Source of the DNA: a virus
Reading direction: 5' to 3' (one strand)
DNA: 64,000 nt
IMG/VR virus record: IMGVR_UViG_3300035670_000050
Coordinates: 56,164-120,163 of that record
Shown here piece after piece: positions 1 through 64,000 of this stretch. The notes under the pieces were generated by a model that had not been told where the DNA came from, did no database searches, and was given only the letters and a program-made list of their open reading frames with translations. Every line of letters begins with the position of its first letter. Position 1 is the first letter of the stretch. Both the position numbers and the translations under genes were made by a program.

Positions 1-1412
1 GGGCCAAAAGAGTATCTCCAAAAGATATAGAATTTGTAATACCAAGAGTTCTTTGGCAACCAAATACTAGATATAAACAATATGATGACACTCTTCCATT
101 GGAAGATTTAACAAGTATCTCTATCATTGACGGTGAAACTGTTTATCCAATGTATGCTATGACATCTGAAGGTAATGTCTACAAGTGTCTTTGTAATAAT
201 GTTTCTACTTTATCTCAAGTAGAACCTACTGGCAACTATGTAGAAAATTCTGGTTTCATACAAACAGAATTTAGTGACGAAAATGGTTATCTTTGGAAGT
301 ACATGTATAACATAAAATTTTCAAATAAATTTTTGACTCCAGATTGGATGCCAGTTCCATATATTCAACCAAGTACAAACTACACAGATTATAATTACAA
401 CACTCAAAATTTACTAGACGGAACTTTAAACAAAATAGTTGTAGAAAACGGTGGGTTAGATTATTATCATCCAACAGTAAATGTTGCACCATTTGTGGCT
501 GGAGTTAAAGAGTTAGATATTACAGATGATATAGATGTTTCTACTAGCCCGTTCATAGCAGTTAATATGGCGGTTTCTGGAAATGGAATTTTTGCAAATG
601 ATACACATATAACTACTATTAGTTCTTCTCAACCCAAAAAGTTGTATCTTTCAAGACCAACAATAGGTTCAGGTGGTGGAAATGTAGTAGGAAATATAAT
701 TACATTATCAACAAGAGTTGTTGTTGACGGTGATGGAACTAATACAATAACTTCTGTTCGTTTAAATAATCAAAATGAAATTAATAAAATAGATATTATA
801 AATGCTGGAATAAATTATACTAGAGCTAATGTTACGATATATGGTTGTGGTACTGGTGCTGAAGCAAGAGCAATCTTACCACCAAAATATGGTCATGGTC
901 ATAACCCTGCTATGGAACTTGGTGCAACAAACATTATGATCATAAGTAGGGTTGGAGAAATAGATTCTACAGAAAGTGGTAAAATACCAGATGATATATT
1001 TTTTAGGCAATATGGTCTTCTTATAAATCCCCATAAATATGGTGAAGTAGATAGAGTAACAGAATTGACAGCTCCAAACTCAGTAAGTTTGACTTTAAAT
1101 TTAGAATTGTTGGGAACTTCTAATTTTGTAGTTGGTGAGATGGTGTATCAAGGAAATATAAATGATCCAACATTTGTTGGTTATGTTGTTTCTCAAGAAA
1201 TAAATGTAGTTAGATTAAATAATGTATATAAAACTCCAGACACAAATGCATTGTTGAGAGGCTTAGAATCTGGTAGACAATATAGAATTTTAGAAGTTAT
1301 AAATCCTGATTTACAACCTTTTTCTGGACATATTTTATATGCTAGAAATTTTAATAAGATTCAGAGATCGCAGGCACAAGCAGAAGAAGTCAAATTAGTA
1401 TTTCAATTTTAA
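1..1412 (+). CDS. gp8: Baseplate wedge subunit gp8-like (5' truncated by window edge)
   Basis: The reading frame is open from base 3 with no stop upstream, so the gene starts before the window and the visible part is the last 469 codons. The text PRVLWQPNTRYKQYDD, then YPMYAMTSEGNVYKCLCNN and DENGYLWKYMYNI, matches the conserved core of T4 gp8, the wedge protein linking gp7/gp10 to gp6 in the baseplate. A later KYGHGHNPAMELGA segment also fits gp8. The visible part is already longer than T4 gp8 (334 residues). The extra length includes a glycine-rich beta segment (INAGINYTRANVTIYGCGTG) of a kind also found near the end of the next gene. The in-frame TTG at 99 is not a real start. Confidence 0.85.
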   Translation, partial: AKRVSPKDIEFVIPRVLWQPNTRYKQYDDTLPLEDLTSISIIDGETVYPMYAMTSEGNVYKCLCNNVSTLSQVEPTGNYVENSGFIQTEFSDENGYLWKYMYNIKFSNKFLTPDWMPVPYIQPSTNYTDYNYNTQNLLDGTLNKIVVENGGLDYYHPTVNVAPFVAGVKELDITDDIDVSTSPFIAVNMAVSGNGIFANDTHITTISSSQPKKLYLSRPTIGSGGGNVVGNIITLSTRVVVDGDGTNTITSVRLNNQNEINKIDIINAGINYTRANVTIYGCGTGAEARAILPPKYGHGHNPAMELGATNIMIISRVGEIDSTESGKIPDDIFFRQYGLLINPHKYGEVDRVTELTAPNSVSLTLNLELLGTSNFVVGEMVYQGNINDPTFVGYVVSQEINVVRLNNVYKTPDTNALLRGLESGRQYRILEVINPDLQPFSGHILYARNFNKIQRSQAQAEEVKLVFQF

Positions 1413-1421
1413 GGTTAATAA

Positions 1422-4400
1422 ATGTTAGACAAATATAATATAAATCCATATTTTGACGATTACAATGAAGATAAAAACTTCTATCGTATGTTGTTTAAAC
1501 CATCTTTTGCTGTTCAGGCAAGAGAATTAACTCAAATACAATCCATATTACAAAAACAAGTTGAAAGATTTGGTAATCATGTTTTCAAAAATGGTTCACT
1601 TGTTACTGGCGGTCAAACATTTTTCCAAGATGCAACATCATTAAAAATTAATTCTGAGTATTCTGGTGCCACAGTTATTGTTGACAATTTTGTTGGCAAA
1701 ACTATTACTTCTTTAGACGCTACAAAAAGAGCAGAAGTTATTAGAGTATATGAAGCAGATCAGGGTACTGGTGATCCAAAAACTTTTATTATAAAACAAA
1801 TTTATGGTGAACCATTTACTAATGAAGAAGTTGTAAAAACAACAGATGCTAGTCCATACTTTGCACAAATATTTGCTACTGGTGGTATAAACGAAGCTAA
1901 AATATTTTCTGTTAATGAAGGTGTTTTTTATTATGAGGGTTTGTTTGTTAAAACATTACCACAAACTATAGCATTATCAAAGTATACTTCTGCTAATGTT
2001 TCTCTTCGTGTAGGATTTGATGTTGTAGAGAGTGTTGTTTCTTCAAGCTCTGATACATCATTATTAGACCCTGCTTTAGGTTCTTCTAATTATCAAGCAC
2101 CAGGTGCAGATAGAGTAAAAGTAGATTTAATACTAAACACCAGATCAATTGATTCTGAAGACGATGAGTTGTTTATTGAATTAGTTCGTATTGAAGAATC
2201 CGACATTACAAAAGAATACAAATATCCAATTTATTCTGTATTAGAAGAATCATTAGCCAGAAGAACATTCGATGAGTCTGGTAACTATACAGTAAAACAG
2301 TTTCAAATATCTTTAGACAATAATGAAGCAAATTCTGCACAATTAGATATTACATTGTCTCCAGGTAAAGCATATGTTTATGGCTATGAATTTGAAACAA
2401 ATTCTCCAACTACTTTAACAGTTGACAAGCCAAGAATCACAAGTAACACACAAAATAGAAGAATTTCTGCTGAATATGGTAATTTTATTTACACAACAGA
2501 ACACTATGGTTCATTTCCAATTTATAATTTAGATACTGTAGATGTGCATTGTGTTCCTTTAGCAAATATTAAAACATCAAGTACTGCAACCATAGCAAAC
2601 ACTAAAATTGGAACTGTAAGAGTTAAATCTGTAGAGTTTGATTCTTCTACTGATATCTCAGATTCTTCAACATATACATATAGAACTTTTGTTTTTGATG
2701 TAAAAATTAACAATCGTATTTCTGGAAATGTGAATCTTGATAATGTTAGTACTAGTACCGAACTTGGATTGGGAGCCAGTGGTTCAAATTATTCAGATTA
2801 CAGTGGTGCATATGTTGGCGCTAAATTCAGAATTATTACTGGTCCAGGAAGTGGTGAACCAGTAAAAACCATTGTTGATTATAATGGTGCTACTAAAGTG
2901 GTAACTTTAAATCAACCTTTCATTAATACACCAACATCATCTTCTGTTTGGAATATTGAATTTGAAATTAAAGATATTGGTTCTTTTGCTTCATTTTCTA
3001 GTACCACATTAGAACACGGTGCTAATATTAGTAATTTTTCAAAAGACTTTGCTGAAAATGTTTTTATTTCTGAAGCTGAAAATGAACCATTAATTTATCC
3101 ATTAGGTCAAAGTTATATAACGCCAAGTACTTTCTCTGACATGTCTTATTCATATAAGAGAATGTATTTGAATCAGAGTTTTTCTGCAAACACATCTTCT
3201 GCTATATCTTTAGGTGCAGGTGAAAGTATACCTTCTGCGACAACATCAAATAGAAGATCAGAAAATTATTATATAACGGTAAAACAACCCAATGATTCAA
3301 CGTATGCTGTTGGTCAAGTCATTCCATCAGATAAATTTACAGTAGATCCAACAACAAGAAGAATTACTGTTGAAGATGCTTTTAATATGGAAGCTGATAT
3401 CACAGTAACAATAAATGTATCTAATCCAACACGAAAAGCAAAAGAGTATGTTGAGACAAATGTGAATACAATTGGCACTACAAGTCCTGTAAATGTATTT
3501 GGTTCTTCAAATACTATAGTTCAAGTTTTTACAGATTTAGGTCAGACACATATTCAACAAGATTATCTAATTAAAAATCCAAATGAATCTCAATCTTTGT
3601 TTGTGTCAGATGTTTTAGAAATAGTAGAGATTAGAGATTTTCTTGGGCAATCTATTAGTCAAGCTAATTTGGCATCGTCAGTTGATGTAACTACAAAATA
3701 CACATTAGACAATGGTCAAAGAGATTCTTATTATGATCATGCTTCTATTCGTTTAAAACCTTCAGCACGACCACCAGTTGGGCCAATAGTTGTTTTCTAT
3801 AATAGATTTAAATCTTCTGGTTCTGGTTTCTTTACTGTAGACTCTTACAATGAAATTGATTATGGTAGAATACCTTCTTATGTATCTCCAAGAACAAATA
3901 ATGCATTTCTATTAAGAGACTGTTTAGACTTTAGACCTGTTCGTTTTGATGCAATTACTGGTTCTGGTAATAATGTGTTTTTTGATGTTGAACCAAGTTC
4001 TACTGGTCCAAAAATTCCATTCACAAACGATGATTTCATAGTAGACTATTCATACTTTTTACCAAGAATAGACAGAGTTGTTTTAGATAAAAACAAAAAA
4101 TTTGAAGTGATACAAGGTGTTTCATCTCTTTCTCCAGCTGTACCAAATGATACTGATACATCAATGACTTTGTATATTTTGAGATATCAACCTTATGTTT
4201 CTAATCCATCACAAGTACAAGTTCAATATGTAAATAATAAACGATATACTATGCGTGATATTGGTTCTCTAGAAAAACGAATAGAGAATTTAGAGTATTA
4301 TACTTCATTGTCATTATTAGAACAAGAAACTGTAACAAAACAAGACTTAACAATTATTGATTCTGAAAATATTCCTAGATTTAAAAATGGTATATTAGTT

Positions 4401-7400
4401 GACCCATTTACTGGCTCTTCTGTTGCTGATGTTACAGATATAGATTATAAAGCATCTATTGATGGTAGAAATAAAGAATTAAGACCATCTTTCAAAATTT
4501 ATAATTACTCTTTAAAATTTGATACTGCTAATTCTACTGGTTATTTACAAAATGGTGCTTTAGTTACATCTCAAGCTTCAAGTGTAATATTAATAGACCA
4601 ACCTAAAGCTTCTAGATTCATTAATGTCAATCCATTCAACATTACTAATTTCTTAGGTAAAATTACTTTAAATCCTTCTAGTGACATTTGGTATGATATA
4701 AATCAAAAAGCAGATGTATTAGTCAATTTGACTGGTGACAGAGATGCTTGGGAATTACTTGCTGCATCTGCAAACGAACTTCTTGCTTCAGAAGCAGATT
4801 GGGGTAGTTGGCAAGTTATTGGTACTGGTGAAGCAAGAAATGGTAGTTTTGATGTACAAAATAATAGATCAGCAGATTGGCAAAATCTAAATGCTGGTGT
4901 TGGTGGAGCAAACGATATTGTTCGTCATACTACTCAAACAGTAGATCAGAGCCAACGCAGATTTGGTACAGCAAATCAAATTATCCCAGAGACAATAACT
5001 CAATCTTTAGGTAATAGAATTGTAGATTCTACGATCATACCTTACATGAGAAGTAAAAATATTCTTTTCATTGGAACAGATTTTAAACCAAATTCTACAG
5101 TTTATCCATTCTTTGATAATATTTCAGTTAGAGAAAATGTTGGTAATCGTACTAATAAATTTTTCTTGAATACCAATAATGTTGAATTGAGAGTAAACTT
5201 AGATGACCCAGAAACAATAACAATTAAAGATGGCTCTACAGTAGTTGGTACTGCTTTTGTTGTACATGCATCTAATAATATAATTTATGTAACTAATGTT
5301 GTTCCAACACAATCATTTACCAACTCTAGCACATCATTCACAATTGAAGGTCAAAGCACTGGTAAAATTTATCAAGTTACTGGTTACGAACATAACGGAG
5401 CTGCATCTCAAGGTGCTACATCTAATTCTATTACACTTAGACAAGATGCTGCTGGAGCTATTAATTCTAGTACATTTGTTGGTAAAGAAATACGAATTGT
5501 ACAAGGAACTGGAGTAGGACAAGTACGAACAATAACAAATTATAACTCAACCACTAGAGTTGCAACAGTAAATTCAAATTGGACAACTTTACCATATAAC
5601 TCTGATCCTAATAATCCATCAATTTATTCTATTGGTGATATGAAAGTTGACGCTTATGGTTCTGTTGCCGGAATATTTACAATTCCAGAAGGTAAATTTA
5701 GAACTGGTGAGAAACTGTTCAGATTAATGGATAGTCCAAGTGGTGATTTGTCATCATCTTCTACAAGTGGAGATGCATCATTTTTTGCTCAAGGTCAATT
5801 AAATACTGTAGAAGAAACGATTGTTTCTACTAGAGTACCACAAATTCAAAGAACTAATGTACAAGATGATAGAGTTGTGCCAGTAACAACAACTACTAGT
5901 CGTGCAGTTGTATGGACAGACCCATTAGCACAAACTTTCTTAGTGAGTCCAGTTCAATTTCCACAGGGAATTTTCTTGAATAAAATTCGTGTTTGCTTTA
6001 AATCAAAAGATGATAGTATCCCAGTAACATTACAAATAAGACCTGCTGTAAATGGATATCCATCAAGCTCTGTTATATATCCATTTGGAACAGTAACATT
6101 GACTCCAGATAAAGTTAAAGTTACTGACACACCAAGTTTAGATGATCCAACAAAATACACAGATTTTATTTTCAATTCACCACTATACATGCAACCTGGT
6201 GAACACTGCTTTGTTCTTTTGGCAAATTCTAACAAGTATGAAATTTATAGTGCTGAGATTGGTAAAACAGATTTAACAACAAATCGTTTAATATCTGAAC
6301 AACCATATGGTGGTTCACTATTCTTATCTCAGAATGGTTCAACATGGACAGCAGATCAAAACTCTGATATGATGTTTAGACTGTTTAGATATACTTTCTC
6401 TACAAGTCCAGTAAACGCACAATTCTTAGTAGATTTTCCAGAAACATCAGCCGTTCCTTACGATCTCACGCATTTGATTACCGCAGATGTCACAATGGGT
6501 AATACAGCATTAAAGTATGAGTTTAACTCCGAAACATTAACTGGTGATTATGTTGGCTACAAAGCAATCAATCCATTCAGTGATTATGATATGAATGATG
6601 GTGGTGGAACTAGACAATTATCTGTAGAAAAAGGTGATGCATCATTTATATTAAGTGCTCAATTACAATCATCAAACCCAGACATTTCTCCTTTTATTGA
6701 TATTTCTAGAATGGGTTTCTTGGCAGTACACAATCAAATTAATGATTTAGGGCTGTCAAATAATAACATCGTCATATTAAATGGTGGTACTGGCATAGTT
6801 GGTCCTGAAGATGTTACTATAACAATTAGTGGTGGAAATGGTAGTGGTGCAACCGCTGAAGCAAATGTTGTTAATGGTTCAATAGATGCAATTAATATTG
6901 TTGATGCTGGTTCTGGTTACACTACAACACCAACGATAAACATATCTTTGGCCAGTGGTTCTGGTGCTCAAGCAATAATTTTAGGTGAAACAAGTAAACG
7001 AGGTGGGCCAGCAAAAGCAAGATACATAACTAGAAGAGTCACACTAAACGATGGATTTGATTCCAGTGACTTGCGTGTTTATCTCAATGTGTATAAACCG
7101 GCACAGTCTGAAGTATATGTTTATGCTAAAATGTTGTCTGCATCTGACCCAAGTATTTTTGAAGATGTAGAATGGCAATTAATGACCCCAATTACAAGTA
7201 CAAACTTTGTATCAACTAATAAGAATGATTTTAGAGAAATGATTTATGCTCCAGGTACAAATGGTGTTGCAAGTAATTCAATAACATACACTTCAAACAA
7301 CATTACATACAATACATTTAAAACTTTTGCAATTAAGATTGTTATGGCAAGTAATGATTCTGTAAATGTGCCAAGAATTAAAGAACTTCGTGCAATCGCA

Positions 7401-7415
7401 TTACCTGGAGGTTAA
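1422..7415 (+). CDS. Giant virion structural protein, DUF4815-type, 1997 aa
   Basis: The N-terminal ~150 residues (YNINPYFDDYNEDKNFYRML, then QARELTQIQSILQKQ and FKNGSLVTGGQTFF) match the DUF4815 family of marine T4-like phages, a large tail/baseplate-associated protein. The rest is Ser/Thr/Asn-rich beta structure. A short coiled segment near residue 960 (SLEKRIENLEYYTSLSLLEQE) may help oligomerise it. Near the C-terminus, GGNGSGATAEANVV followed by GSGYTTTPTINISL repeats the glycine-rich beta motif seen in gp8 just upstream. It starts 9 nt after gp8 behind a weak AAGG, so it is probably in the same late operon. It is not recognisable as T4 gp9, gp10 or gp12, and a peripheral baseplate or fibre-attachment role is inferred. 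Confidence 0.8.
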   Translation: MLDKYNINPYFDDYNEDKNFYRMLFKPSFAVQARELTQIQSILQKQVERFGNHVFKNGSLVTGGQTFFQDATSLKINSEYSGATVIVDNFVGKTITSLDATKRAEVIRVYEADQGTGDPKTFIIKQIYGEPFTNEEVVKTTDASPYFAQIFATGGINEAKIFSVNEGVFYYEGLFVKTLPQTIALSKYTSANVSLRVGFDVVESVVSSSSDTSLLDPALGSSNYQAPGADRVKVDLILNTRSIDSEDDELFIELVRIEESDITKEYKYPIYSVLEESLARRTFDESGNYTVKQFQISLDNNEANSAQLDITLSPGKAYVYGYEFETNSPTTLTVDKPRITSNTQNRRISAEYGNFIYTTEHYGSFPIYNLDTVDVHCVPLANIKTSSTATIANTKIGTVRVKSVEFDSSTDISDSSTYTYRTFVFDVKINNRISGNVNLDNVSTSTELGLGASGSNYSDYSGAYVGAKFRIITGPGSGEPVKTIVDYNGATKVVTLNQPFINTPTSSSVWNIEFEIKDIGSFASFSSTTLEHGANISNFSKDFAENVFISEAENEPLIYPLGQSYITPSTFSDMSYSYKRMYLNQSFSANTSSAISLGAGESIPSATTSNRRSENYYITVKQPNDSTYAVGQVIPSDKFTVDPTTRRITVEDAFNMEADITVTINVSNPTRKAKEYVETNVNTIGTTSPVNVFGSSNTIVQVFTDLGQTHIQQDYLIKNPNESQSLFVSDVLEIVEIRDFLGQSISQANLASSVDVTTKYTLDNGQRDSYYDHASIRLKPSARPPVGPIVVFYNRFKSSGSGFFTVDSYNEIDYGRIPSYVSPRTNNAFLLRDCLDFRPVRFDAITGSGNNVFFDVEPSSTGPKIPFTNDDFIVDYSYFLPRIDRVVLDKNKKFEVIQGVSSLSPAVPNDTDTSMTLYILRYQPYVSNPSQVQVQYVNNKRYTMRDIGSLEKRIENLEYYTSLSLLEQETVTKQDLTIIDSENIPRFKNGILVDPFTGSSVADVTDIDYKASIDGRNKELRPSFKIYNYSLKFDTANSTGYLQNGALVTSQASSVILIDQPKASRFINVNPFNITNFLGKITLNPSSDIWYDINQKADVLVNLTGDRDAWELLAASANELLASEADWGSWQVIGTGEARNGSFDVQNNRSADWQNLNAGVGGANDIVRHTTQTVDQSQRRFGTANQIIPETITQSLGNRIVDSTIIPYMRSKNILFIGTDFKPNSTVYPFFDNISVRENVGNRTNKFFLNTNNVELRVNLDDPETITIKDGSTVVGTAFVVHASNNIIYVTNVVPTQSFTNSSTSFTIEGQSTGKIYQVTGYEHNGAASQGATSNSITLRQDAAGAINSSTFVGKEIRIVQGTGVGQVRTITNYNSTTRVATVNSNWTTLPYNSDPNNPSIYSIGDMKVDAYGSVAGIFTIPEGKFRTGEKLFRLMDSPSGDLSSSSTSGDASFFAQGQLNTVEETIVSTRVPQIQRTNVQDDRVVPVTTTTSRAVVWTDPLAQTFLVSPVQFPQGIFLNKIRVCFKSKDDSIPVTLQIRPAVNGYPSSSVIYPFGTVTLTPDKVKVTDTPSLDDPTKYTDFIFNSPLYMQPGEHCFVLLANSNKYEIYSAEIGKTDLTTNRLISEQPYGGSLFLSQNGSTWTADQNSDMMFRLFRYTFSTSPVNAQFLVDFPETSAVPYDLTHLITADVTMGNTALKYEFNSETLTGDYVGYKAINPFSDYDMNDGGGTRQLSVEKGDASFILSAQLQSSNPDISPFIDISRMGFLAVHNQINDLGLSNNNIVILNGGTGIVGPEDVTITISGGNGSGATAEANVVNGSIDAINIVDAGSGYTTTPTINISLASGSGAQAIILGETSKRGGPAKARYITRRVTLNDGFDSSDLRVYLNVYKPAQSEVYVYAKMLSASDPSIFEDVEWQLMTPITSTNFVSTNKNDFREMIYAPGTNGVASNSITYTSNNITYNTFKTFAIKIVMASNDSVNVPRIKELRAIALPGG

Positions 7416-7417
7416 TC

Positions 7418-7660
7418 ATGTCAACTTTAGTGAAGATAAAGGATAACAGAGGTTTAGTCAGAGATATTCATTCTAAGGCTGTTTTGAGTACAGATAAAAA
7501 TGGGTTAAATGAATATCTTATGAAGAAAGAATTAAGTAGAAAACAAAACGAAGAAAAAGAAGAAATGAAATTAAGAATGGAACAGATGGAAAAAGATATG
7601 CAGATAATCAAATCTTTGTTATTAGATATCGCAGAGGTAAAAAATAATGCCAATAGTTAA
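7418..7660 (+). CDS. Small coiled-coil protein, unknown
   Basis: An 80-residue protein starting 2 nt after the giant protein. Residues ~36-70 (KKELSRKQNEEKEEMKLRM and onward) are a highly charged heptad-like helix, and the first 30 residues look like a small globular head (STLVKIKDNRGLVRDIHSKA). There is no signal peptide or membrane segment. Its place between a baseplate-associated giant and fibre proteins suggests a tail accessory or assembly factor. The family is not recognised. Confidence 0.65.
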   Translation: MSTLVKIKDNRGLVRDIHSKAVLSTDKNGLNEYLMKKELSRKQNEEKEEMKLRMEQMEKDMQIIKSLLLDIAEVKNNANS

Positions 7661-7895
7661 TCAGATAAATACATCAAATACTTTTTTAGATTGGTTGACA
7701 ACCACACAATCATTAGTAGACCTTGCGAACAATACTATTTTTTATGTAGATACTGCTCCTACTAGTCCTGTTGGTACAACTGGAGATATTAAAGGTTCAG
7801 TTTATTTGGCAAATAATTATCTATATTATTGTTCAGAAGATTATACTGGAGTTTCTAATATTTGGAGTAGAATTTCTTCTACTGATTCTTGGTAA
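7647..7895 (+). CDS. Small fibre-region protein, unknown
   Basis: An 82-residue protein overlapping the preceding gene by 14 nt. It begins MPIVNQINTSNTFLDWLTTTQ and contains AGDIKG-like and LYYCSEDYTG-type segments typical of phage fibre modules that carry a short description-like beta strand followed by a Trp (NIWSRISS). The pattern is consistent with a small virion protein translated by coupling with its neighbour. No known domain is visible. Confidence 0.55.
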   Translation: MPIVNQINTSNTFLDWLTTTQSLVDLANNTIFYVDTAPTSPVGTTGDIKGSVYLANNYLYYCSEDYTGVSNIWSRISSTDSW

Positions 7896-7919
7896 TAATA
7901 CGGATAAAGGAGAGCATTA

Positions 7920-8285
7920 ATGGCATTTAGAATTAACGGCAGTGATGTAGTTTACGATAGTGAAGTCGTAAGAGTATCTGCCAATACCACACAAAACAGA
8001 CCTTTTCCGCCGGTTGTTGGTATGCTTCGTTTTAATACAGATGAAGATACCTTTGAGGGGTACGATGGAATCGAATGGGGACCAATAGGTGGTGGAGGAG
8101 GAGACGCCGATTCTGCCAATACTGCCAATACTGCTAAAGAATTAGTTACAAGTCCAACTACATTTTCAATCAAAGAAGCTGATGGCAAATTATCTTTTTA
8201 TTATGGAACAACAAAAATAGCATCATTAGATCAATATGGAAGATTCATTACTTCCAACAACATTACTGCTTTAGGTACGCCATAA
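7920..8285 (+). CDS. Short tail-fibre-like protein
   Basis: A 121-residue protein with a good ribosome-binding site (AAAGGAGAG) upstream. Residues ~36-60 (GMLRFNTDEDTFEGYDG, then EWGPIGGGGG) form a motif common in phage tail fibres, where a short beta unit is followed by a flexible glycine linker. A near-identical motif (GMFRYNPQTKGFEGHNG) recurs in the C-terminal part of the kelch fibre at 19667. The C-terminal half (ADGKLSFYYGTTKIASLDQYGRF) also looks like a fibre shaft strand. Probably a virion component. Confidence 0.6.
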   Translation: MAFRINGSDVVYDSEVVRVSANTTQNRPFPPVVGMLRFNTDEDTFEGYDGIEWGPIGGGGGDADSANTANTAKELVTSPTTFSIKEADGKLSFYYGTTKIASLDQYGRFITSNNITALGTP

Positions 8286-8292
8286 TTAATAG

Positions 8293-8300
8293 CATAAATA
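8293..8300 (+). promoter_or_regulatory. Possible late box CATAAATA
   Basis: One mismatch to TATAAATA, 18 nt before the TTG start at 8319 and directly followed by the AGAGGAGAG ribosome-binding site. A second CATAAATA at 8658-8665 runs into the next ATG. Confidence 0.3.
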
Positions 8301-8318
8301 GAATTAGAGGAGAGTATT

Positions 8319-8654
8319 TTGGCAGATTTTGTTGAACTACAAATAGAAGCAGGTTCTACATTTGTCACACAAGTTGATGTGAGTGATGCCTCTGGTTTAC
8401 CAAAAAATTTAAATGGTTATACTGTTAGATCACAATTAAGAAAATCTTATTATTCTACAAATGCAGTAAATTTCACAATTACTATGATAGATGCTCCAAA
8501 TGGTTCCATAGAGTTAAAACTAGGTGCAGATGTTACGTCTAGTATACGAGCAGGTAGATATGTTTATGATGTAGAAATTGAAGAAGTTAGTACTGGAACA
8601 GTGACAAGAATATTTGAAGGTATAGCTACAATATTGCCTAATGTAACTAGATAA
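8319..8654 (+). CDS. BppU-like / Ig-like baseplate accessory protein (TTG start)
   Basis: A 111-residue protein. The start chosen is TTG at 8319, because it follows AGAGGAGAG at ideal spacing and no ATG gives a similar N-terminus. The pattern (LQIEAGSTFVTQVDVSDASG, LNGYTVRSQLRKSY, GRYVYDVEI, FEGIATILPNVTR) resembles the N-terminal immunoglobulin-like domain of phage BppU baseplate upper proteins, which position receptor-binding proteins. Here the domain stands alone, next to fibre genes, so it may be an adaptor. A CATAAATA box lies 19 nt upstream. Confidence 0.6.
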   Translation: MADFVELQIEAGSTFVTQVDVSDASGLPKNLNGYTVRSQLRKSYYSTNAVNFTITMIDAPNGSIELKLGADVTSSIRAGRYVYDVEIEEVSTGTVTRIFEGIATILPNVTR

Positions 8655-8664
8655 AAACATAAAT

Positions 8665-8865
8665 ATGTCAATAAAAGTAACAATTAAACCTAATAAGTCT
8701 TCTGTTTCATCTGTTAATATTGGTCCTAAACCTAGTATTTCTCTAGGACAAATAACAAATGTTGATGCTACAAATCCAGATAATGGTGAGATTTTAGTTT
8801 ATGATGCGAATACGAATTCTTATACAGTAAAAACAATACCATTCATTGCCGGAGGCTCGTTTTAA
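8665..8865 (+). CDS. Small fibre-region protein ending in GGSF
   Basis: A 66-residue protein with a fibre-like composition (SLGQITNVDATNPDNGEILVYD, then TNSYTVKTIPFIAGGSF). The LxNVDxTxPxxGxxLxYDxxTxxY pattern is common in phage tail-fibre trimerisation modules. The C-terminal GGSF recurs as GGTF and GSSF at the ends of the next two proteins. The start codon abuts a CATAAATA box, and there is little room for a Shine-Dalgarno, so translation may depend on coupling. Function inferred only as virion accessory. Confidence 0.5.
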   Translation: MSIKVTIKPNKSSVSSVNIGPKPSISLGQITNVDATNPDNGEILVYDANTNSYTVKTIPFIAGGSF

Positions 8866-8868
8866 AAA

Positions 8869-10284
8869 ATGGCTAATACACTCATACAACTAAAATACTC
8901 GACAGTAACGGATATTCCTGTTTCTCTTAATACAGCTGAACCGGCATATTCATATAGTAGTAACACTCTGTTTATTGGAAATCCTGCTGGCAATGGAACT
9001 CTAAATATTGGTGGTTATTTTTATACCAAAACAATCGATGATGCAACTGATGCTTCTACACCAGGAACATTAGTTCTTCGTGATGCTCAAGGTTCAGCAT
9101 CGTTCAATGTTATTACTGGTAATCTTATTATTGCAGAAATTGATGGTAATTCAAATTCTGCTACACAATTAAAAGAACCATTTGATTTGGGATTAGATGG
9201 AGATGTAACTGGTAATGTTTCAATCGATGGAGCTGCTAATGTAACACTCACAGTAGAACTTGTCAATACTGGAGTAAATGCAGGATCATATGGTTCAACA
9301 ACACAGATACCTGTCTTTACTGTCGATGAAGACGGTAGACTTACTGATGCAAACACAGTCAATGTTGCAACAACACTTGCATTTTCAGCAGATGGTCCCA
9401 CAACAGGTTCTTTAGATTTACTTACTGACACCTTCACACTTGAAGGTGGTGATGGTATCACAACAACTGCAAATGATACAACAAACACAATCGTTGTTGA
9501 TGTTGATAATACAGTTATTCGAACAACTGGTAATCAAAGTATTACTGGTGATTTAGGAATTACTGGTAACTTAATTGTTTCTGGCAATACAATTACTCTC
9601 GATACGGAAACAATAAGAGTAAACGACTCTATAATGTTATTAGCTGCAAACAATGATCAAGGAGATTTACTTGATATTGGTATGACAGCACATTATGGTG
9701 TTGGTGGAAATAATCATACAGGTCTTGTTCGTCATGCAGCAGATGGAAAATGGTATCTGTTTGAAAATTATACAGATCATTTTATACATGATTTTAATAC
9801 GATTAATATTGCTGACCCAACATTTGTTACTGCAAATCTTGTAGCAAATATTACTGGTGGTAAAGTATCGGGACTAACTGAAGTCATTGTAGTTTCAGAT
9901 GGTGGTACAGGCCAAAATACATTCACAACAGGTTCAATTATAATTGGTAATGGAACTGGTGGTTTATTAGAACTTGCAAATACAACATCAACAGGAACAT
10001 ATGCTAATGCGTCACATGTTCCAGTAATTACTGTAGACGAATATGGTAGAGTATCAAATGTAGTAAACACATTAATTGATATCGACACATCTCAAGTAAC
10101 AACTGGTATACTTGGGGTTCCAAGAGGTGGTACTGGTGCAAACACATTTACAACAAATGGAGTCCTTTTAGGCCAAGGAACTAGTGCAATAACTACAGTT
10201 TCTTCTTCTACAGAAGGTCATGTATTAACAATCAATTCTTCAGGTGTTCCAACATTTGAAATGATATCTGGCGGTACATTTTAA
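8869..10284 (+). CDS. Tail fibre protein
   Basis: A 471-residue protein with an N-terminal ANTLIQLKYSTVTDIP segment like that of the protein at 10817; this resembles the short N-terminal module of phage fibres and Mtd-type tropism determinants. The rest contains tandem fibre-shaft motifs: DGDVTGNVSIDGAANVTLTV, IPVFTVDEDGRLTDAN, VPVITVDEYGRVSNV, GGTGQNTFTTGSIIIGNGTG and GGTGANTFTTNGVLLGQGTS. The TVDExGR and GGTGxxTFTxxxxLxGxG units are hallmark repeats of T4-like and lambdoid side fibres. It ends in SGGTF. Probably a trimeric fibre shaft. Confidence 0.8.
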   Translation: MANTLIQLKYSTVTDIPVSLNTAEPAYSYSSNTLFIGNPAGNGTLNIGGYFYTKTIDDATDASTPGTLVLRDAQGSASFNVITGNLIIAEIDGNSNSATQLKEPFDLGLDGDVTGNVSIDGAANVTLTVELVNTGVNAGSYGSTTQIPVFTVDEDGRLTDANTVNVATTLAFSADGPTTGSLDLLTDTFTLEGGDGITTTANDTTNTIVVDVDNTVIRTTGNQSITGDLGITGNLIVSGNTITLDTETIRVNDSIMLLAANNDQGDLLDIGMTAHYGVGGNNHTGLVRHAADGKWYLFENYTDHFIHDFNTINIADPTFVTANLVANITGGKVSGLTEVIVVSDGGTGQNTFTTGSIIIGNGTGGLLELANTTSTGTYANASHVPVITVDEYGRVSNVVNTLIDIDTSQVTTGILGVPRGGTGANTFTTNGVLLGQGTSAITTVSSSTEGHVLTINSSGVPTFEMISGGTF

Positions 10285-10304
10285 ATTATTTAATAGGAGA
10301 GTTT

Positions 10305-10817
10305 ATGAGTGTTGAATTTAGTAATGCTTATCAAGAAATTTTACTTGACAACTTGATTTCAGTTATTAAACAAAATTTTGTATTTCAAACGCAACTAAAG
10401 TTGGTAGATAAAACAGGTAAAGAGAAGGAAGAACTTCAAAAAAAATTTGAAGAAATAAATTCTCTTTACAATTCTACTAAAAATGAAGTTAATCAGTTAC
10501 AAACTTACAAAGTAAAGGCTGAACAAAATAGTTCTGCACATGAAGAAAAAAATAGAATACAAGCAGCATTAAATGATTCTATGAAGAAAAACTCTTCTTT
10601 ACAGAAAGAAATAGATTCAATAAAGATAGAAAAAAATAAAGAGTTAGAAGAATTAAAAGAAGAATTAAATAATTTAAAAGCATACATCACAAAACTAGAA
10701 GAGAATATCTCAATTACTAAATTGAAAAAAATTAACCCAGAAAAAGTTGCAGCAGAGAATGAAATTAAAGTTATTGAAAATAATCTACAGAAGGTTTTAG
10801 ATGGTAGTTCATTTTAA
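10305..10817 (+). CDS. Long coiled-coil protein in fibre cluster
   Basis: A 170-residue protein with AGGAGAG as Shine-Dalgarno. Residues ~35-150 are an almost continuous charged coiled coil rich in K, E, L and N. The N-terminus (SNAYQEILLDNLISVIKQNF) is amphipathic, and the C-terminus ends DGSSF, like its upstream neighbours. Its stop overlaps the start of the next gene by one base. A fibre-associated rod, or a scaffold or chaperone for fibre assembly, is likely. No enzyme motif is seen. Confidence 0.6.
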   Translation: MSVEFSNAYQEILLDNLISVIKQNFVFQTQLKLVDKTGKEKEELQKKFEEINSLYNSTKNEVNQLQTYKVKAEQNSSAHEEKNRIQAALNDSMKKNSSLQKEIDSIKIEKNKELEELKEELNNLKAYITKLEENISITKLKKINPEKVAAENEIKVIENNLQKVLDGSSF

Positions 10818-11410
10818 TGTCAAATACAGTAATCCAACTAAAGTATTCTACAGCCAGCGGAAATACACCAAGTCAATTAGAATTTGGTGAATTAGCAATA
10901 AATTCATACGATGGTAAGATATTTTATAGAAACCATCTAAACACAATCAGTTCAATTGAAAACTATCCAGGCCCTTCTGGATTAGATACTGAAATACAAT
11001 TTAATGATTCTGGCGTTCTTGGTGCAAATTCTAATTTCACATATGACAAAGCAAATTCAACATTAAATGTAGTAAAGACAAATGTTAATTCTGCCTTTGA
11101 TATAGTTGGTACTGAATTAACTACAACCAGTAATACTTCCACAGTTTTATATTCTTTTTCCACAAACAAATATGGTTCTGGCAAATTTGTTATTCAAGCA
11201 TCAGATTCAAATAAAAGGCAAGTTACTGAACTTCTAGTTGTACATGATTCTGTTACTGCCTATGCTACGGAATATGCCATCATAAGAACAAATGGCAATC
11301 TATTTGATTTGGAAGTAGACATAGATTCTAACACAGTTCGATTAATGACTACAAGCACTTCTTCAAATAACACCGTATATAAAGTATCTGGCAATCTATT
11401 GCTAATATAA
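10817..11410 (+). CDS. Fibre protein with Mtd-type N-terminal module
   Basis: A 197-residue protein whose start overlaps the previous stop (TAATG). The N-terminus SNTVIQLKYSTASGNTPSQL, then EFGELAINSYDGKIFYRN, follows the pattern IQLKxxTxxxxxPxxLxxGELAxNxxDGKxFY, widespread at the N-terminus of phage fibres and tropism determinants. A glycine/proline hinge (YPGPSGLD) follows, then EIQFNDSGVLGANSNFTYD, a fibre strand repeat. The C-terminal ~100 residues look like a beta-sandwich tip (GSGKFVIQASDSNKRQVTEL). Likely a short receptor-contacting fibre. Confidence 0.7.
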   Translation: MSNTVIQLKYSTASGNTPSQLEFGELAINSYDGKIFYRNHLNTISSIENYPGPSGLDTEIQFNDSGVLGANSNFTYDKANSTLNVVKTNVNSAFDIVGTELTTTSNTSTVLYSFSTNKYGSGKFVIQASDSNKRQVTELLVVHDSVTAYATEYAIIRTNGNLFDLEVDIDSNTVRLMTTSTSSNNTVYKVSGNLLLI

Positions 11411-11413
11411 ATA
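11406..11413 (+). promoter_or_regulatory. Late promoter box TATAAATA before beta-helix protein
   Basis: An exact late box that overlaps the stop of the preceding fibre gene and lies 42 nt before the ATG at 11456. It is the only exact box inside the fibre island and may start a unit covering the later adhesins. Confidence 0.55.
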
Positions 11414-11455
11414 TAATAATAACATCCATTGGGGATAGGGAACCAAGGAACATAA

Positions 11456-12859
11456 ATGGCAAATGATAAAAAATTTGTAGTCAAAAACGGACTACAAACT
11501 CAAAATATAGATTTTGTATATGATGCAGAATCTAACACAGCAACAATTTCCATAAATGAAAATGGTTTAATATCTGTTAATGGTGATATAAAGCTTTCCA
11601 ATGCTCTTTATGATTTTACAAAATCAAAAGGTAATGTTGGTGAAGCTTTATTTGCTACAGCAGAAGGTGTTAAATGGCAAATTCCTTCTTCTTTAATTGG
11701 TGTAGATAGTGTTCTCTATGTATCAAAATCTGGAAATGATTCAAATGATGGCAAAAGTTTAGATAAACCTTTCCTAACAATTAAAGCTGCACTTGCAGTT
11801 GCAAATACTGGAACTACTGTTTTCGTAAAGTCTGGAGATTATACTGAGATAAATCCAGTTACAGTTCCAGAGGGTGTTGCAATTATTGGTGATAATTTAA
11901 GAACAGTAACAGTAAGACCACAAACAACAAATCAAGATTTATTTTATGTGAATAATGGATGTTATCTTTCAGGTATGACATTCAGAGATCATGTTTCTCC
12001 TGCAGCAGCAGTAGCATTTAATCCTAATGGCTCTGCTGGAAATATAACCACAAGTCCTTATGTTCAAGATTGCTCTTCAATAACCACTACTGGAACAGGC
12101 ATGAGAATTGATGGTTCTCATGTAACTGGCAATTTAAAATCTATGGTATTGGATGCATATACACAATTTAATCAAGGTGGAATAGGCGTTCATATTTTAA
12201 ATTCTGGTTATGCACAATTAGTAAGTTTGTTTACTATTTGCTGTACTGAATCTGTTCTTTGCGAATCAGGTGGTCAATGTTCAATTACAAACTCAAATAG
12301 TTCTTTTGGAGACAGAGGTCTCGTTGCAAATGGCAAAAGTTCACTATTATTTTCTGGTTCAACAAACGGTGTAAACCCAGACACTAACCGTGCAAATGTA
12401 GTTATTGATGGTCTTTCAACTAAACCTGCTGTGAATGATGTTGCAACTTTTGATGGAGGAAATACTTTCTATACAATTATTTCAACAACTGGCTTAGTAT
12501 CTGGTCAAACAACCATTACAGTAGCAGAAACATTGCCAACATCAATTCCTAATGACACACAGGTAGATTTTTATCGTAGAAGTTTTATTAGTGCATCTGG
12601 GCATACTTTTGAATATGTTGGTGCAGGAACAACATTAGCTAATGCAATACCTATAGCAGGTGGAGAACCTATACCTGCAAATGAAGCAGTTCAATTAAAT
12701 GGTGGTAAAGTGTTTTATTCAAGTACAGATCAATATGGTAATTTTCAAATAGGTGGTGAATTGTCATTTATAAATGCAAAGGGTACTATTGAAGGTAGAA
12801 CATTCAATCGAAGTTTATTCACAGTAATGACGCCATATATATTGGCGTTAGAAGGATAA
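11456..12859 (+). CDS. Right-handed beta-helix virion protein (pectin-lyase-like)
   Basis: A 467-residue protein preceded by a TATAAATA late box. After an N-terminal attachment region (KKFVVKNGLQTQNIDF), residues ~83-120 read VLYVSKSGNDSNDGKSLDKP, then FLTIKAAL and GTTVFVKSGDYTE. This is the classic opening of parallel beta-helix (pectin-lyase fold) phage proteins. Rungs follow (VPEGVAIIGDNLRTVTVRP, GCYLSGMTFRDHV, VQDCSSITTTGTGMRIDG). Such proteins act as tailspikes or depolymerases, but no catalytic residues can be assigned by eye, so binding rather than cleavage is equally possible. Confidence 0.75.
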   Translation: MANDKKFVVKNGLQTQNIDFVYDAESNTATISINENGLISVNGDIKLSNALYDFTKSKGNVGEALFATAEGVKWQIPSSLIGVDSVLYVSKSGNDSNDGKSLDKPFLTIKAALAVANTGTTVFVKSGDYTEINPVTVPEGVAIIGDNLRTVTVRPQTTNQDLFYVNNGCYLSGMTFRDHVSPAAAVAFNPNGSAGNITTSPYVQDCSSITTTGTGMRIDGSHVTGNLKSMVLDAYTQFNQGGIGVHILNSGYAQLVSLFTICCTESVLCESGGQCSITNSNSSFGDRGLVANGKSSLLFSGSTNGVNPDTNRANVVIDGLSTKPAVNDVATFDGGNTFYTIISTTGLVSGQTTITVAETLPTSIPNDTQVDFYRRSFISASGHTFEYVGAGTTLANAIPIAGGEPIPANEAVQLNGGKVFYSSTDQYGNFQIGGELSFINAKGTIEGRTFNRSLFTVMTPYILALEG

Positions 12860-12862
12860 AAT

Positions 12863-13195
12863 ATGGCAACAGCTTTAAATAGTTTTAAAACAATTACTGC
12901 AAATGTAACAACAAATTTAGAAACAATTTATACTTCTCCATCTGGTTATACTGGTATAGTTTTGATGGCTCAAATAAGTAATGTATCAGAAAATACATCA
13001 AATGTCACATTTGTATTAAATGATGGAGTTGCAGATTATGAATTGTTAAAACAGTTTGATGTTCCTAAAACTGATGCTATATCTGGAACAGTTGGTAAAT
13101 TAGTTTTGGAAACAGGCAGTTCAGTTAAAATTTCTGCATCTGCAAATAATGAATTAAAAATAGTCTTAAGTATATTAGAATCAGCAAATGAATAA
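12863..13195 (+). CDS. Small beta-sandwich virion protein
   Basis: A 110-residue protein starting 3 nt after its neighbour. The pattern of short strands (FKTITANVTTNLETIYTSP, then NVTFVLNDGVADYELLKQFD and SVKISASANNELKIVLSILE) looks like an all-beta domain. A similar layout is visible in the 120-residue protein at 15875: N-terminal ITxxV, central LxxGxxxxxL, a VP segment, then SxKISAxAxxxLxxxLSxxE. The two genes flank the collagen-like fibre, so both may be attached fibre-tip or decoration domains. Confidence 0.55.
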   Translation: MATALNSFKTITANVTTNLETIYTSPSGYTGIVLMAQISNVSENTSNVTFVLNDGVADYELLKQFDVPKTDAISGTVGKLVLETGSSVKISASANNELKIVLSILESANE

Positions 13196-15860
13196 TAGAA
13201 TACACAGCGGAAAAGTAAAAAAGATACCTTCATCTAATGTATCTTCAAGTAGATATGAATTTTTAAGTTTAGGTGAAGCTGAACCAGACTTAGGATTACC
13301 TCAAGGAAATTCTTATGTTTTAACAGCAAACACAGATGGAACTAGAACATGGGTAAATACTGCGGATGTACAAGGTCTATCTGGGTACAGTGGAGCTCCA
13401 GGTTCATCGATTGAAATTAAAGGTTCAGTATCCGATTTTTCTAATTTACCTGAAAATGATAATACGCAAGGTGATGTTTATTATGTTGAGAGTGAAGGAA
13501 ACTTATATTATTGGGATGGAACTTCTTGGGTACTTATAGGACAAATTAAAGGATCACCAGGCGCATCTGGTTATTCTGGTTACTCAGGAATCTCTGGTCA
13601 TTCTGGCATTTCTGGTTATTCTGGTAGATCAGGATGGTCTGGTTATTCTGGTGATTCAGGACTTTCAGGTTATTCAGGACTTTCAGGATTCTCTGGTGAT
13701 TCAGGACTTTCAGGATTCTCTGGTGAATCTGGCTTCTCAGGTTACTCTGGTGAATCAGGTTACTCTGGAGAATCTGGTTTCTCAGGTTACTCTGGAGAAT
13801 CTGGCTTCTCAGGTTATTCTGGTATTTCAGGTTATTCAGGACTTTCAGGTTACTCTGGTGAATCAGGTTACTCTGGTGAATCAGGTTTCTCAGGTATTTC
13901 AGGATTCTCTGGTGATTCAGGACTTTCAGGATTCTCTGGTGAATCTGGCTTCTCAGGTTACTCTGGTGAATCTGGGTTCTCAGGAATTTCTGGATATTCT
14001 GGTATTTCTGGATTTTCTGGTGATTCAGGTTTCTCAGGTTATTCAGGATCAGGTATTTCAGGTTATAGTGGTTTTAGTGGTGTTGCACCAGATTCAATTT
14101 TCTATGATGCTAATTCTATAACAACAGTTACAGGAACATATGTTTCAGGTGATGTAACAGACATTCAAACTTTTGGTGATGACAATTACTATGTTGTTTC
14201 TGAAGTCAGTGGATCTCCAGGTTATTCTATCGAGATTGATTTTACAGGTGTTGCTAATTTTAATAGAGTAGAATTAGCATTAAAATATACACACACGAAT
14301 CATATAATTTATTTTGAAATCTATAATAATAACTCTTCTTCTTGGGATATAATAGGTACATTTACAGGAACAAATTTAGTTTTTGCTTCACATATATTTG
14401 ATGTAATTAGTGATGTACCATATATTAATAATGGATATGTCAACACAAGAATATATCATTATTCTGAGGGTTTTGCTAATATTAATGTAGAAATAGATTA
14501 TGTTACTATTGGTCTTACAACACAAGGCCCTCAAGGTATTTCTGGACTTTCTGGATTTAGTGGTAACTCAACTTCAGGATTCTCTGGTGAATCTGGCTTC
14601 TCAGGAATTTCTGGTTATTCTGGTGATTCAGGACTTTCAGGATTCTCTGGTGAATCTGGATTCTCAGGTTACTCTGGTATTTCAGGATTTTCTGGTGATT
14701 CAGGACTTTCAGGATATTCTGGTGAATCTGGCTTCTCAGGATATTCTGGCGAATTAGGTTTCTCAGGTTACTCTGGTGAATCAGGTTACTCTGGTGAACC
14801 AGGACTTTCAGGTTATTCTGGTTTTGGTTTATCTGGGTATTCTGGGTATTCTGGTTTACCAGGAGGTTCTTCGACATGGATTCGTAAAACTGAAAACTAT
14901 GTAGCATCTTCTGGTGAAAAAATTATTGCAGATACAAGTAATAGTTCGTTTACTATAACTTTACCTTTATCACCTTCTATTGGGAATTATGTTGAGATCA
15001 TGGATGGTTCTAGTTGGGCCATTAATAATTTAACAATAGATAGAAATGGTTCTACTATTGAAAATGAAGCTGAAAATTTACTATTGGATGTATTGGGTAT
15101 TTCTGTCGTTTTTGTTTATGATGGAACAACATGGCAAGTAGTTACTAGTATTGGATCTCAAGGAGTTTCAGGTTACTCAGGAATTGGTTCTTCTTGGGAT
15201 CGTATAACTAGTAATTATACAGCATCACATAAACAAAGAATAATAGCTGATACAAGTAGTGGTCCGTTTACTATATCTTTGCCTTTAACTCCAAATTTAA
15301 ATGATAATATAGAACTTGTTGATGGGGATAGTTGGGCAAACAATAATTTAACAATAGATAGAAATGGTTCTACTATTGAAAATGAAGCTGAAAATTTACT
15401 ATTGGATGTAACTGGTATATTTTTAATATTGATATATAATGGAAGTACTTGGAAAATAATTAGTTCAGCTGGTTCTTCTGGTGTATCCGGTTATTCTGGA
15501 GAAGGAACTGGAGGTCTTGGATCATCTGGTTACTCTGGTTATTCTGGAGAAGGGTTGTCTGGTTTTTCTGGTATATCTGGTTTTTCTGGTAGATCAGGAT
15601 GGTCTGGTTATTCTGGTGCTGGAACATCAGGTTACTCTGGTTATTCTGGTGCTGGAATTTCTGGGTATTCTGGATTAGGGGTATCTGGTTACTCAGGAAT
15701 CTCTGGTCATTCTGGCATTTCTGGTTATTCTGGTAGATCAGGATGGTCTGGTTATTCTGGTACTGGAATATCTGGTTTCTCAGGTATTTCTGGTTATTCT
15801 GGTTCAGCAGCATCAGCCAGTGTTGGTAAAGCCATAACAATGGCACTCGTTTTCGGATAA
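13188..15860 (+). CDS. Collagen-like (Gly-X-Ser) tail fibre, 890 aa
   Basis: It overlaps the previous gene by 8 nt. The domain order is: an N-terminal head to ~residue 120 (including SPGNLYYWDGTSW-type fibre text); a first Gly-X-Ser block to ~residue 298; a galactose-binding/jelly-roll-like insert (~300-450, VELALKYTHTNHIIYFEIYN); a second block; two copies of a ~106-residue beta domain (NLTIDRNGSTIENEAEN); and a third block. Triplets are GYS, GES, GFS, GLS, GIS and GDS, so Gly is at every third position as in collagen, but proline is almost absent. Probably a trimeric fibre with rod segments between globular domains. It ends SVGKAITMALVFG. Confidence 0.85.
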   Translation: MNNRIHSGKVKKIPSSNVSSSRYEFLSLGEAEPDLGLPQGNSYVLTANTDGTRTWVNTADVQGLSGYSGAPGSSIEIKGSVSDFSNLPENDNTQGDVYYVESEGNLYYWDGTSWVLIGQIKGSPGASGYSGYSGISGHSGISGYSGRSGWSGYSGDSGLSGYSGLSGFSGDSGLSGFSGESGFSGYSGESGYSGESGFSGYSGESGFSGYSGISGYSGLSGYSGESGYSGESGFSGISGFSGDSGLSGFSGESGFSGYSGESGFSGISGYSGISGFSGDSGFSGYSGSGISGYSGFSGVAPDSIFYDANSITTVTGTYVSGDVTDIQTFGDDNYYVVSEVSGSPGYSIEIDFTGVANFNRVELALKYTHTNHIIYFEIYNNNSSSWDIIGTFTGTNLVFASHIFDVISDVPYINNGYVNTRIYHYSEGFANINVEIDYVTIGLTTQGPQGISGLSGFSGNSTSGFSGESGFSGISGYSGDSGLSGFSGESGFSGYSGISGFSGDSGLSGYSGESGFSGYSGELGFSGYSGESGYSGEPGLSGYSGFGLSGYSGYSGLPGGSSTWIRKTENYVASSGEKIIADTSNSSFTITLPLSPSIGNYVEIMDGSSWAINNLTIDRNGSTIENEAENLLLDVLGISVVFVYDGTTWQVVTSIGSQGVSGYSGIGSSWDRITSNYTASHKQRIIADTSSGPFTISLPLTPNLNDNIELVDGDSWANNNLTIDRNGSTIENEAENLLLDVTGIFLILIYNGSTWKIISSAGSSGVSGYSGEGTGGLGSSGYSGYSGEGLSGFSGISGFSGRSGWSGYSGAGTSGYSGYSGAGISGYSGLGVSGYSGISGHSGISGYSGRSGWSGYSGTGISGFSGISGYSGSAASASVGKAITMALVFG
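13561..14082 (+). repeat. Collagen-like Gly-X-Ser coding block 1
   Basis: About 58 consecutive Gly-X-Ser triplets, giving a 9-base periodicity of the type GGT-TAT-TCT. The X residue is mostly Y, F, E, D, L or I. A single break (GSG) occurs near the end. It is the longest of three blocks in this gene. Confidence 0.9.
13575..13652 (+). repeat. 78-nt perfect direct repeat, copy A
   Basis: Bases 13575-13652 are identical to 15684-15761, a 2109-base offset that keeps the reading frame. The segment encodes GYSGISGHSGISGYSGRSGW and a few more residues. Because synonymous positions are also identical, this is a recent copy rather than protein-level constraint. Confidence 0.95.
14536..14866 (+). repeat. 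Collagen-like Gly-X-Ser coding block 2
   Basis: About 36 Gly-X-Ser triplets with minor breaks (GNSTSG near the start, GLPGGS at the end). The DNA units GGTGATTCAGGACTTTCAGG and GGTGAATCTGGCTTCTCAGG are reused from block 1, which indicates expansion or conversion between blocks. Confidence 0.85.
15024..15092 (+). repeat. 69-nt perfect direct repeat, copy A
   Basis: Identical to 15342-15410 (offset 318 bases, 106 codons). It lies in the first of two tandem beta domains of the collagen-like fibre and encodes the NNLTIDRNGSTIENEAEN segment. Confidence 0.95.
15342..15410 (+). repeat. 69-nt perfect direct repeat, copy B
   Basis: The second copy of the 69-nt repeat. The flanking parts of the two domains have diverged at DNA and protein level, so the identity is local and suggests gene conversion or strong local constraint. 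Confidence 0.95.
15472..15812 (+). repeat. Collagen-like Gly-X-Ser coding block 3
   Basis: A third Gly-X-Ser block, interrupted several times by GEGTGG, GAGTSG and GTGISG. It contains a perfect 78-nt copy of part of block 1. Confidence 0.85.
15684..15761 (+). repeat. 78-nt perfect direct repeat, copy B
   Basis: The second copy of the 78-nt repeat at 13575-13652. Recombination between the copies would delete exactly 703 codons in frame and leave a short fibre. Confidence 0.95.
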
Positions 15861-15874
15861 GGAAAAAATAAAAA

Positions 15875-16237
15875 ATGGCAGCGCCAAACATATTTAATGT
15901 TGCAACTATTACAGGAAAGACAGTTGGTTTAGCTGTTACAACATCAGCTCAAGCAATTGTTACAAACTCTTCTGGATCAAATAAAGTATTTAAAATTAAT
16001 TCTCTTACAATATCTAATGTTGATGGAAGTGCTCCAGCAGATATTACTGCTGATGTTTTGAAAAATGGTGCTACTTCATTTAGACTAGCATTTACGATTT
16101 CTGTTCCAGCAGATTCTACTTTAGTTTTAATTTCTAAAGATACATCAATTTATCTAGAAGAAAATGATAGTATTAGACTTACAGCTAGTGCTACTGGTGA
16201 TTTAGAAGCAGTTTGTTCTTATGAAGAATTGAGTTAA
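15875..16237 (+). CDS. Small beta-sandwich virion protein
   Basis: A 120-residue all-beta protein (FNVATITGKTVGLAVTTSAQ, FKINSLTISNVDGSAPADIT, IYLEENDSIRLTASATGDLE). It resembles small fibre-tip or decoration proteins found widely in marine myoviruses and shares a strand layout with the protein at 12863. It begins 14 nt after the collagen-like fibre, with an A-rich leader and no clear Shine-Dalgarno apart from AAGGAAA at 15859-15865. Confidence 0.6.
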   Translation: MAAPNIFNVATITGKTVGLAVTTSAQAIVTNSSGSNKVFKINSLTISNVDGSAPADITADVLKNGATSFRLAFTISVPADSTLVLISKDTSIYLEENDSIRLTASATGDLEAVCSYEELS

Positions 16238-16243
16238 AAATAA

Positions 16244-17425
16244 ATGGGGTTTTATACTAAAGATGGTGGTTTAATTGGAACAGGCCAAAAAAATAGTTTT
16301 ACTGGTGTTGGAGATTTACATTTAAAATTTTTAAATTCATCTTCAACATTAGATGTTGGTACTGGTTTTTCATTAACAAGTGGTACAGCAATAGTTAATA
16401 CAATAGTTGTACAACCTGATGGTAAATTATTAGTTGGAGGAAATTTTGATACCTATAAAGGAACCACCCAAAATAGAATAGTTAGATTATTGCCTAATGG
16501 CAGTGTAGATACTACTTTTAATCCAGGCGGTTCTGGTTTTGATTCTGTAGTATCAGATATTGTTTTGCAACCTGATGGTAAAATATTAGTTGGAGGAAAT
16601 TTTAATGGTTATAATGGCGTCCAACAGATTCGTTTTTTAAGATTAAATAGTGATGGCACATTAGACACATCTTTTAATACTGGTGGAATTGGACCTACAG
16701 GACAAGTTCAAACTATTTTTTTACATTCAACTGGAAAAATATGGATTGGTGGAGATTTTCAATTTTATAATGGAGTGAGTGCTAATAGAATAGCAGGATT
16801 AAATAGTGATGGAACAAGAGATACAACTACTTTTAATTTTGGTGGAGGTGCTAATGGTACAGTTTTTAAAATAACAAGCACATCTTCCAGTCAATTTATT
16901 GTTGTTGGTAGTTTCACACAATTTAATTCTATTACTAGAAATTATAATGTTAGATTAAATTATGATGGTAGTGCAGTTACTTCTTATACATACAATTCTA
17001 GTATTGTAAATTCTTTAACAATATCAAGCACTGAAATATATTTCACTGGAAATTTTATTGCTGGAAATGCTAGAGGTCTTAGCCGAAGAATAGGTGCTAC
17101 TCTTGTCGAAGATACAACTTTTAATAGTAATATTGGTACAGGTTCTGACGGGGGAACTGTATCTGGTGTGCATATACAACCTGATAATAAAATATTAGTT
17201 TATGGTTATTTTGGTGCTTTTAATGGTATTACTCACGGAAGATTATTTAGATTGAACTCTGATGGTACTTTAGATACGAACTTTAATATAGGAACTGGTT
17301 TTAATAACGCTGTTGCTACATTAGTTTTAAAACCAGGAACAACCAAAACATTTTATGTTGGCGGACAGTTTACAAGTTTTAATGGCACTAGTTATAACAG
17401 ATTAGCAGAATTGACATTCCTATGA
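16244..17425 (+). CDS. Delta-60 repeat beta-propeller protein, seven repeats
   Basis: A 393-residue protein built from ~50-residue delta-60 repeats with consensus QPDGKILVGGNFxxYNG, xxxRLNSDGTLDTSFN. Repeats 1, 2 and 6 are clear (VVQPDGKLLVGGNF, VLQPDGKILVGGNF, HIQPDNKILVYGYF); 3, 4, 5 and 7 are degenerate. The last repeat breaks off at RLAELTFL, while the N-terminus supplies the missing strand (LHLKFLNSSSTLDVGTGF). Together they would close a seven-bladed propeller. Delta-60 proteins are mostly bacterial surface or secreted proteins; here the context makes it a likely receptor-binding fibre head. The last 4 nt overlap the next gene (ATGA). Confidence 0.8.
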   Translation: MGFYTKDGGLIGTGQKNSFTGVGDLHLKFLNSSSTLDVGTGFSLTSGTAIVNTIVVQPDGKLLVGGNFDTYKGTTQNRIVRLLPNGSVDTTFNPGGSGFDSVVSDIVLQPDGKILVGGNFNGYNGVQQIRFLRLNSDGTLDTSFNTGGIGPTGQVQTIFLHSTGKIWIGGDFQFYNGVSANRIAGLNSDGTRDTTTFNFGGGANGTVFKITSTSSSQFIVVGSFTQFNSITRNYNVRLNYDGSAVTSYTYNSSIVNSLTISSTEIYFTGNFIAGNARGLSRRIGATLVEDTTFNSNIGTGSDGGTVSGVHIQPDNKILVYGYFGAFNGITHGRLFRLNSDGTLDTNFNIGTGFNNAVATLVLKPGTTKTFYVGGQFTSFNGTSYNRLAELTFL

Positions 17426-19164
17426 GAAGAAATACTGGTTTAATTGGTGTAAAAAGAGAAACTTCTTTAGCAGAAGCACCAGGTGTTTACGATAGGTTTG
17501 ATGCTTACAATGCAAAAAAATCTAATCTTTGGCCACAAACAATTAAATATTTGTCATTATCACTTAACAGCGGAACAATTTTAGAATATACATCACAAGT
17601 AATAACTTTAACAACTGAAGGTATTTTAACAAACACAACATTATATTATACAATATTACATTCAAATTCAAGTTCAGCTGATTTTGCAAGTGGTGTTACT
17701 TCTGGAAGTTTTACTGTGTTTAGTGCTACACAAACTGGTTCTTTTTACGTAGCTACAAAATTTATAGGAAATACATCAAAAACAACTAAAACATTTCAAA
17801 TTGAAATTAGAACAGGTAGCACTAGTGGTCCAGTTGTATACACTTCTGGAACCTACAACATCCCTGCTTGTACTAGTTCTGTAACTTTAACATCTTCTAC
17901 AATAAATGAAAATTCTTCATCAAGCACTCTACAGATTACGATTGGAAATGTAGGTTCATTATCTTCTATTTTTACCGATGCAGCTGCTAGCCTTTCATAT
18001 ACTGGTTCTACAGCAAATGCTTCGGATTTTACATCTTTACCTAGTTTGATTGATATAGGTCCTGGAACTACAAATGTTACTTATACAACAATTGCAGATG
18101 TTACTACTGAAGGTACAGAAACTTTAAATGTTCAAGTCAGTTATAATGGTTTCAATTTAGGTAGTGCTTCTTTAACTATTACGGATAGTTCTACTCCAAT
18201 TACAGCTACTGTTACTCCAACTACAAGTTCAGTTAATGAAGGTAGTTCTGTCACATTTAATATAAGCATTACTAGTGGTAATTTTTCTAGTGGAACATTA
18301 TATTGGGAAATGATTACTTCTGGTTCTGTTACTGCTGCTGATTTTAGTTCACCTGCTAATGCTACTAGTGGAGGTAGTGTTGCTATATCCGGTAGTGCTG
18401 GCTCAGTAACATTTACATTAAATTCAGATTTAACTACTGAAAGTGCAGCAGAATCTTTTCAATTTCGTTTAAGAGCTAACAGCATTAGTGGAACCATAAT
18501 AGCAACTTCAAGTTCAGTAACTATCAATGATACATCACAAACTCCAGCTGGGTCATCATACACAAGAGTATCTGGAACAAAAGCGCCAACATTAGGTGCT
18601 GGTGGAGCTTCATATCCTGGATCAGGTTGGACAGGATTACAAAACTCTTCTTCTGATGATGCGAATATATCCGTAACTATACCAACATTCACTATCAATT
18701 CTACTAATTATACAACTGTTTTTGTTGGTTCAAATACATATTTAACTTTTGGTTCTGGTTCAACTGCATACAGCAGTTTAAGTGCAACTAATCCACCTTT
18801 TAATAAAATACATATTGGAGCTGCTGACAATTCATATCAAAGGGTATCAACTATTTCTTCTGGAACAAATTATACCCGTATAAGATACGAAGGAAATGCA
18901 AGTACTAGTGGTACAGTAGGTTCGCCAGGAATTGTATATGAAGCTACATTTTTTAATAAAACTTCAACTGGAAATGTTCCTGTTGTAGAAATTTTAGTTG
19001 GAAATCATAATCGAACAACTGGCCAAAGAATGATAGCCTCAACAAATACAGCTTACGCATCATTTACTTTGACTGCAAACCAAAGTTATGTATTTGTTGG
19101 CAATTCAACTGGAACATCATGGACGATATATGCTGGTAGTTATATGTCAGGCACTGGTTATTAA
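17422..19164 (+). CDS. Fibre/adhesin protein with Calx-beta-like domains
   Basis: A 580-residue protein translationally coupled to the propeller gene by ATGA. After a short N-terminus (RRNTGLIGVKRETSLAEAPG), it has at least two Calx-beta/Ig-like repeats: SSTINENSSSSTLQITIGNV with TEGTETLNVQVSY and LTITDSS, and SSVNEGSSVTFNISITSG with AAESFQFRLRA and VTINDTS. The C-terminal ~200 residues (TRVSGTKAPTLGAGGASYPG, TTVFVGSNTYLTFGSGS) form a separate beta domain with a GG-Y-GSGW segment. Calx-beta domains can bind calcium and occur in adhesins; calcium ligands cannot be verified by eye. Confidence 0.7.
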   Translation: MRRNTGLIGVKRETSLAEAPGVYDRFDAYNAKKSNLWPQTIKYLSLSLNSGTILEYTSQVITLTTEGILTNTTLYYTILHSNSSSADFASGVTSGSFTVFSATQTGSFYVATKFIGNTSKTTKTFQIEIRTGSTSGPVVYTSGTYNIPACTSSVTLTSSTINENSSSSTLQITIGNVGSLSSIFTDAAASLSYTGSTANASDFTSLPSLIDIGPGTTNVTYTTIADVTTEGTETLNVQVSYNGFNLGSASLTITDSSTPITATVTPTTSSVNEGSSVTFNISITSGNFSSGTLYWEMITSGSVTAADFSSPANATSGGSVAISGSAGSVTFTLNSDLTTESAAESFQFRLRANSISGTIIATSSSVTINDTSQTPAGSSYTRVSGTKAPTLGAGGASYPGSGWTGLQNSSSDDANISVTIPTFTINSTNYTTVFVGSNTYLTFGSGSTAYSSLSATNPPFNKIHIGAADNSYQRVSTISSGTNYTRIRYEGNASTSGTVGSPGIVYEATFFNKTSTGNVPVVEILVGNHNRTTGQRMIASTNTAYASFTLTANQSYVFVGNSTGTSWTIYAGSYMSGTGY

Positions 19165-19178
19165 AGGAGTTTTAAAAA

Positions 19179-19622
19179 ATGAGTTTATATAGTTATAAAG
19201 GTGGTTATCCAAGTTCTTTACCAGACAGGATTAGATTGTCTAATGGTTTGACTCGTACAGAAAAAAACACTTTCACAGAAGAAGAAATTGCTAATGCTGG
19301 TTATGTTTTAGCTGAAGACCCACCAATTCATAATGAAAGACAAAGACTTGTATGGTCAGGTACAACTTGGCAAATTGTAGATTTCTCAGAAGAAGAGATA
19401 GCAGAAATAGTTGAAAGAGAATGGCAAACGATAAGATTCAAAAGAGACGAAAAGATAAAAGAAGTTGAATGGAGATTATTTAGATATCAGTCTCAAATTA
19501 GATTGGGAATACCAACAGATGACAGTCCAGAAGAGATAAATAAGATAGATGTCTATATACAAAACTTACGAGATGTGACAAATCAAAATGATCCATCTAA
19601 CATAGTATGGCCGACTTTATAA
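19179..19622 (+). CDS. Tail assembly chaperone-like protein
   Basis: A 147-residue protein with Shine-Dalgarno AAAGGAG. The N-terminal half is a short beta unit (SYKGGYPSSLPDRIRLSNGL, RLVWSGTTWQIVDFSEEEI). The C-terminal half is helical with RFKRDEKIKEVEWRLFRYQS, then INKIDVYIQNLRDVTNQNDP and VWPTL. This ending (RxxxLxxxxxR..Y.QxLRDxxxxxxPxxxxWP) is characteristic of phage tail assembly chaperones (Phage_tail_APC / XkdW type) that act on fibres. It lies directly in front of the kelch fibre set and so may assist its assembly. Confidence 0.65.
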   Translation: MSLYSYKGGYPSSLPDRIRLSNGLTRTEKNTFTEEEIANAGYVLAEDPPIHNERQRLVWSGTTWQIVDFSEEEIAEIVEREWQTIRFKRDEKIKEVEWRLFRYQSQIRLGIPTDDSPEEINKIDVYIQNLRDVTNQNDPSNIVWPTL

Positions 19623-19666
19623 TCAAAAACATTAAAAAAAATATAAAAAGCACCGAGGGTTTATAA

Positions 19667-21973
19667 ATGATCAGATTAAGTAATTTTTTAGGCAGCACTT
19701 ATGTTGGAGTATCAGGTTATTCTGGGTACTCTGGCGTTTCGGCAGAAGGTGGCCAAGCTGACCTTTCTCAAATAATGGAAGATGTTGTTCCAGCAATTGA
19801 TGGTGTATATGACATAGGTCTATCAACTAACTCTTGGTACAACATATATTTGAAAAATGGAATTTACTTTGAAGAGATAAATCTTTTGGCAGATCAATCA
19901 GTTTCTACAGAAATTCAAGATGTAGAAACTGATGTACAAGTATTAATTGCAGCATGGTCAGTTGGTGGTGATTTAATTACAGGTAGAATGTTTCATGCTG
20001 GTGCTGGTACTCAAGATGCAGCATTAGCTTTTGGTGGTCAATCTAGTGATTATCTATCCTCAACAGAAGAATACAATGGTACATCATGGTCAGCTGGTGG
20101 TAATTTAATTCAAGCTAAAGATGATTTAGCTAGTGCTGGTACTCAAGATGCAGGATTAGCTATTGGTGGCCAAACTGATGGTGGTTTTCAATTCTCAACA
20201 GAAGAATATGATGGTACATCATGGTCAGCTGGTGGTAATTTAATTACAGCTAGAGGCTGGAATGCTGGTGCTGGTACTCAAGATGCAGGATTAACTTTTG
20301 GTGGGAATAACACTTATCTATCCTCAACAGAAGAATACAATGGTACATCATGGTCATCTGGTGGTAATTTAATTACAGCTAGATCAAATCATGCTGGTGC
20401 TGGTACTCAAGATGCAGGATTAGCTTTTGGTGGGTATAGTGTTGACAATTATCTATCTTCAACAGAAGAATACGATGGTACATCATGGTCAGCTGGTGGT
20501 AGTTTAAGTACAGCTAGATCAAGTCATGCTGGTGCTGGTACTCAAAATGCAGGATTAGCTTTTGGTGGTATTGCTAATTATACATATTTTTCCTCAACAG
20601 AAGAATACGATGGTACATCATGGTCATATGGTGGTTATTTAATTGCAGGTAGAGCCTGGCATGCTGGTGCTGGTACTCAAGATGCAGCATTAGCTTTTGG
20701 TGGTGATAGATATAACACTAGTTATGTATCCTCAACAGAAGAATATAATAAAAGTCTAACAACTATAAAAGAGTTGGTACCTACTGAAATAGAAGTTGTT
20801 ACTCCTTTATTAAACATTAACTCTGACATATCTGTTAAAGATATTTTTGGTGAAAACATTTTTGGTACTTCATTGGTATTGACCGATATTGTTATTGTAG
20901 ACAATGTTATCACACCAATAAACACTCAGTTATATGCCACTCCAGAAATTATTGTTGACGGAGGAATAACAGTTTCTTCGACTAATCCAACATATTTAAA
21001 ATTTAATCAAATAGTTCCATCTGAAACAACTGAACCATTTGAAATGAATCTTAATACATCTGTAGTTGAAGCTAATGGAACTGCAACTACAAATGATGAA
21101 TGTATTAATATAGTTTTAAATATGGACACTCTGTATCCTCAAATTGGTGTTACAGATAGAACTTCAAGAATGTGGATATATGCACCAACTGGCACTTTCA
21201 CAACAACCAAATCATTTGACGATTTAGTGCCTGGTGAGCTGTATGATATTACTATCCCTACTGTCTATTATTCTAGTCAATATCCAAGTTTTTTACAGAA
21301 TAGAAGTTCTCCAACAACAATACAATTAGAATTTGTAGAAAAAATTGATAATTATCTAGGTTTCTTTGATGCTTTAGAATTTAGAATTCCACCAGAACTT
21401 ACAGAACTATACAATACTCCATCAGATGCAGCATTAACTGTTGTGACGAATCAACCAGCAACTAATTATATCATAACAATTTATCAAAGTGAGTCAACAA
21501 CATTTGATTATTCTATTTTAGACACATACGGTTCAGAAGGAATGTTCAGATATAATCCACAAACAAAAGGATTTGAAGGACATAATGGTACAGAATGGGG
21601 ACCAATTGGAGGTAGTGTAGACCTTGATTGGGCCAATATGACCAATAAACCTGATCCAGTCATAACAGTTACACTTACTGGAGATGTTACAGGTACAGCT
21701 AATACGACATTAACAGATTTAGCATCTGGTACAATTTCTGTTGCAACATCAGTTACATTATCATATTCAAGACAAAAATTTACTGGTAATGGTACTACAA
21801 CTTCTTTTTCATTATGGGAATCTGGAAGAAATGTTGATAATATTTTAGTATTTGTGAATGGTCTTTGTTTTGAACCAACTGAAGATTATACTGTAAGCGG
21901 TACTAGTTTAGTGTTTGTAGAAGCTCCAAGCGCTCAAGCTGAAATTGTCGTAAGATATCTTCCTATTTTATAG
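19667..21973 (+). CDS. Kelch-propeller tail fibre A, 768 aa
   Basis: Domain order: a short GYSGYSG collagen-like stub (~14-24); a fibre base motif (AIDGVYDIGLSTNSWYNIYL, ~43-62); six kelch-like repeats (~98-364); then a ~400-residue C-terminal fibre region including GMFRYNPQTKGFEGHNG, EWGPIGG and DVTGTANTTLTD, and a terminal beta domain (KFTGNGTTTSFSLWESGRNV). Repeat consensus is GGNLITARxxHAGAGTQDAA, then LAFGG, a variable loop, and STEEYNGTSWS, matching kelch logic (R-x-x-H-A, GG, Y, W). It is the only one of the four paralogues with a long C-terminal extension, so it is probably the anchored member of the set. Confidence 0.75.
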   Translation: MIRLSNFLGSTYVGVSGYSGYSGVSAEGGQADLSQIMEDVVPAIDGVYDIGLSTNSWYNIYLKNGIYFEEINLLADQSVSTEIQDVETDVQVLIAAWSVGGDLITGRMFHAGAGTQDAALAFGGQSSDYLSSTEEYNGTSWSAGGNLIQAKDDLASAGTQDAGLAIGGQTDGGFQFSTEEYDGTSWSAGGNLITARGWNAGAGTQDAGLTFGGNNTYLSSTEEYNGTSWSSGGNLITARSNHAGAGTQDAGLAFGGYSVDNYLSSTEEYDGTSWSAGGSLSTARSSHAGAGTQNAGLAFGGIANYTYFSSTEEYDGTSWSYGGYLIAGRAWHAGAGTQDAALAFGGDRYNTSYVSSTEEYNKSLTTIKELVPTEIEVVTPLLNINSDISVKDIFGENIFGTSLVLTDIVIVDNVITPINTQLYATPEIIVDGGITVSSTNPTYLKFNQIVPSETTEPFEMNLNTSVVEANGTATTNDECINIVLNMDTLYPQIGVTDRTSRMWIYAPTGTFTTTKSFDDLVPGELYDITIPTVYYSSQYPSFLQNRSSPTTIQLEFVEKIDNYLGFFDALEFRIPPELTELYNTPSDAALTVVTNQPATNYIITIYQSESTTFDYSILDTYGSEGMFRYNPQTKGFEGHNGTEWGPIGGSVDLDWANMTNKPDPVITVTLTGDVTGTANTTLTDLASGTISVATSVTLSYSRQKFTGNGTTTSFSLWESGRNVDNILVFVNGLCFEPTEDYTVSGTSLVFVEAPSAQAEIVVRYLPIL
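19955..20757 (+). repeat. Six kelch-like repeats in fibre A
   Basis: Six ~43-47-codon units. Framework segments such as GCTGGTGCTGGTACTCAAGA and TCATGGTCAGCTGGTGG recur almost unchanged in the DNA, while 4-10 codons after each FGG vary in sequence and length. Confidence 0.9.
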
Positions 21974-21984
21974 TAAATAAAAAA

Positions 21985-22998
21985 ATGTCTAAAGCTAGAA
22001 AATTTGCAAACAGTATTTATGGTAATGGTCCTGTTGGTATTCCTTTAGTTAAAAGGTCTACTGATTATGAACCAAATTCAAGCAACAATGCTTTAATATG
22101 GTATAACACAACTGAAAACAAATTAAAGTTTATAGAACTCTATTTCGATGGATATCATATTCGTACAATAGTTCCACAAACTAAAATTTGGACTTATATA
22201 TCCAATATGATCAGTAGTAGGAATACTCATCGTGGTTCTGGCACTCAAAATGCAGCACTAGCTTTTAGTGGTCGGATTGTTTGGGACTATACAAACACAA
22301 CAGAAGAATATAATGGTATAACATGGTCAGCTGAGGGTAACATAATTACATCTAGAATATATTTCGCTGGAACTGGTGGTCCAAACGCAGCATTAGCTAT
22401 TGGTGGTTGGGATGTTAATAGTAATACATTAAACTCAACAGAAGAATACAATGGTACATCATGGTCAGCTGGTGGTAATTTAATTACAAATAGGTTTAGG
22501 AATGATGCTACTGGCACTCAAGATGCAGCATTAACTTTTGGTAATGCTGGAGTAACCTCAACAACAGAAGAATATAATGGCACATCATGGTCAGCTGGTG
22601 GTAATTTAGTTACAGGTAGAAATGTACCTTCTGCTGCTGGTAGTCAAGATGCAGCATTAGCTATTGGTGGTACTTTTAGTAATGCACCTTATCTTACATA
22701 CTCAACAGAAGAATACAATGGTACATCATGGTCAACTAGCACTAATACCAATCGAGCTCGAGTAGAAGCAAATGCGTGTTCTTTAAATATAGATCAAACT
22801 ATTATTTATGGAAGTATTACATATGTTGAAGTTACTTGGGGGTCAAATATTGTAGAAGAATATGATGGCATATCATGGACAAATACTAGTACATTATTAT
22901 TTCGAGAAACTAACAATTATGATAGAACTGGAGCATCTCATGGATCAAAAACAGCTGCTTTACATTCAGAAACAACTAGAAGTATGGTTTATAATTAA
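21985..22998 (+). CDS. Kelch-propeller adhesin B, 337 aa
   Basis: A short N-terminal docking segment (SKARKFANSIYGNGPVGIPL) is followed by NNALIWYNTTENKLKF, a fibre-base motif, then six blade-sized units from about residue 66 to the end. Units 2-4 are close to the kelch consensus. Units 1, 5 and 6 are degenerate (the last two lack the GAGTQDA core and read NACSLNIDQTIIYGSITYVE and GASHGSKTAALHSETTRSM). No C-terminal domain follows, so the propeller is the tip. It follows fibre A by 11 nt with no strong Shine-Dalgarno. Confidence 0.75.
   Translation: MSKARKFANSIYGNGPVGIPLVKRSTDYEPNSSNNALIWYNTTENKLKFIELYFDGYHIRTIVPQTKIWTYISNMISSRNTHRGSGTQNAALAFSGRIVWDYTNTTEEYNGITWSAEGNIITSRIYFAGTGGPNAALAIGGWDVNSNTLNSTEEYNGTSWSAGGNLITNRFRNDATGTQDAALTFGNAGVTSTTEEYNGTSWSAGGNLVTGRNVPSAAGSQDAALAIGGTFSNAPYLTYSTEEYNGTSWSTSTNTNRARVEANACSLNIDQTIIYGSITYVEVTWGSNIVEEYDGISWTNTSTLLFRETNNYDRTGASHGSKTAALHSETTRSMVYN
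22183..22995 (+). repeat. Kelch-like repeats in adhesin B (six, two degenerate)
   Basis: Six units by length; repeats 2-4 share the TCAACAGAAGAATACAATGG framework with the other paralogues. The last two have decayed or been replaced. Confidence 0.8.
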
Positions 22999-23012
22999 AT
23001 AAAGGAAAATAT

Positions 23013-23321
23013 ATGAAATATATTCAAGCAATAAATACTGGTAAAGGTTTTATCACTCATCAAGACAGAGAACTTGGTCATTTTAGTGGGCATGCTGGAA
23101 ATATTTACGCTGTTGCTGATAATGTTGCATTAGAATGGAAAAATAGAGTTAATGGCGTTGAAAAAACTTTAGAAGAAGCTCAAAATATATGTTTAGAGTC
23201 TATGCAAACCAATTGGGATGAACAGTTTAATTTAGTTATAGAGAACGAAACAGATGAGATGAAAAATAGAAGAATACAAATGTTAGGTGAAAGACCAACA
23301 TCTGTCGATTTGCCTGTTTGA
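23013..23321 (+). CDS. Small protein between kelch adhesins, unknown
   Basis: A 102-residue protein with Shine-Dalgarno AAAGGAAA. Text: KYIQAINTGKGFITHQDREL, AGNIYAVADNVALEWKNRV, EKTLEEAQNICLESMQTNWD. The N-terminal half looks beta and the C-terminal half helical, with a final proline-rich tail. In size and position (before a fibre pair) it parallels the tail assembly chaperone-like protein at 19179, so a fibre chaperone role is a reasonable guess. No family is recognised. Confidence 0.55.
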   Translation: MKYIQAINTGKGFITHQDRELGHFSGHAGNIYAVADNVALEWKNRVNGVEKTLEEAQNICLESMQTNWDEQFNLVIENETDEMKNRRIQMLGERPTSVDLPV

Positions 23322-23332
23322 AATAATAAAAT

Positions 23333-24364
23333 ATGGGAACAATTACCAGAAAATTTGCAAGCAAAATTCGTGGAGAAAGTTCATCTTTTATTCTTAGAAA
23401 TGTATTTTTTTATGATTTAAATGACAGAAAATTTGGTCAGGTGTTAACCTATAATATTGGTGATAACCTAAGATATGTATCTGGAAAAAGATTACCTGGA
23501 ACATGGTCAACTGGTGGTAATTTAATTCGATCCAGAATTTCTGCTGCTGGTGCTGGTAATCAAGATGGAGGATTAGGATTAGCTTTTGGTGGGCTTGATT
23601 TTTTTGCTAGAAACTCATCAGAAACATATAATGGCACAATATGGATATCCCGTGGTAATCTAATTACAGCTAGATATGATCATGCTGGTGCTGGTACTCA
23701 CGATACAGCATTACTTTTTGGTGGGACATCTACTGTTGATTTTACCATTACATCCTCAACAGAAGAATATAATGGGTTTTCATGGTCAACTGGAGGTAAT
23801 TTAATTACAGCTAGATATGATCATGCTGGTGCTGGTACTCAAGATGCAGCATTAGCTATTGGTGGGATATCTGGTGTTACTTTTACCGTTACATCCTCAA
23901 CAGAAGAATATAATGGTACATCATGGTCAACTGGTGGTAATTTAATTCAAGCTAGATATAGTCATGCTGGTGCTGGCACTCAAGATGCAGGATTAGCTAT
24001 TGGTGGGATTCCTTCTAATGTTGTTGGTAATTCAACAGAAGAATACAATGGTACATCATGGTCAGCTGGAGGTAATTTAATTACAACTAGATATAGTCAT
24101 GCTGGTGCTGGTACTCAATATGCAGGATTAGTTTTTGGTGGGTATTATTTTAGTGATCTATCCTCAACAGAAGAATATAATGGTACATCATGGTCAACTG
24201 GTGGTAATTTAATTCAAGCTAGATATGAACATGCTGGTGCTGGTACTCAATATGCAGCATTAGCTTTTGGTGGGTATATTAGTGGTTCATCATCTAATTC
24301 AACAGAAGAATACTCAATTACTGCTAATACTGATCTATTCGAACAAATTTTTTTATCAGAGTGA
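23333..24364 (+). CDS. Kelch-propeller adhesin C, 343 aa
   Basis: The N-terminus GTITRKFASKIRGESSS is a close relative of that of adhesin D (GVITRLLAKEI) and a looser relative of adhesin B, suggesting a common docking peptide. A fibre-base strand (FYDLNDRKFGQVLTYNIGD) precedes six well-conserved kelch-like repeats (~residues 56-328), each TGGNLIxARYxHAGAGTQDA, LAxGG, variable loop, STEEYNGTSWS. A short tail (NTDLFEQIFLSE) ends the protein. Likely a six-bladed receptor-binding head. Confidence 0.78.
   Translation: MGTITRKFASKIRGESSSFILRNVFFYDLNDRKFGQVLTYNIGDNLRYVSGKRLPGTWSTGGNLIRSRISAAGAGNQDGGLGLAFGGLDFFARNSSETYNGTIWISRGNLITARYDHAGAGTHDTALLFGGTSTVDFTITSSTEEYNGFSWSTGGNLITARYDHAGAGTQDAALAIGGISGVTFTVTSSTEEYNGTSWSTGGNLIQARYSHAGAGTQDAGLAIGGIPSNVVGNSTEEYNGTSWSAGGNLITTRYSHAGAGTQYAGLVFGGYYFSDLSSTEEYNGTSWSTGGNLIQARYEHAGAGTQYAALAFGGYISGSSSNSTEEYSITANTDLFEQIFLSE
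23500..24316 (+). repeat. Six kelch-like repeats in adhesin C
   Basis: Six units of ~44-47 codons. Units 2 and 3 share GCTAGATATGATCATGCTGG exactly, indicating recent duplication or conversion inside the gene. Confidence 0.9.
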
Positions 24365-24367
24365 AAA

Positions 24368-25402
24368 ATGGGCGTTATAACACGATTATTGGCAAAAGAA
24401 ATTTCAAATACTAATTTAGAAAATTCTAGTTTGGTAAATAGTTATATTGGCGATATGCCTAATCCAACTGTATCTGATATTGGCGATATTTTTTATAATA
24501 TGTCTACAGGTAAAATAAAGGCGGTAGGTTTAATTTTAAATTATGCTATAACTCAAACATGGTCAACTAGTGGTAATTTAATTCAAGCTAGATTAGAACA
24601 TGCTGGTGCTGGTACTCAATATGCAGCATTAGCTTTTGGTGGTTTTGCTAATTATAATAGTGGTTTTACTCGTTTATCCTCAACAGAAGAATACAATGGT
24701 ACATCATGGTCAGCTGGTGGTAGTTTAATTACAGGTAGATATAAACATTCTGGTGCTGGTACTCAAGATGCAGGATTAGCTTTTGGTGGTTTTGATATAA
24801 ATAATGCTTATCTATCCTCAACAGAAGAATATAATGGTACATCATGGTCAGCTGGTGGTAATTTAATTACAGGTAGATATGAACATGCTGGTGCTGGTAC
24901 TCAAGATGCAGGATTAGCTTTTAGTGGTTTTAACTCCAGTGGTCTGTTATCAACCTCAACAGAAGAATACAATGGTACATCATGGTCAGCTGGAGGTAAT
25001 TTAATTACAGGTAGGTATTCTTTTGCTGGTACTGGTACTCAAGATGCAGCATTAGCTTTTGGTGGTTGGGCTAGTGGTCTTACACTCTCAACAGAAGAAT
25101 ACAATGGTACATCATGGTCAGCTGGTGGTAATTTAAGTACAGGTAGAGATTCTCTAGTTGGTGCTGGTACCGCAGACGCAGGATTAGCTTTTGGTGGTTA
25201 TAATTGGGGTCGTCTTTCATTAACAGAAGAATACGATGGTACATCATGGTCAGCTGGTGGTAATTTAATTCAAGCTAGAGTAGAACATGCTGGTGCTGGC
25301 ATTCAAAATGCAGCATTAACTTTTGGTGGGGATAGTTTTGGTTATCCATCATCTTCAACAGAAGAATACAATCAAATTGTACCTGCAATAAATACAATAT
25401 AA
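24368..25402 (+). CDS. Kelch-propeller adhesin D, 344 aa
   Basis: It starts 3 nt after adhesin C. An N-terminal docking peptide (GVITRLLAKEISNTNLENSS) and fibre-base motif (NPTVSDIGDIFYNMSTGKIK) lead into six kelch-like repeats (~residues 64-335) with the framework GGNLITGRYxHAGAGTQDAG, LAFGG, variable loop, STEEYNGTSWSA. Framework similarity to A and C is very high at the DNA level, while the loops after each FGG (FANYNSGFTRLS, FDINNAYLS, WASGLTLS and so on) differ. It ends in QIVPAINTI. Confidence 0.78.
   Translation: MGVITRLLAKEISNTNLENSSLVNSYIGDMPNPTVSDIGDIFYNMSTGKIKAVGLILNYAITQTWSTSGNLIQARLEHAGAGTQYAALAFGGFANYNSGFTRLSSTEEYNGTSWSAGGSLITGRYKHSGAGTQDAGLAFGGFDINNAYLSSTEEYNGTSWSAGGNLITGRYEHAGAGTQDAGLAFSGFNSSGLLSTSTEEYNGTSWSAGGNLITGRYSFAGTGTQDAALAFGGWASGLTLSTEEYNGTSWSAGGNLSTGRDSLVGAGTADAGLAFGGYNWGRLSLTEEYDGTSWSAGGNLIQARVEHAGAGIQNAALTFGGDSFGYPSSSTEEYNQIVPAINTI
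24560..25372 (+). repeat. Six kelch-like repeats in adhesin D
   Basis: Six units. The 20-base framework words GAAGAATACAATGGTACATC and TCATGGTCAGCTGGTGGTAA recur within this gene and in adhesins A-C. Confidence 0.9.
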
Positions 25403-25428
25403 TTTACATAATTTTTATAGGATTTAAT

Positions 25429-26148
25429 ATGGAAAACAACAATGAATTGCGTAATATAATACCAACTTTTGCCAATCAAAAAGAATTTTTAATTAATATT
25501 CTTGATGAAGACGATTTCTCTAAATTGGTAAAACTCAAAGACGAACTAAAAGATACATGGTCCAAAAAACAAATTTTTAGAACTGAAACGGAAATGAGAG
25601 TGTCGGTTTTAAATGATGCTAAATTTCCAACTAATGCATCAAAATATTGGCAATGTGTCCGTGAGCAAAATGCTTTTTTTGAAACTACAATGCAACTTTC
25701 TTTTGAATATCGTAAAAACGAAATAGAGATTAAAAAACTTCAAAGAAATTTAGAAAAAGAAGAAGATGAATTAGAGAAAGAACTTATTCAAATTGAAATT
25801 GAACAAAAACTTTATGGTAGAGCCAACATGCAATTAGTTGCTAAAGATAGAATTCGTGAACTTGATCTTTGGTCTAAAATAAAAGCTGAACTTGATGATG
25901 GTTCTTTTGACACACAAAATGTAAATACACATCAAGAAGAATCTTTATTGTTGACTCTACAAAATAGAGCAAATATGATCTCACCAAATGCAGCTCCAGC
26001 TGAAGTCATGAATATTTTAGGACCATTAAAAACTGCTCAAAGAATTTCTACAGAAAAAACTCAAGAAAATTTAAAGTTGTCAACAGTAACAAATAATTTA
26101 AATACTTTTACTTTGAAAGATTTAAATAAAGAGTATATTCAAAAATGA
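25429..26148 (+). CDS. Conserved coiled-coil protein, unknown
   Basis: A 239-residue protein with Shine-Dalgarno-like AGGA. The centre (~residues 90-145) is a charged helix (EIEIKKLQRNLEKEEDELEK), preceded by YWQCVREQNAFFETTMQLSF. The C-terminus is polar. No catalytic or membrane signature is visible. Proteins of this size and layout occur near fibre and neck genes of marine T4-like phages and are usually labelled hypothetical or virion structural. It overlaps the glycosyltransferase downstream by 4 nt. Confidence 0.6.
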   Translation: MENNNELRNIIPTFANQKEFLINILDEDDFSKLVKLKDELKDTWSKKQIFRTETEMRVSVLNDAKFPTNASKYWQCVREQNAFFETTMQLSFEYRKNEIEIKKLQRNLEKEEDELEKELIQIEIEQKLYGRANMQLVAKDRIRELDLWSKIKAELDDGSFDTQNVNTHQEESLLLTLQNRANMISPNAAPAEVMNILGPLKTAQRISTEKTQENLKLSTVTNNLNTFTLKDLNKEYIQK

Positions 26149-27698
26149 TACCTAATATATTATGGCAAACTTGGAAAACTGAAGATATTCCAAAGTCTTT
26201 AAAGAATCAATACAATTCTTGGAAGTATAGTAATCCACATTTAAAAAGAAAAATTAGTAGTGATGAAATGTGTTCTGCTTTTATATTACAGAATTTTGGA
26301 GAAGAAGTGCATAGGTTGTATGAATCATTGCCACAACCAATTATGCGAGCAGATTTTTGGCGTTTAGCAGTAATTTATATTTATGGAGGTTACTATTCAG
26401 ATTTGGATGTTACTTGTAAGAAAAATTTAAATGAGTTTGTAAATGGTAAAGTAAAAGCAGTATTCATGAAAGAATTAGACAACATAGCTAATTTCTTTTT
26501 TGGAGCTGAAAGAAATCATCCAGTTTTAAAATTAGCATTAGACTATATGATTGAAGAAGCAAAATCAATAACAGATAAAGATACACAATCATATGGTATG
26601 CATAATTTACATCGAGCAGTGCGTGAATACTATTCTGTTATAGGAAATAATTATATTGACAATGAAGATGTTCAATTTTTAAATAATGAATTACTAATAG
26701 AAAAAAATATTTTTATTCATCATGCAGCTAGTAATATGAATCATTTAAATGATTATGATTCTTGGAGAATGTCTAATTTAATAATGCAAGAAAAAAGAAA
26801 CCAATCTAACAATATATTATTTTTTACAACATTTAATGAAAATGGTTTTTTATTGTATGGTAAAAAATGGATAGAAACATTTATACAAGTTTCAAATTTT
26901 TATACTTCTTTTAAAGCTAAAATTTATTATGAAGGAAATGTACCACAAATAAATCATCCTAATATCACATATGTAGATTTTAATACAGAAATACCACATC
27001 ATGACAGTTGGAAAAAAGAATTGAGAAAAAAATCAAAACATGCTGATTATGTAAAAACAATGATAGAGAGATTTAGTTATAAATCTTTTGTTATTCAAGA
27101 TGTATTACAAAAACATAATGACGATTATTTAATTTGGCTTGATGGAGATTGCGTATTTAAACAAGCCGATTATACAAATTTTCCAAAAAATATTTTGGGA
27201 GATAATTTTTTAGCTTGTCAAGTAGAAGAAAATTGGGATTTAAATCATGTTGAAAGTGGTATTTTAATTTTTAATGGTAAACATAATGACATTAAAATAT
27301 TCAATGAAGCTTTTATAGAAAATTATAAATTTGAAAGACTTCTTCCTATGGGTGAACCATATGATGGATTTGTAGTTTTTAAGTCATTAAAAGAAACTGA
27401 TTTAAAATATGTAAATTTAAATTCCAAGTATGGTAAAGGAGGAATACAGTCTGATCCTAACTGTACTTTTCAACACCCAGAAATTAAATCTAAATTTATA
27501 CACAATATTGGTTGGACTGGTAAAAATCAATATGAAAATTGGGATAGAATTTTCAGAATTGACGATACTTATAAAAAAATGAAATCATTTTTGTTTGGTA
27601 ATCCAAGTAATTCATCTGAAGAAATGAAAAAACGCAAAACAAAAATTGAATCTCTGTTAAATAAAAAAGGTAGTTTTTTATCTTCAAAAAAATTATGA
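26145..27698 (+). CDS. Two-domain glycosyltransferase (GT32-like N-terminus)
   Basis: A 517-residue protein with two glycosyltransferase-like parts. N-terminal domain: PNILWQTWKTEDIPKSLK, RADFWRLAVIYIYGGYYSDL and the DLD motif at 86-88 are typical of the DXD sugar-binding family (GT32, Och1-like). C-terminal domain from ~residue 222 (NNILFFTTFNENG) has DDYLIWLDGDCVFK, a second candidate nucleotide-sugar metal site, and resembles phage GT-A proteins. It sits between adhesin genes and neck genes and is coupled by 4-nt overlaps on both sides. Targets could be virion proteins or host glycans; the sequence does not decide. Confidence 0.78.
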   Translation: MIPNILWQTWKTEDIPKSLKNQYNSWKYSNPHLKRKISSDEMCSAFILQNFGEEVHRLYESLPQPIMRADFWRLAVIYIYGGYYSDLDVTCKKNLNEFVNGKVKAVFMKELDNIANFFFGAERNHPVLKLALDYMIEEAKSITDKDTQSYGMHNLHRAVREYYSVIGNNYIDNEDVQFLNNELLIEKNIFIHHAASNMNHLNDYDSWRMSNLIMQEKRNQSNNILFFTTFNENGFLLYGKKWIETFIQVSNFYTSFKAKIYYEGNVPQINHPNITYVDFNTEIPHHDSWKKELRKKSKHADYVKTMIERFSYKSFVIQDVLQKHNDDYLIWLDGDCVFKQADYTNFPKNILGDNFLACQVEENWDLNHVESGILIFNGKHNDIKIFNEAFIENYKFERLLPMGEPYDGFVVFKSLKETDLKYVNLNSKYGKGGIQSDPNCTFQHPEIKSKFIHNIGWTGKNQYENWDRIFRIDDTYKKMKSFLFGNPSNSSEEMKKRKTKIESLLNKKGSFLSSKKL

Positions 27699-28462
27699 AA
27701 GACAATATCGTTATAGTAACTGGAGGTTTTGACCCCATTCATTCTGGGCATATTTCTTATATACATGATGCTCAAAATTATGGAAGAGTTGTTGTGGGTG
27801 TTAATAGTGATGAGTGGTTGATAAAGAAAAAAGGCCAAGCATTCATGCCATTTGAAGAGAGAATTAATATAGTTAAAAATATAAAGGGCGTGATGTTGGC
27901 GATAGGTTTTAATGACTCTGATGGATCTGCTTGTGATTCTATCTCTGTAGTAAAAAGTATGTTCCCAAAACAAAAAATCATATTTGCAAATGGTGGAGAT
28001 AGAACAAAAACCAACATACCAGAAATGAATAATTTTAAAGACGATCCTCAAGTAGAATTTAAATTTGGTGTAGGTGGCGAAAATAAAAAGAATAGTTCTA
28101 GTTGGATATTGTCTGAATGGAAACACCCTACCGAAAATAGAGTATGGGGTAAATTTATGACATATTATGATTCTAAAACAACAAAGATTAAAAGATTGAT
28201 ATTGGAACCTGGCAAATCAATTTCAATGCAATACCATGAAAACAGAAATGAGTTTTGGTTTGTTGAAGAAGGGTTTGGTAAAATAACGACATTGATTAAT
28301 GACGAAGAAGTTTTAGTAAAAAATATTCAAAAACATGACAGTTATTTCGTTGAACTTAAAAAATGGCACAGGTTAGAAAATGTAGGTAAAGATAATTTAT
28401 GTATTATTGAAATACAGTATGGAAAAGAATGTATAGAAGAAGATATTATTAGAAAGCTTTAA
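27695..28462 (+). CDS. Cytidylyltransferase-cupin fusion (nucleotide-sugar enzyme)
   Basis: A 255-residue protein. Residues ~5-140 form a nucleotidyltransferase of the TagD/RfaE-C type: TGGFDPIHSGH with the HxGH motif at 16-19, VVGVNSDEWLIKKKG, FMPFEERINIV, and an SSSW segment equivalent to the family's C-terminal signature. Residues ~149-255 form a cupin like the C-terminal domain of mannose-6-phosphate isomerase (WGKFMTYYDSKTTKIKRLIL, SMQYHENRNEFWFVEEG, KKWHRLENVG), with likely metal ligands in QYHENRNE and KWH. The fusion suggests activation of a sugar phosphate with a coupled isomerase or epimerase step, feeding the glycosyltransferase upstream. The substrate is unknown. Confidence 0.8.
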   Translation: MKDNIVIVTGGFDPIHSGHISYIHDAQNYGRVVVGVNSDEWLIKKKGQAFMPFEERINIVKNIKGVMLAIGFNDSDGSACDSISVVKSMFPKQKIIFANGGDRTKTNIPEMNNFKDDPQVEFKFGVGGENKKNSSSWILSEWKHPTENRVWGKFMTYYDSKTTKIKRLILEPGKSISMQYHENRNEFWFVEEGFGKITTLINDEEVLVKNIQKHDSYFVELKKWHRLENVGKDNLCIIEIQYGKECIEEDIIRKL

Positions 28463-28473
28463 ATTATTGTTCG

Positions 28474-28481
28474 TATAAATA
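28474..28481 (+). promoter_or_regulatory. Late promoter box TATAAATA before gp13
   Basis: An exact T4-type late -10 element (TATAAATA) ending 23 bases before the gp13 ATG. The same exact box at a nearly identical distance precedes the genes at 40309 and 43074. Confidence 0.65.
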
Positions 28482-28504
28482 GACTATAAAACAAAGGGTT
28501 TTAT

Positions 28505-29458
28505 ATGTCTACACCAACAACTAGAGCACAATTTAAAGATTATTGTCTTCGTAGATTAGGATGGCCAGTAATCGATATAAATGTTGATGATGATCAAATT
28601 GATGATCGTATAGATGATGCATTACAGTTTTTTCAAGACTATCACTATGATGGTACAGAAAAATTGTATATGAAACATCAAATCACTCAAGCTGATATTG
28701 ATCGTCGTTGGATTTACTGCCCAGATCCCGTAACTTTTGTAACTGGTGTATTAAGATTTGATGACTCAAATTCATCAATCAATATGTTTGATCTGCGTTA
28801 CCAATTAAGACTTCATGATCTGTATGATTTTACATCGGTATCTTATGTGTCTTATGAAATAACAATGCAACATATCACAACACTCAATCTTCTTTTCTCT
28901 GGTACTCCACAATTTAGATTCAATCGTAAACAAAACAAATTGTTTCTTGACATAGATTGGACAAGAGATTTAGATGTTGGTGAATATGTAATTGTAGAAT
29001 GTTATCGTAAGTTAATACCAGATGTTATAAACCTTACAGGTACAGTTACATTAGATAACACATCTAAAATTGTAATTGGAACTAACACAATTTTTGATCA
29101 AGAAATTGTTGAAAACGATGTTGTGAGTTTTGGCAATGAAAGTCTTCAAGTCCGTAAAATAAAATCTCCAACAGAAATAGAATTGGTATATGAACCAACA
29201 CAATCTGGTTCAAATGTATCTATGACAGTTGCTGGAAATACAGATGTTTGGAATGACAGATTTTTAAAACGATACGCTACTGCAAAAATTAAATATCAAT
29301 GGGGAACTAATTTAAGTAAGTTTGCAGGTATACAATTACCTGGTGGAGTTACATTAGATGGCCCTCGTATCATGCAAGAAGCACAAGAAGAACTAAGTAA
29401 GATAGAAGAAGAAATGTATCAGATGGGATCTCTTCCTTCTGAAATCTTTATTGGATAA
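28505..29458 (+). CDS. gp13: Neck protein gp13
   Basis: A 317-residue protein (T4 gp13 is 309). The N-terminus TRAQFKDYCLRRLGWPVIDI, then DDQIDDRIDDALQFFQDYHY, is the recognisable gp13 signature. The order gp13-gp14-gp15 with minimal spacing confirms it. gp13 forms the neck with gp14 after DNA packaging and seals the portal. A late promoter box lies just upstream. A ~50-residue beta insert (TVTLDNTSKIVIGTNTIFDQ) near residue 185 looks like an embellishment. Confidence 0.9.
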   Translation: MSTPTTRAQFKDYCLRRLGWPVIDINVDDDQIDDRIDDALQFFQDYHYDGTEKLYMKHQITQADIDRRWIYCPDPVTFVTGVLRFDDSNSSINMFDLRYQLRLHDLYDFTSVSYVSYEITMQHITTLNLLFSGTPQFRFNRKQNKLFLDIDWTRDLDVGEYVIVECYRKLIPDVINLTGTVTLDNTSKIVIGTNTIFDQEIVENDVVSFGNESLQVRKIKSPTEIELVYEPTQSGSNVSMTVAGNTDVWNDRFLKRYATAKIKYQWGTNLSKFAGIQLPGGVTLDGPRIMQEAQEELSKIEEEMYQMGSLPSEIFIG

Positions 29459-29461
29459 ATT

Positions 29462-30364
29462 GTGGCAACAAATTTCTATTTTAACAATTTTCCAGCAAAT
29501 CATATAACACAAGAACAACTTCTTGTAGAAGACCTTGTAATTGAGGCCATGCAGATACATGGTATGGATGTATATTATTTACCTAAATCTAATGAATCAG
29601 AAACAGACTATTTGTTTGGAGATGAACCACTAAAACAATTTACTAGAGCTCATTCAATTGAAATGTATCTAGAGAATGTCTCTGGCATGGATGGTGAAGG
29701 TGATTTTATTTCTAAATTTGGTTTAGAGATTCGTGATGAAGTTCAATTATTAGTATCTAGAAGAAGATTTAAATTTGCTACAGCCGGGTCTAATCTAATA
29801 CGACCAAGAGAAGGCGATTTAGTTTACATACCTTTAGTTGAGAATTTTTTTGAGATTACATTTGTAGAACATGAAAATGATCAGGCTATGTTCTATACTT
29901 TAGGCAGAGGTCGTGGTGGTAATGTTTATGTATATGCTCTTAAATTAAAACAATTTGTTTTCTCTAATGAGATTGTAGAAACTGGCATAGAAGAAATTGA
30001 TAGTCAAATTAGAGATAGTTATGCAAGAACAAAAATTACATTATCAAGCGGTTCTGGCCAATATATAAATGATGAAATTGTTTACCAAGGAACAGATTTA
30101 GCAAATGCAACAGCACAAGCTTTAGTTTATAGTTCTGTAACAAATGGCCCAAATAAATTTGTTGAACTTTATAGAGTAAACGGTACTTTTGGATCAGGTA
30201 GTTTAATTGGCAATACTTCTGGTTCAATTTACACTTCAAATATAATTTCAGACTTTGCCACTTTAGATAATGCATTTGAAGATATTATAGACAACAATCG
30301 TATACAAACTGAGAGTGATGAAATATTAGATTGGTCTGAAAAAAATCCATTTGGAGAAGGTTAA
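29462..30364 (+). CDS. gp14: Neck protein gp14 (GTG start)
   Basis: A 300-residue protein starting at GTG 29462, 3 nt after gp13; no better ATG exists near the conserved N-terminus ATNFYFNNFPANHITQEQLL. HGMDVYYLPK and EIRDEVQLLVSRRRF are gp14 features. gp14 completes the neck and contacts gp13 and the tail. It is longer than T4 gp14 (256) because of a serine-rich beta insert around residues 190-260 (TLSSGSGQYINDEIVYQGTD). Its stop overlaps the gp15 start by one base. Confidence 0.88.
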   Translation: MATNFYFNNFPANHITQEQLLVEDLVIEAMQIHGMDVYYLPKSNESETDYLFGDEPLKQFTRAHSIEMYLENVSGMDGEGDFISKFGLEIRDEVQLLVSRRRFKFATAGSNLIRPREGDLVYIPLVENFFEITFVEHENDQAMFYTLGRGRGGNVYVYALKLKQFVFSNEIVETGIEEIDSQIRDSYARTKITLSSGSGQYINDEIVYQGTDLANATAQALVYSSVTNGPNKFVELYRVNGTFGSGSLIGNTSGSIYTSNIISDFATLDNAFEDIIDNNRIQTESDEILDWSEKNPFGEG

Positions 30365-31260
30365 TGTTAGGTAACCCACATTTTTATAATCGAACTATAA
30401 GAAAAGTTGTTGTAGCATTTGGCACACTTTTTAATGATTTAGAAATTATTCGTTTTAATAAAGCCAATCAACCACAATTAAAAATGACTGTACCATTATC
30501 TTATGGTGCTAAAGAAAAATATTTAACACGAATTCTTTCTGATCCAAATTTAACAAAATCTGTAAACACAGTAGTACCAAGAATGTCTTTCAATCTTGAT
30601 AGTTTGTCATATGACATATCTAGAAAACAACAAAGTCTTTTACAAAATTTTGCATATAATTCTGAGAGTGGTTTAAGTACACAGTTTGTTCCAGTACCAT
30701 ATAATTTTGAATTTTCTTTGTCTATATTTGTTAGACACACAGAAGACGGTACTCAAATACTTGAACAGATACTTCCATTTTTTACACCAGATTTTACTGT
30801 AACAGTTGATTTTATAAATGCATTTGAACAAAAATATGATATGCCAATCATATTGAATTCTGTAACATCAAATGTTGATTATGAAGGTGATATGTCAACA
30901 ACAAGACTTATTATTTGGGACTTATCATTTACTGCAAAAGGTTACATATGGCCACCAGTTAAAGTTGGTGGTGGTTTAATTGGTCAATATAGTGATGTAG
31001 GTGGTCTAGATGGTACAGGTGGATTTGGTGGAGTTATAGGTAATGTATATGTTGATCCTACTTTGAATACTAAAACTGCAAAAGTTGAAGTTCAATCTAA
31101 TCCATTAGATGCTGAACCAGATGATGGATTTGGTTTTACTGAAACAATAACTGAATATTTTAATGCTCAACAATATTCAAATAATATTATTTCTTTATTT
31201 ACAACAGATTCTACAATTTTTTCTACAGATTCAATTATTATAACTACGGATAAACAATAA
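30364..31260 (+). CDS. gp15: Tail sheath stabilisation/terminator protein gp15
   Basis: A 298-residue protein (T4 gp15 is 272). The N-terminal YNRTIRKVVVAFGTLFNDLE, then MTVPLSYGAKEKYLTRI, is the signature of gp15, which caps the contractile sheath and joins tail to neck. It is coupled to gp14 and the next gene by one-base overlaps (TAATG). The last ~75 residues are glycine-rich then Ser/Thr-rich (GGLIGQYSDVGGLDGTGG, and SIIITTDKQ at the end). Confidence 0.9.
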   Translation: MLGNPHFYNRTIRKVVVAFGTLFNDLEIIRFNKANQPQLKMTVPLSYGAKEKYLTRILSDPNLTKSVNTVVPRMSFNLDSLSYDISRKQQSLLQNFAYNSESGLSTQFVPVPYNFEFSLSIFVRHTEDGTQILEQILPFFTPDFTVTVDFINAFEQKYDMPIILNSVTSNVDYEGDMSTTRLIIWDLSFTAKGYIWPPVKVGGGLIGQYSDVGGLDGTGGFGGVIGNVYVDPTLNTKTAKVEVQSNPLDAEPDDGFGFTETITEYFNAQQYSNNIISLFTTDSTIFSTDSIIITTDKQ

Positions 31261-33284
31261 TGGCAAAACAAACAATTAACATAGGCACAGGGCCAAATAC
31301 TGGTACAGGTGATCCTCTGCGTACAGCATTTATTAAAGTAAATGATAATTTTACTGAAGTTTATAATATTGCACAAGCATCTTATAATTATGCCAATAGT
31401 ATTGTTTCAGATACGCAAGTAGATCCTGTAGCTCGAGAAAAAGCAAATTTAGCATATACAACAGCTCAAGCAGCTGCAAATACAGTAATATACACACATA
31501 TAGAACTTACTGAAAGACATGAACCTACATCTAATATAATTACTTTTACACGAGCAGCAAATACGGATATTTCTGATGTTATAGACACTGGTCTTTCTCT
31601 TGCAAGGGCAAACAATGGACAAGGAATTTATAACTCTGCCGTAGAAGTAAGTTTTAATAGAGATGTAAGTCCAGCAAATACAGAATGGAATTGGACTGGT
31701 TGGAGTAATCTTGACAATGTTAAATTTAGACACTATAGAACTTTTACAGAAGCATTAAGAAAAAAAGTAGGAAGTAACATTGTTGGTGCAGAATTGGTTA
31801 TGCACGATATTACAAATGATAAGTATTATAAAGTAAAATTTACACAATGGGATTTAGGTGGTGTTGGGGGTGCAAATGGTTCTTTTGCTTACACTAGAGA
31901 ATTGATTGATACTTCTAATCAAGTTGGTGTTATTTTTGAAGATGGAACAACTCAAATTACTGCATCAGTTCCACTAGATTGGCCTGTTGTTTGGCTTGAT
32001 AATGATAACTATACAATAAGATCAATTGATTCTAAGAGAATTCTTCGTGGTTATGATATGACAATATCAGTACCAAGAGACAGTGACTTAGATTTTCCAA
32101 TAGGTTCAGAAGTTGGAATTATAACTGAAAGTATTGGAATAACAGTTGAAAGAGTTCAACACATTGAAGAAGTTGAAGCTCAAATTTATGCTGTTGGATC
32201 TGGAGAAGCAAGAGCATCATGGTTTATACCTGCCAGAAGTTTTGCTCGCTTGATTAAAATAGAAGAAAACATTTGGTATTTGGTTGTTGCAAATTATATA
32301 CAAGATGTTGCAGATTTAACCGATAATTCAAATATTATAAGTAGTATTTCTACTATAGCAAATTCAGCAAATGTATTAGCACAAGATGCTTATGATTATG
32401 CAAACACTCTTACAATATCAACATCTACGTTATCAAACAATTCATATTCTGTTATATTAACTGAAACTGGCAATTTATCTGTTTCTGAACCATTTGTGAT
32501 AGAACAAACAAGTGGTATTCCAGTATCTTATATATTTCAAGGTGGTTCTTTAACATTACCACAAATTGATTTGAAACCAGGTGATTCAGAAACAACAAAT
32601 ACTTGGATAAATGAAACGGGTCTTGAATCTTACAATGACACTTTGGCGATTGCTTTTACTGGAGCTGGGTTTTGGCAATTTAATAGAGATTTAACTTTAA
32701 CATTTCCAGATAATACAAATCAAAGCACGGCATTTACTGGGAATGCCGCAACAGTTGACATATTGGCTACAAATGGTTTAACCACTACGATGTATCCAAC
32801 ATTCGTAGATGCTACAACTGGATCTGTGGTTGTAAGAGCAGATACAGATTTATCCTATCGAACAGACAGTAACTTATTAACCGTTGGAAATATAACAACA
32901 AATGTTCTTAAAATTGAAGACGGTGTTCACGAAGTTTTAACCATCAGAGCTGGAGATGGTGGCGGATTTACATCAGATTTTGATTGTAGCACTGGATACA
33001 TATCTTACTGCACATCAGTAAGTGGTAACTGGACTGCTAACTTTACTAATTTAAACTTGGCCGAAGGTTATGCTACTGTATTAACCATAGTTATAGAACA
33101 AACAGGAACTCCTGGATATCCTAGTGCTGTTCAAATTGAAGGTAGTGCAAAAACACTCATATGGCAAGGCAATACTCTTCCAACACCAACTAACACTGGA
33201 ATAGATGTGGTAACATTTAGCATACTTTGCACCGGTATTAGCGGTAACGAATATGTTGTATTGGGTCAGATGACAGGATTCTAA
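31260..33284 (+). CDS. Fibre-like virion protein between gp15 and gp16
   Basis: A 674-residue protein. N-terminal INIGTGPNTGTGDPLRTAFI, then KVNDNFTEVYN, is a very common phage tail-fibre/baseplate module that occurs at the N-terminus of many fibre and cell-wall hydrolase-associated proteins. Further fibre-shaft text follows (VGVIFEDGTTQITAS, LTFPDNTNQSTAFTG, LLTVGNITTNVLKIEDG), then a C-terminal beta domain (TPGYPSAVQIEGSAK). In T4, gp15 and gp16 are adjacent; this gene is an insertion between them. A whisker/fibritin-like collar fibre is one possibility, given the neck neighbours. Confidence 0.7.
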   Translation: MAKQTINIGTGPNTGTGDPLRTAFIKVNDNFTEVYNIAQASYNYANSIVSDTQVDPVAREKANLAYTTAQAAANTVIYTHIELTERHEPTSNIITFTRAANTDISDVIDTGLSLARANNGQGIYNSAVEVSFNRDVSPANTEWNWTGWSNLDNVKFRHYRTFTEALRKKVGSNIVGAELVMHDITNDKYYKVKFTQWDLGGVGGANGSFAYTRELIDTSNQVGVIFEDGTTQITASVPLDWPVVWLDNDNYTIRSIDSKRILRGYDMTISVPRDSDLDFPIGSEVGIITESIGITVERVQHIEEVEAQIYAVGSGEARASWFIPARSFARLIKIEENIWYLVVANYIQDVADLTDNSNIISSISTIANSANVLAQDAYDYANTLTISTSTLSNNSYSVILTETGNLSVSEPFVIEQTSGIPVSYIFQGGSLTLPQIDLKPGDSETTNTWINETGLESYNDTLAIAFTGAGFWQFNRDLTLTFPDNTNQSTAFTGNAATVDILATNGLTTTMYPTFVDATTGSVVVRADTDLSYRTDSNLLTVGNITTNVLKIEDGVHEVLTIRAGDGGGFTSDFDCSTGYISYCTSVSGNWTANFTNLNLAEGYATVLTIVIEQTGTPGYPSAVQIEGSAKTLIWQGNTLPTPTNTGIDVVTFSILCTGISGNEYVVLGQMTGF

Positions 33285-33707
33285 ATGATAGAAAATAAGA
33301 AAATTATGCATAAAACAAATGAAAAATTATCTGAAATATTTGATGTAGAACCTATTCCTTTAGAAGTTCAAGAACCACAAAAAGAAACTGTTCCAATTGA
33401 GTTTTCTAATCCTATAGAGTCAGACACAGAGATTGCAAGACAAAACATTAAAGATTTACTTCAAAAAGGAAGTAAGGCTGTAGATGAATTGGCAGTTGTT
33501 GCTCGTGATAGTCAACATCCTCGTGCATATGAAGTTATGGCAACTTTGATTAAGAATATGTCTGATCTAAATAAAGACTTGTTAGAGATACAGAAACGCA
33601 AAAAAGATTTGATGGTAACATCACAAAACAAAGCTGGAGATGTAAATGTTGAGAAAGCTTTATTTGTTGGTTCTACAGCAGAGTTAATGAAACTACTTAA
33701 GAAATAA
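33285..33707 (+). CDS. gp16: Terminase small subunit gp16
   Basis: A 140-residue protein. DTEIARQNIKDLLQKGSKAV, then HPRAYEVMATLIKNMSDLNK and LLEIQKRKKDLM, match the conserved helical core of T4-like gp16, which forms the ring regulating the gp17 motor and recognises packaging sites. It starts immediately after the previous stop, with AGGA at good spacing; an in-frame ATG seven codons further (33306) is a possible alternative start. The stop overlaps gp17 by one base. Confidence 0.9.
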   Translation: MIENKKIMHKTNEKLSEIFDVEPIPLEVQEPQKETVPIEFSNPIESDTEIARQNIKDLLQKGSKAVDELAVVARDSQHPRAYEVMATLIKNMSDLNKDLLEIQKRKKDLMVTSQNKAGDVNVEKALFVGSTAELMKLLKK

Positions 33708-35401
33708 TGTCTGATACAAGTTACTTAGGAAATGCCAACCTTAAAAAAGTTGGTATTCCAATATCATTTAGTGAAGAACAAATTATAGAATACCAAAAGT
33801 GTTCTGAAGATCCTATTTACTTTATTGATAACTACTGTTACATCGTTACACTTGATCACGGTATACAACAGTTCAAACTCTACGATTGTCAAAAGAAAAA
33901 AATAAAAACCATTCATGATAACCGTAGAGTTATCATTATGGAATCTCGTCAGGCAGGAAAAACTACAACATCTGCTGCATATATTTTATGGTATACTTTG
34001 TTTCAAGCAGATAAGAATGTTGCGATTCTAGCAAACAAAGACAAAACAGCCAGAGAAATTCTTTCTCGTTATCAGTTGATGTATGAGAATTTACCTATAT
34101 GGATGCAACAAGGTATTAAGACATGGAACAAAGGAGACATAGAACTAGAGAATGGTTCTAAAGTATTTACTGCTGCAACTACTGCGGCAGGTATTCGTTC
34201 CAAGTCAGTCAACCTTCTGTATATTGACGAGGCTGCAATCATTCCAAACAATATTGCAGACCAGTTCTTTACTTCTGTTTACCCTGTAGTTTCTGCTGGT
34301 AAGACAACAAAAATTCTAATTACTTCTACACCTCTTGGTTACAATCACTTTTGGAAGTTTTGGAATGATGCAGAGAATGGTAGAAACGGTTTTGTTCCTT
34401 TGTTCATTCCATATTGGGAAATTCCAGGTCGTGATGATAAATGGGCAGCAGAACAACGAGGTGTTCTTGGAGAAGTAAAATATAATCAAGAAGTTCTATG
34501 TAAGTTTCTTGGTTCTGCACTTACTCTTATTCGTGCAGATGCAATTGAACAAATGTCGTATAACACTCCAATATTACAAGATGAGGGTCTTGATGTATAT
34601 GAGTATCCTGTTGTAGGACAAAAAGATCAACATGGTAAAGTTTTAGTTAAACCTAGATCATATGTTCTTGTCGTTGATACCGCACAAGGCGTAGGTGGTG
34701 ATTATTCTGCATTTGTTGTCATAGATGTTACAGAAATACCATATAAATTGGTTGCCAAATATAGAAACAATAGTATAGCTCCACTCGTATATCCATCTGT
34801 CATTTATAAAGTTGCATCGCAGTACAATCAGGCTTATGTTTTACTTGAAGTAAATATGTCTGAACAAGTCGCACACATTTTATATACCGAATATGAGTAT
34901 GAAAATATATTCTTTGTATCAAAAACTTCAAGAGGGCAACAAATAACTGGTGGTTTTGGTGGTGCAGGTAAGACAAGACTTGGAGTTCATACAGATAGAA
35001 AGATAAAACGCATAGGTTGTTTTAACTTTAAATCTTTAATTGAAGAGAAAAAGTTATTAGTTTTTGACTCTGATGTGATATCAGAGATGTCAACATTTAT
35101 TGAAAAAAGAGATTCATATGAGGCCGACGAAGGTTATCATGACGATTTAGTTATGTGTCTAGTTCTTTTTGGATGGTTAACTACCAATCCATACTTCAAA
35201 GAAATAACGGATGTTAATTTAAGACAAGCAATCTACGAAGAAAAAATTAAACAGATCGAAGAAGAGATGTTACCTATAGGATTTTTAAATGATGGACAAC
35301 AAGAAGAGTTGATGATAGAAGGTGGAGATGTTTGGGGCAATTACAACATGGCAGAAGAGAAAACTGCTTTGCCTCCAGGGTATTTATCGTCTAGATTGTA
35401 A
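33707..35401 (+). CDS. gp17: Terminase large subunit gp17
   Basis: A 564-residue packaging motor (T4 gp17 is 610). Visible motifs are the Walker A-like SRQAGKTT at 80-87, Walker B LLYIDEAA at 170-177 with catalytic E175, and the coupling motif TSTPLG. The C-terminal nuclease has YVLVVDTAQGVGGDYSAF with its first metal aspartate and YHDDLVMCLVLF with the last acidic pair. It cuts concatemeric DNA and translocates it through the portal gp20. Gene order gp16-gp17-gp18 is as in T4. Confidence 0.95.
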   Translation: MSDTSYLGNANLKKVGIPISFSEEQIIEYQKCSEDPIYFIDNYCYIVTLDHGIQQFKLYDCQKKKIKTIHDNRRVIIMESRQAGKTTTSAAYILWYTLFQADKNVAILANKDKTAREILSRYQLMYENLPIWMQQGIKTWNKGDIELENGSKVFTAATTAAGIRSKSVNLLYIDEAAIIPNNIADQFFTSVYPVVSAGKTTKILITSTPLGYNHFWKFWNDAENGRNGFVPLFIPYWEIPGRDDKWAAEQRGVLGEVKYNQEVLCKFLGSALTLIRADAIEQMSYNTPILQDEGLDVYEYPVVGQKDQHGKVLVKPRSYVLVVDTAQGVGGDYSAFVVIDVTEIPYKLVAKYRNNSIAPLVYPSVIYKVASQYNQAYVLLEVNMSEQVAHILYTEYEYENIFFVSKTSRGQQITGGFGGAGKTRLGVHTDRKIKRIGCFNFKSLIEEKKLLVFDSDVISEMSTFIEKRDSYEADEGYHDDLVMCLVLFGWLTTNPYFKEITDVNLRQAIYEEKIKQIEEEMLPIGFLNDGQQEELMIEGGDVWGNYNMAEEKTALPPGYLSSRL

Positions 35402-35405
35402 AAAC

Positions 35406-35413
35406 ACTAAATA
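35406..35413 (+). promoter_or_regulatory. Late promoter box variant ACTAAATA before gp18
   Basis: A T4-like late -10 variant in the 54-nt gap before the sheath gene. CTAAATA is close to the TATAAATA consensus. A strong Shine-Dalgarno (AAGGAGA) follows at 35442-35448. Confidence 0.45.
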
Positions 35414-35455
35414 CACAATAAAGAAAATTGATCCAAACAATATAAGGAGAAATCC

Positions 35456-37375
35456 ATGGCATTTCAATTATCAGCTGGCGTAAATGTATCAGAAATTGAT
35501 CTGAGTACAGTTGTGCCTTCAATTGCCAGTTCTATTGGCGCATTTGCCGGGAAGTTTGCTTGGGGTCCAGCTAATGAAGTAGTTACTATTTCTGACGAGA
35601 TTCGTTTAGTCGAAAGATTTGGTAAACCTACAAATGATAATTATGAATACTGGTTTTCAGCCGCAAATTTTCTAGCATACTCAAACAATCTCAAAGTAGT
35701 TCGTTCAGTCGCATCAGATTCTTATAATGCAACTTCAAAAAATCCAATTGGTAGTGCAATTATTCAAGTTAATGGTGTGTTATATGAACCAAATGTTAAT
35801 ACCACTATAACATTGCTAGGTAATGAATCTGATGCAGTAATACAAGTTACAACTGATGCAAATGGTACTATTAATACAGCTACTGTTTTACAAGGCGGTT
35901 CATTTTTTGAAATACCCACAATAAGTCCTGCTACTTTAACTGCTGCTTTAGGTGCGAATGGTCAATCAGGTTTAATTGAATTGAGATTTGATAATATTCA
36001 AATTGAAAATGAAATTGATTATCAATTAAATCATACAACTGGCGCAAATAGTTATGGTGAATTTGCTGCAAAATATCCAGGTGTTTTAGGGAATTCTATT
36101 ACTATAGAGATGGCAGATTCAAACACATTTACTGGTTGGGCATATGCATCTTTATTCACAGATGAACCAGCTACATCAGATTATGTTTCAAATTTAAGTG
36201 GTGCTAACGATGAATTACATATTGTAGTAGTTGATACAGGAGGTTCATTTAGTGGAACAGCAAATGCTGTACTAGAAAGATTTGCATTTGTATCTAAAGC
36301 AGCTGATGCTAAAAACCCAGATGGAACTTCAAATTATTACAAAGATGTTTTAAATAATCGTTCAAAATATGTTTGGTGGTTATCTCACCCATTACCTACA
36401 ACGAATTGGGGCGAAAATGCCACAACAGATTTTAATTTATTAGAAGATGCAATTACAGTATCACTTAGAGGTGGTGCAGATGGTGATGTAAATGAAAATT
36501 ATATAGCAAATTCATACTCACAAGTTTCCAATCCTGACTCTGTAGACATATCTCTAATTATTGCTGGTCCTGCTGGAAATACTGTTGCATCTCAGATTAT
36601 TGATATTGCAGAAGATCGCAAAGATTGTGTTGCATTTATATCACCATTAAAAGCTGATGTTGTAGATAATTACGGATCAGAATCAACTGATGTATTATTA
36701 TACCGTAATACAACATTAAACAAATCTTCTTCATTTGCAGTGATGGATTCTGGTTGGAAATATCAGTACGACAAGTACAATGATACTTATCGTTGGGTTC
36801 CACTTAATGCTGACATTGCAGGTCTATGTGCAAGAACAGACTTAGAAAGAGATCCTTGGTATTCACCTGCAGGTTCAAATAGAGGCATAATTAAAAATAT
36901 CATTAAACTTTCTTGGAATCCAACTAAAGCTGAAAGAGATGATTTATATGTCAAAGGTATTAATCCTGTAGTTAGTTTCCCAGGCGAAGGTACAATGTTA
37001 TTTGGAGACAAAACTCTTCTTGCCAGACCAAGTGCATTTGATCGTATCAATGTTCGTAGACTCTTTATTGTACTTGAAAAAGCAATTGCAAGAGCTGCTC
37101 GTTCTTCATTGTTTGAATTTAATGATCAATTCACAAGAGCACAATTTGTAAACTTAGTTGAACCATATCTTCGTGATGTTCAAGGACGCCGTGGTATTAG
37201 TGACTTCAGAGTTGTATGCGATGAAACAAATAATACAGCCGAAGTAATTGATCGCAATGAATTTATTGGCGACATTTACATTAAACCTGCTCGTTCAATC
37301 AACTTTATTCAACTTAACTTTATTGCAGTAAGAACTGGAGTAAGATTTGAAGAAATAGTTGGTCGTTTTGGTTAA
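35456..37375 (+). CDS. gp18: Tail sheath protein gp18
   Basis: A 639-residue protein (T4 gp18 is 659). N-terminal SAGVNVSEIDLSTVVPSIAS, then GAFAGKFAWGPANEVVTISD, and C-terminal LFEFNDQFTRAQFVNLVEPY, then GRRGISDFRVVCDETNNTAE and YIKPARSINFIQLNFIAVRT, are the conserved gp18 core that makes the inner contractile layer. A more variable middle (residues ~90-230) corresponds to the surface domains, with a glycine-rich beta unit. An excellent Shine-Dalgarno and late box fit high expression. Confidence 0.95.
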   Translation: MAFQLSAGVNVSEIDLSTVVPSIASSIGAFAGKFAWGPANEVVTISDEIRLVERFGKPTNDNYEYWFSAANFLAYSNNLKVVRSVASDSYNATSKNPIGSAIIQVNGVLYEPNVNTTITLLGNESDAVIQVTTDANGTINTATVLQGGSFFEIPTISPATLTAALGANGQSGLIELRFDNIQIENEIDYQLNHTTGANSYGEFAAKYPGVLGNSITIEMADSNTFTGWAYASLFTDEPATSDYVSNLSGANDELHIVVVDTGGSFSGTANAVLERFAFVSKAADAKNPDGTSNYYKDVLNNRSKYVWWLSHPLPTTNWGENATTDFNLLEDAITVSLRGGADGDVNENYIANSYSQVSNPDSVDISLIIAGPAGNTVASQIIDIAEDRKDCVAFISPLKADVVDNYGSESTDVLLYRNTTLNKSSSFAVMDSGWKYQYDKYNDTYRWVPLNADIAGLCARTDLERDPWYSPAGSNRGIIKNIIKLSWNPTKAERDDLYVKGINPVVSFPGEGTMLFGDKTLLARPSAFDRINVRRLFIVLEKAIARAARSSLFEFNDQFTRAQFVNLVEPYLRDVQGRRGISDFRVVCDETNNTAEVIDRNEFIGDIYIKPARSINFIQLNFIAVRTGVRFEEIVGRFG

Positions 37376-37381
37376 TAAATA
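37374..37381 (+). promoter_or_regulatory. Late promoter box variant AATAAATA before gp19
   Basis: A late box variant that overlaps the end of gp18, ends 20 bases before the gp19 ATG and is followed by AGGAGA. This is the same spacing class as the exact TATAAATA boxes. Confidence 0.4.
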
Positions 37382-37401
37382 GAAAAACAGGAGATAATTA
37401 A

Positions 37402-37947
37402 ATGGCATTTTCAGTAAACGAATTTAGATCACAAATGACTGGAGACGGAGCTCGTCCCAATCTATTTGAAGTATCCATGCCGTTTCCTGTATTCTCACTA
37501 CCAGGAAACGCACAACAAAAACTAACATTCATGTGTAAGACAGCACAACTACCAGGATCAACTCTTGGTGTTGTGCCAGTTCAATACTTTGGTAGAGAAT
37601 TAAAGTTTGTAGGTAATAGATCATTTGTAGATTGGACAATTACAATTATTAACGACGAAGACTTCATCATTCGTAACGCTTTTGAAAGATGGATGAACGC
37701 CCTAAATACTCATAGTACTAATGTAAGAAGTCCAATTGCATTAACACCATTAGGTTATAGTGTTGATGGAGATGTTACTCAGTTTGGTAAAGCTGGTAAT
37801 GTTCTGAAGAAGTATAAATTTATAGGTCTATTCCCATCAGATATCACTCCAATTGATGTTGATTGGGGTGCAAATGATACAATTGAAGAGTTCTCTGTAA
37901 CTCTGTCTTATCAGTGGTGGGAATCTGTAGAGACTGGTGTAGTGTAA
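37402..37947 (+). CDS. gp19: Tail tube protein gp19
   Basis: A 181-residue protein (T4 gp19 is 163). FSVNEFRSQMTGDGARPNLF, then FMCKTAQLPGSTLGVVPVQY, FGRELKFVGNRSFVDWTITI and FERWMNALNTH, are the tail-tube family signature. It forms the inner tube inside the sheath. It lies directly after gp18 and is followed by a strong terminator, so it ends a transcription unit. A related but distinct tube-fold protein is encoded at 45769. Confidence 0.95.
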   Translation: MAFSVNEFRSQMTGDGARPNLFEVSMPFPVFSLPGNAQQKLTFMCKTAQLPGSTLGVVPVQYFGRELKFVGNRSFVDWTITIINDEDFIIRNAFERWMNALNTHSTNVRSPIALTPLGYSVDGDVTQFGKAGNVLKKYKFIGLFPSDITPIDVDWGANDTIEEFSVTLSYQWWESVETGVV

Positions 37948-37979
37948 TAGGTGGGGGTAACCCCATCTATTATTTTTTT
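37946..37979 (+). terminator. Rho-independent terminator after gp19
   Basis: An 11-bp stem (AATAGGTGGGG with CCCCATCTATT, one G-U pair), a GTAA tetraloop, then A and seven T. It overlaps the gp19 stop codon and separates it from the homing endonuclease gene. Confidence 0.9.
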
Positions 37980-37998
37980 ATAGGATGAAAGACACCGT

Positions 37999-38643
37999 AT
38001 GGCATTATATTTACTAGTCAAAGAACATGTAGATACAGGTATGAAATACTTGTGTAAACATGTTGCATCTTCATTTTCTGAATGTGAAAAATATACTGGT
38101 TCTGGAATATATTGGAAAAGACATTTAAAGCAACATGGTAATAATGTTAAAACCACTTGTCTTTTTGTAACTGAAAATGAAAAAGAATTTCGTGAAATTG
38201 CCAAAAAATATTCTTTAAAATTTAATGTTACACAATCTAAAGAATGGGCAAATTTATGTGACGAAGAAGGACAAGGTGGACATACTGTTATTGATAAAGA
38301 AAAACATGGTAAATTAATGGAACAAATCCATAAAAAACCAGAAGTCAAACAAAAAGTTAAAAAACATTTAGATGATATTAGATTTTGGACTCAACCTTTA
38401 GCTGCACAAGCCGCAAAAGAAAAATTAACAGGTGTTCTTAAAACAGAAGAACACAAACAAAAAATGCGTGGTAAAAGACCTCATGTAAATCAATCTGGTA
38501 GTAAAAACAATAATTCTAAAAAAATAGAAACTCCATTTGGTATTTTTGGTAGTATTAGTGAAGCCTCACGCCAAATTGAAGGTTATACATATATGATGAT
38601 ATGGTGTAGATTGCAAAATAATAAAGAATGGAGATACATCTGA
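37999..38643 (+). CDS. GIY-YIG-like homing endonuclease between gp19 and gp20
   Basis: A 214-residue protein. N-terminal ALYLLVKEHVDTGMKYLCKH, then CEKYTGSGIYWKRHLKQHG, matches the divergent GIY-YIG-type phage nucleases (usual text YLxVKEHxxTGLKYLGKT, YxGSGxYWxxHLKxHG). The glycine expected before K in YLGK is cysteine here. EWANLCDEEGQGGHTV is also typical. C-terminal DNA-binding modules follow: NUMOD3-like TEEHKQKMRGKRPHVNQSG and NUMOD1-like FGIFGSISEASRQIEGYTYM. It is a free-standing mobile gene; the substituted glycine leaves activity uncertain. Its stop overlaps the gp20 start (TGATG). Confidence 0.8.
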   Translation: MALYLLVKEHVDTGMKYLCKHVASSFSECEKYTGSGIYWKRHLKQHGNNVKTTCLFVTENEKEFREIAKKYSLKFNVTQSKEWANLCDEEGQGGHTVIDKEKHGKLMEQIHKKPEVKQKVKKHLDDIRFWTQPLAAQAAKEKLTGVLKTEEHKQKMRGKRPHVNQSGSKNNNSKKIETPFGIFGSISEASRQIEGYTYMMIWCRLQNNKEWRYI

Positions 38644-40292
38644 TGGCAATTCGGCTTTTTGGTTTCAATATAGGCAAAAAAGATGTTGTTCAGGAACAAC
38701 CACCTGAGCAAAAAACTTTTGCACTTCCAACATCTGCACTTGATGATGGTGCAGTTACTATCACTCAAAACGCTTATTATGGCACATATGTAGATTTAGA
38801 AGGCGCAGTTCGTAATGAATTAGAATTGATCACTCGTTATCGTGAGATGGCAAATCATCCAGAATTGGAACAGGCCATTGATGATATCGTAAATGAATCT
38901 ATAACACATGATGAATCAGGTGAAGTTGTGTCTATTAACATGGACAAACTAAAACAACCACAGACAATTAAAAAGAAAATTGAAGAAGAGTTTGAAAATA
39001 TTTTAACTCTTTTAAATTTCAATAATTTGGCAGATGATCTTTTCAAGAGATGGTACATTGACGGTAGAATATACTATCATGTTCTAGTTGATGATACTAA
39101 TCCAAAAGAAGGCATACAAGAATTAAGATATATTGATCCACGAAAGATCAGAAAAGTTCGTGAGATTCAAAAAGAAAAAGATCCTAAAACTGGTGCTATG
39201 GTAATTAAATCTATAGCAGAATACTATGTTTATAATGATCGTGGTACAACAACACAAACTTACACCGCACAAGTAAATGCTGGTGTAAGAATTGCACCAG
39301 ATTCAATTATCAATGTGAACTCTGGGTTGATGGATGCAAAGAATACTTTTGTTATTTCTTATTTGCACAAGGCCATCAAACCACTCAATCAATTAAGAAT
39401 GATTGAGGATGCAGTTGTAATCTATAGACTATCAAGAGCACCAGAACGCCGTGTGTTCTATATTGATGTAGGTAATTTGCCAAAAGGTAAAGCAGAACAA
39501 TACCTTCGTGATATTATGATCAAGTATCGTAACAAGATGGTATATGATGCCAATACTGGTGAGTTGCGTGATGATCGTAAACACATGTCAATGCTTGAAG
39601 ATTTTTGGTTGCCACGAAGAGAAGGTGGTAAAGGTACAGAGATTACTACACTTCCAGCAGGTCAAAATCTTGGCCAAATAGAAGATGTAGATTACTTCCG
39701 TAAAAAATTATTGCAGTCTTTAAATGTACCTTATTCTAGAATGGATCAAACACAAGGTGGTGGTTTTGCATCACTTGGCAGATCAACAGAAGTAACTAGA
39801 GATGAATTAAAATTTGCCAAATTTATCAATAGACTTCGTAATAAGTTCTCACAGATTTTTGATAATGCTCTAAAAACACAATTAGTTTTAAAAGGCATTT
39901 GTACTAAAGAAGAATGGGAACAATTTAAAGAAGACATTTATTATGACTTCAAGAAAGATAATAATTTTACAGAGTTAAGAGAAGCAGAACTTCTTCGTGA
40001 AAGAGTACAGACACTTACCATGTTAGAACCATTTGTTGGTAAATATTTTTCACAAACATGGATTAAAAAGAATGTTCTTCGTATGACACAAGAAGAAGTT
40101 GATGAGATGGAAAAAGAAATACAAGAAGATGGCTCTGCTGAACAATATGAACAAATGCAACAACAACAAAATGGTGGTATGATACCTCAACCACCAGTAG
40201 ATAATGTAACAGAACAAGATCAACAACAAGAATCTATGACACCAGAATTAGATGCTCAAGTTGACAAGTATACTAATATAAATAGAAAATAA
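38643..40292 (+). CDS. gp20: Portal vertex protein gp20
   Basis: A 549-residue protein. The start is placed at 38643 (MAIRLFGFNIGKK), which overlaps the upstream TGA as TGATG, is preceded by GGAG and matches gp20 N-termini; the in-frame ATG at 38628 lies inside the endonuclease coding end. Conserved text includes EQAIDDIVNESITHDESGEV, FVISYLHKAIKPLNQLRMIE, RAPERRVFYIDVGNLPKGKA, LPAGQNLGQIEDVDYFRKKL and GGGFASLGRSTEVTRDELKF. The C-terminus is Gln-rich. It forms the dodecameric portal for packaging by gp17. Confidence 0.95.
   Translation: MAIRLFGFNIGKKDVVQEQPPEQKTFALPTSALDDGAVTITQNAYYGTYVDLEGAVRNELELITRYREMANHPELEQAIDDIVNESITHDESGEVVSINMDKLKQPQTIKKKIEEEFENILTLLNFNNLADDLFKRWYIDGRIYYHVLVDDTNPKEGIQELRYIDPRKIRKVREIQKEKDPKTGAMVIKSIAEYYVYNDRGTTTQTYTAQVNAGVRIAPDSIINVNSGLMDAKNTFVISYLHKAIKPLNQLRMIEDAVVIYRLSRAPERRVFYIDVGNLPKGKAEQYLRDIMIKYRNKMVYDANTGELRDDRKHMSMLEDFWLPRREGGKGTEITTLPAGQNLGQIEDVDYFRKKLLQSLNVPYSRMDQTQGGGFASLGRSTEVTRDELKFAKFINRLRNKFSQIFDNALKTQLVLKGICTKEEWEQFKEDIYYDFKKDNNFTELREAELLRERVQTLTMLEPFVGKYFSQTWIKKNVLRMTQEEVDEMEKEIQEDGSAEQYEQMQQQQNGGMIPQPPVDNVTEQDQQQESMTPELDAQVDKYTNINRK
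40277..40284 (+). promoter_or_regulatory. Late promoter box TATAAATA before prohead core genes
   Basis: An exact late box inside the last codons of gp20, ending 24 bases before the next ATG, with AAAGGAG between. Confidence 0.6.
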
Positions 40293-40308
40293 TTTAAAGG
40301 AGTTTAAC

Positions 40309-40707
40309 ATGTCTCAAATTAAAGATTTTATTGAACAGTTAGCAGCAGGAGACAATGTTGCAGCTAAAGAATCAATTAATAATGCTCTTTCAACAAAAGC
40401 ATTTGAATCATTAGATGCATTTAAAAAAGAAATTGCATCAACATTATTCAACAACGGTCAAGAAAAAGTAGAAGTACAAGATACTGCTGATACTCCTATT
40501 GAAGATGAAGAGACTGTTACTCAAGAAGAAGTAGAACAGATTGATGAACTTTCAAATGAAACTTTAAAGTCTTATGCTGGAAAAGTAGTTGACAAAACTA
40601 GAACAATGCCACAAGGTGCAAAGAAACAAAAACATTTAGCTGGTTTTGGAAAAGCAATGGATAAGATGCAAGGTCGTTTACACAGAGACCTTGATCGTAT
40701 GCCTTAA
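40309..40707 (+). CDS. Putative prohead core protein (gp67-like position)
   Basis: A 132-residue, strongly acidic, helical protein. FIEQLAAGDNVAAKESINNA is followed by an acidic stretch (DTPIEDEETVTQEEVEQIDE) and then LSNETLKSYAGKVVDKTR, a short motif that recurs in many marine T4-like phage proteins. Position between portal and protease genes, size and composition fit the internal prohead core proteins (T4 gp67 or gp68) that are cleaved by gp21 during maturation. Assignment rests mainly on synteny. Confidence 0.65.
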   Translation: MSQIKDFIEQLAAGDNVAAKESINNALSTKAFESLDAFKKEIASTLFNNGQEKVEVQDTADTPIEDEETVTQEEVEQIDELSNETLKSYAGKVVDKTRTMPQGAKKQKHLAGFGKAMDKMQGRLHRDLDRMP

Positions 40708-40720
40708 TAGAATTAATAAC

Positions 40721-41569
40721 ATGAAATCATTAACAGAATTTAAACAACCAATTATAGAAGAAGAATCAGACTACGCAAAGTTTGATATGCTTGTTCGTGC
40801 TGGGCTTGCAAACAAAGCACAGTTACAAAGAATTCATAAGATTCTTGACAAAATGAAAGAAGATAGACCTGTATTCAACAATGCAGATAGAATGATTCTT
40901 CAAAATCTTTTTAATAAAATGGTTGATTTAATTTCTAATAACAAACAAATATTTCAACAAACTCGCCGTGCTGTTCGTGAAGAATTAGAAGAAAGTATTC
41001 TAGATACTTCTGATTATAAAACAACTAAGTCAGGTAAAAAATATAAAGCACATAGAATTAAAATTGGTGATGAACAGTATGGTAGAGAAGAAGACGAACA
41101 ACAAAAAGAAGAAGTAGAAGTTTTACATAAAGTAGAACTAGATGAGTCACTATCTCAAATAGAACCACCTTTTGTTTTAGTTCTCAAAAGAAAAGCAATT
41201 AGATTATTTCCAAATGATACAAGAATAGCATTATACTACAGTGATAAAATTAATAAGTATTTTAGTGTTCCTTATTCTACAGATAAAAATCTTGATGCAC
41301 CAGTTCAGGCTGAAAGTGTAGAAAATGTTGAGTTAGAAGAAGCAGTAATGGATCAACTACATAAAATAGTTGCAGCTAAACAAAAACAAAGTGTTAAATT
41401 TGGTAATGGTCAAACACAATCAGTTGATCACTATACTGCATCGGCAATTACACAAGTTCATAAAGCATTGAACGATGATAACAAAAAGAAGTTTGCAGAT
41501 ATGGTTCATAAATCACCTGCACATTTGGCAAAAGCAGCAGACTTTGCATTTAGTAAAGTTAAAAAATGA
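40721..41569 (+). CDS. Head-region protein, probable prohead core/internal component
   Basis: A 282-residue protein. The start is set at ATG 40721 (MKSLTEFKQPIIEEESDYAK), just after the previous stop; the open frame extends 25 codons upstream but that part overlaps the preceding gene. The N-terminal helix resembles those of gp67-type core proteins. Central KYKAHRIKIGDEQYG and C-terminal VMDQLHKIVAAKQKQSVKFG, then AHLAKAADFAFSKVKK, form a module common in marine T4-like phages. Late expression and cleavage by gp21 are plausible. No enzymatic motif is seen. Confidence 0.65.
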   Translation: MKSLTEFKQPIIEEESDYAKFDMLVRAGLANKAQLQRIHKILDKMKEDRPVFNNADRMILQNLFNKMVDLISNNKQIFQQTRRAVREELEESILDTSDYKTTKSGKKYKAHRIKIGDEQYGREEDEQQKEEVEVLHKVELDESLSQIEPPFVLVLKRKAIRLFPNDTRIALYYSDKINKYFSVPYSTDKNLDAPVQAESVENVELEEAVMDQLHKIVAAKQKQSVKFGNGQTQSVDHYTASAITQVHKALNDDNKKKFADMVHKSPAHLAKAADFAFSKVKK

Positions 41570-42021
41570 AATTTATAGATTTTATTTTAAATAATAAATT
41601 ACAAGAAGCAAAAGATGATATTAGAAATCATCTAAATGAAATATTGAGAAAAAGATTAGCAGAAGCAAAAAAATATATTGCAGCTGATATATTTGAAGAA
41701 GTTGAAATTATAGATGAAGCTGCACCAAAAAGAAATCCAAACATTGTTAAGATGGGTAGAGTGCAAAGAATTCGTAGAAGAATTCGTAGAAATGCTAAAG
41801 GTAGAATTGTTGTACAAAAAAATGCTAGAAGATCAAGTATTAAAGGTTTTAGAATAGCAGGTAAAGGTAATACAATTAAAAGAATACCTACTATTGAAAG
41901 ATTAAGAAAAGCAAGACTGTTAAAACGATCATGGAAAACAACACGGAGAGCAAAAATACGCAGGACATTAATGAAGAGAAAGATGTCAATGCGTAGAAGA
42001 GCCTCGATAGGATTAAGGTAA
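41566..42021 (+). CDS. Arg/Lys-rich prohead core protein (gp68-like)
   Basis: A 151-residue protein overlapping its neighbour by 4 nt. The N-terminal ~50 residues are an amphipathic helix (KFIDFILNNKLQEAKDDIRN). The rest is extremely basic (VQRIRRRIRRNAKG, LKRSWKTTRRAKIRRTLMKR), ending MSMRRRASIGLR. T4 gp68 is a basic 141-residue prohead core protein in the same gene neighbourhood. The basic tail could bind packaged DNA or the acidic scaffold; an EAAPKRN segment near residue 52 might be a processing point, but this is a guess. Confidence 0.65.
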   Translation: MKFIDFILNNKLQEAKDDIRNHLNEILRKRLAEAKKYIAADIFEEVEIIDEAAPKRNPNIVKMGRVQRIRRRIRRNAKGRIVVQKNARRSSIKGFRIAGKGNTIKRIPTIERLRKARLLKRSWKTTRRAKIRRTLMKRKMSMRRRASIGLR

Positions 42022-42022
42022 A

Positions 42023-42388
42023 ATGGCATACGAAATTTTAAATGCTCTTAGAGCTAAATCTACAATTAGAGTTACAGGTAATACTGCAACTACTATTACA
42101 CTTTCACAATTGGCAGCAAGTCCAGCTGAAACTGTAACTGAAGCTGCTATCGCACAAGTCTCTGCAACAACAGATGGTGTTTGGAGAGTATACAGAGGCG
42201 ATAACACTAGTGGAGAATTGATCTTAGAATTATTGAACACGACACATTTTGTTCTTTATGAATATGATATTTCTTTTGCTAATAGTGCTACATCAAATGT
42301 TCATATTACCAATTCTGGTTCAGGTGGAACATTAATTATACAATTGGCAAAAACAGCAACATACAGCCCATCACTAACAGGAATGTAA
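42023..42388 (+). CDS. Small beta-rich head-region protein, unknown
   Basis: A 121-residue protein starting 1 nt after the basic core protein. It has an all-beta pattern with Ser/Thr/Asn strands (STIRVTGNTATTITLSQLAA, VWRVYRGDNTSGELILELLN, TSNVHITNSGSGGTLIIQLA). It resembles a decoration or minor structural protein more than a scaffold. It lies between core protein and protease genes, where marine T4-like phages often carry one such small gene. No domain is recognised. Confidence 0.6.
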   Translation: MAYEILNALRAKSTIRVTGNTATTITLSQLAASPAETVTEAAIAQVSATTDGVWRVYRGDNTSGELILELLNTTHFVLYEYDISFANSATSNVHITNSGSGGTLIIQLAKTATYSPSLTGM

Positions 42389-42389
42389 A

Positions 42390-43040
42390 ATGAAACTAAT
42401 TAGAGAAACAGTAGAGAATGTAAAATATCTTACCGAAGAAACAGAAGACGGTAAGAAAAAACTTTACATTGAAGGAACTTTTCTTGTTGGTGATAGAGTC
42501 AACAAGAACAATCGTATGTACAAAATGGATACATTGCGTAATGAGGTTGCTAGATATACCGAAGAGTATATTAAAGAAGGTCGTGCATTAGGTGAACTTG
42601 GTCACCCAGATACGCCTTCACTCAATTTAGAAAGAGTCTCACACAAAATTCTATCACTTACTGAAAATGGTAATACATTTTTTGGTAAAGCACTTATTCT
42701 TGAAACACCATATGGTCAAATTGTCAGAAACTTTATTGAGAACGACATAAGTGTAGGTGTTTCATCCAGAGCACTAGGTTCTCTTGTTCAAACTAAAGAA
42801 GGTTATAATTTGGTACAAGATGACCTTAGACTTGCAACTGCTGCTGATATTGTGGCTGATCCATCTGCACCTGGTGCTTTCGTTAACGGCATCATGGAAA
42901 ATAAAGAATGGATGTTAATTGACGGTAAATTTGTAGAGGCAGACCATGACCGTGCAAAGAAAACTATTCAGAGAGCTTCTAAGAAACAAATCGAAGAAGT
43001 TGCTCTAAAACTGTTTGAAAATTACCTCAGAAAACTTTAA
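42390..43040 (+). CDS. gp21: Prohead core protease gp21
   Basis: A 216-residue protein (T4 gp21 is 212). KKLYIEGTFLVGDRVNKNNR, then GELGHPDTPSLNLERVSHKI, GQIVRNFIENDISVGVSSRA and ATAADIVADPSAPGAFVNGI, match the S77-type protease. H72 in GELGHP and a serine in GVSSRA (125-126) are the likely catalytic residues. It processes gp22, gp23 and core proteins during head maturation. A late box stands just after it for gp22. Confidence 0.95.
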   Translation: MKLIRETVENVKYLTEETEDGKKKLYIEGTFLVGDRVNKNNRMYKMDTLRNEVARYTEEYIKEGRALGELGHPDTPSLNLERVSHKILSLTENGNTFFGKALILETPYGQIVRNFIENDISVGVSSRALGSLVQTKEGYNLVQDDLRLATAADIVADPSAPGAFVNGIMENKEWMLIDGKFVEADHDRAKKTIQRASKKQIEEVALKLFENYLRKL

Positions 43041-43043
43041 TTT

Positions 43044-43051
43044 TATAAATA
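43044..43051 (+). promoter_or_regulatory. Late promoter box TATAAATA before gp22
   Basis: An exact late box ending 22 bases before gp22, followed by AAGGAGA. It probably drives gp22-gp23 up to the terminator at 45522. Confidence 0.7.
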
Positions 43052-43073
43052 AGAAATCATAAGGAGAATCCTA

Positions 43074-44111
43074 ATGGCAACAAATCAACTAATGGAAGCA
43101 GCAGCAGAAATTCTTGCAGGAAGCAAGAGTAAAGCTACAGCAATGCCTCCACAAAAATTAGAAGGTGGTGTTGTAGACCTTGGCGGTCCAACTCCACAAA
43201 ATAGCAAACCTGATGATGATTCTAACAAGATTCATACAACAAAGGCAGCTAAGAGTGCAACTGCACCAACAACAAAACCTTCTGATGCATCTTCAGCAAT
43301 GCCTTCTACTAACTTGAGAAAAGAAGAAGAAGAGACTGATGAAGATCAAGAATTAATTGATTCTGAAGAAGAGTTTCAAAACTCTATTAAAGAAGATGTA
43401 GATGCAATCTTTGGTGATGATTCTACAATCTCTGAAGATTTCAGATCAAAAGTTTCTACAATTTTTGAAGCTCGTGTTAATGACAGAGTTCTTCAGATTC
43501 AAGAACAATTAGAAGCTGATTATGCTTCTATGCTTGAAGAAGCAGTAGAAACAATCAAAACAGAATTAACCGAAAAGGTTGATGACTATCTCAACTATGT
43601 TGTTGAGCAGTGGTTAAAAGAAAACGAATTGGCAATTGAATCAGGTCTTCGTGCAGAACTCTCTGAGGAATTTATTGCTGGTCTTCGTAATCTATTTGCA
43701 GAACATTATATTGATGTTCCTGCTGAAAAAGTCGATCTCGTTGATGAACTTGCTGGTAAAGTTGAAGAACTTGAAGGTAAACTTAATGAAGAGATTGAGC
43801 GTGCAGTTGAGTATAAAAAGGCTCTTGTCGAGTCTGTCAAATCCCAAATTACTTATGAAGTATGTGATGGTTTAACGGCAACTCAAGTTGAAAAAATCAA
43901 ATCACTCGCAGAGAGTGTAGAGTTTTCCACAGAGGAAGAGTACAAAGAAAAACTTGAAACAATCCGTGAAAACTATTTCCCATCTGGCGTTAAAAAGGCA
44001 GATGCAGAACAACTTCATGAACAAGTAGAAGATACTGAAGATGCAAACAAAAATATCAATGATCCTTTTGTTGCCGCAGTATCAAAAGCAATTTCTAAAA
44101 CTAAAATTTAA
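43074..44111 (+). CDS. gp22: Prohead scaffolding core protein gp22
   Basis: A 345-residue protein. A low-complexity N-terminal third (KSKATAMPPQ, KSATAPTTKPSDASSAM) precedes a long acidic helical region: KEDVDAIFGDDSTISEDFRS, then KVSTIFEARVNDRVLQIQEQ, DYLNYVVEQWLKENELAIES and AEHYIDVPAEKVDLVDELAG, the conserved gp22 text. It ends DPFVAAVSKAISKTKI. It builds the inner scaffold for the gp23 shell and is destroyed by gp21. It lies between protease and major capsid genes, as in T4. Confidence 0.93.
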   Translation: MATNQLMEAAAEILAGSKSKATAMPPQKLEGGVVDLGGPTPQNSKPDDDSNKIHTTKAAKSATAPTTKPSDASSAMPSTNLRKEEEETDEDQELIDSEEEFQNSIKEDVDAIFGDDSTISEDFRSKVSTIFEARVNDRVLQIQEQLEADYASMLEEAVETIKTELTEKVDDYLNYVVEQWLKENELAIESGLRAELSEEFIAGLRNLFAEHYIDVPAEKVDLVDELAGKVEELEGKLNEEIERAVEYKKALVESVKSQITYEVCDGLTATQVEKIKSLAESVEFSTEEEYKEKLETIRENYFPSGVKKADAEQLHEQVEDTEDANKNINDPFVAAVSKAISKTKI

Positions 44112-44125
44112 TTAAGGAGTATTTT

Positions 44126-45481
44126 ATGTATCTTTCAGAACAACTTCAAAAGAAATGGGAAGGTGTATTAGAGCACCCAGACCTTCCAAAAATTTCTGAT
44201 CCTTATCGTAAGGCAGTTACAGCTGTTATTCTTGAGAACCAAGCTGTAGAAATGAAGAAAGCTTCTAATATTCTTACAGAAGCAGGTCCAACATCACAAG
44301 TAGGCACAGGCGGTTTTGGTGGTTCTGCTGATGCATACGGCCCAGTTGCAGGTTTCGACCCAATTCTTATTTCTTTAGTTCGCCGTTCTTTACCAAATCT
44401 TATTGCTTATGATGTTTGCGGCGTTCAGCCAATGACAGGTCCAACAGGACTTATTTTTGCAATGAGAACTCGTTACGACGGTCAGGCAAATACTAATACT
44501 GAAGCCTTCTACAATGAAGCAAATACAGTATTCTCTGGTGCAGGTACATCACAGACTGATCTCGCACTTGCTGCTAATACTGCATTAGGTTCTGGTAACA
44601 CATTTACATCTGCATCTGTTGCTGCTGGTGCTGGTATGGCAACTGCTACAGCTGAATCTCTTGGAGATGTTGCTGGTGGTTCCGCAGACTTTAATGAAAT
44701 GGCCTTCTCAATTGAGAAAGTCACTGTTACTGCTAAGACCCGTGCTCTTAAGGCTGAGTACTCTATGGAACTCGCACAAGACCTTAAGGCAGTTCATGGT
44801 CTTGACGCTGAAACAGAACTCGCAAATATTCTTTCTTCTGAAATTCTTGCAGAGATCAACCGTGAAGTTATTCGTACAATCTACAAGATTGCCAAAGTTG
44901 GTGCTCAAGTAGGTACAACAACTGCCGGTACTTTCAACCTTGACACAGATTCAAATGGTCGCTGGATGGTTGAAAAAGTTAAAGGTCTTGCTTTCCAAAT
45001 CGAAAGAGAAGCAAACACAATTGCAAAACTTACTCGTAGAGGGAAAGGTAACATCATGATTTGTTCTTCTGATGTTGCTTCCGCATTTGCAATGGCTGGT
45101 ATTCTTGATTATCAGTCTGCTCTACAAGGTCAAGTTAATCTAACAGTTGACGATACAGGTAACACATACGCTGGTACATTGTTTGGTCGTATCAAAGTTT
45201 ATATCGACCCATATTTCCCAGTTGGTGCAACATCTGAGTTCGCAGTTGTTGGTTACAAAGGTTCTAATGCCTATGACGCTGGTATGTTCTACTGCCCATA
45301 CGTACCATTGCAAATGGTTCGTGCAGTTGATACAGGTACTTTCCAACCAAAGATTGGTTTCAAGACTCGTTACGGTCTAGTTGCCAACCCATTTGCAGAA
45401 GGTACTACACAAGGTCTTGGCGCTCTTGGTGCTATGAGCAACGTATACTACCGTGGCTTCAAGATTGCAAACTTAATGTAA
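44126..45481 (+). CDS. gp23: Major capsid protein gp23
   Basis: A 451-residue protein with AAGGAG upstream. VLEHPDLPKISDPYRKAVTA, VRRSLPNLIAYDVCGVQPMT, GPTGLIFAMRTRY, KTRALKAEYSMELAQDLKAV, GKGNIMICSSDVASAF and KIGFKTRYGLVANPFAEGTT are the hallmark gp23 segments. T4 gp23 (521) loses its first 65 residues to gp21; a similar cleavage is expected near LTEAGPTSQVG. It forms the hexamers of the capsid. Codon choice is visibly more C-ending than in the fibre genes, consistent with high expression. A strong terminator follows. Confidence 0.97.
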   Translation: MYLSEQLQKKWEGVLEHPDLPKISDPYRKAVTAVILENQAVEMKKASNILTEAGPTSQVGTGGFGGSADAYGPVAGFDPILISLVRRSLPNLIAYDVCGVQPMTGPTGLIFAMRTRYDGQANTNTEAFYNEANTVFSGAGTSQTDLALAANTALGSGNTFTSASVAAGAGMATATAESLGDVAGGSADFNEMAFSIEKVTVTAKTRALKAEYSMELAQDLKAVHGLDAETELANILSSEILAEINREVIRTIYKIAKVGAQVGTTTAGTFNLDTDSNGRWMVEKVKGLAFQIEREANTIAKLTRRGKGNIMICSSDVASAFAMAGILDYQSALQGQVNLTVDDTGNTYAGTLFGRIKVYIDPYFPVGATSEFAVVGYKGSNAYDAGMFYCPYVPLQMVRAVDTGTFQPKIGFKTRYGLVANPFAEGTTQGLGALGAMSNVYYRGFKIANLM

Positions 45482-45521
45482 TTCAGTCTCAAATTATTCT
45501 TATAACAATAAGAGACTTTAA

Positions 45522-45550
45522 AAGGGAACTAGAAATAGTTCCCTTTTTTT
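45522..45550 (+). terminator. Rho-independent terminator after gp23
   Basis: A perfect 9-bp stem (AAGGGAACT with AGTTCCCTT) around an AGAAAT loop, followed by five T. It closes the head gene transcription unit 40 nt after gp23. Confidence 0.92.
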
Positions 45551-45552
45551 AT

Positions 45553-45560
45553 TATAAATA
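45553..45560 (+). promoter_or_regulatory. Late promoter box TATAAATA abutting the gp23 terminator
   Basis: An exact late box that begins 2 nt after the terminator T-run and ends only 5 nt before an ATG at 45566. Transcription from it would start at or inside that ATG, giving a leaderless message for the small gene or a message really meant for the gene at 45769. Confidence 0.55.
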
Positions 45561-45565
45561 ATGGT

Positions 45566-45772
45566 ATGAGCGAGATACTAATGATAACAGATTTGCTCGA
45601 CATGCGGGCAAGAAAACAACAAGAGCTAGAATTCTATAATCAACAATTGAAAGAACTTCAGTTGAAAATGTTGTTCATTCAACAAGAAATAAGCTTAACA
45701 AGTAAGATTATAACTATGATAGAGCAAGAACAAATCATAGACATAGCACTTCATATAAAGAAAACTACATGA
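45566..45772 (+). CDS. Small coiled-coil protein after gp23, unknown
   Basis: A 68-residue protein, helical throughout (MITDLLDMRARKQQELEFYN, QQLKELQLKMLFIQQEISLT). There is no Shine-Dalgarno and the late box sits almost on the start codon, so the start may lie further in (for example Met at residue 6), or the frame may be translated weakly. It overlaps the next gene by 4 nt, which supports its being a real, coupled gene. Function unknown; a small coiled-coil tail or head accessory protein is possible. Confidence 0.55.
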   Translation: MSEILMITDLLDMRARKQQELEFYNQQLKELQLKMLFIQQEISLTSKIITMIEQEQIIDIALHIKKTT

Positions 45773-46323
45773 CAGCAATAGTTAGAAATCCAAAAAATCC
45801 AAATCTATATCAATCAAACAAATTTCTTTTGTCGTTCGCAAGAGCGCCAAATTTACAATTCTTTTGCCAAACAATAAATGTACCAGGTATAGCAACATCT
45901 GAAGTGCCTCAAACAAATCCATTTGTTGAAATATATTTACCTGGAGAAAAACCAGTATACGATGTATTGAATATTACATTCTATGTTGACGAAGAACTAA
46001 CAGCTTGGAAAGAAATACACGATTGGATTCGTGCAATGACATTCCCATTTAACTATGATGAATATAAAGCATTGCCTCAATTAAATTCATATGCCAGATC
46101 AATCAACACAAGATTGCCTCAATATTCTGACGCAACACTTACCTTATTGACTTCTTCTAATCAGCCAAGTATTCGTTTCAAATTCTATGATGTATTCCCC
46201 ATTTCGGTATCATCATTTGTTGTTTCAACTACCGAAAGTCCAGATTCTATCATAACGGCAGATGCAACATTCCGTTTTACATTGTTTGATGTAGAAAAAG
46301 TAGAAACTGCAAATACTGCTTGA
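45769..46323 (+). CDS. Tail-tube-fold protein (second gp19-like, baseplate tube or tail completion)
   Basis: A 184-residue protein: PNLYQSNKFLLSFARAPNLQ, then FFCQTINVPGIATSEVPQTN, YDVLNITFYVDEELTAWKEI and HDWIRAMTFPFNYDEYKALP. The layout matches the T4 gp19 tube family (FxCxxxxLPGxxxxxxxxxxxG, LxxTFxxDExxxxxxxxxxWM), but it is clearly not the main tube protein at 37402. Candidates are the baseplate tube initiator (gp54-like), tube cap (gp48-like) or the tail completion protein that marine T4-like annotations place after gp23. Synteny alone does not decide. Confidence 0.7.
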   Translation: MTAIVRNPKNPNLYQSNKFLLSFARAPNLQFFCQTINVPGIATSEVPQTNPFVEIYLPGEKPVYDVLNITFYVDEELTAWKEIHDWIRAMTFPFNYDEYKALPQLNSYARSINTRLPQYSDATLTLLTSSNQPSIRFKFYDVFPISVSSFVVSTTESPDSIITADATFRFTLFDVEKVETANTA

Positions 46324-46348
46324 CAACTAATATTGTTTATGTTATCCT
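46320..46348 (+). promoter_or_regulatory. Sigma-70-like promoter before uvsY
   Basis: TTGACA at 46320-46325, 17-bp spacer, TATCCT at 46343-46348. Predicted start is near 46355, 12 nt before the uvsY ATG. The -10 and the ribosome-binding site are arms of an inverted repeat: TTATCCT (46342-46348) and AGGATAA (46358-46364). Confidence 0.55.
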
Positions 46349-46366
46349 ATAGATAGGAGGATAACT

Positions 46367-46801
46367 ATGGTTAAATTAAATGAACTTTTAGAGATGTGGG
46401 GTAAAGATAGTGAGATTGATCGTACTGAACCAGGTAAAGCACTTCTAGACATTCCAAAACTTCACAGTAAATATCTTAACATACTTTCTCATTATCGTCT
46501 AGCAATTCGTGACTCTGAGTTTAAGTATAACAAGATGAAGAAGTTAAAGTGGGAATACTATACTGGCAAATTAGATGATGCTCAACTGAAACAGTATGGT
46601 TGGGAACCATTTCCTTTTGTACTTAAATCCGATATCACTACATACTTAGATAGTGATGAAGATATGAACAAGTACAAGGCTCAAAAAATTATGTATGAAG
46701 AAATCGTTGAGGTTTGCATCAGCATTATAAAAGAGCTAAATAGTAGAACATATCAATTGAGAGGATTCATAGAGTATGAAAAATTTATACAAGGTGTTTA
46801 A
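46367..46801 (+). CDS. uvsY: Recombination mediator UvsY
   Basis: A 144-residue protein (T4 UvsY is 137). LLEMWGKDSEIDRTEPGKAL, then LDIPKLHSKYLNILSHYRLA, KMKKLKWEYYTGKLDDAQLK and LNSRTYQLRGFIEYEKFIQG, are characteristic. UvsY loads the UvsX recombinase onto gp32-coated single-stranded DNA. It has its own sigma-70-like promoter and a GGAGG ribosome-binding site and directly precedes uvsW, as in T4. Confidence 0.95.
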   Translation: MVKLNELLEMWGKDSEIDRTEPGKALLDIPKLHSKYLNILSHYRLAIRDSEFKYNKMKKLKWEYYTGKLDDAQLKQYGWEPFPFVLKSDITTYLDSDEDMNKYKAQKIMYEEIVEVCISIIKELNSRTYQLRGFIEYEKFIQGV

Positions 46802-48271
46802 TTGGCAGATTTAGTTCTACATAAAATAAATGAGTCTTACATACGCATAGAATGTGAGAAACATTTTGCTCAAGAGTTACATCAATACTTTTCTTTTAGA
46901 GTACCAGGATTTCAATTTGTACCTGCATACAAAAATAAAATGTGGGATGGATACATTCGTCTGTTTTCATTACGAGAACAGACTTTGTATTTTGGATTAG
47001 TACCGTATGTTGAAAAATTTTGTAAAGAAAGAGAATACACATTAGAAATAGATTCTGATGTGTCAACTACTGAGAATTATTCGTTAGTTGAAGCAAAAGC
47101 ATTTATCGATACATTAAATATACCACATGAAGTTCGTGACTATCAATTAAAATCTTTTGTACATTCTGTAAGAAACAAAAGAATGTTGCTCGTATCTCCT
47201 ACGGCATCAGGTAAATCACTTATCATATATCTAATTGTAAGATACCTATTAGAGGCTGACTACAAGAAAGGCCTGTTGATTGTACCAACAACTTCTCTTG
47301 TTGAACAGATGTTTAAAGATTTTTCATCATACGGTTTTGATTCAGATGAATATTGCCATAGATTGTATTCAGGTAAAGATCGCACGATAGATAAGTTTCT
47401 TACTATATCTACATGGCAATCTATCTACAAAAATGATCCTGAATATTTTGAACAGTTTGATTTTGTTCTTGGTGACGAAGCACACCAGTTCAAAGCAAAA
47501 TCACTTACCACTATTCTAACAGGTTGCACTAATGCCAAATATAGAATTGGCACAACAGGTACACTTGATGGAACACAAACACATAGACTCGTACTAGAAG
47601 GATTGTTTGGGCCTGTATATCAATCAACAACAACTTCAGAATTGATTGAACAAAAACATTTGGCAGATTTTAAGATCAAGTGTTTAATACTTAAGTACCC
47701 AGAAGAAATTTGCAAACAAGCAACGAAATGGGACTATCAAACAGAGATTAACTACATAGTAAGTAACACTAAAAGAAATGAATTCATTAAGAATTTAACT
47801 CTTTCTTTAGAAGGCAATACACTTGTGTTGTTTAATCTTGTAGATAAACATGGCAGACAATTACACTCATTGATTAAAGAAGCCGCAAGTAAAAGACATG
47901 TATTTTTTGTGTTTGGAGGCACAGATGTCGAAGTCAGAGAATCAGTCAGAGAAATCACAGAAAAAGAAAACAATGCAATCATTGTGGCATCTTATGGAAC
48001 ATTCAGCACAGGTATTAACATTCGTAATCTTCACAACATTGTTTTTGCTTCTCCTTCCAAGTCTCGTATCCGTAATCTTCAGTCCATAGGTCGTGGGCTT
48101 CGTAAAGGTGATAACAAAGAAGAAGCAACTTTATTTGATATCACAGATGATTTTCGTATAGGCAAATATGCCAATTACACCTTGAAACATTTCATTGCTA
48201 GGTGTATAATCTATGATGAAGAGAAGTTCAATTATAAATTTTACAACATAGAGTTAAAAGATGGAAAATAA
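46802..48271 (+). CDS. uvsW: Recombination DNA/RNA helicase UvsW (TTG start)
   Basis: A 489-residue SF2 helicase starting with TTG directly after the uvsY stop. Motifs: SPTASGKS (132-139, Walker A), VPTTSLVEQM (Ia), GDEAHQF with DEAH at 225-228 (II), IGTTGT (III) and QSIGRGLRKG (VI). The N-terminal RVPGFQFVPAYKNKMWDGYI is the UvsW family substrate-recognition domain. It remodels branched DNA and R-loops and shuts off origin initiation late in T4 infection. It overlaps the next gene by 11 nt. Confidence 0.95.
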   Translation: MADLVLHKINESYIRIECEKHFAQELHQYFSFRVPGFQFVPAYKNKMWDGYIRLFSLREQTLYFGLVPYVEKFCKEREYTLEIDSDVSTTENYSLVEAKAFIDTLNIPHEVRDYQLKSFVHSVRNKRMLLVSPTASGKSLIIYLIVRYLLEADYKKGLLIVPTTSLVEQMFKDFSSYGFDSDEYCHRLYSGKDRTIDKFLTISTWQSIYKNDPEYFEQFDFVLGDEAHQFKAKSLTTILTGCTNAKYRIGTTGTLDGTQTHRLVLEGLFGPVYQSTTTSELIEQKHLADFKIKCLILKYPEEICKQATKWDYQTEINYIVSNTKRNEFIKNLTLSLEGNTLVLFNLVDKHGRQLHSLIKEAASKRHVFFVFGGTDVEVRESVREITEKENNAIIVASYGTFSTGINIRNLHNIVFASPSKSRIRNLQSIGRGLRKGDNKEEATLFDITDDFRIGKYANYTLKHFIARCIIYDEEKFNYKFYNIELKDGK

Positions 48272-48692
48272 CATAAAAATAGTTCGACTACAATCTGGTG
48301 AAGATATCATTGCAAATTATTCTGATGATAAAGATAATGATATGGTTCTACTAGATAAGCCAATGCATGTTGTCTTTAAAAGATTACCTACTGGTAAAAC
48401 TGTTATGATGATGATGCCTTGGTTACCTGTTGAACTCATTAAAGAGAATTCAGCAATTATTGATGCATCTGACATTCTTACTATTGTAGAACCAAGAGAT
48501 GAACTTGTTTCTTATTATATCAATGCAGCTTTTCAAACAGAAGAACTACTTGGGGATGAACAGATTGGTGAATCTTTAATGATGTCTGATGAAGAAGATG
48601 AAGATGAGTACTACGATGAGGAAGAACAACAACTAACTTTAGAAGAGATGCAAGAGATAATGAAAGAGCAAAAGAATAATAAGCTACATTAA
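48261..48692 (+). CDS. Conserved protein with small N-terminal beta-barrel-like domain and acidic tail
   Basis: A 143-residue protein overlapping uvsW. The N-terminal half (IKIVRLQSGEDIIANYSDDK, VLLDKPMHVVFKRL, MMMMPWLPVELIKE, ILTIVEPRDELVSYY) has the strand order of a small SH3/Lsm-like barrel; the pattern RLxSGExIIAxY...LxxPM...PWxP is shared by proteins in many marine T4-like phages. The C-terminal ~40 residues are extremely acidic (MSDEEDEDEYYDEEEQQLTL). Such acidic tails often bind basic partners or single-strand-binding proteins. Function unassigned; an RNA- or replication-associated role is only inferred from position before gp55. Confidence 0.6.
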   Translation: MENNIKIVRLQSGEDIIANYSDDKDNDMVLLDKPMHVVFKRLPTGKTVMMMMPWLPVELIKENSAIIDASDILTIVEPRDELVSYYINAAFQTEELLGDEQIGESLMMSDEEDEDEYYDEEEQQLTLEEMQEIMKEQKNNKLH

Positions 48693-48768
48693 TTTTCAAA
48701 CGGGACACCCAGACTATAACACCTGTCAAGCTCCATGTCAACAACATTTAACCAAGATTGCCTATATC

Positions 48769-49275
48769 ATGAGTAGAAAAACAAATCATTACATTAACAA
48801 CCCAGACTTCCTAAAAGCCCTTATAGATTACAAAGAGGCATGTACTGTAGCTGAAAAAGAGAATAGACCAGACCCACCTATACCAAATTATATTGGTGAA
48901 TGTTTTCTAAAGATAGCTGATCACCTTTCTCGTAAACCAAATTTTGTATCCTATTCTTTTAGAGATGAAATGATTTCAGATGGTATAGAAAATTGCCTTA
49001 TGTACTTTCGTAACTTTAACCCGGCAAAGAGTAACAATCCATTTGCATATTTTACTCAAATCATATATTATGCTTTTCTAAGAAGAATAGTTAGAGAAAA
49101 AAAGCAACTATATGTCAAGTATAAGGCAACAGAACAATTTGGCATATTTGATGAAATGGAAATGTTTGAAGACGCAGATGGCCATATGCAACAGTTTCAA
49201 CTTTATGACAACATCTCTGAATTCATTCATAACTTTGAAGAAGCAAAAGAAAACAAAAAGAAACAAAAAGCATGA
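48769..49275 (+). CDS. gp55: Late-transcription sigma factor gp55
   Basis: A 168-residue protein (T4 gp55 is 185). IPNYIGECFLKIADHLSRKP, then NFVSYSFRDEMISDGIENCL, MYFRNFNPAKSNNPFAYFTQ and IIYYAFLRRIVREKKQLYVK, match the sigma region-2 core of gp55. This minimal sigma lacks -35 recognition and directs host RNA polymerase to TATAAATA boxes with the sliding clamp gp45 as activator. The boxes listed in this window are its presumed targets. No clear Shine-Dalgarno precedes the ATG, which may keep expression low. Confidence 0.93.
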   Translation: MSRKTNHYINNPDFLKALIDYKEACTVAEKENRPDPPIPNYIGECFLKIADHLSRKPNFVSYSFRDEMISDGIENCLMYFRNFNPAKSNNPFAYFTQIIYYAFLRRIVREKKQLYVKYKATEQFGIFDEMEMFEDADGHMQQFQLYDNISEFIHNFEEAKENKKKQKA

Positions 49276-49288
49276 ATAGGAAAATATT

Positions 49289-49489
49289 ATGGATAAAGAA
49301 AAACTTGAACATCATCTGGTACACTTAGAGAAAGTACATCGTGAACTAGATGCCGAAATAATTAAAGAAGAAAAACATTATGGTAATGATGCACTTGTTA
49401 CCTCAATGAAGAAAAAGAAGTTGCAATTAAAAACAGAAATTGAACATTTGAAGACACAATTACAACATGAAACTTTGTATACTCGGTGA
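49289..49489 (+). CDS. DUF465/YdcH-like small helical protein
   Basis: A 66-residue protein. HLVHLEKVHRELDAEIIKEE, then NDALVTSMKKKKLQLKTEIE, matches the DUF465 (YdcH) helical hairpin consensus (HxxLDxxI..., LKKxKLxLKDEI). Bacterial YdcH proteins are of unknown biochemical function. It lies between gp55 and gp47 and its end overlaps gp47 by 23 nt. It may be a small partner of either neighbour. Confidence 0.75.
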   Translation: MDKEKLEHHLVHLEKVHRELDAEIIKEEKHYGNDALVTSMKKKKLQLKTEIEHLKTQLQHETLYTR

Positions 49490-50537
49490 CACACACTTTG
49501 GGGCTAGAGGTGATTCGTTAGACTTTCACAATTACTTCAAAAAATTTTATGATGAGATATTCTTTCCTTATCTAAAGGCAAATGATATTGAAGTTATATT
49601 TCAGATGGGTGATTTGTTTGATCGCAGAAAATTCATCAACTTCAATACACTACATCTCTGCCGTAGATACTTTTTTGATCGTTGTGAAAATCTTGGCATC
49701 AAACTACATACACTACTTGGCAATCACGATGTTGCATTTAAAAATACACTTGAGGTAAACTCAACTGGTCTATTGTTAAATGAATACCAGTGTATCAAAT
49801 ACTATGACGTTTTTGATACCGTAGAATTTGATGGTGTGCCGATTGATATCGTACCTTGGATGTGTGACGAGAATGAGAAACAAATCTTTCAGAAAATGAA
49901 AAAAACAAAGTCTGAGATATGTTTTGGTCACTTTGAGATTGCAGGCTTTGAAATGGATAAAGGCAATGTTTGTGATCATGGGCTTGACAAAAAGGTTCTT
50001 TCCAAGTATGATATAGTTCTGTCTGGGCATTTTCATCACAAATCTACAGACGGTAATATTACCTATGTTGGTACGCCATACGAAATGACATGGGCAGATC
50101 ACAATGATCCAAAAGGGTTTCATATATTTGATACTGCTACTAGAGAGATGCAGTTTGTGAAGAATACTAATACTATGTTTAATAAAGTAGTATATGATGA
50201 CACTAAAACAGACTTTGAATCTTGGAAGAATTATGATTTCTCGTCACTCAAAGATACCTATGTGAAAGTTGTTGTAGTGAATAAACAAAACCCATTTCTC
50301 TTTGATCATGTAGTAGATTTGATTTACAAAACTGGTGTGGCTGATTTGTCTATTGTTGAAGACTTTAATGATCTGATTCTAGAAGACGATCAAGAACTAA
50401 TAGATCAGGCAGAAGATACTCTAACTATTATAAATAAGGTAATAGACAATTTGACGGAAGATATTGATCCAAAAAAAATGAAGTCTATTATAAAAGAAAT
50501 ATACTTAGAGGCTTTAAATGTCGATCAAAACTCATAA
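49467..50537 (+). CDS. gp47: Recombination endonuclease subunit gp47 (SbcD/Mre11-like)
   Basis: A 356-residue calcineurin-like phosphoesterase (T4 gp47 is 339). KLCILGDTHFG (metal D8, H10), QMGDLFDRRKF, LLGNHD (85-88), GHFEIAGFEM and LSGHFHHKS supply the Mre11 metal ligands. With gp46 it resects ends for recombination-dependent replication and host DNA breakdown. The gene is intact, and its last 20 nt overlap a homing endonuclease gene that separates it from gp46. Confidence 0.95.
   Translation: MKLCILGDTHFGARGDSLDFHNYFKKFYDEIFFPYLKANDIEVIFQMGDLFDRRKFINFNTLHLCRRYFFDRCENLGIKLHTLLGNHDVAFKNTLEVNSTGLLLNEYQCIKYYDVFDTVEFDGVPIDIVPWMCDENEKQIFQKMKKTKSEICFGHFEIAGFEMDKGNVCDHGLDKKVLSKYDIVLSGHFHHKSTDGNITYVGTPYEMTWADHNDPKGFHIFDTATREMQFVKNTNTMFNKVVYDDTKTDFESWKNYDFSSLKDTYVKVVVVNKQNPFLFDHVVDLIYKTGVADLSIVEDFNDLILEDDQELIDQAEDTLTIINKVIDNLTEDIDPKKMKSIIKEIYLEALNVDQNS
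50429..50436 (+). promoter_or_regulatory. Internal late promoter box TATAAATA at the 3' end of gp47
   Basis: An exact late box inside gp47 coding sequence, 81 nt before the homing endonuclease ATG. T4 homing endonuclease genes are often driven by their own late promoters, so this may serve the endonuclease. Chance occurrence in AT-rich coding DNA is possible. Confidence 0.4.
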
Positions 50538-51162
50538 ACATCATATTATACCTAAACATATGGGTGGAACCGATGACCCATCAAATATTGTTGAATTGAC
50601 AATAGAAGAACACGCTGAAGCACATAAATTGCTTTGGGAAAATCATGGATGTTGGCAAGATGAAATTGCTTGGAAAGCTTTGAGTGGAAGAATAGGAAAA
50701 GAAGATATAATCAGAGAAATTCAAAGAAAAACGCATTTGGGAAAAAAGAAAAAACCTGAAGCAATAGAAAAAATTGTTAAAAAACTAACTGGCAAAAAAC
50801 AAAAACCAGAAACAATAGAAAAGAGAAGAAATAAATTAATAGGACAAAAAAGAAATTTTACTGATGAATGGAAAGAAAATATTTCAAAAGGAAAAAAAGG
50901 TCAAAAACCTTGGATTGCTGGCAAAAAACATTCTGAAGAATCTAAAGAAAAAAATAGATTGGCACATTTAGGACACACATACAATAGAGGACGAATTCAT
51001 TCTGATAAATCAAGAACAAATATGAGTAATGCCCACAAAGGTCAAATACCCTATAATAAAGGATTAAAATATGAAACTATTGAATGTCCACATTGTAAAA
51101 AAACTGGTGGTTCTAACTCGATGAAAAGATATCATTTTGATAATTGTAAAAATAAAATATGA
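50518..51162 (+). CDS. HNH/NUMOD3 homing endonuclease between gp47 and gp46
   Basis: A 214-residue protein. N-terminal HNH-type nuclease: HKHHIIPKHMGGTDDPSNIV, then ELTIEEHAEAHKLLW, with the HH, N and H ligand pattern. The middle has four or five NUMOD3 DNA-binding repeats (KPEAIEKIVKKLTGKK, KPETIEKRRNKLIGQK, SEESKEKNRLAHLGH, SDKSRTNMSNAHKG). A C-terminal zinc finger (CPHCKKTGGSNSMKRYHFDN, then C) ends it. It is a free-standing mobile gene wedged between two essential genes with 20-nt and 4-nt overlaps. All core residues look present, so it may be active. Confidence 0.88.
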   Translation: MSIKTHKHHIIPKHMGGTDDPSNIVELTIEEHAEAHKLLWENHGCWQDEIAWKALSGRIGKEDIIREIQRKTHLGKKKKPEAIEKIVKKLTGKKQKPETIEKRRNKLIGQKRNFTDEWKENISKGKKGQKPWIAGKKHSEESKEKNRLAHLGHTYNRGRIHSDKSRTNMSNAHKGQIPYNKGLKYETIECPHCKKTGGSNSMKRYHFDNCKNKI

Positions 51163-52871
51163 TTATATTCCGAACAATTAAATGGAAAAACTTACTATCA
51201 ACAGGCAATCACTTTACAGAAGTTAATCTTAACACTAACGCCAATACATTGATAGTGGGTTCAAATGGATCAGGTAAGTCAACCTTACTTGATGCATTGT
51301 GTTTTGCATTGTTCGGTAAAGCCTTTCGCAATATCAACAAACCTAATCTGATTAATTCAATCAATGGTAAAGATTGTGTTGTAGAGTTAGAGTTTAATAC
51401 CAATAACAAGTCATATAAAATTGTTCGTGGTATTAAACCAAATGTTTTTGAAATCTACTGCAACAATGAACTACTGAATCAAGATGCGGCATCTAGAGAC
51501 TATCAAGAATACCTTGAACGATTTGTACTGAAACTAAACTACAAATCATTTACACAGATCGTAATTCTTGGTTCAGCTTCATTCACACCTTTCATGCAAT
51601 TGTCTGCATCAGATCGCCGTGCAATCATTGAAGACTTGTTAGACATTCAAATCTTTTCTACAATGAATTCTTTGGTGAAAGAAAGACTGTCTGCCAATAA
51701 AACTTTGATTGTTGATTTAAAGCATGAACTTGAATTGAACAAACAGAAGTATGATCTACAGAAGAAACATCTAGATCAATTGAAACAAAACAATGAAGAC
51801 AAGGTGAAAGAATATGAAAGTGAGATTGAATGTCATAGCAATACCGTATCCTCCTTACTCGAAACTGTTGCAACACTTACCCAACAGACAAGAGGATTGC
51901 AATTGGTTACTGCAAGTAAAATTGACACAGAGGCTAAAGTCAAGAAAATTACAAAACTTGAATCGCAGATTGAAAGCAACTTATCCAAATTTCAGAAAGA
52001 TATCAGTTTCTTTCAGACACATGATAATTGCCCAACATGTAGGCAAACCATTGCCAGTGAATTTAAAGAGGAAGAACTTAATGATCTCTCCGCTAAAGTC
52101 ACTAGTTGCAAACATGGTCTCTCAGAACTCGAAAAGAAACTGAATGAAGAACAGACTAAGTTAAACGAGATTGCTGATATTCAGAAAGAGATAACTGAGA
52201 AACAAGTAGAGATTGCAAAGACAAATACAACAATCACTGAGACAAATAAATTGATTGATCGTTTGAGAAAAATGATTGCTGATCTTAAAGCAACGTCAGT
52301 ATCGTCCACGCAAGAAGAACAACTGCTGCAAGAACTACGGGAGAGTTTGATAAAACAGCAATCGCACTTAAAAGAATTATTGCAAGAAAATACATATTAT
52401 GAGGTATCCTCTAATTTGTTAAAAGATACTGGTATCAAAACCAAAATCATAAAACAGTACTTGCCAGTAATCAATAAGTTAGTAAACAAGTATTTATCGT
52501 CACTAGATTTCTTTGTAAACTTTAACCTTGATGAATCGTTTAAAGAATCAATTAAGTCCAGACATCGTGACGATTTTTCGTACCATAACTTTTCTGAGGG
52601 TGAGAAACAAAGAATTGATATGGCATTGATGTTGACTTGGCGTGCTGTAGCTAAACTGAAGAATTCTGCAAATACAAATCTACTGATACTAGATGAGACA
52701 TTTGATTCTTCACTTGATGCAAACGGCACAGAAGAGTTGATGAAGTTGTTACATATGTTAGAAGGTGTAAATATCTTTGTGATATCGCATAAAGGTGATA
52801 TACTACAAGATAAGTTTAGTAATGTAATTCGTTTTGAGAAGGTAAAGAATTTTTCAAAGATAATAAAATGA
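51159..52871 (+). CDS. gp46: Recombination endonuclease subunit gp46 (SbcC/Rad50-like)
   Basis: A 570-residue SMC-like ATPase (T4 gp46 is 560). Walker A GSNGSGKS (34-41), FGKAFRNINKPNLINSINGK, a long coiled coil broken by a zinc hook CPTC at 291-294, the ABC signature SEGEKQR near 479 and Walker B LLILDETFDSSLD. It pairs with gp47 for end resection. It starts 4 nt inside the homing endonuclease stop (ATGA), so its translation is coupled to the mobile gene. Confidence 0.95.
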   Translation: MIIFRTIKWKNLLSTGNHFTEVNLNTNANTLIVGSNGSGKSTLLDALCFALFGKAFRNINKPNLINSINGKDCVVELEFNTNNKSYKIVRGIKPNVFEIYCNNELLNQDAASRDYQEYLERFVLKLNYKSFTQIVILGSASFTPFMQLSASDRRAIIEDLLDIQIFSTMNSLVKERLSANKTLIVDLKHELELNKQKYDLQKKHLDQLKQNNEDKVKEYESEIECHSNTVSSLLETVATLTQQTRGLQLVTASKIDTEAKVKKITKLESQIESNLSKFQKDISFFQTHDNCPTCRQTIASEFKEEELNDLSAKVTSCKHGLSELEKKLNEEQTKLNEIADIQKEITEKQVEIAKTNTTITETNKLIDRLRKMIADLKATSVSSTQEEQLLQELRESLIKQQSHLKELLQENTYYEVSSNLLKDTGIKTKIIKQYLPVINKLVNKYLSSLDFFVNFNLDESFKESIKSRHRDDFSYHNFSEGEKQRIDMALMLTWRAVAKLKNSANTNLLILDETFDSSLDANGTEELMKLLHMLEGVNIFVISHKGDILQDKFSNVIRFEKVKNFSKIIK

Positions 52872-53437
52872 GTGAAATTTTAACAATTGATACTTCTGAA
52901 GAAGTAGTTAAGAAACAAGAGACAATAGAACCATTACCTTTATATGGTGAAAACTATGTAATGTTAGATGATGAGATACCTGAGTATACAGATCAGTTAC
53001 CTAATCCTGTAATGAATAAATTGATTGCACGATTGAAGATGACGATGAAACTGTATGGTGGTGTTGGTCTTTCTGCAAATCAATGTGGTGTATATGAAAG
53101 AGTGTTTGTAATTGGTACAGATCAGTTTCAGATGGCGTGTATCAATCCAAAAGTACTAGAAGTTTCTGGTGGAGTTGCCAAGGACAATGAAGGTTGTCTT
53201 TCTTTTCCAGGTTTGTTTTTGAAAGTAGAGAGGCCTGTGTCTGTACATGCAGAATATATTGATGAACAAGGACAAGTACAAAGGAAATGGCTTGACGGTT
53301 TGACTGCAAGATGTTACCTTCATGAACTAGATCATATGAACGGTGTTAAGTTTACTTCTAAAGTAGGTAAAGTTTCTCTTTCTCAAGGTCGTAGGAAACA
53401 AACCAAGATAATTAAAAGGGCACAGAGACGCAAATGA
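52868..53437 (+). CDS. def: Peptide deformylase
   Basis: A 189-residue protein with all three deformylase motifs: GVGLSANQ at 65-72, EGCLSFP at 108-114 (metal C110) and HELDH at 152-156 (two metal histidines and the catalytic glutamate). It removes the formyl group from nascent phage or host proteins. Phage deformylases are known from marine myoviruses. This one has an N-terminal extension of ~25 residues and a basic tail (SQGRRKQTKIIKRAQRRK) that might aid ribosome binding. It overlaps gp46 and the next gene by 4 nt each. Confidence 0.95.
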   Translation: MSEILTIDTSEEVVKKQETIEPLPLYGENYVMLDDEIPEYTDQLPNPVMNKLIARLKMTMKLYGGVGLSANQCGVYERVFVIGTDQFQMACINPKVLEVSGGVAKDNEGCLSFPGLFLKVERPVSVHAEYIDEQGQVQRKWLDGLTARCYLHELDHMNGVKFTSKVGKVSLSQGRRKQTKIIKRAQRRK

Positions 53438-54042
53438 AAAGGCCAGTTGCTAAAAAATTAAATATACCAAAGTATGAAGGTGATGATAAACTTGATATTG
53501 CTGTAAAGTATATTGAAAACATGTCTCTGTCTTTAGTTAAGACAAAATACAATGATGGTAATTGGGAAGCTATCTCGTTGAGAGGTTATAGTTCTGATCC
53601 AGAAAATATTTTAAAACCTGGTGTATTAAAGTCAGGTATTGATGAATCAGAACTACAAGATACTTCTCTGAGAAGATTACCAGAGATGCAAGCCTTAAAT
53701 GAAATACTATATAAAATACCTGCAACCTTTGAACGAGTTCGTGTGATGCGTTTGAAGGCAGGTACTAAGATAGAAAAACATACCGATAAGATAGATAAGA
53801 GTATTGGATTTGATGATGGACAAATTGTTCGTATACACATTCCAATCAAAACTGATCCCAAAGTTATCTTCTCTTTGTATGAAGGAAAAGAAAAGATCGA
53901 CTTCTTTTTTGAGAAAGGCCATTACTACTATGCAGATGTGACCAAAGCTCATGAAGTACATAACACATGGGATCAAGATCGACTACATTTAGTAGTCGAC
54001 TGCTATTCAAACCCAACAATTAGGAAATTAATTCTAGAATGA
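53434..54042 (+). CDS. Aspartyl/asparaginyl beta-hydroxylase-like 2OG-Fe(II) oxygenase
   Basis: A 202-residue protein. RVRVMRLKAGTKIEKHTD carries the first metal pair (H116, D118); VRIHIPIKTDPKVIF follows; YYYADVTKAHEVHNTWD has the distal histidine (H173); DRLHLVVDC has the arginine (R183) expected to bind 2-oxoglutarate. This is the Asp/Asn hydroxylase (cupin) layout. Substrates could be a phage or host protein; ribosomal proteins and EF-Tu are known targets of related bacterial enzymes. It is coupled by 4-nt overlaps to the deformylase and acetyltransferase genes, suggesting a protein-modification cassette. Confidence 0.78.
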   Translation: MKRPVAKKLNIPKYEGDDKLDIAVKYIENMSLSLVKTKYNDGNWEAISLRGYSSDPENILKPGVLKSGIDESELQDTSLRRLPEMQALNEILYKIPATFERVRVMRLKAGTKIEKHTDKIDKSIGFDDGQIVRIHIPIKTDPKVIFSLYEGKEKIDFFFEKGHYYYADVTKAHEVHNTWDQDRLHLVVDCYSNPTIRKLILE

Positions 54043-54503
54043 AAATTGCAACACTTGAAAATTTAGATTCTGTAAAACTTACTTTTGCACCATATCAAAA
54101 AACATATTTTCCACACATTCGTTCTGATTACATTGCAAGAAAGATTCAAAGTGGTAATGTGGTTTATGAAGATGGAGTAGTGATCATCTTTGGTGTGTAT
54201 AAAAGAAAACAAAAGATAGGCAACACTGAAGCTCAAAAAGGTGATGCACACATTGGTCAAATTGTTACCTTAGAACAAGGCAATGGTGTTGCGTCTAAAG
54301 TATTACAAAAATTTTTTGCCGAAATGAAAACGAATGTTTGGCTTACAGTTCGTGCCGAAAATCTTAGAGCAAGATTGTTCTATGGTAAAAACGGTATGAA
54401 AGAAGTCGGCATGATTAGTTGGTCTGACGGTAAGATACCAGGTGTTGTCTACCTCTATTCATCTCCAGCACATGCTGATTTTTCTTCGGTAACTACTGGT
54501 TGA
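54039..54503 (+). CDS. GNAT-family acetyltransferase-like protein
   Basis: A 154-residue protein. DAHIGQIVTLEQGNGVASKV is the GNAT beta-4/pyrophosphate-loop region (Q/R-x-x-G-x-G/A equivalent is QGNGVA), followed by LQKFFAEMKTNVWLTVRAEN, then LRARLFYGKNGMKEVGMISW, the usual beta-5/alpha-4 text (AxNxxAxxFYxKxGF). The acceptor is unknown; position after deformylase and hydroxylase genes suggests protein or N-terminal acetylation. Its 3' end overlaps a minus-strand micro-ORF by 49 nt. Confidence 0.78.
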   Translation: MKIATLENLDSVKLTFAPYQKTYFPHIRSDYIARKIQSGNVVYEDGVVIIFGVYKRKQKIGNTEAQKGDAHIGQIVTLEQGNGVASKVLQKFFAEMKTNVWLTVRAENLRARLFYGKNGMKEVGMISWSDGKIPGVVYLYSSPAHADFSSVTTG

Positions 54504-54568
54504 TTAATTACTACCGGTGGTGGTGCTTGCGTTGTGTTCAACAATAGTGTTATAATGAGTGAGTTCAT
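54455..54568 (-). CDS. Minus-strand micro-ORF (37 aa) with signal-peptide-like start
   Basis: Read on the minus strand, ATG at 54568 is preceded by AGGAGGA at 54574-54580, the strongest Shine-Dalgarno in this part of the window. The product begins MNSLIITLLLNTTQAPPPVV, then INQPVVTEEKSACAGDE. A short hydrophobic stretch (residues 3-10) and following TQA-P resemble a secretion signal, and the remainder has one cysteine. It is the only candidate gene on this strand and is convergent with, and overlaps, the acetyltransferase 3' end. A TATACATA box (one mismatch to the late consensus) lies upstream at 54594-54587. Function unknown. Confidence 0.5.
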   Translation of the reverse strand: MNSLIITLLLNTTQAPPPVVINQPVVTEEKSACAGDE

Positions 54569-54625
54569 TTGTTCCTCCTAAATAATTATGTATAAAAAAA
54601 TGACACAACCAGAAGTGATATAGAT

Positions 54626-56203
54626 ATGACAAAATATTTTTACGAACGAAATACCGACTTTCTAAATTCAAGCCTTAACAAATCATTTGAAGAGATTCTA
54701 TGGATGTCTATGGATGATTTTCGTCAATGGGTAATTGATATGCGAAAGGAAGTAGTTCGTCTTTGGGATGAACAAGGACAACCACCAAGAGTAGGCTGTA
54801 ATGAGAATGAGATCATTGATCAGTTCAATGAGATGTCAACATATCCTGTCCATAAGTTTCTTATGAAAGATGAATTGACAAATGAGTTAGATGTAATTCG
54901 TAACACTAGTATTACTGGTAATGCTGTTAATCAATGGTTTCCAACCATGATGAAAACAAAGATCAACTATACGAAAGATGTTGAGAAAGGCAAATCAATC
55001 TATGATTACTTTGCCAAAGATGAATTGCTTGAAACATTTGTTACATATGCATCACGACATTTCAAAAGAGATTCTTTCTACAGTCATTCAACACCAGTAA
55101 AAGAAGGTCAAGTAATTTCGAACATAGGTTCTGTACCATTCAAAGTAACATCTGTTGAAAGTTTTGTTGAGTGGTTCGAAACAACAGCTCGTAAGTACGA
55201 TACACATGATTACTGGTTTGAAGGAACATCTGGTGATAATGAGTACACTGGTTATTGTGAAGAACTAAAGAATCAAAAGTATGTTTTGATTTCAAAGAAC
55301 GATCTTCTCAAACTAAATGTACCTGATCAATGCAAAACAAATGTTGATCATAAAGAGGCTCAAACATTTCGTATTCGTTTGTTCAAAAAGGGAAGTAAAA
55401 TATTCCCTGTAGGATTTAAAGCCTTTCGTGTTTCTTTTTGTCAATATGCAGTAAACTTTCCCCCACTAACTGCAAAATATCTGTATGAAAGATATACTGA
55501 ACATATTAAGGCACAAGAACAAATAAACATCTATGATCCATCTTCTGGTTGGGGTGGTCGTTTACTTGGAGCTCTATCTGTAGATGATGCAAGAAACATT
55601 CACTACATTGGTACTGATCCAAATACAGATCACAATACAGAGAATGGTAGAACTAAGTACCATGAGTTTGCTGATTTCTTCAATACAAAAACATATCGTG
55701 CAGTAGGTTTGTTTCCTAAGACACACACATATGAAATTTACCAATTAGGTTCAGAAGAAATACACAAGAACAAAAACTTTCAGAAGTATAAAGGTAAACT
55801 TGATTTGATATTTACTTCTCCACCATATTTTGCAAAAGAAGCATACTCACAAGATGCCGAACAGTCATACAAGAAATTCAATCAGTATGAATTGTGGAGA
55901 GAAGGTTTTCTTCGCAAGACATTAGAAACTTGTGTCGAATGGCTTGCATCAGATCGGTATCTTCTTTGGAATATTGCCGATGCAGAATTTGGTGGAGAAA
56001 TGTTGCCTCTTGAACAAGACTCTATCGATATTTTGCAATCTTTAGGTATGCAATACAAAGGCAAACTTAAAATGAGTTTGGCACAAATGCCTGGTGGTAA
56101 CAGAGTTGATGCCGAAACGGGGTTGCCAAAATCTAAAAACTTCTGTAAAGTAAACGGTCTCTGGCTCAAATATGAACCGATTTTCGTATTTTACAAGGGT
56201 TAG
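54626..56203 (+). CDS. DNA methyltransferase (TSPPY-type, N4-cytosine/N6-adenine)
   Basis: A 525-residue protein. The catalytic half has motif I-like IYDPSSGWGGRLLGAL (D304) and motif IV TSPPY at 397-401, then KFNQYELWREGFLRKTLETC and SDRYLLWNIADAEFG. The order I then IV and the TSPPY form are typical of amino-methyltransferases. The N-terminal ~300 residues (FEEILWMSMDDFRQWVIDMR, KFLMKDELTNELDVIRNTSI) have no recognised domain and may give target recognition. It could protect phage DNA from restriction or mark it. No cognate nuclease is next to it. Confidence 0.8.
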   Translation: MTKYFYERNTDFLNSSLNKSFEEILWMSMDDFRQWVIDMRKEVVRLWDEQGQPPRVGCNENEIIDQFNEMSTYPVHKFLMKDELTNELDVIRNTSITGNAVNQWFPTMMKTKINYTKDVEKGKSIYDYFAKDELLETFVTYASRHFKRDSFYSHSTPVKEGQVISNIGSVPFKVTSVESFVEWFETTARKYDTHDYWFEGTSGDNEYTGYCEELKNQKYVLISKNDLLKLNVPDQCKTNVDHKEAQTFRIRLFKKGSKIFPVGFKAFRVSFCQYAVNFPPLTAKYLYERYTEHIKAQEQINIYDPSSGWGGRLLGALSVDDARNIHYIGTDPNTDHNTENGRTKYHEFADFFNTKTYRAVGLFPKTHTYEIYQLGSEEIHKNKNFQKYKGKLDLIFTSPPYFAKEAYSQDAEQSYKKFNQYELWREGFLRKTLETCVEWLASDRYLLWNIADAEFGGEMLPLEQDSIDILQSLGMQYKGKLKMSLAQMPGGNRVDAETGLPKSKNFCKVNGLWLKYEPIFVFYKG

Positions 56204-56239
56204 TGAGTACTAACTTACTACAATATATAGTAGCAGTAC

Positions 56240-56278
56240 TGTTGTTTTTATACAACATCTCGTATTGACAATTCCCCC
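56240..56278 (+). repeat. Promoter-upstream dyad cassette, copy 1
   Basis: TGTTGTTTTTATACAACA (56240-56257, a 6-bp dyad) is followed after 7 bases by TTGACAATTCCCCC (56265-56278). An identical pair of words with identical spacing lies exactly 2318 bases downstream. A weaker AGTACT...AGTACT hairpin with a T-rich flank (56206-56249) may terminate the methyltransferase message. Confidence 0.85.
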
Positions 56279-56292
56279 ATTTCTGATATAAT
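56265..56292 (+). promoter_or_regulatory. Consensus sigma-70 promoter before CobT-like gene
   Basis: TTGACA (56265-56270), 16-bp spacer, TATAAT (56287-56292). Predicted start is near 56299, giving an ~19-nt leader with GATAGGA as ribosome-binding site. Confidence 0.85.
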
Positions 56293-56317
56293 AGTCGTAT
56301 ATTCGATAGGAACTGTT

Positions 56318-58555
56318 ATGACTACTTTTACTTCCCAAACTAAATCTCAGCTAGCTAAATTGCTTGCGACCGAGAATATTCGTATTGAACACCGTAAAAT
56401 GAATACGGCTGCATTTGATCCTAAGAACCGTGTTCTATACTGTCCCATTTGGAAAGATATGAGTGGCGATCTTTATGACCTTTTGATGGGTCATGAAGTC
56501 GGTCACGCTCTTTATACACCTGCACAAGGTTGGCATGATGCCGTTTGTGACAATGGTAAGAATTTCAAAGCATTTTTGAATGTTATTGAAGATGCCCGTA
56601 TTGAGAAGAAAATCAAACGCAAGTATCCTGGTTTGCGTCCTTCTTTTGTCCGTGCATACAAAACTCTAATAGATCAAGACTTCTTTGGTATTGGAAACAA
56701 AGATATCAATGATCTGTCTTTCATTAACCGTTTGAATCTCTATACTAAATCTGACTATACTCTGCCTGTTACTTTTGGTGCAGAAGAAAAAGATTTGGTT
56801 GACCGTGTTCGTGCTTGTGAAACCTGGGATGATGTAATCAAAATCACTGGTGAAGTCTGGGATTATTCCAAGAAAGAACAAGAAGAACAATTCAATTTCA
56901 ATTATGATTCACCTATGGATGATGCTGAATTCTCTGAAGGTGAAGAATCAGATGACGGCGAATCTTTCGGTGATGATTATGACGAATCAGAAGATGTTGA
57001 AGGTCAAGGTAAAGCTGAAGGCGATACTGATGACGATGGTGATGATGATATTGATGAAGAAGGCAATCAAATCAATCGTTTCAAAGATTCATCGCCTTGT
57101 GATTCTTTTGATGAACCTACTTGTGAAACTGACGATAACTTTCGTAATCGTGAGGGTGATCTTCTTGATGCCAAATCAAAAGACTATCTGTATCTGACAT
57201 TACCAAAACCTGTTATGAAACAGATTGTCACACCTGCAAAACGAGTTCATGAGCAGATCGAACAAGATCGTAATGCACGATTCTCTGATGCACAAAAGTG
57301 CAAACTTGAGTCTTTGATTCAAGAGTTCAAGAAACGCAATGAGAAATATGTTTCGCTTCTTGTCAAAGAATTTGAGATGAAGAAGGCTGCATCTCGTTTT
57401 GCAAAGGCAAAAGTTGCGAACACTGGTGATATTGATGTATCTCGCATTTACAAATATCAGGTAGATGACAATATCTTCCGTAAAGTAATGCGTGTACCCA
57501 AAGGTAAATCGCACGGTCTTGTGCTTCTTCTTGATCGTTCTGGTTCTATGACTGAGAACATGGCTGGTTCTATTGAACAGATTCTTGTGCTTACATCATT
57601 TTGCCGCAAAGTGAATATTCCCTTTGTCGTTTACGGTTTCGGTGATCAAGTTCTCGTTCGTAATACTTGTGACTTTCCGAATGAGTTTTCGCCTAATGCT
57701 AAAGAGCGTATTACTTGCTTTAGTATGAACCCGAAAGAACTTCAAATGGGTACCGTATTTTTGCGTGAGTATATGAATTCTAAAATGTCCAATTCAGAGT
57801 ACACTAAAGTACTTCGTAACATGGTTCAATTGATGAATTCGTATGGCCCTGATCGTTTGTTTACTGCTGCAATGTCTGAATCATTGAGTAATACACCAAT
57901 GAATCAGGCTATGATTGCTCTTTCTGACCTCACTAACGAGTTTCGCAAAGTGAACAATCTTGACATTGTAAACACCGTTTTGATTCACGATGGTGATTCT
58001 GATTTTTGCAGTTACTACTACAACCCTACCATCGAAAAGTCTTGGCAAGTAAACGGTATTAGTTACTCATACACCAATGTCTTTATTGTTGACAAGACTA
58101 CTAAGAAAGAATATCAGATTAAACAATCAGAAGATATTCAACCACAGATCATGAACTGGTATTCAGATAAAACTGGTTCAAAGATTTTCGGTTTCTTTGT
58201 TTCTTCTGGTAGTCGTTCTACTATTCCAGCTATGATTCGTGATCACTATGTTGATGAAAAAGGTATTGATCTGAACAATCGTTCCATTTACAAAGATTGG
58301 GAATCATCTAAAGAGAAAGTGAATCTTCTTGTGAAAGAATTCAAGAAAGAAAAACTTTTGATCTCGTACAAACCTGGTTACAATAAGTTCTTTCTGATTT
58401 CTGGTGGCAAAGACCTTAAGATTGAAGATGAAGATTTTACTGTAGAAGGCAAAGTTACTGCATCAAAACTTGCCAATGCGTTTCTGAAACACAATCAAAA
58501 ACGCCAAGTAAGCCGTGTCCTAGTCTCTAAATTCATTGATGGGATTGCGGTCTAG
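56318..58555 (+). CDS. CobT-like protein with HExxH metallopeptidase-type N-terminus and VWA domain
   Basis: A 745-residue protein. N-terminal MGHEVGHALYTP has HExxH at 59-63, and FLNVIEDARIEKKIKRKYPG has a third-ligand candidate E91; NxxEDxRIE is seen in CobT/VWA proteins. Then comes an acidic linker of ~80 residues (EGEESDDGESFGDDYDESED), a helical region, and a VWA domain with MIDAS DRSGS at 406-410 (GLVLLLDRSGSM). CobT normally pairs with the AAA+ CobS, encoded next door, in cobaltochelatase; no CobN is present here. A MoxR/VWA-type chaperone or protease acting on a phage or host target is therefore equally likely. Confidence 0.8.
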   Translation: MTTFTSQTKSQLAKLLATENIRIEHRKMNTAAFDPKNRVLYCPIWKDMSGDLYDLLMGHEVGHALYTPAQGWHDAVCDNGKNFKAFLNVIEDARIEKKIKRKYPGLRPSFVRAYKTLIDQDFFGIGNKDINDLSFINRLNLYTKSDYTLPVTFGAEEKDLVDRVRACETWDDVIKITGEVWDYSKKEQEEQFNFNYDSPMDDAEFSEGEESDDGESFGDDYDESEDVEGQGKAEGDTDDDGDDDIDEEGNQINRFKDSSPCDSFDEPTCETDDNFRNREGDLLDAKSKDYLYLTLPKPVMKQIVTPAKRVHEQIEQDRNARFSDAQKCKLESLIQEFKKRNEKYVSLLVKEFEMKKAASRFAKAKVANTGDIDVSRIYKYQVDDNIFRKVMRVPKGKSHGLVLLLDRSGSMTENMAGSIEQILVLTSFCRKVNIPFVVYGFGDQVLVRNTCDFPNEFSPNAKERITCFSMNPKELQMGTVFLREYMNSKMSNSEYTKVLRNMVQLMNSYGPDRLFTAAMSESLSNTPMNQAMIALSDLTNEFRKVNNLDIVNTVLIHDGDSDFCSYYYNPTIEKSWQVNGISYSYTNVFIVDKTTKKEYQIKQSEDIQPQIMNWYSDKTGSKIFGFFVSSGSRSTIPAMIRDHYVDEKGIDLNNRSIYKDWESSKEKVNLLVKEFKKEKLLISYKPGYNKFFLISGGKDLKIEDEDFTVEGKVTASKLANAFLKHNQKRQVSRVLVSKFIDGIAV

Positions 58556-58557
58556 AG

Positions 58558-58596
58558 TGTTGTTTTTATACAACAGAGGGGGTTGACAATTCCCCC
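58558..58596 (+). repeat. Promoter-upstream dyad cassette, copy 2
   Basis: The second copy of the dyad (58558-58575) and TTGACAATTCCCCC (58583-58596), again 7 bases apart. It begins 2 nt after the CobT-like stop codon. Confidence 0.85.
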
Positions 58597-58602
58597 TTTT
58601 TT
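58577..58602 (+). terminator. Terminator-like hairpin overlapping the CobS-like promoter
   Basis: AGGGGG (58577-58582) pairs with CCCCCT (58592-58597) around a 9-nt loop, followed by a T-run to 58602. The loop contains the -35 box of the next promoter, so one 26-bp element can end the CobT-like message and start the CobS-like one. Confidence 0.6.
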
Positions 58603-58611
58603 CGTTATAAT
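58583..58611 (+). promoter_or_regulatory. Consensus sigma-70 promoter before CobS-like gene
   Basis: TTGACA (58583-58588), 17-bp spacer, TATAAT (58606-58611): a perfect match to consensus. Predicted start near 58618, leader of ~25 nt with GATAGGAG. Confidence 0.9.
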
Positions 58612-58642
58612 GTTTTATATACTTTGATAGGAGTTCTATATT

Positions 58643-59827
58643 ATGCCTCGCACTATTAATCGCCAACTTTTCATTGACGCCCTTGTTGCAACCGGTAAAA
58701 CTTCTTTGACTCGTACTGAAGTCAAAGATGTTGCCAAAAAAGTAGGAATTGGAAGTATTCAATGGTTTACCAGTGACGAACAAAATCGTCTGAAGCGTGG
58801 ACTATATAAAGTACCCACTGCTGTTGCAAAACCTGCAACAGCTGCTCCCGTAACTATTGAAATGCAAGCTCAGGTTATTCCTATGCAAACTTCTAAAAAT
58901 CGTATCAGTTCGGTTGTGACTGATCTTGAGGTCGAAAACCTTGTACCGAATGTATACAAAAATTATGTACCGTTCGGTCATTTTGACGATCTCGTTTCGA
59001 TCATCGGTTCGAATCGATTCTATCCGATCTTCATTACTGGTCAATCAGGTAATGGTAAAACAATGTCTGTTGAACAGGCTTGTGCCAAACTAAAACGCAA
59101 ATTCGTTTGCGTCTCTATGACACCTGAAACTGATGAAAGTGATCTGTTCGGTAATTTCGTTTTGATCAATGGTCAAATGGAATGGCGTGATGGTCCTGTG
59201 ACTGTTGCTGCTCGTCAAGGTGCAGTACTCTGTATTGATGAGATTGACTACGGTTCACAAAACCTTTCCAGTTTGCAGCGTGTTCTTGAAGGCAAACCAT
59301 TCTTGCTTAAAAAGAAGAATGAACTGATTCAACCTGCACCTGGTTTTACAGTTGTTGCCACTGCGAACACAAAAGGTAAAGGTTCAGAAGATGGTCGTTA
59401 CATGTTCACCAATGTTCTGAACGAAGCATTTCTTGAGCGTTTTCTCAATACTTACGAACAAGAATGGCCTTCCAACAAAACTGAACAAAAGATTCTTAAG
59501 AAAGAACTTGAATCTCTTGGTCGTGCTGATGATGAATTTGCTCAGAAACTTGTTACTTGGGCAGAAGTCATTCGCAAAACCTTTGTTGAAGGCGGTGTTG
59601 ACGAAGTGATTTCCACTCGCCGTCTTGTGCATATTGCCAAGACCTACTCTGTGTTCGGAGATCGCATTAAGGCAATTACGCTTTGTTTGAATCGTTTCGA
59701 TGATGATACAAAGATTTCTTTCCTTGATCTCTACACTAAAGTAGATGCCGGTGCCAACACTGAAACTCTGATGACACAAACACAACCTGTGCCTGAAGAG
59801 ATTGGCAAAGAAGATATTCCTTTCTAA
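58643..59827 (+). CDS. CobS-like AAA+ ATPase (MoxR family)
   Basis: A 394-residue protein. The N-terminal ~60 residues form a winged-helix-like segment (TRTEVKDVAKKVGIGSIQWF), then a linker, then the AAA+ core: Walker A GQSGNGKT at 133-140, Walker B AVLCIDEID with D199-E200, sensor-type VVATANTKGKGSEDGRY and arginine-rich STRRLVHIAKTYSVFGDR. Text and size match CobS, the ATPase of cobaltochelatase, known as an auxiliary gene in marine T4-like phages. The neighbouring CobT-like VWA protein is the natural partner. It has its own strong promoter. Confidence 0.88.
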   Translation: MPRTINRQLFIDALVATGKTSLTRTEVKDVAKKVGIGSIQWFTSDEQNRLKRGLYKVPTAVAKPATAAPVTIEMQAQVIPMQTSKNRISSVVTDLEVENLVPNVYKNYVPFGHFDDLVSIIGSNRFYPIFITGQSGNGKTMSVEQACAKLKRKFVCVSMTPETDESDLFGNFVLINGQMEWRDGPVTVAARQGAVLCIDEIDYGSQNLSSLQRVLEGKPFLLKKKNELIQPAPGFTVVATANTKGKGSEDGRYMFTNVLNEAFLERFLNTYEQEWPSNKTEQKILKKELESLGRADDEFAQKLVTWAEVIRKTFVEGGVDEVISTRRLVHIAKTYSVFGDRIKAITLCLNRFDDDTKISFLDLYTKVDAGANTETLMTQTQPVPEEIGKEDIPF

Positions 59828-59843
59828 TTTGCCTTAAAAAGTA

Positions 59844-59872
59844 TTGACAAATGTATGACCCTGTAGTATGAT
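59844..59872 (+). promoter_or_regulatory. Near-consensus sigma-70 promoter before winged-helix gene
   Basis: TTGACA (59844-59849), 17-bp spacer, TATGAT (59867-59872). Predicted start near 59879, at the left foot of a perfect inverted repeat. Confidence 0.85.
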
Positions 59873-59876
59873 GTAC

Positions 59877-59926
59877 ACATGTCTGAGAGAACAGTCGCCT
59901 TTCAGACATGTTTCTAACCTGCGACT
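59877..59926 (+). ncRNA. Structured 5' leader: stem-loop with possible pseudoknot
   Basis: ACATGTCTGA (59877-59886) and TCAGACATGT (59902-59911) form a perfect stem starting at the predicted +1. The loop holds AGTCGC (59893-59898), which is exactly complementary to GCGACT at 59921-59926, giving an H-type pseudoknot with feasible loop lengths (6, 3 and 10 nt). The ribosome-binding site (GGAG, 59939-59942) follows 12 nt later. The same dyad could instead be a DNA operator over the start site. Confidence 0.6.
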
Positions 59927-59950
59927 ATTTTACTTTATGGAGTATTTTGA

Positions 59951-60220
59951 ATGTCTGTTAAATCTAAAGTTCTTAACTATCTGTCCAAGTCCACTGGTTA
60001 CAACACCCTGACCCCTGCAAAGATGCAGAGCATGTTCGGTGTTGCAAATCCCTCCGCAACCATTAATGATCTTCGCAATGAAGGTCATGCAATCTACCTG
60101 AACAGCCGCATTGTGAACGGCGAGAAAGTTTCTTTCTATCGTTTGGGTACACCTACTAAACGAATGATTGCTGCAGGCATCTCTGCTCTGCGCTCGGCAG
60201 GAGTTCGTACTTTTGCTTAA
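59951..60220 (+). CDS. Small winged-helix (HTH_39-like) DNA-binding protein
   Basis: An 89-residue protein. YLSKSTGYNTLTPAKMQSMF, then GVANPSATINDLRNEGHAIY, and SRIVNGEKVSFYRLGTPTKR, fit the HTH_39-type winged helix (LTxxQAxxxFGVxxxxxRIxxLRxxGxxIxxxxxxxxGxxxxxYxL). It has its own strong promoter, a structured leader and a strong terminator, making a single-gene unit. By hand count the gene is 123 of 270 bases G+C (about 46%), far above the fibre genes. It may be a highly expressed early regulator, possibly controlling its own start-site dyad. Confidence 0.8.
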   Translation: MSVKSKVLNYLSKSTGYNTLTPAKMQSMFGVANPSATINDLRNEGHAIYLNSRIVNGEKVSFYRLGTPTKRMIAAGISALRSAGVRTFA

Positions 60221-60236
60221 GAAGTAGTAAAAAAAC

Positions 60237-60277
60237 AAAGAGGAAGCATATATACAAGTGTATGCTTCCTCTTTTTT
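60237..60277 (+). terminator. Strong rho-independent terminator after winged-helix gene
   Basis: A 14-bp perfect stem (AAAGAGGAAGCATA with TATGCTTCCTCTTT), a loop of 10 nt and a T-run ending at 60277. Confidence 0.93.
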
Positions 60278-60293
60278 CGTTTATGGGTGAATT

Positions 60294-61109
60294 ATGGAAA
60301 TTAAAGTTGATATTGAAAAACTAAGACAGAATAAACTATTTGTTGCTACACCAATGTACGGTGGAATGGCACATGGTCTTTATATGAAGTCTTCGTTAGA
60401 TTTGCAAAATGTAATGAACAAATATGGAATTGAATGTAAATTTTCATTTCTATTTAATGAATCTTTGATCACTAGGGCTAGAAATTATCTCGTTGATGAA
60501 TTTCTCAGATCAAATTGTACACATATGTTGTTTCTTGATTCTGATATTGGTTATTCAGCTCAAGATGTTCTTGCTCTTCTAGCATTAGATAAAGAAGTTA
60601 TTGGTGCCCCATATCCAAAGAAGGCAATTAATTGGCGTAACATTATTGAAGCCATCAAAAAGAATCCTGATATCGAAGTTGATGAAGTTCAGAAACTTGT
60701 TGGTGACTATGTATTCAATGTAGTGAAAGGTACTAAATCATTTTCTGTAACAGAACCTCTTGAAGTGATGGAAATTGGTACTGGTTATATGATGATTAAA
60801 CGAGAAGTTTTTGATAAGATGAAAGAAGCTTATCCAATGATTCATTATAAACCAGATCATGTTGGCCAGAAAAACTTTGACGGTTCAAGGTATATTCATG
60901 CTTTCTTTGATACTGTAATTGACTACAAAGAATCTATTACTGGTGGTGGTTCAGATCGTTACCTAAGTGAAGACTATATGTTCTGTCAGATGTGGCGTAA
61001 AATTGGTGGACAGATTTTCTTGTGTCCTTGGATGAAAACTCAACATATTGGCACTTACGCTTTCAATGGTAATATGCCTGCTGTTGCCAATTATACAGGT
61101 AAACTATGA
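60294..61109 (+). CDS. Glycosyltransferase-like (GT-A fold) protein
   Basis: A 271-residue protein. KLFVATPMYGGMAHGLYMKS, then NESLITRARNYLVDEFLRSN, CTHMLFLDSDIGYSAQDVLA with a DSD nucleotide-sugar motif, and EIGTGYMMIKREVFDKMKEA and SEDYMFCQMWRKIGGQIFLC, match the GT-A glycosyltransferase found in the replication/regulatory region of many T4-like marine phages. It may glucosylate phage DNA or a protein; the substrate is not known. No Shine-Dalgarno is clear (GGGTGA upstream). The last 4 nt overlap the next gene. Confidence 0.75.
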   Translation: MEIKVDIEKLRQNKLFVATPMYGGMAHGLYMKSSLDLQNVMNKYGIECKFSFLFNESLITRARNYLVDEFLRSNCTHMLFLDSDIGYSAQDVLALLALDKEVIGAPYPKKAINWRNIIEAIKKNPDIEVDEVQKLVGDYVFNVVKGTKSFSVTEPLEVMEIGTGYMMIKREVFDKMKEAYPMIHYKPDHVGQKNFDGSRYIHAFFDTVIDYKESITGGGSDRYLSEDYMFCQMWRKIGGQIFLCPWMKTQHIGTYAFNGNMPAVANYTGKL

Positions 61110-61378
61110 TTGATTACAAATATGATGAAGATCGTCTTTTGAAAGAATTCAAAGACTATATAGATAGCACTTATGGCGAGCATTACTCAATGAATAAGTT
61201 TCAGGCAACTGAATTTATTCTTGATGCTGGCCATGGTGACGGATTTTGTATAGGAAATATTATGAAGTATGCACAAAGATACGGCAAAAAAGGTGGTTAT
61301 AACCGAAAAGATTTGCTAAAAGTGTTGCATTACGGATTAATTTTACTATATAATCATGACAGTCTAAAAAGAAATTAG
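61106..61378 (+). CDS. DUF3310-like small protein
   Basis: A 90-residue protein. NKFQATEFILDAGHGDGFCI, then GNIMKYAQRYGKKGGYNRKD and LLKVLHYGLILLYNHD, follow the DUF3310 pattern (xxxEFIxxxxxxxFxxGNxxKYxxRxxxKxGxxxxDLxKxxHYxxxL) that is common in phages as a stand-alone helical protein or as a domain linked to nucleotide metabolism. It overlaps the glycosyltransferase by 4 nt. Its stop lies inside a stem-loop (61359-61383). Confidence 0.75.
   Translation: MIDYKYDEDRLLKEFKDYIDSTYGEHYSMNKFQATEFILDAGHGDGFCIGNIMKYAQRYGKKGGYNRKDLLKVLHYGLILLYNHDSLKRN
61325..61354 (+). promoter_or_regulatory. Possible sigma-70 promoter within the DUF3310 gene
   Basis: TTGCAT (61325-61330), 18-bp spacer, TATAAT (61349-61354). 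The -10 is perfect and the -35 weak. The predicted start near 61361 coincides with the foot of a stem-loop, as for the winged-helix gene. Confidence 0.45.
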
Positions 61379-61430
61379 ACTGTTAGTGTGAGTAAAATCA
61401 CACTTTGTTGTGACCCTGTCGAAAAACAGG
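61359..61430 (+). ncRNA. Three consecutive stem-loops in the leader of the 388-aa gene
   Basis: Hairpin 1: ACAGTCTAA (61359-61367) with TTAGACTGT (61375-61383), 9 bp. Hairpin 2: AGTGTGA (61385-61391) with TCACACT (61398-61404), 7 bp. Hairpin 3: CCTGT (61415-61419) with ACAGG (61426-61430). No long T-run follows, so they do not look like simple terminators. The ribosome-binding site AAGGAGA comes ~25 nt later. Confidence 0.6.
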
Positions 61431-61466
61431 TATTTAAAACTTTAACCCTTAAAAAGGAGAATTACC

Positions 61467-62633
61467 ATGGCTGTAAAACCTATTGTAGCATTATCAAAAA
61501 ACTTCAGATTTACTGACGATCACTTAGAATTCGTAAAACAGTCAATCAAAAAAGAATCTTATCCAGCTTATCCAGAACTCTTTGGGGAATTACTTCCTGA
61601 AGGATTGGAATTCGTAGATTTCATCTTGATGGAAACTGATTCAATCTCCCGCTCTTCTGCTCAGTCAAACAGTCAGTTTGTTCGACATGGGGGTGGTAAT
61701 GATCGTTATGCAGATCACTTGCATGACCTCACAACAAATGGATGGAGACTACATGGTCGACCAATCTGTGTTGTTGAAGAAGACAAAGGTTCATATACAC
61801 TTTTAGATGGACGCACAAAAGATTCTATTCTTGAGTTGCCAACTCTGAAAGTACGAAACCGCATCGTCGCTTTGTACAAATACACAACAAAAGATACAAG
61901 TGTTCGTTCATTTGCTACATTAACATTTGGACTCAACGCAAATAAAGAGAACGGTCCTTCTGGTACTGTAAAACTCGATGATATCATTAGTGTTGGAAAG
62001 AAGCTTGTTGCTGAAGGTTCTCTTTCATTCAACCGTGATGTTGTTGAGAGTTGGGTAAAAGTTGTTGGTGCAGATTTCACACCTTCAAAAATCGAACGAA
62101 TGACTAGTCTCATTTTTGATCACTCTGCTTATTCTGCAAGAACTGGTCTTGAACCAAAAGAGTGGAAATTTGGGAATGTAGATTCTTGGTTGAAACAGAA
62201 CAAATACATCGATACAAACACAGTAATTTATTTTCCTGTATCTTACAGTACTGTTTCGAAATCAATCTTTGATGCTGCAAAAGTATCACTTATGAACCCC
62301 ACAAAAGAAGTTCGTGTTGTTATTCACACTGGTCTGTTGTCTGGCGCTTCATTGGAATCAACTTTCATCACCAGAGTACTACGATTCAAAGAAATGTGGT
62401 ATGAGAAATTGAGCTACATCAGTTCCGGTTTCTTTGATGGAAAAAGCACTTCTGATTTCAAAATCAAATTATATGGTGTAGTTCCTGCTAATTTGGAAGG
62501 GCTTTGTCCTGATGATGGAAAATTAATTGTGTTTGGTAAGAACGATCAGAACATCACAACACAATACTTAACAAACAAAAGTTTATATTCAAAGTTTATT
62601 GAAGAAGACGAAGAAGATTCGGAAGAAGTTTAA
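61467..62633 (+). CDS. Conserved early protein, unknown, 388 aa
   Basis: A good Shine-Dalgarno (AAGGAGA). N-terminal half: LSKNFRFTDDHLEFVKQSIK, HGGGNDRYADHLHDLTTNGW, RPICVVEEDKGSYTLLDGRT, then KDSILELPTLKVRNRIVALY. The segment YTLLDGRTKDSIL resembles the DGxxR/xxxxL core of ParB-like domains, but the rest of that fold is not evident. The C-terminal half has alternating strands (VIYFPVSYSTVSKSIFDAAK, KEVRVVIHTGLLSGASLEST), and it ends with an acidic tail (EEDEEDSEEV). It sits just before the sliding clamp and after a structured leader. Function not known. Confidence 0.6.
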   Translation: MAVKPIVALSKNFRFTDDHLEFVKQSIKKESYPAYPELFGELLPEGLEFVDFILMETDSISRSSAQSNSQFVRHGGGNDRYADHLHDLTTNGWRLHGRPICVVEEDKGSYTLLDGRTKDSILELPTLKVRNRIVALYKYTTKDTSVRSFATLTFGLNANKENGPSGTVKLDDIISVGKKLVAEGSLSFNRDVVESWVKVVGADFTPSKIERMTSLIFDHSAYSARTGLEPKEWKFGNVDSWLKQNKYIDTNTVIYFPVSYSTVSKSIFDAAKVSLMNPTKEVRVVIHTGLLSGASLESTFITRVLRFKEMWYEKLSYISSGFFDGKSTSDFKIKLYGVVPANLEGLCPDDGKLIVFGKNDQNITTQYLTNKSLYSKFIEEDEEDSEEV

Positions 62634-62653
62634 TTTAAAGGAAAAATTATATT

Positions 62654-63343
62654 ATGAAATTATCTGATACTACATTGGCTGTTTTGAAAAACTTTGGAAC
62701 CATCAATCAAGGTCTTTTCTTGAAGAAAGGGAAGACCTTGAAAACTGTTTCCAATCTTAAAAACATTTTTGCTAAGGCTACAATTACAGACGAACTACCA
62801 AAAGACTTTGGTATCTATGATATCAATGAATTTTTGTCTGTTCTTTCTCTACACAAAAACGACCTTGAGTTGGAGTTTGATGAGAAGAATGTAATTATAT
62901 CTGGGCAAAAAGGCCGTAGTAAAATTAAGTATCGGTTTTGTGAACCTACAATGATCGTGACCCCTCCAGAAAAAGATTTGCAGATGCCAAGTCCTGAAAT
63001 TCAAGTCAAACTTTCGGCTGAAGATTTTCGTTGGATTTTGGACTCTGCAAATGTTTTGGGGTCACCTCAGATCGCTGTAGAATCTGATGGTAGTACAGTC
63101 AAAGTACTTACCATCGATCTCGCAAACGATTCTGCACACACACAGTCACTTGAATTAGAATCTGAAGGCAATGGTAATAAGTATCGTATGATTTTCAAAA
63201 CGGAAAACATTCAGAAACTTTTGACCGGTGCATATGATCTTTCTATTTCATCTAAAGGCATTGCTCATTTCAAAAACACAAAGTTTTCGATTGAGTATTA
63301 CATTACTACTGAAGTTGGTTCTACATTTGAGGCTAAGAAATGA
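62654..63343 (+). CDS. gp45: DNA polymerase sliding clamp gp45
   Basis: A 229-residue protein (T4 gp45 is 228). MKLSDTTLAVLKNFGTINQG, FLKKGKTLKTVSNLKNIFAK, LPKDFGIYDINEFLSVLSLH and SAEDFRWILDSANVLGSPQI match gp45. The trimeric ring tethers the polymerase gp43 and, as mobile enhancer, activates gp55-dependent late transcription. It is followed by clamp loader gp44, as in T4. AAAGGAAA is the ribosome-binding site. Confidence 0.95.
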   Translation: MKLSDTTLAVLKNFGTINQGLFLKKGKTLKTVSNLKNIFAKATITDELPKDFGIYDINEFLSVLSLHKNDLELEFDEKNVIISGQKGRSKIKYRFCEPTMIVTPPEKDLQMPSPEIQVKLSAEDFRWILDSANVLGSPQIAVESDGSTVKVLTIDLANDSAHTQSLELESEGNGNKYRMIFKTENIQKLLTGAYDLSISSKGIAHFKNTKFSIEYYITTEVGSTFEAKK

Positions 63344-63516
63344 GATTCAAATACTTTATTGATAAAGAAAAAAATGTTAGTATAGCCATCAATCCAGATG
63401 AAGTATATCTTGTAGAAGATTCTCCACTAGGAACAAGAATTCTTTTCACTAATAATTCTTATGTTGTAGTGACAGAGAACTACATGATGGCTGTTACGAG
63501 GTTGAGTGAGTTTTAA
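63340..63516 (+). CDS. FlbD-like micro-protein, 58 aa
   Basis: Starts at ATG 63340 overlapping the gp45 stop (ATGA) and ends at TAA 63516, so it is tightly coupled. Product: MRFKYFIDKEKNVSIAINPD, then EVYLVEDSPLGTRILFTNNS, then YVVVTENYMMAVTRLSEF. The layout (INPDxVxxVEDxPxGTxIxFTNxxYVVVxExxxxxV) closely follows the small FlbD family of beta-rich proteins. It stands between clamp and clamp loader genes; T4 keeps the small polymerase-binding protein RpbA near gp45, but no sequence likeness is seen. Function unknown. Confidence 0.7.
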   Translation: MRFKYFIDKEKNVSIAINPDEVYLVEDSPLGTRILFTNNSYVVVTENYMMAVTRLSEF

Positions 63517-63549
63517 TTTCAATGATTTATTTGATGAAGGATTTATATA

Positions 63550-64000
63550 ATGACAAATCTAGAACACTTGTTGTTCACAGAGAAGTATCGTCCAAAAACA
63601 ATTCAGGACTGTATTCTACCAGAAAGGTTGAAGAAACCATTTCAAGAGTACGTCAATCAGAAGAGCATACCAAATCTTCTTCTGGCTGGCGGACCAGGAA
63701 TTGGAAAAACGACAGTTGCGAAAGCAATGTGCAACGAAATCGGTTGCGACTTTCTAGTAATCAATGGTTCTGATGAGAGTGGCATTGATACATTTAGAAC
63801 GAAGATTAAAAACTATGCATCGTCAATGAGTCTTTCTGGTGGCCGCAAGGTCATCATCATTGACGAGGCAGATTATCTTAATCCAAATTCTACTCAACCT
63901 GCTTTGCGTAATGCAATCGAAGAGTTCTCAGGTAACTGTTCTTTTATCTTTACCTGTAATTACAAGAATCGTATCATAGAACCATTACATTCTCGTTGTG
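63550..64000 (+). CDS. gp44: Clamp loader ATPase subunit gp44 (3' truncated by window edge)
   Basis: ATG at 63550 follows AAGGA. The visible 150 codons read MTNLEHLLFTEKYRPKTIQD, Walker A GGPGIGKTT (~47-55), Walker B VIIIDEADYL (~101-110), and CNYKNRIIEPLHSRC, where the final R-C is the SRC motif of clamp loaders. The frame is open to the window end. gp44 with gp62 loads the gp45 ring. Confidence 0.95.
   Translation, partial: MTNLEHLLFTEKYRPKTIQDCILPERLKKPFQEYVNQKSIPNLLLAGGPGIGKTTVAKAMCNEIGCDFLVINGSDESGIDTFRTKIKNYASSMSLSGGRKVIIIDEADYLNPNSTQPALRNAIEEFSGNCSFIFTCNYKNRIIEPLHSRC

Follow-up and report, generated by a model that had tools for sequence, protein, structure and literature searches.

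Receptor-binding proteins set the host range of phages, and most of those encoded by aquatic phages carry no annotation. Two elements relevant to the locus described here are already known: phages can encode kelch proteins (PMC5259590), and propellers serve as phage receptor-binding domains (PMC7048315). In each blade of a kelch domain, a Gly-Gly pair closes strand B, a Tyr lies in strand C and a Trp in strand D (PMC4668279); in Keap1 and KLHL20, ligands bind to a face built from the DA and BC loops (PMC4668279, PMC6720452). Kelch has been mentioned for a cyanophage (PMC3037559) and for phage CBB (PMC5259590) and is enriched in long marine reads (PMC9238414), none of these studies describing the cassette reported below. 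No description of a cassette joining kelch genes to the two partner genes called s and c was found in the open-access literature, subscription journals lying mostly outside the search.

The stretch of DNA analysed here (the window) comprises 64,000 nt, positions 56,164-120,163 of the 120,163-base IMG/VR record IMGVR_UViG_3300035670_000050. T4-like features of the record include the tail sheath and tube, the portal and major head protein, the terminase and the neck genes; the sheath shares 45-49% identity with its counterparts in phages of Pelagibacter, Methylophilales, Stenotrophomonas and Ochrobactrum. Four kelch genes, g1 to g4, lie with s and c in an array (g1-g2-s-g3-g4-c) that runs entirely on the plus strand with intergenic gaps of 3-26 bases, between baseplate/fibre genes on one side and neck genes on the other. 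With a probability of roughly 0.8, the four genes form the variable core of a receptor-binding cassette through which a T4-like myovirus recognises hosts with multiple heads. The coordinates and gene calls of the first-pass annotation were correct, and the features are as follows:

19179..19622, plus strand: tail fibre assembly chaperone (Phage_tail_APC), directly upstream of the array (PF16778, E=1.4e-8; phrog_4912 tail fiber assembly, E=1.3e-9)
19667..21973, plus strand: g1, 768-aa fibre-like protein with a short collagen-like GYSG stretch, an N-terminal fibre region, six kelch blades (~19955-20749) and a ~400-aa beta-rich fibre-like C-terminus
21985..22998, plus strand: g2, 337-aa kelch protein, propeller region ~22189-22995, final two blades degenerate
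23013..23321, plus strand: s, 102-aa cassette partner, predicted compact alpha/beta domain
23333..24364, plus strand: g3, 343-aa kelch protein, short N-terminal domain followed by six blades (~23504-24325)
24368..25402, plus strand: g4, 344-aa kelch protein, short N-terminal domain followed by six blades (~24560-25375)
25429..26148, plus strand: c, 239-aa partner, last gene of the cassette in most relatives
26145..28462, plus strand: sugar genes downstream of the array, namely the next two entries
26145-27698, plus strand: DXD glycosyltransferase (PF04488, E=2.1e-14)
27695-28462, plus strand: cytidylyltransferase and mannose-6-phosphate isomerase/cupin (PF01050, E=9e-20; PF01467, E=1.2e-9)

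Predicted Six-Bladed Kelch Propellers

A unit HMM trained on relatives alone, with no window sequence, was applied to the window ORFs and recovered 23 of the 24 kelch units. It found no further units anywhere in the window: none of the other ORFs scored, and a shuffled-protein control gave 0/1000 at E<=0.01. Six units each were detected in g1, g3 and g4, with domain E-values from 2.6e-10 to 2e-21 (2.6e-10 to 2e-20 for g3). In g2, four units are strong (E ~1e-14), the fifth has E=0.039 and a sixth-unit remnant E=12. The count of exactly six units per gene given by the first-pass annotation thus holds for g1, g3 and g4 and is approximate for g2, with four clear and about two degenerate units. 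Counted from its first Trp, g2 runs for 269 residues to its end, as against 272 in g4, and this length, together with the degenerate blades, is the basis for assigning it six. Units are mostly 42-49 residues long. In three of the genes, a lone WS.GGNL strand stands ahead of blade 1 and the final blade stops at TEEY without TSW, a combination that is, as read from the protein sequences, the signature of velcro closure.

Across 2107 units, Trp occupies position 1 in 100%, Gly positions 27 and 28 in 86% and 96%, and Tyr position 40 in 83%, which reproduces the GG/Tyr/Trp kelch pattern. Pfam kelch models score the window proteins below threshold (best Kelch_1 15.4 bits, gathering cut-off 20.1). 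The cut-off is a criterion of the database and says nothing on structure, and the low scores probably reflect divergence, as the sequence profile of the family reaches the solved kelch domain of KLHL12 at 3.9e-17. A blade-wise NGT motif was considered as an N-glycosylation sequon and rejected: Asn is replaced by Asp in 42% of units, so that a beta-turn explains the motif better.

The first-pass annotation had proposed structure prediction of the monomers and an HMM search with the repeat unit. The search recovers the units as given above, and an AlphaFold2 model of g4, built with 56 related sequences, closes as a six-bladed propeller with a pLDDT of 88.7 over the whole chain and ~98 in the propeller. 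The model contains one lone strand (63-67), five full four-stranded blades and a sixth without its outer strand; the lone strand is predicted to complete blade 6, which is velcro closure as in kelch domains. The closest PDB folds found by Foldseek are the designed SAKe6 (1.1e-19), followed by KLHL12 and Keap1 (~1e-17), and the kelch domains of NS1-BP and LZTR1 are also among the top matches. A closed six-bladed ring is thus supported for g4 by this high-confidence model and its fold and profile matches, and for g1-g3 by sequence homology, in agreement with the fold that had been suggested from repeat counts.

Independent evidence comes from unit counts among relatives. A g4 scan of IMG/VR viral contigs gave at least 599 matching stretches, and a DNA pattern for EEYNGTSW, blind to repeat number, supplied a second sample. 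Pooling both gave 269 dereplicated complete proteins from other viral contigs, with 6 units in 149, 12 in 55, 11 in 24, 5 in 14, 10 in 6, 18 in 5 and 30 in one. The counts peak at 6, 12, 18 and 30, and 7 is absent. Counts of 9-11 in the EEYNGTSW sample mostly involve one-unit-long gaps, as missed degenerate units would give, and loci reached through s or c peak again at 6 and 12. Multiples of six would be hard to explain unless each set of six forms one closed ring. In a few loci (L121:5202-7187, L183:8955-9940, L091:102-1583), adjacent short ORFs each encode no more than about half a propeller, with two to four kelch units, which may reflect assembly frameshifts, decaying genes or two-chain propellers.

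Kelch propellers had been described in the first-pass annotation as rare among the receptor-binding heads of phages. This is wrong for environmental phages, where the family is very common in IMG/VR; it is nearly missing from cultured phages, the g4 query matching 1 of 50,697 isolate records and the kelch sequence of locus L025 none. The sole PHROG family that strongly matches all four proteins is phrog_27227 (E=1.2e-44 to g1, across its kelch part), which also matches the L025 kelch and is labelled 'unknown function', with no annotation as kelch, propeller or tail. Scanning 84,980 cellular genomes yielded 13 loci, almost all on MAG or single-cell contigs, and a cellular origin was rejected on these numbers. 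Two single-cell contigs, one of 275 kb from SAR11 (L288) and one from Pelagibacteraceae (L283), contain s, kelch and c; they hint at SAR11 as one of the host groups, or else at co-sorting of viral DNA.

Tail-Fibre Setting and Domain Fusions

The array sits in a tail-fibre module, with fibre genes and the fibre chaperone upstream and neck genes downstream. A comparable placement is seen in relatives. In Paenibacillus phage phiERICV, a kelch gene lies directly behind those for baseplate J and tail protein I, where P2-like phages usually have their tail-fibre gene. Phage HTVC027P has a tail-collar gene after a homologous tail protein, at the point where L025 carries an array of three kelch genes. 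The g1 C-terminus matches the T4-like kelch loci L085 and L182. Three genes upstream, at 16244-17425, lies the gene for a second, unrelated propeller protein (DUF5122, matched over six stretches at E=1.6e-60), giving the fibre region of this phage two propeller types.

Several relatives fuse kelch to known fibre domains. A collagen shaft, kelch and a Peptidase_S74 chaperone are combined in a single protein at L093:5179-9138; kelch is fused to S74 in L047 and to collagen in L022 and L010. Evidence of fusion in the window is confined to the short collagen-like stretch of g1. The kelch proteins may be trimeric, as the fusions of relatives to S74 and collagen suggest. The host-recognition role put forward by the first-pass annotation is well supported by gene position, domain fusions and the loop hypervariability described below, from which we infer the role itself.

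Loop Variability and Gene Exchange

The ligand face is hypervariable, as seen in unit entropy, in strain pairs and in dN/dS within the window. Entropy maxima fall at unit positions 12-14 and 29-36 (n=2107 units), which correspond to the DA and BC loops. In four pairs of related loci (L057/L074, L068/L134, L008/L077 and L025/L105), flanking proteins are 94-99% identical (99.0, 97.8, 95.8 and 94.4%) and kelch proteins 64-67% (63.7, 66.9, 66.3 and 65.1%). These pairs may match non-orthologous kelch genes, in which case whole-gene replacement adds to the divergence. The pair L156/L193 combines one kelch gene at 98% identity with another at 49%, which indicates that kelch genes are exchanged one by one. 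The closest cassette relative, L291, has sugar genes 67-69% and c 76% identical to those of the window, with kelch at just 43-55%.

Among the window units, framework dS is 0.18 and loop dN ~1.5, and synonymous sites in the loops are also far diverged, a pattern suggestive of block-wise replacement of loop segments in addition to point selection. Framework synonymous codons are nearly identical across g1-g4 (19955-25375), with 10-13% differing against 54% expected. In most relatives, the framework codon difference is 0.41 within an ORF as against 0.48 between contigs. Concerted evolution of the framework as a family-wide rule was rejected since most relatives show no such codon sharing, and the window array is therefore better seen as a recent expansion or homogenisation.

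The Cassette and Its Partner Genes

The array had been characterised as four kelch genes side by side. The four genes are indeed present, and they are one case of a conserved cassette with s and c, which the first-pass annotation did not notice. A typical cassette contains 2-4 kelch genes and the two partners, usually ordered kelch(s)-s-kelch(s)-c, and the window order, kelch-kelch-s-kelch-kelch-c, conforms to this. By tblastn, 88 of the 185 kelch loci contain a relative of s; an HMM finds one in 105 loci, and relatives of c occur in 98 kelch loci. Among the 80 best matches of a search from s alone and of one from c alone, using alignments derived from kelch loci, 79 (s) and 74 (c) had a kelch gene no more than 5 kb away. 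Paired adjacent s-family genes occur at L146:12539-13130, L127:8109-8691, L107:441-1029 and L101:1867-2443.

The s protein is modelled by AlphaFold2 as a compact domain (pLDDT 93.9) and matches no PDB fold at E<=0.001; no known family or fold could be assigned to it, as there was no convincing match in Pfam, PHROGs or the PDB. For c, there was likewise no convincing PDB match, and just a weak match to phrog_1409. Neither s nor c matches any of 50,697 phage records. It is proposed that s is an assembly factor or adaptor, and s and c together most likely serve propeller assembly or attachment.

The cassette does not appear to be tied to one phage lineage. Kelch, s and c are absent from 80/80 T4-like loci fetched through the neck gene, 26 of which have at least 4.8 kb of upstream sequence. 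None of these 26, the closest T4-like relatives that reach far enough upstream, has the array, so it is accessory in this phage. A divergent T4-like contig (L021) has its own array of three kelch genes immediately upstream of the neck genes. Further carriers look podovirus-like, with one tail protein related to that of the pelagiphages HTVC023P/027P, and a relative of the window sheath is detectable in just 3 of the 20 carrier records tested.

Downstream of c, the window encodes a glycosyltransferase and a sugar nucleotidyltransferase, and L291 has the same glycosyltransferase/cytidylyltransferase-cupin pair behind its s and c genes. In L025, L034, L042, L062 and L108, c is followed by sulfotransferase, APS-kinase-like, cytidylyltransferase-like and 2OG-Fe(II) oxygenase genes (Pfam on the L025 and L034 genes). 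A link between the genes after c and glycan modification or disguise is possible.

Probable Receptor-Binding Cassette and Alternative Explanations

In the proposed mechanism, g2-g4 would each form a closed six-bladed kelch propeller atop a short N-terminal domain, and g1 a propeller built into a longer fibre. The tail-fibre/baseplate apparatus would carry several propellers that differ in specificity and use the DA and BC loop face to bind molecules on the host surface, as kelch domains bind their ligands in other settings. The beta framework would stay nearly fixed as loops and entire kelch genes are swapped fast by recombination, and s and c would travel with the propellers for assembly or attachment. 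We infer presence in the virion, simultaneous display, receptor binding and the functions of s and c, as well as the 'switchable' and 'multivalent' character earlier ascribed to the array. Uncultured water phages probably use the kelch cassette to recognise bacterial hosts. We also lean, by a little, towards a broader proposal: that a [kelch]n-s-[kelch]n-c cassette is widespread and moves horizontally among phages of different tail types, supplying several rapidly exchanged six-bladed heads together with dedicated assembly or attachment proteins, s and c, unseen in cultured phages.

The kelch proteins could instead decorate the virion surface, in the manner of whiskers or capsid decorations, and mediate general adhesion to surfaces or glycans with no role in host specificity. 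Phage CBB encodes kelch proteins, one of which was detected in virions by mass spectrometry, and its authors discuss CBB-specific genes alongside its tail whiskers (PMC5259590); the many kelch copies per genome also fit decoration. However, collagen shaft and Peptidase_S74 fusions point to specific recognition, kelch genes occupy the tail-fibre slot in phiERICV and in relatives of HTVC027P, and the hypervariable loops cluster on the ligand face, which makes decoration unlikely. An intracellular function as protein-binding adaptors, like that of eukaryotic BTB-kelch or poxvirus kelch proteins, is suggested by the nearest solved natural folds, which are KLHL substrate domains. This is highly improbable given that no BTB or other partner domain was found on the kelch proteins with Pfam, that the genes lie inside a structural operon, that relatives carry fibre-domain fusions, and that hypervariability between strains is an expected property of surface proteins.

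The origin of the loop diversity has to be considered separately. Hypervariable positions inside fixed frameworks would suit a diversity-generating retroelement (DGR), and phage receptor-binding proteins are known DGR targets (PMC10743442), so that the array might represent another DGR-driven receptor-binding system. No reverse transcriptase (RVT_1) was found in the 120-kb record itself or in 20 related records, the control genomes run with the latter being positive; all of these records may be incomplete. Moreover, loop lengths in the window units range from 4 to 11 residues, and DGR substitution does not alter length. The DGR mechanism was rejected because reverse transcriptase is absent from the records searched, and it is the least probable of the alternatives. 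Recombination of loops and whole kelch genes within a receptor-binding cassette remains the preferred explanation.

Comparison with Known Systems

The kelch proteins of CBB and of giant Pseudomonas and Yersinia phages (PMC5259590; BFVD matches PhiPA3, Noxifer and PS119XW) are likewise six-blade propellers, several per genome. They share only ~10-23% identity with the window proteins in the fold search and belong to a jumbo-phage setting, for which neither the partner genes s and c nor counts in multiples of six nor hypervariable loops have been reported. At least one CBB kelch protein is in the virion. The receptor-binding protein of Staphylococcus phage phi11/80alpha (PMC7048315) also presents a propeller, termed a 'platform', as its proposed glycan-binding head; in contrast to the array of near-identical propellers in the window, it has five blades and is a trimer with stem and tower domains encoded by a single gene. 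The tail fibre and chaperone modules of Alteromonas phages (PMC10579305) similarly represent a host-recognition module with a chaperone common to distant phages; in the portion of that report available, no kelch array is reported, and s and c are apparently not included. Outside phages, the BTB-kelch domains of KLHL12, KLHL2 and Keap1, together with SAKe6, have the same six blades, GG/Tyr/Trp pattern, terminal-strand closure and DA/BC binding face, but share ~20-26% identity with the window kelch proteins, which have no BTB domain and a different biological setting. For aquatic phages, the family can now be recognised by its fold, defined as a cassette and traced through two marker genes, and the regular geometry of six blades with two variable loops each makes loop-based host prediction a testable idea. 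Relative to these systems, the new elements are the cassette, the s and c families, the multiples-of-six rule, as seen in hundreds of proteins from environmental phages, and evidence for hypervariable heads.
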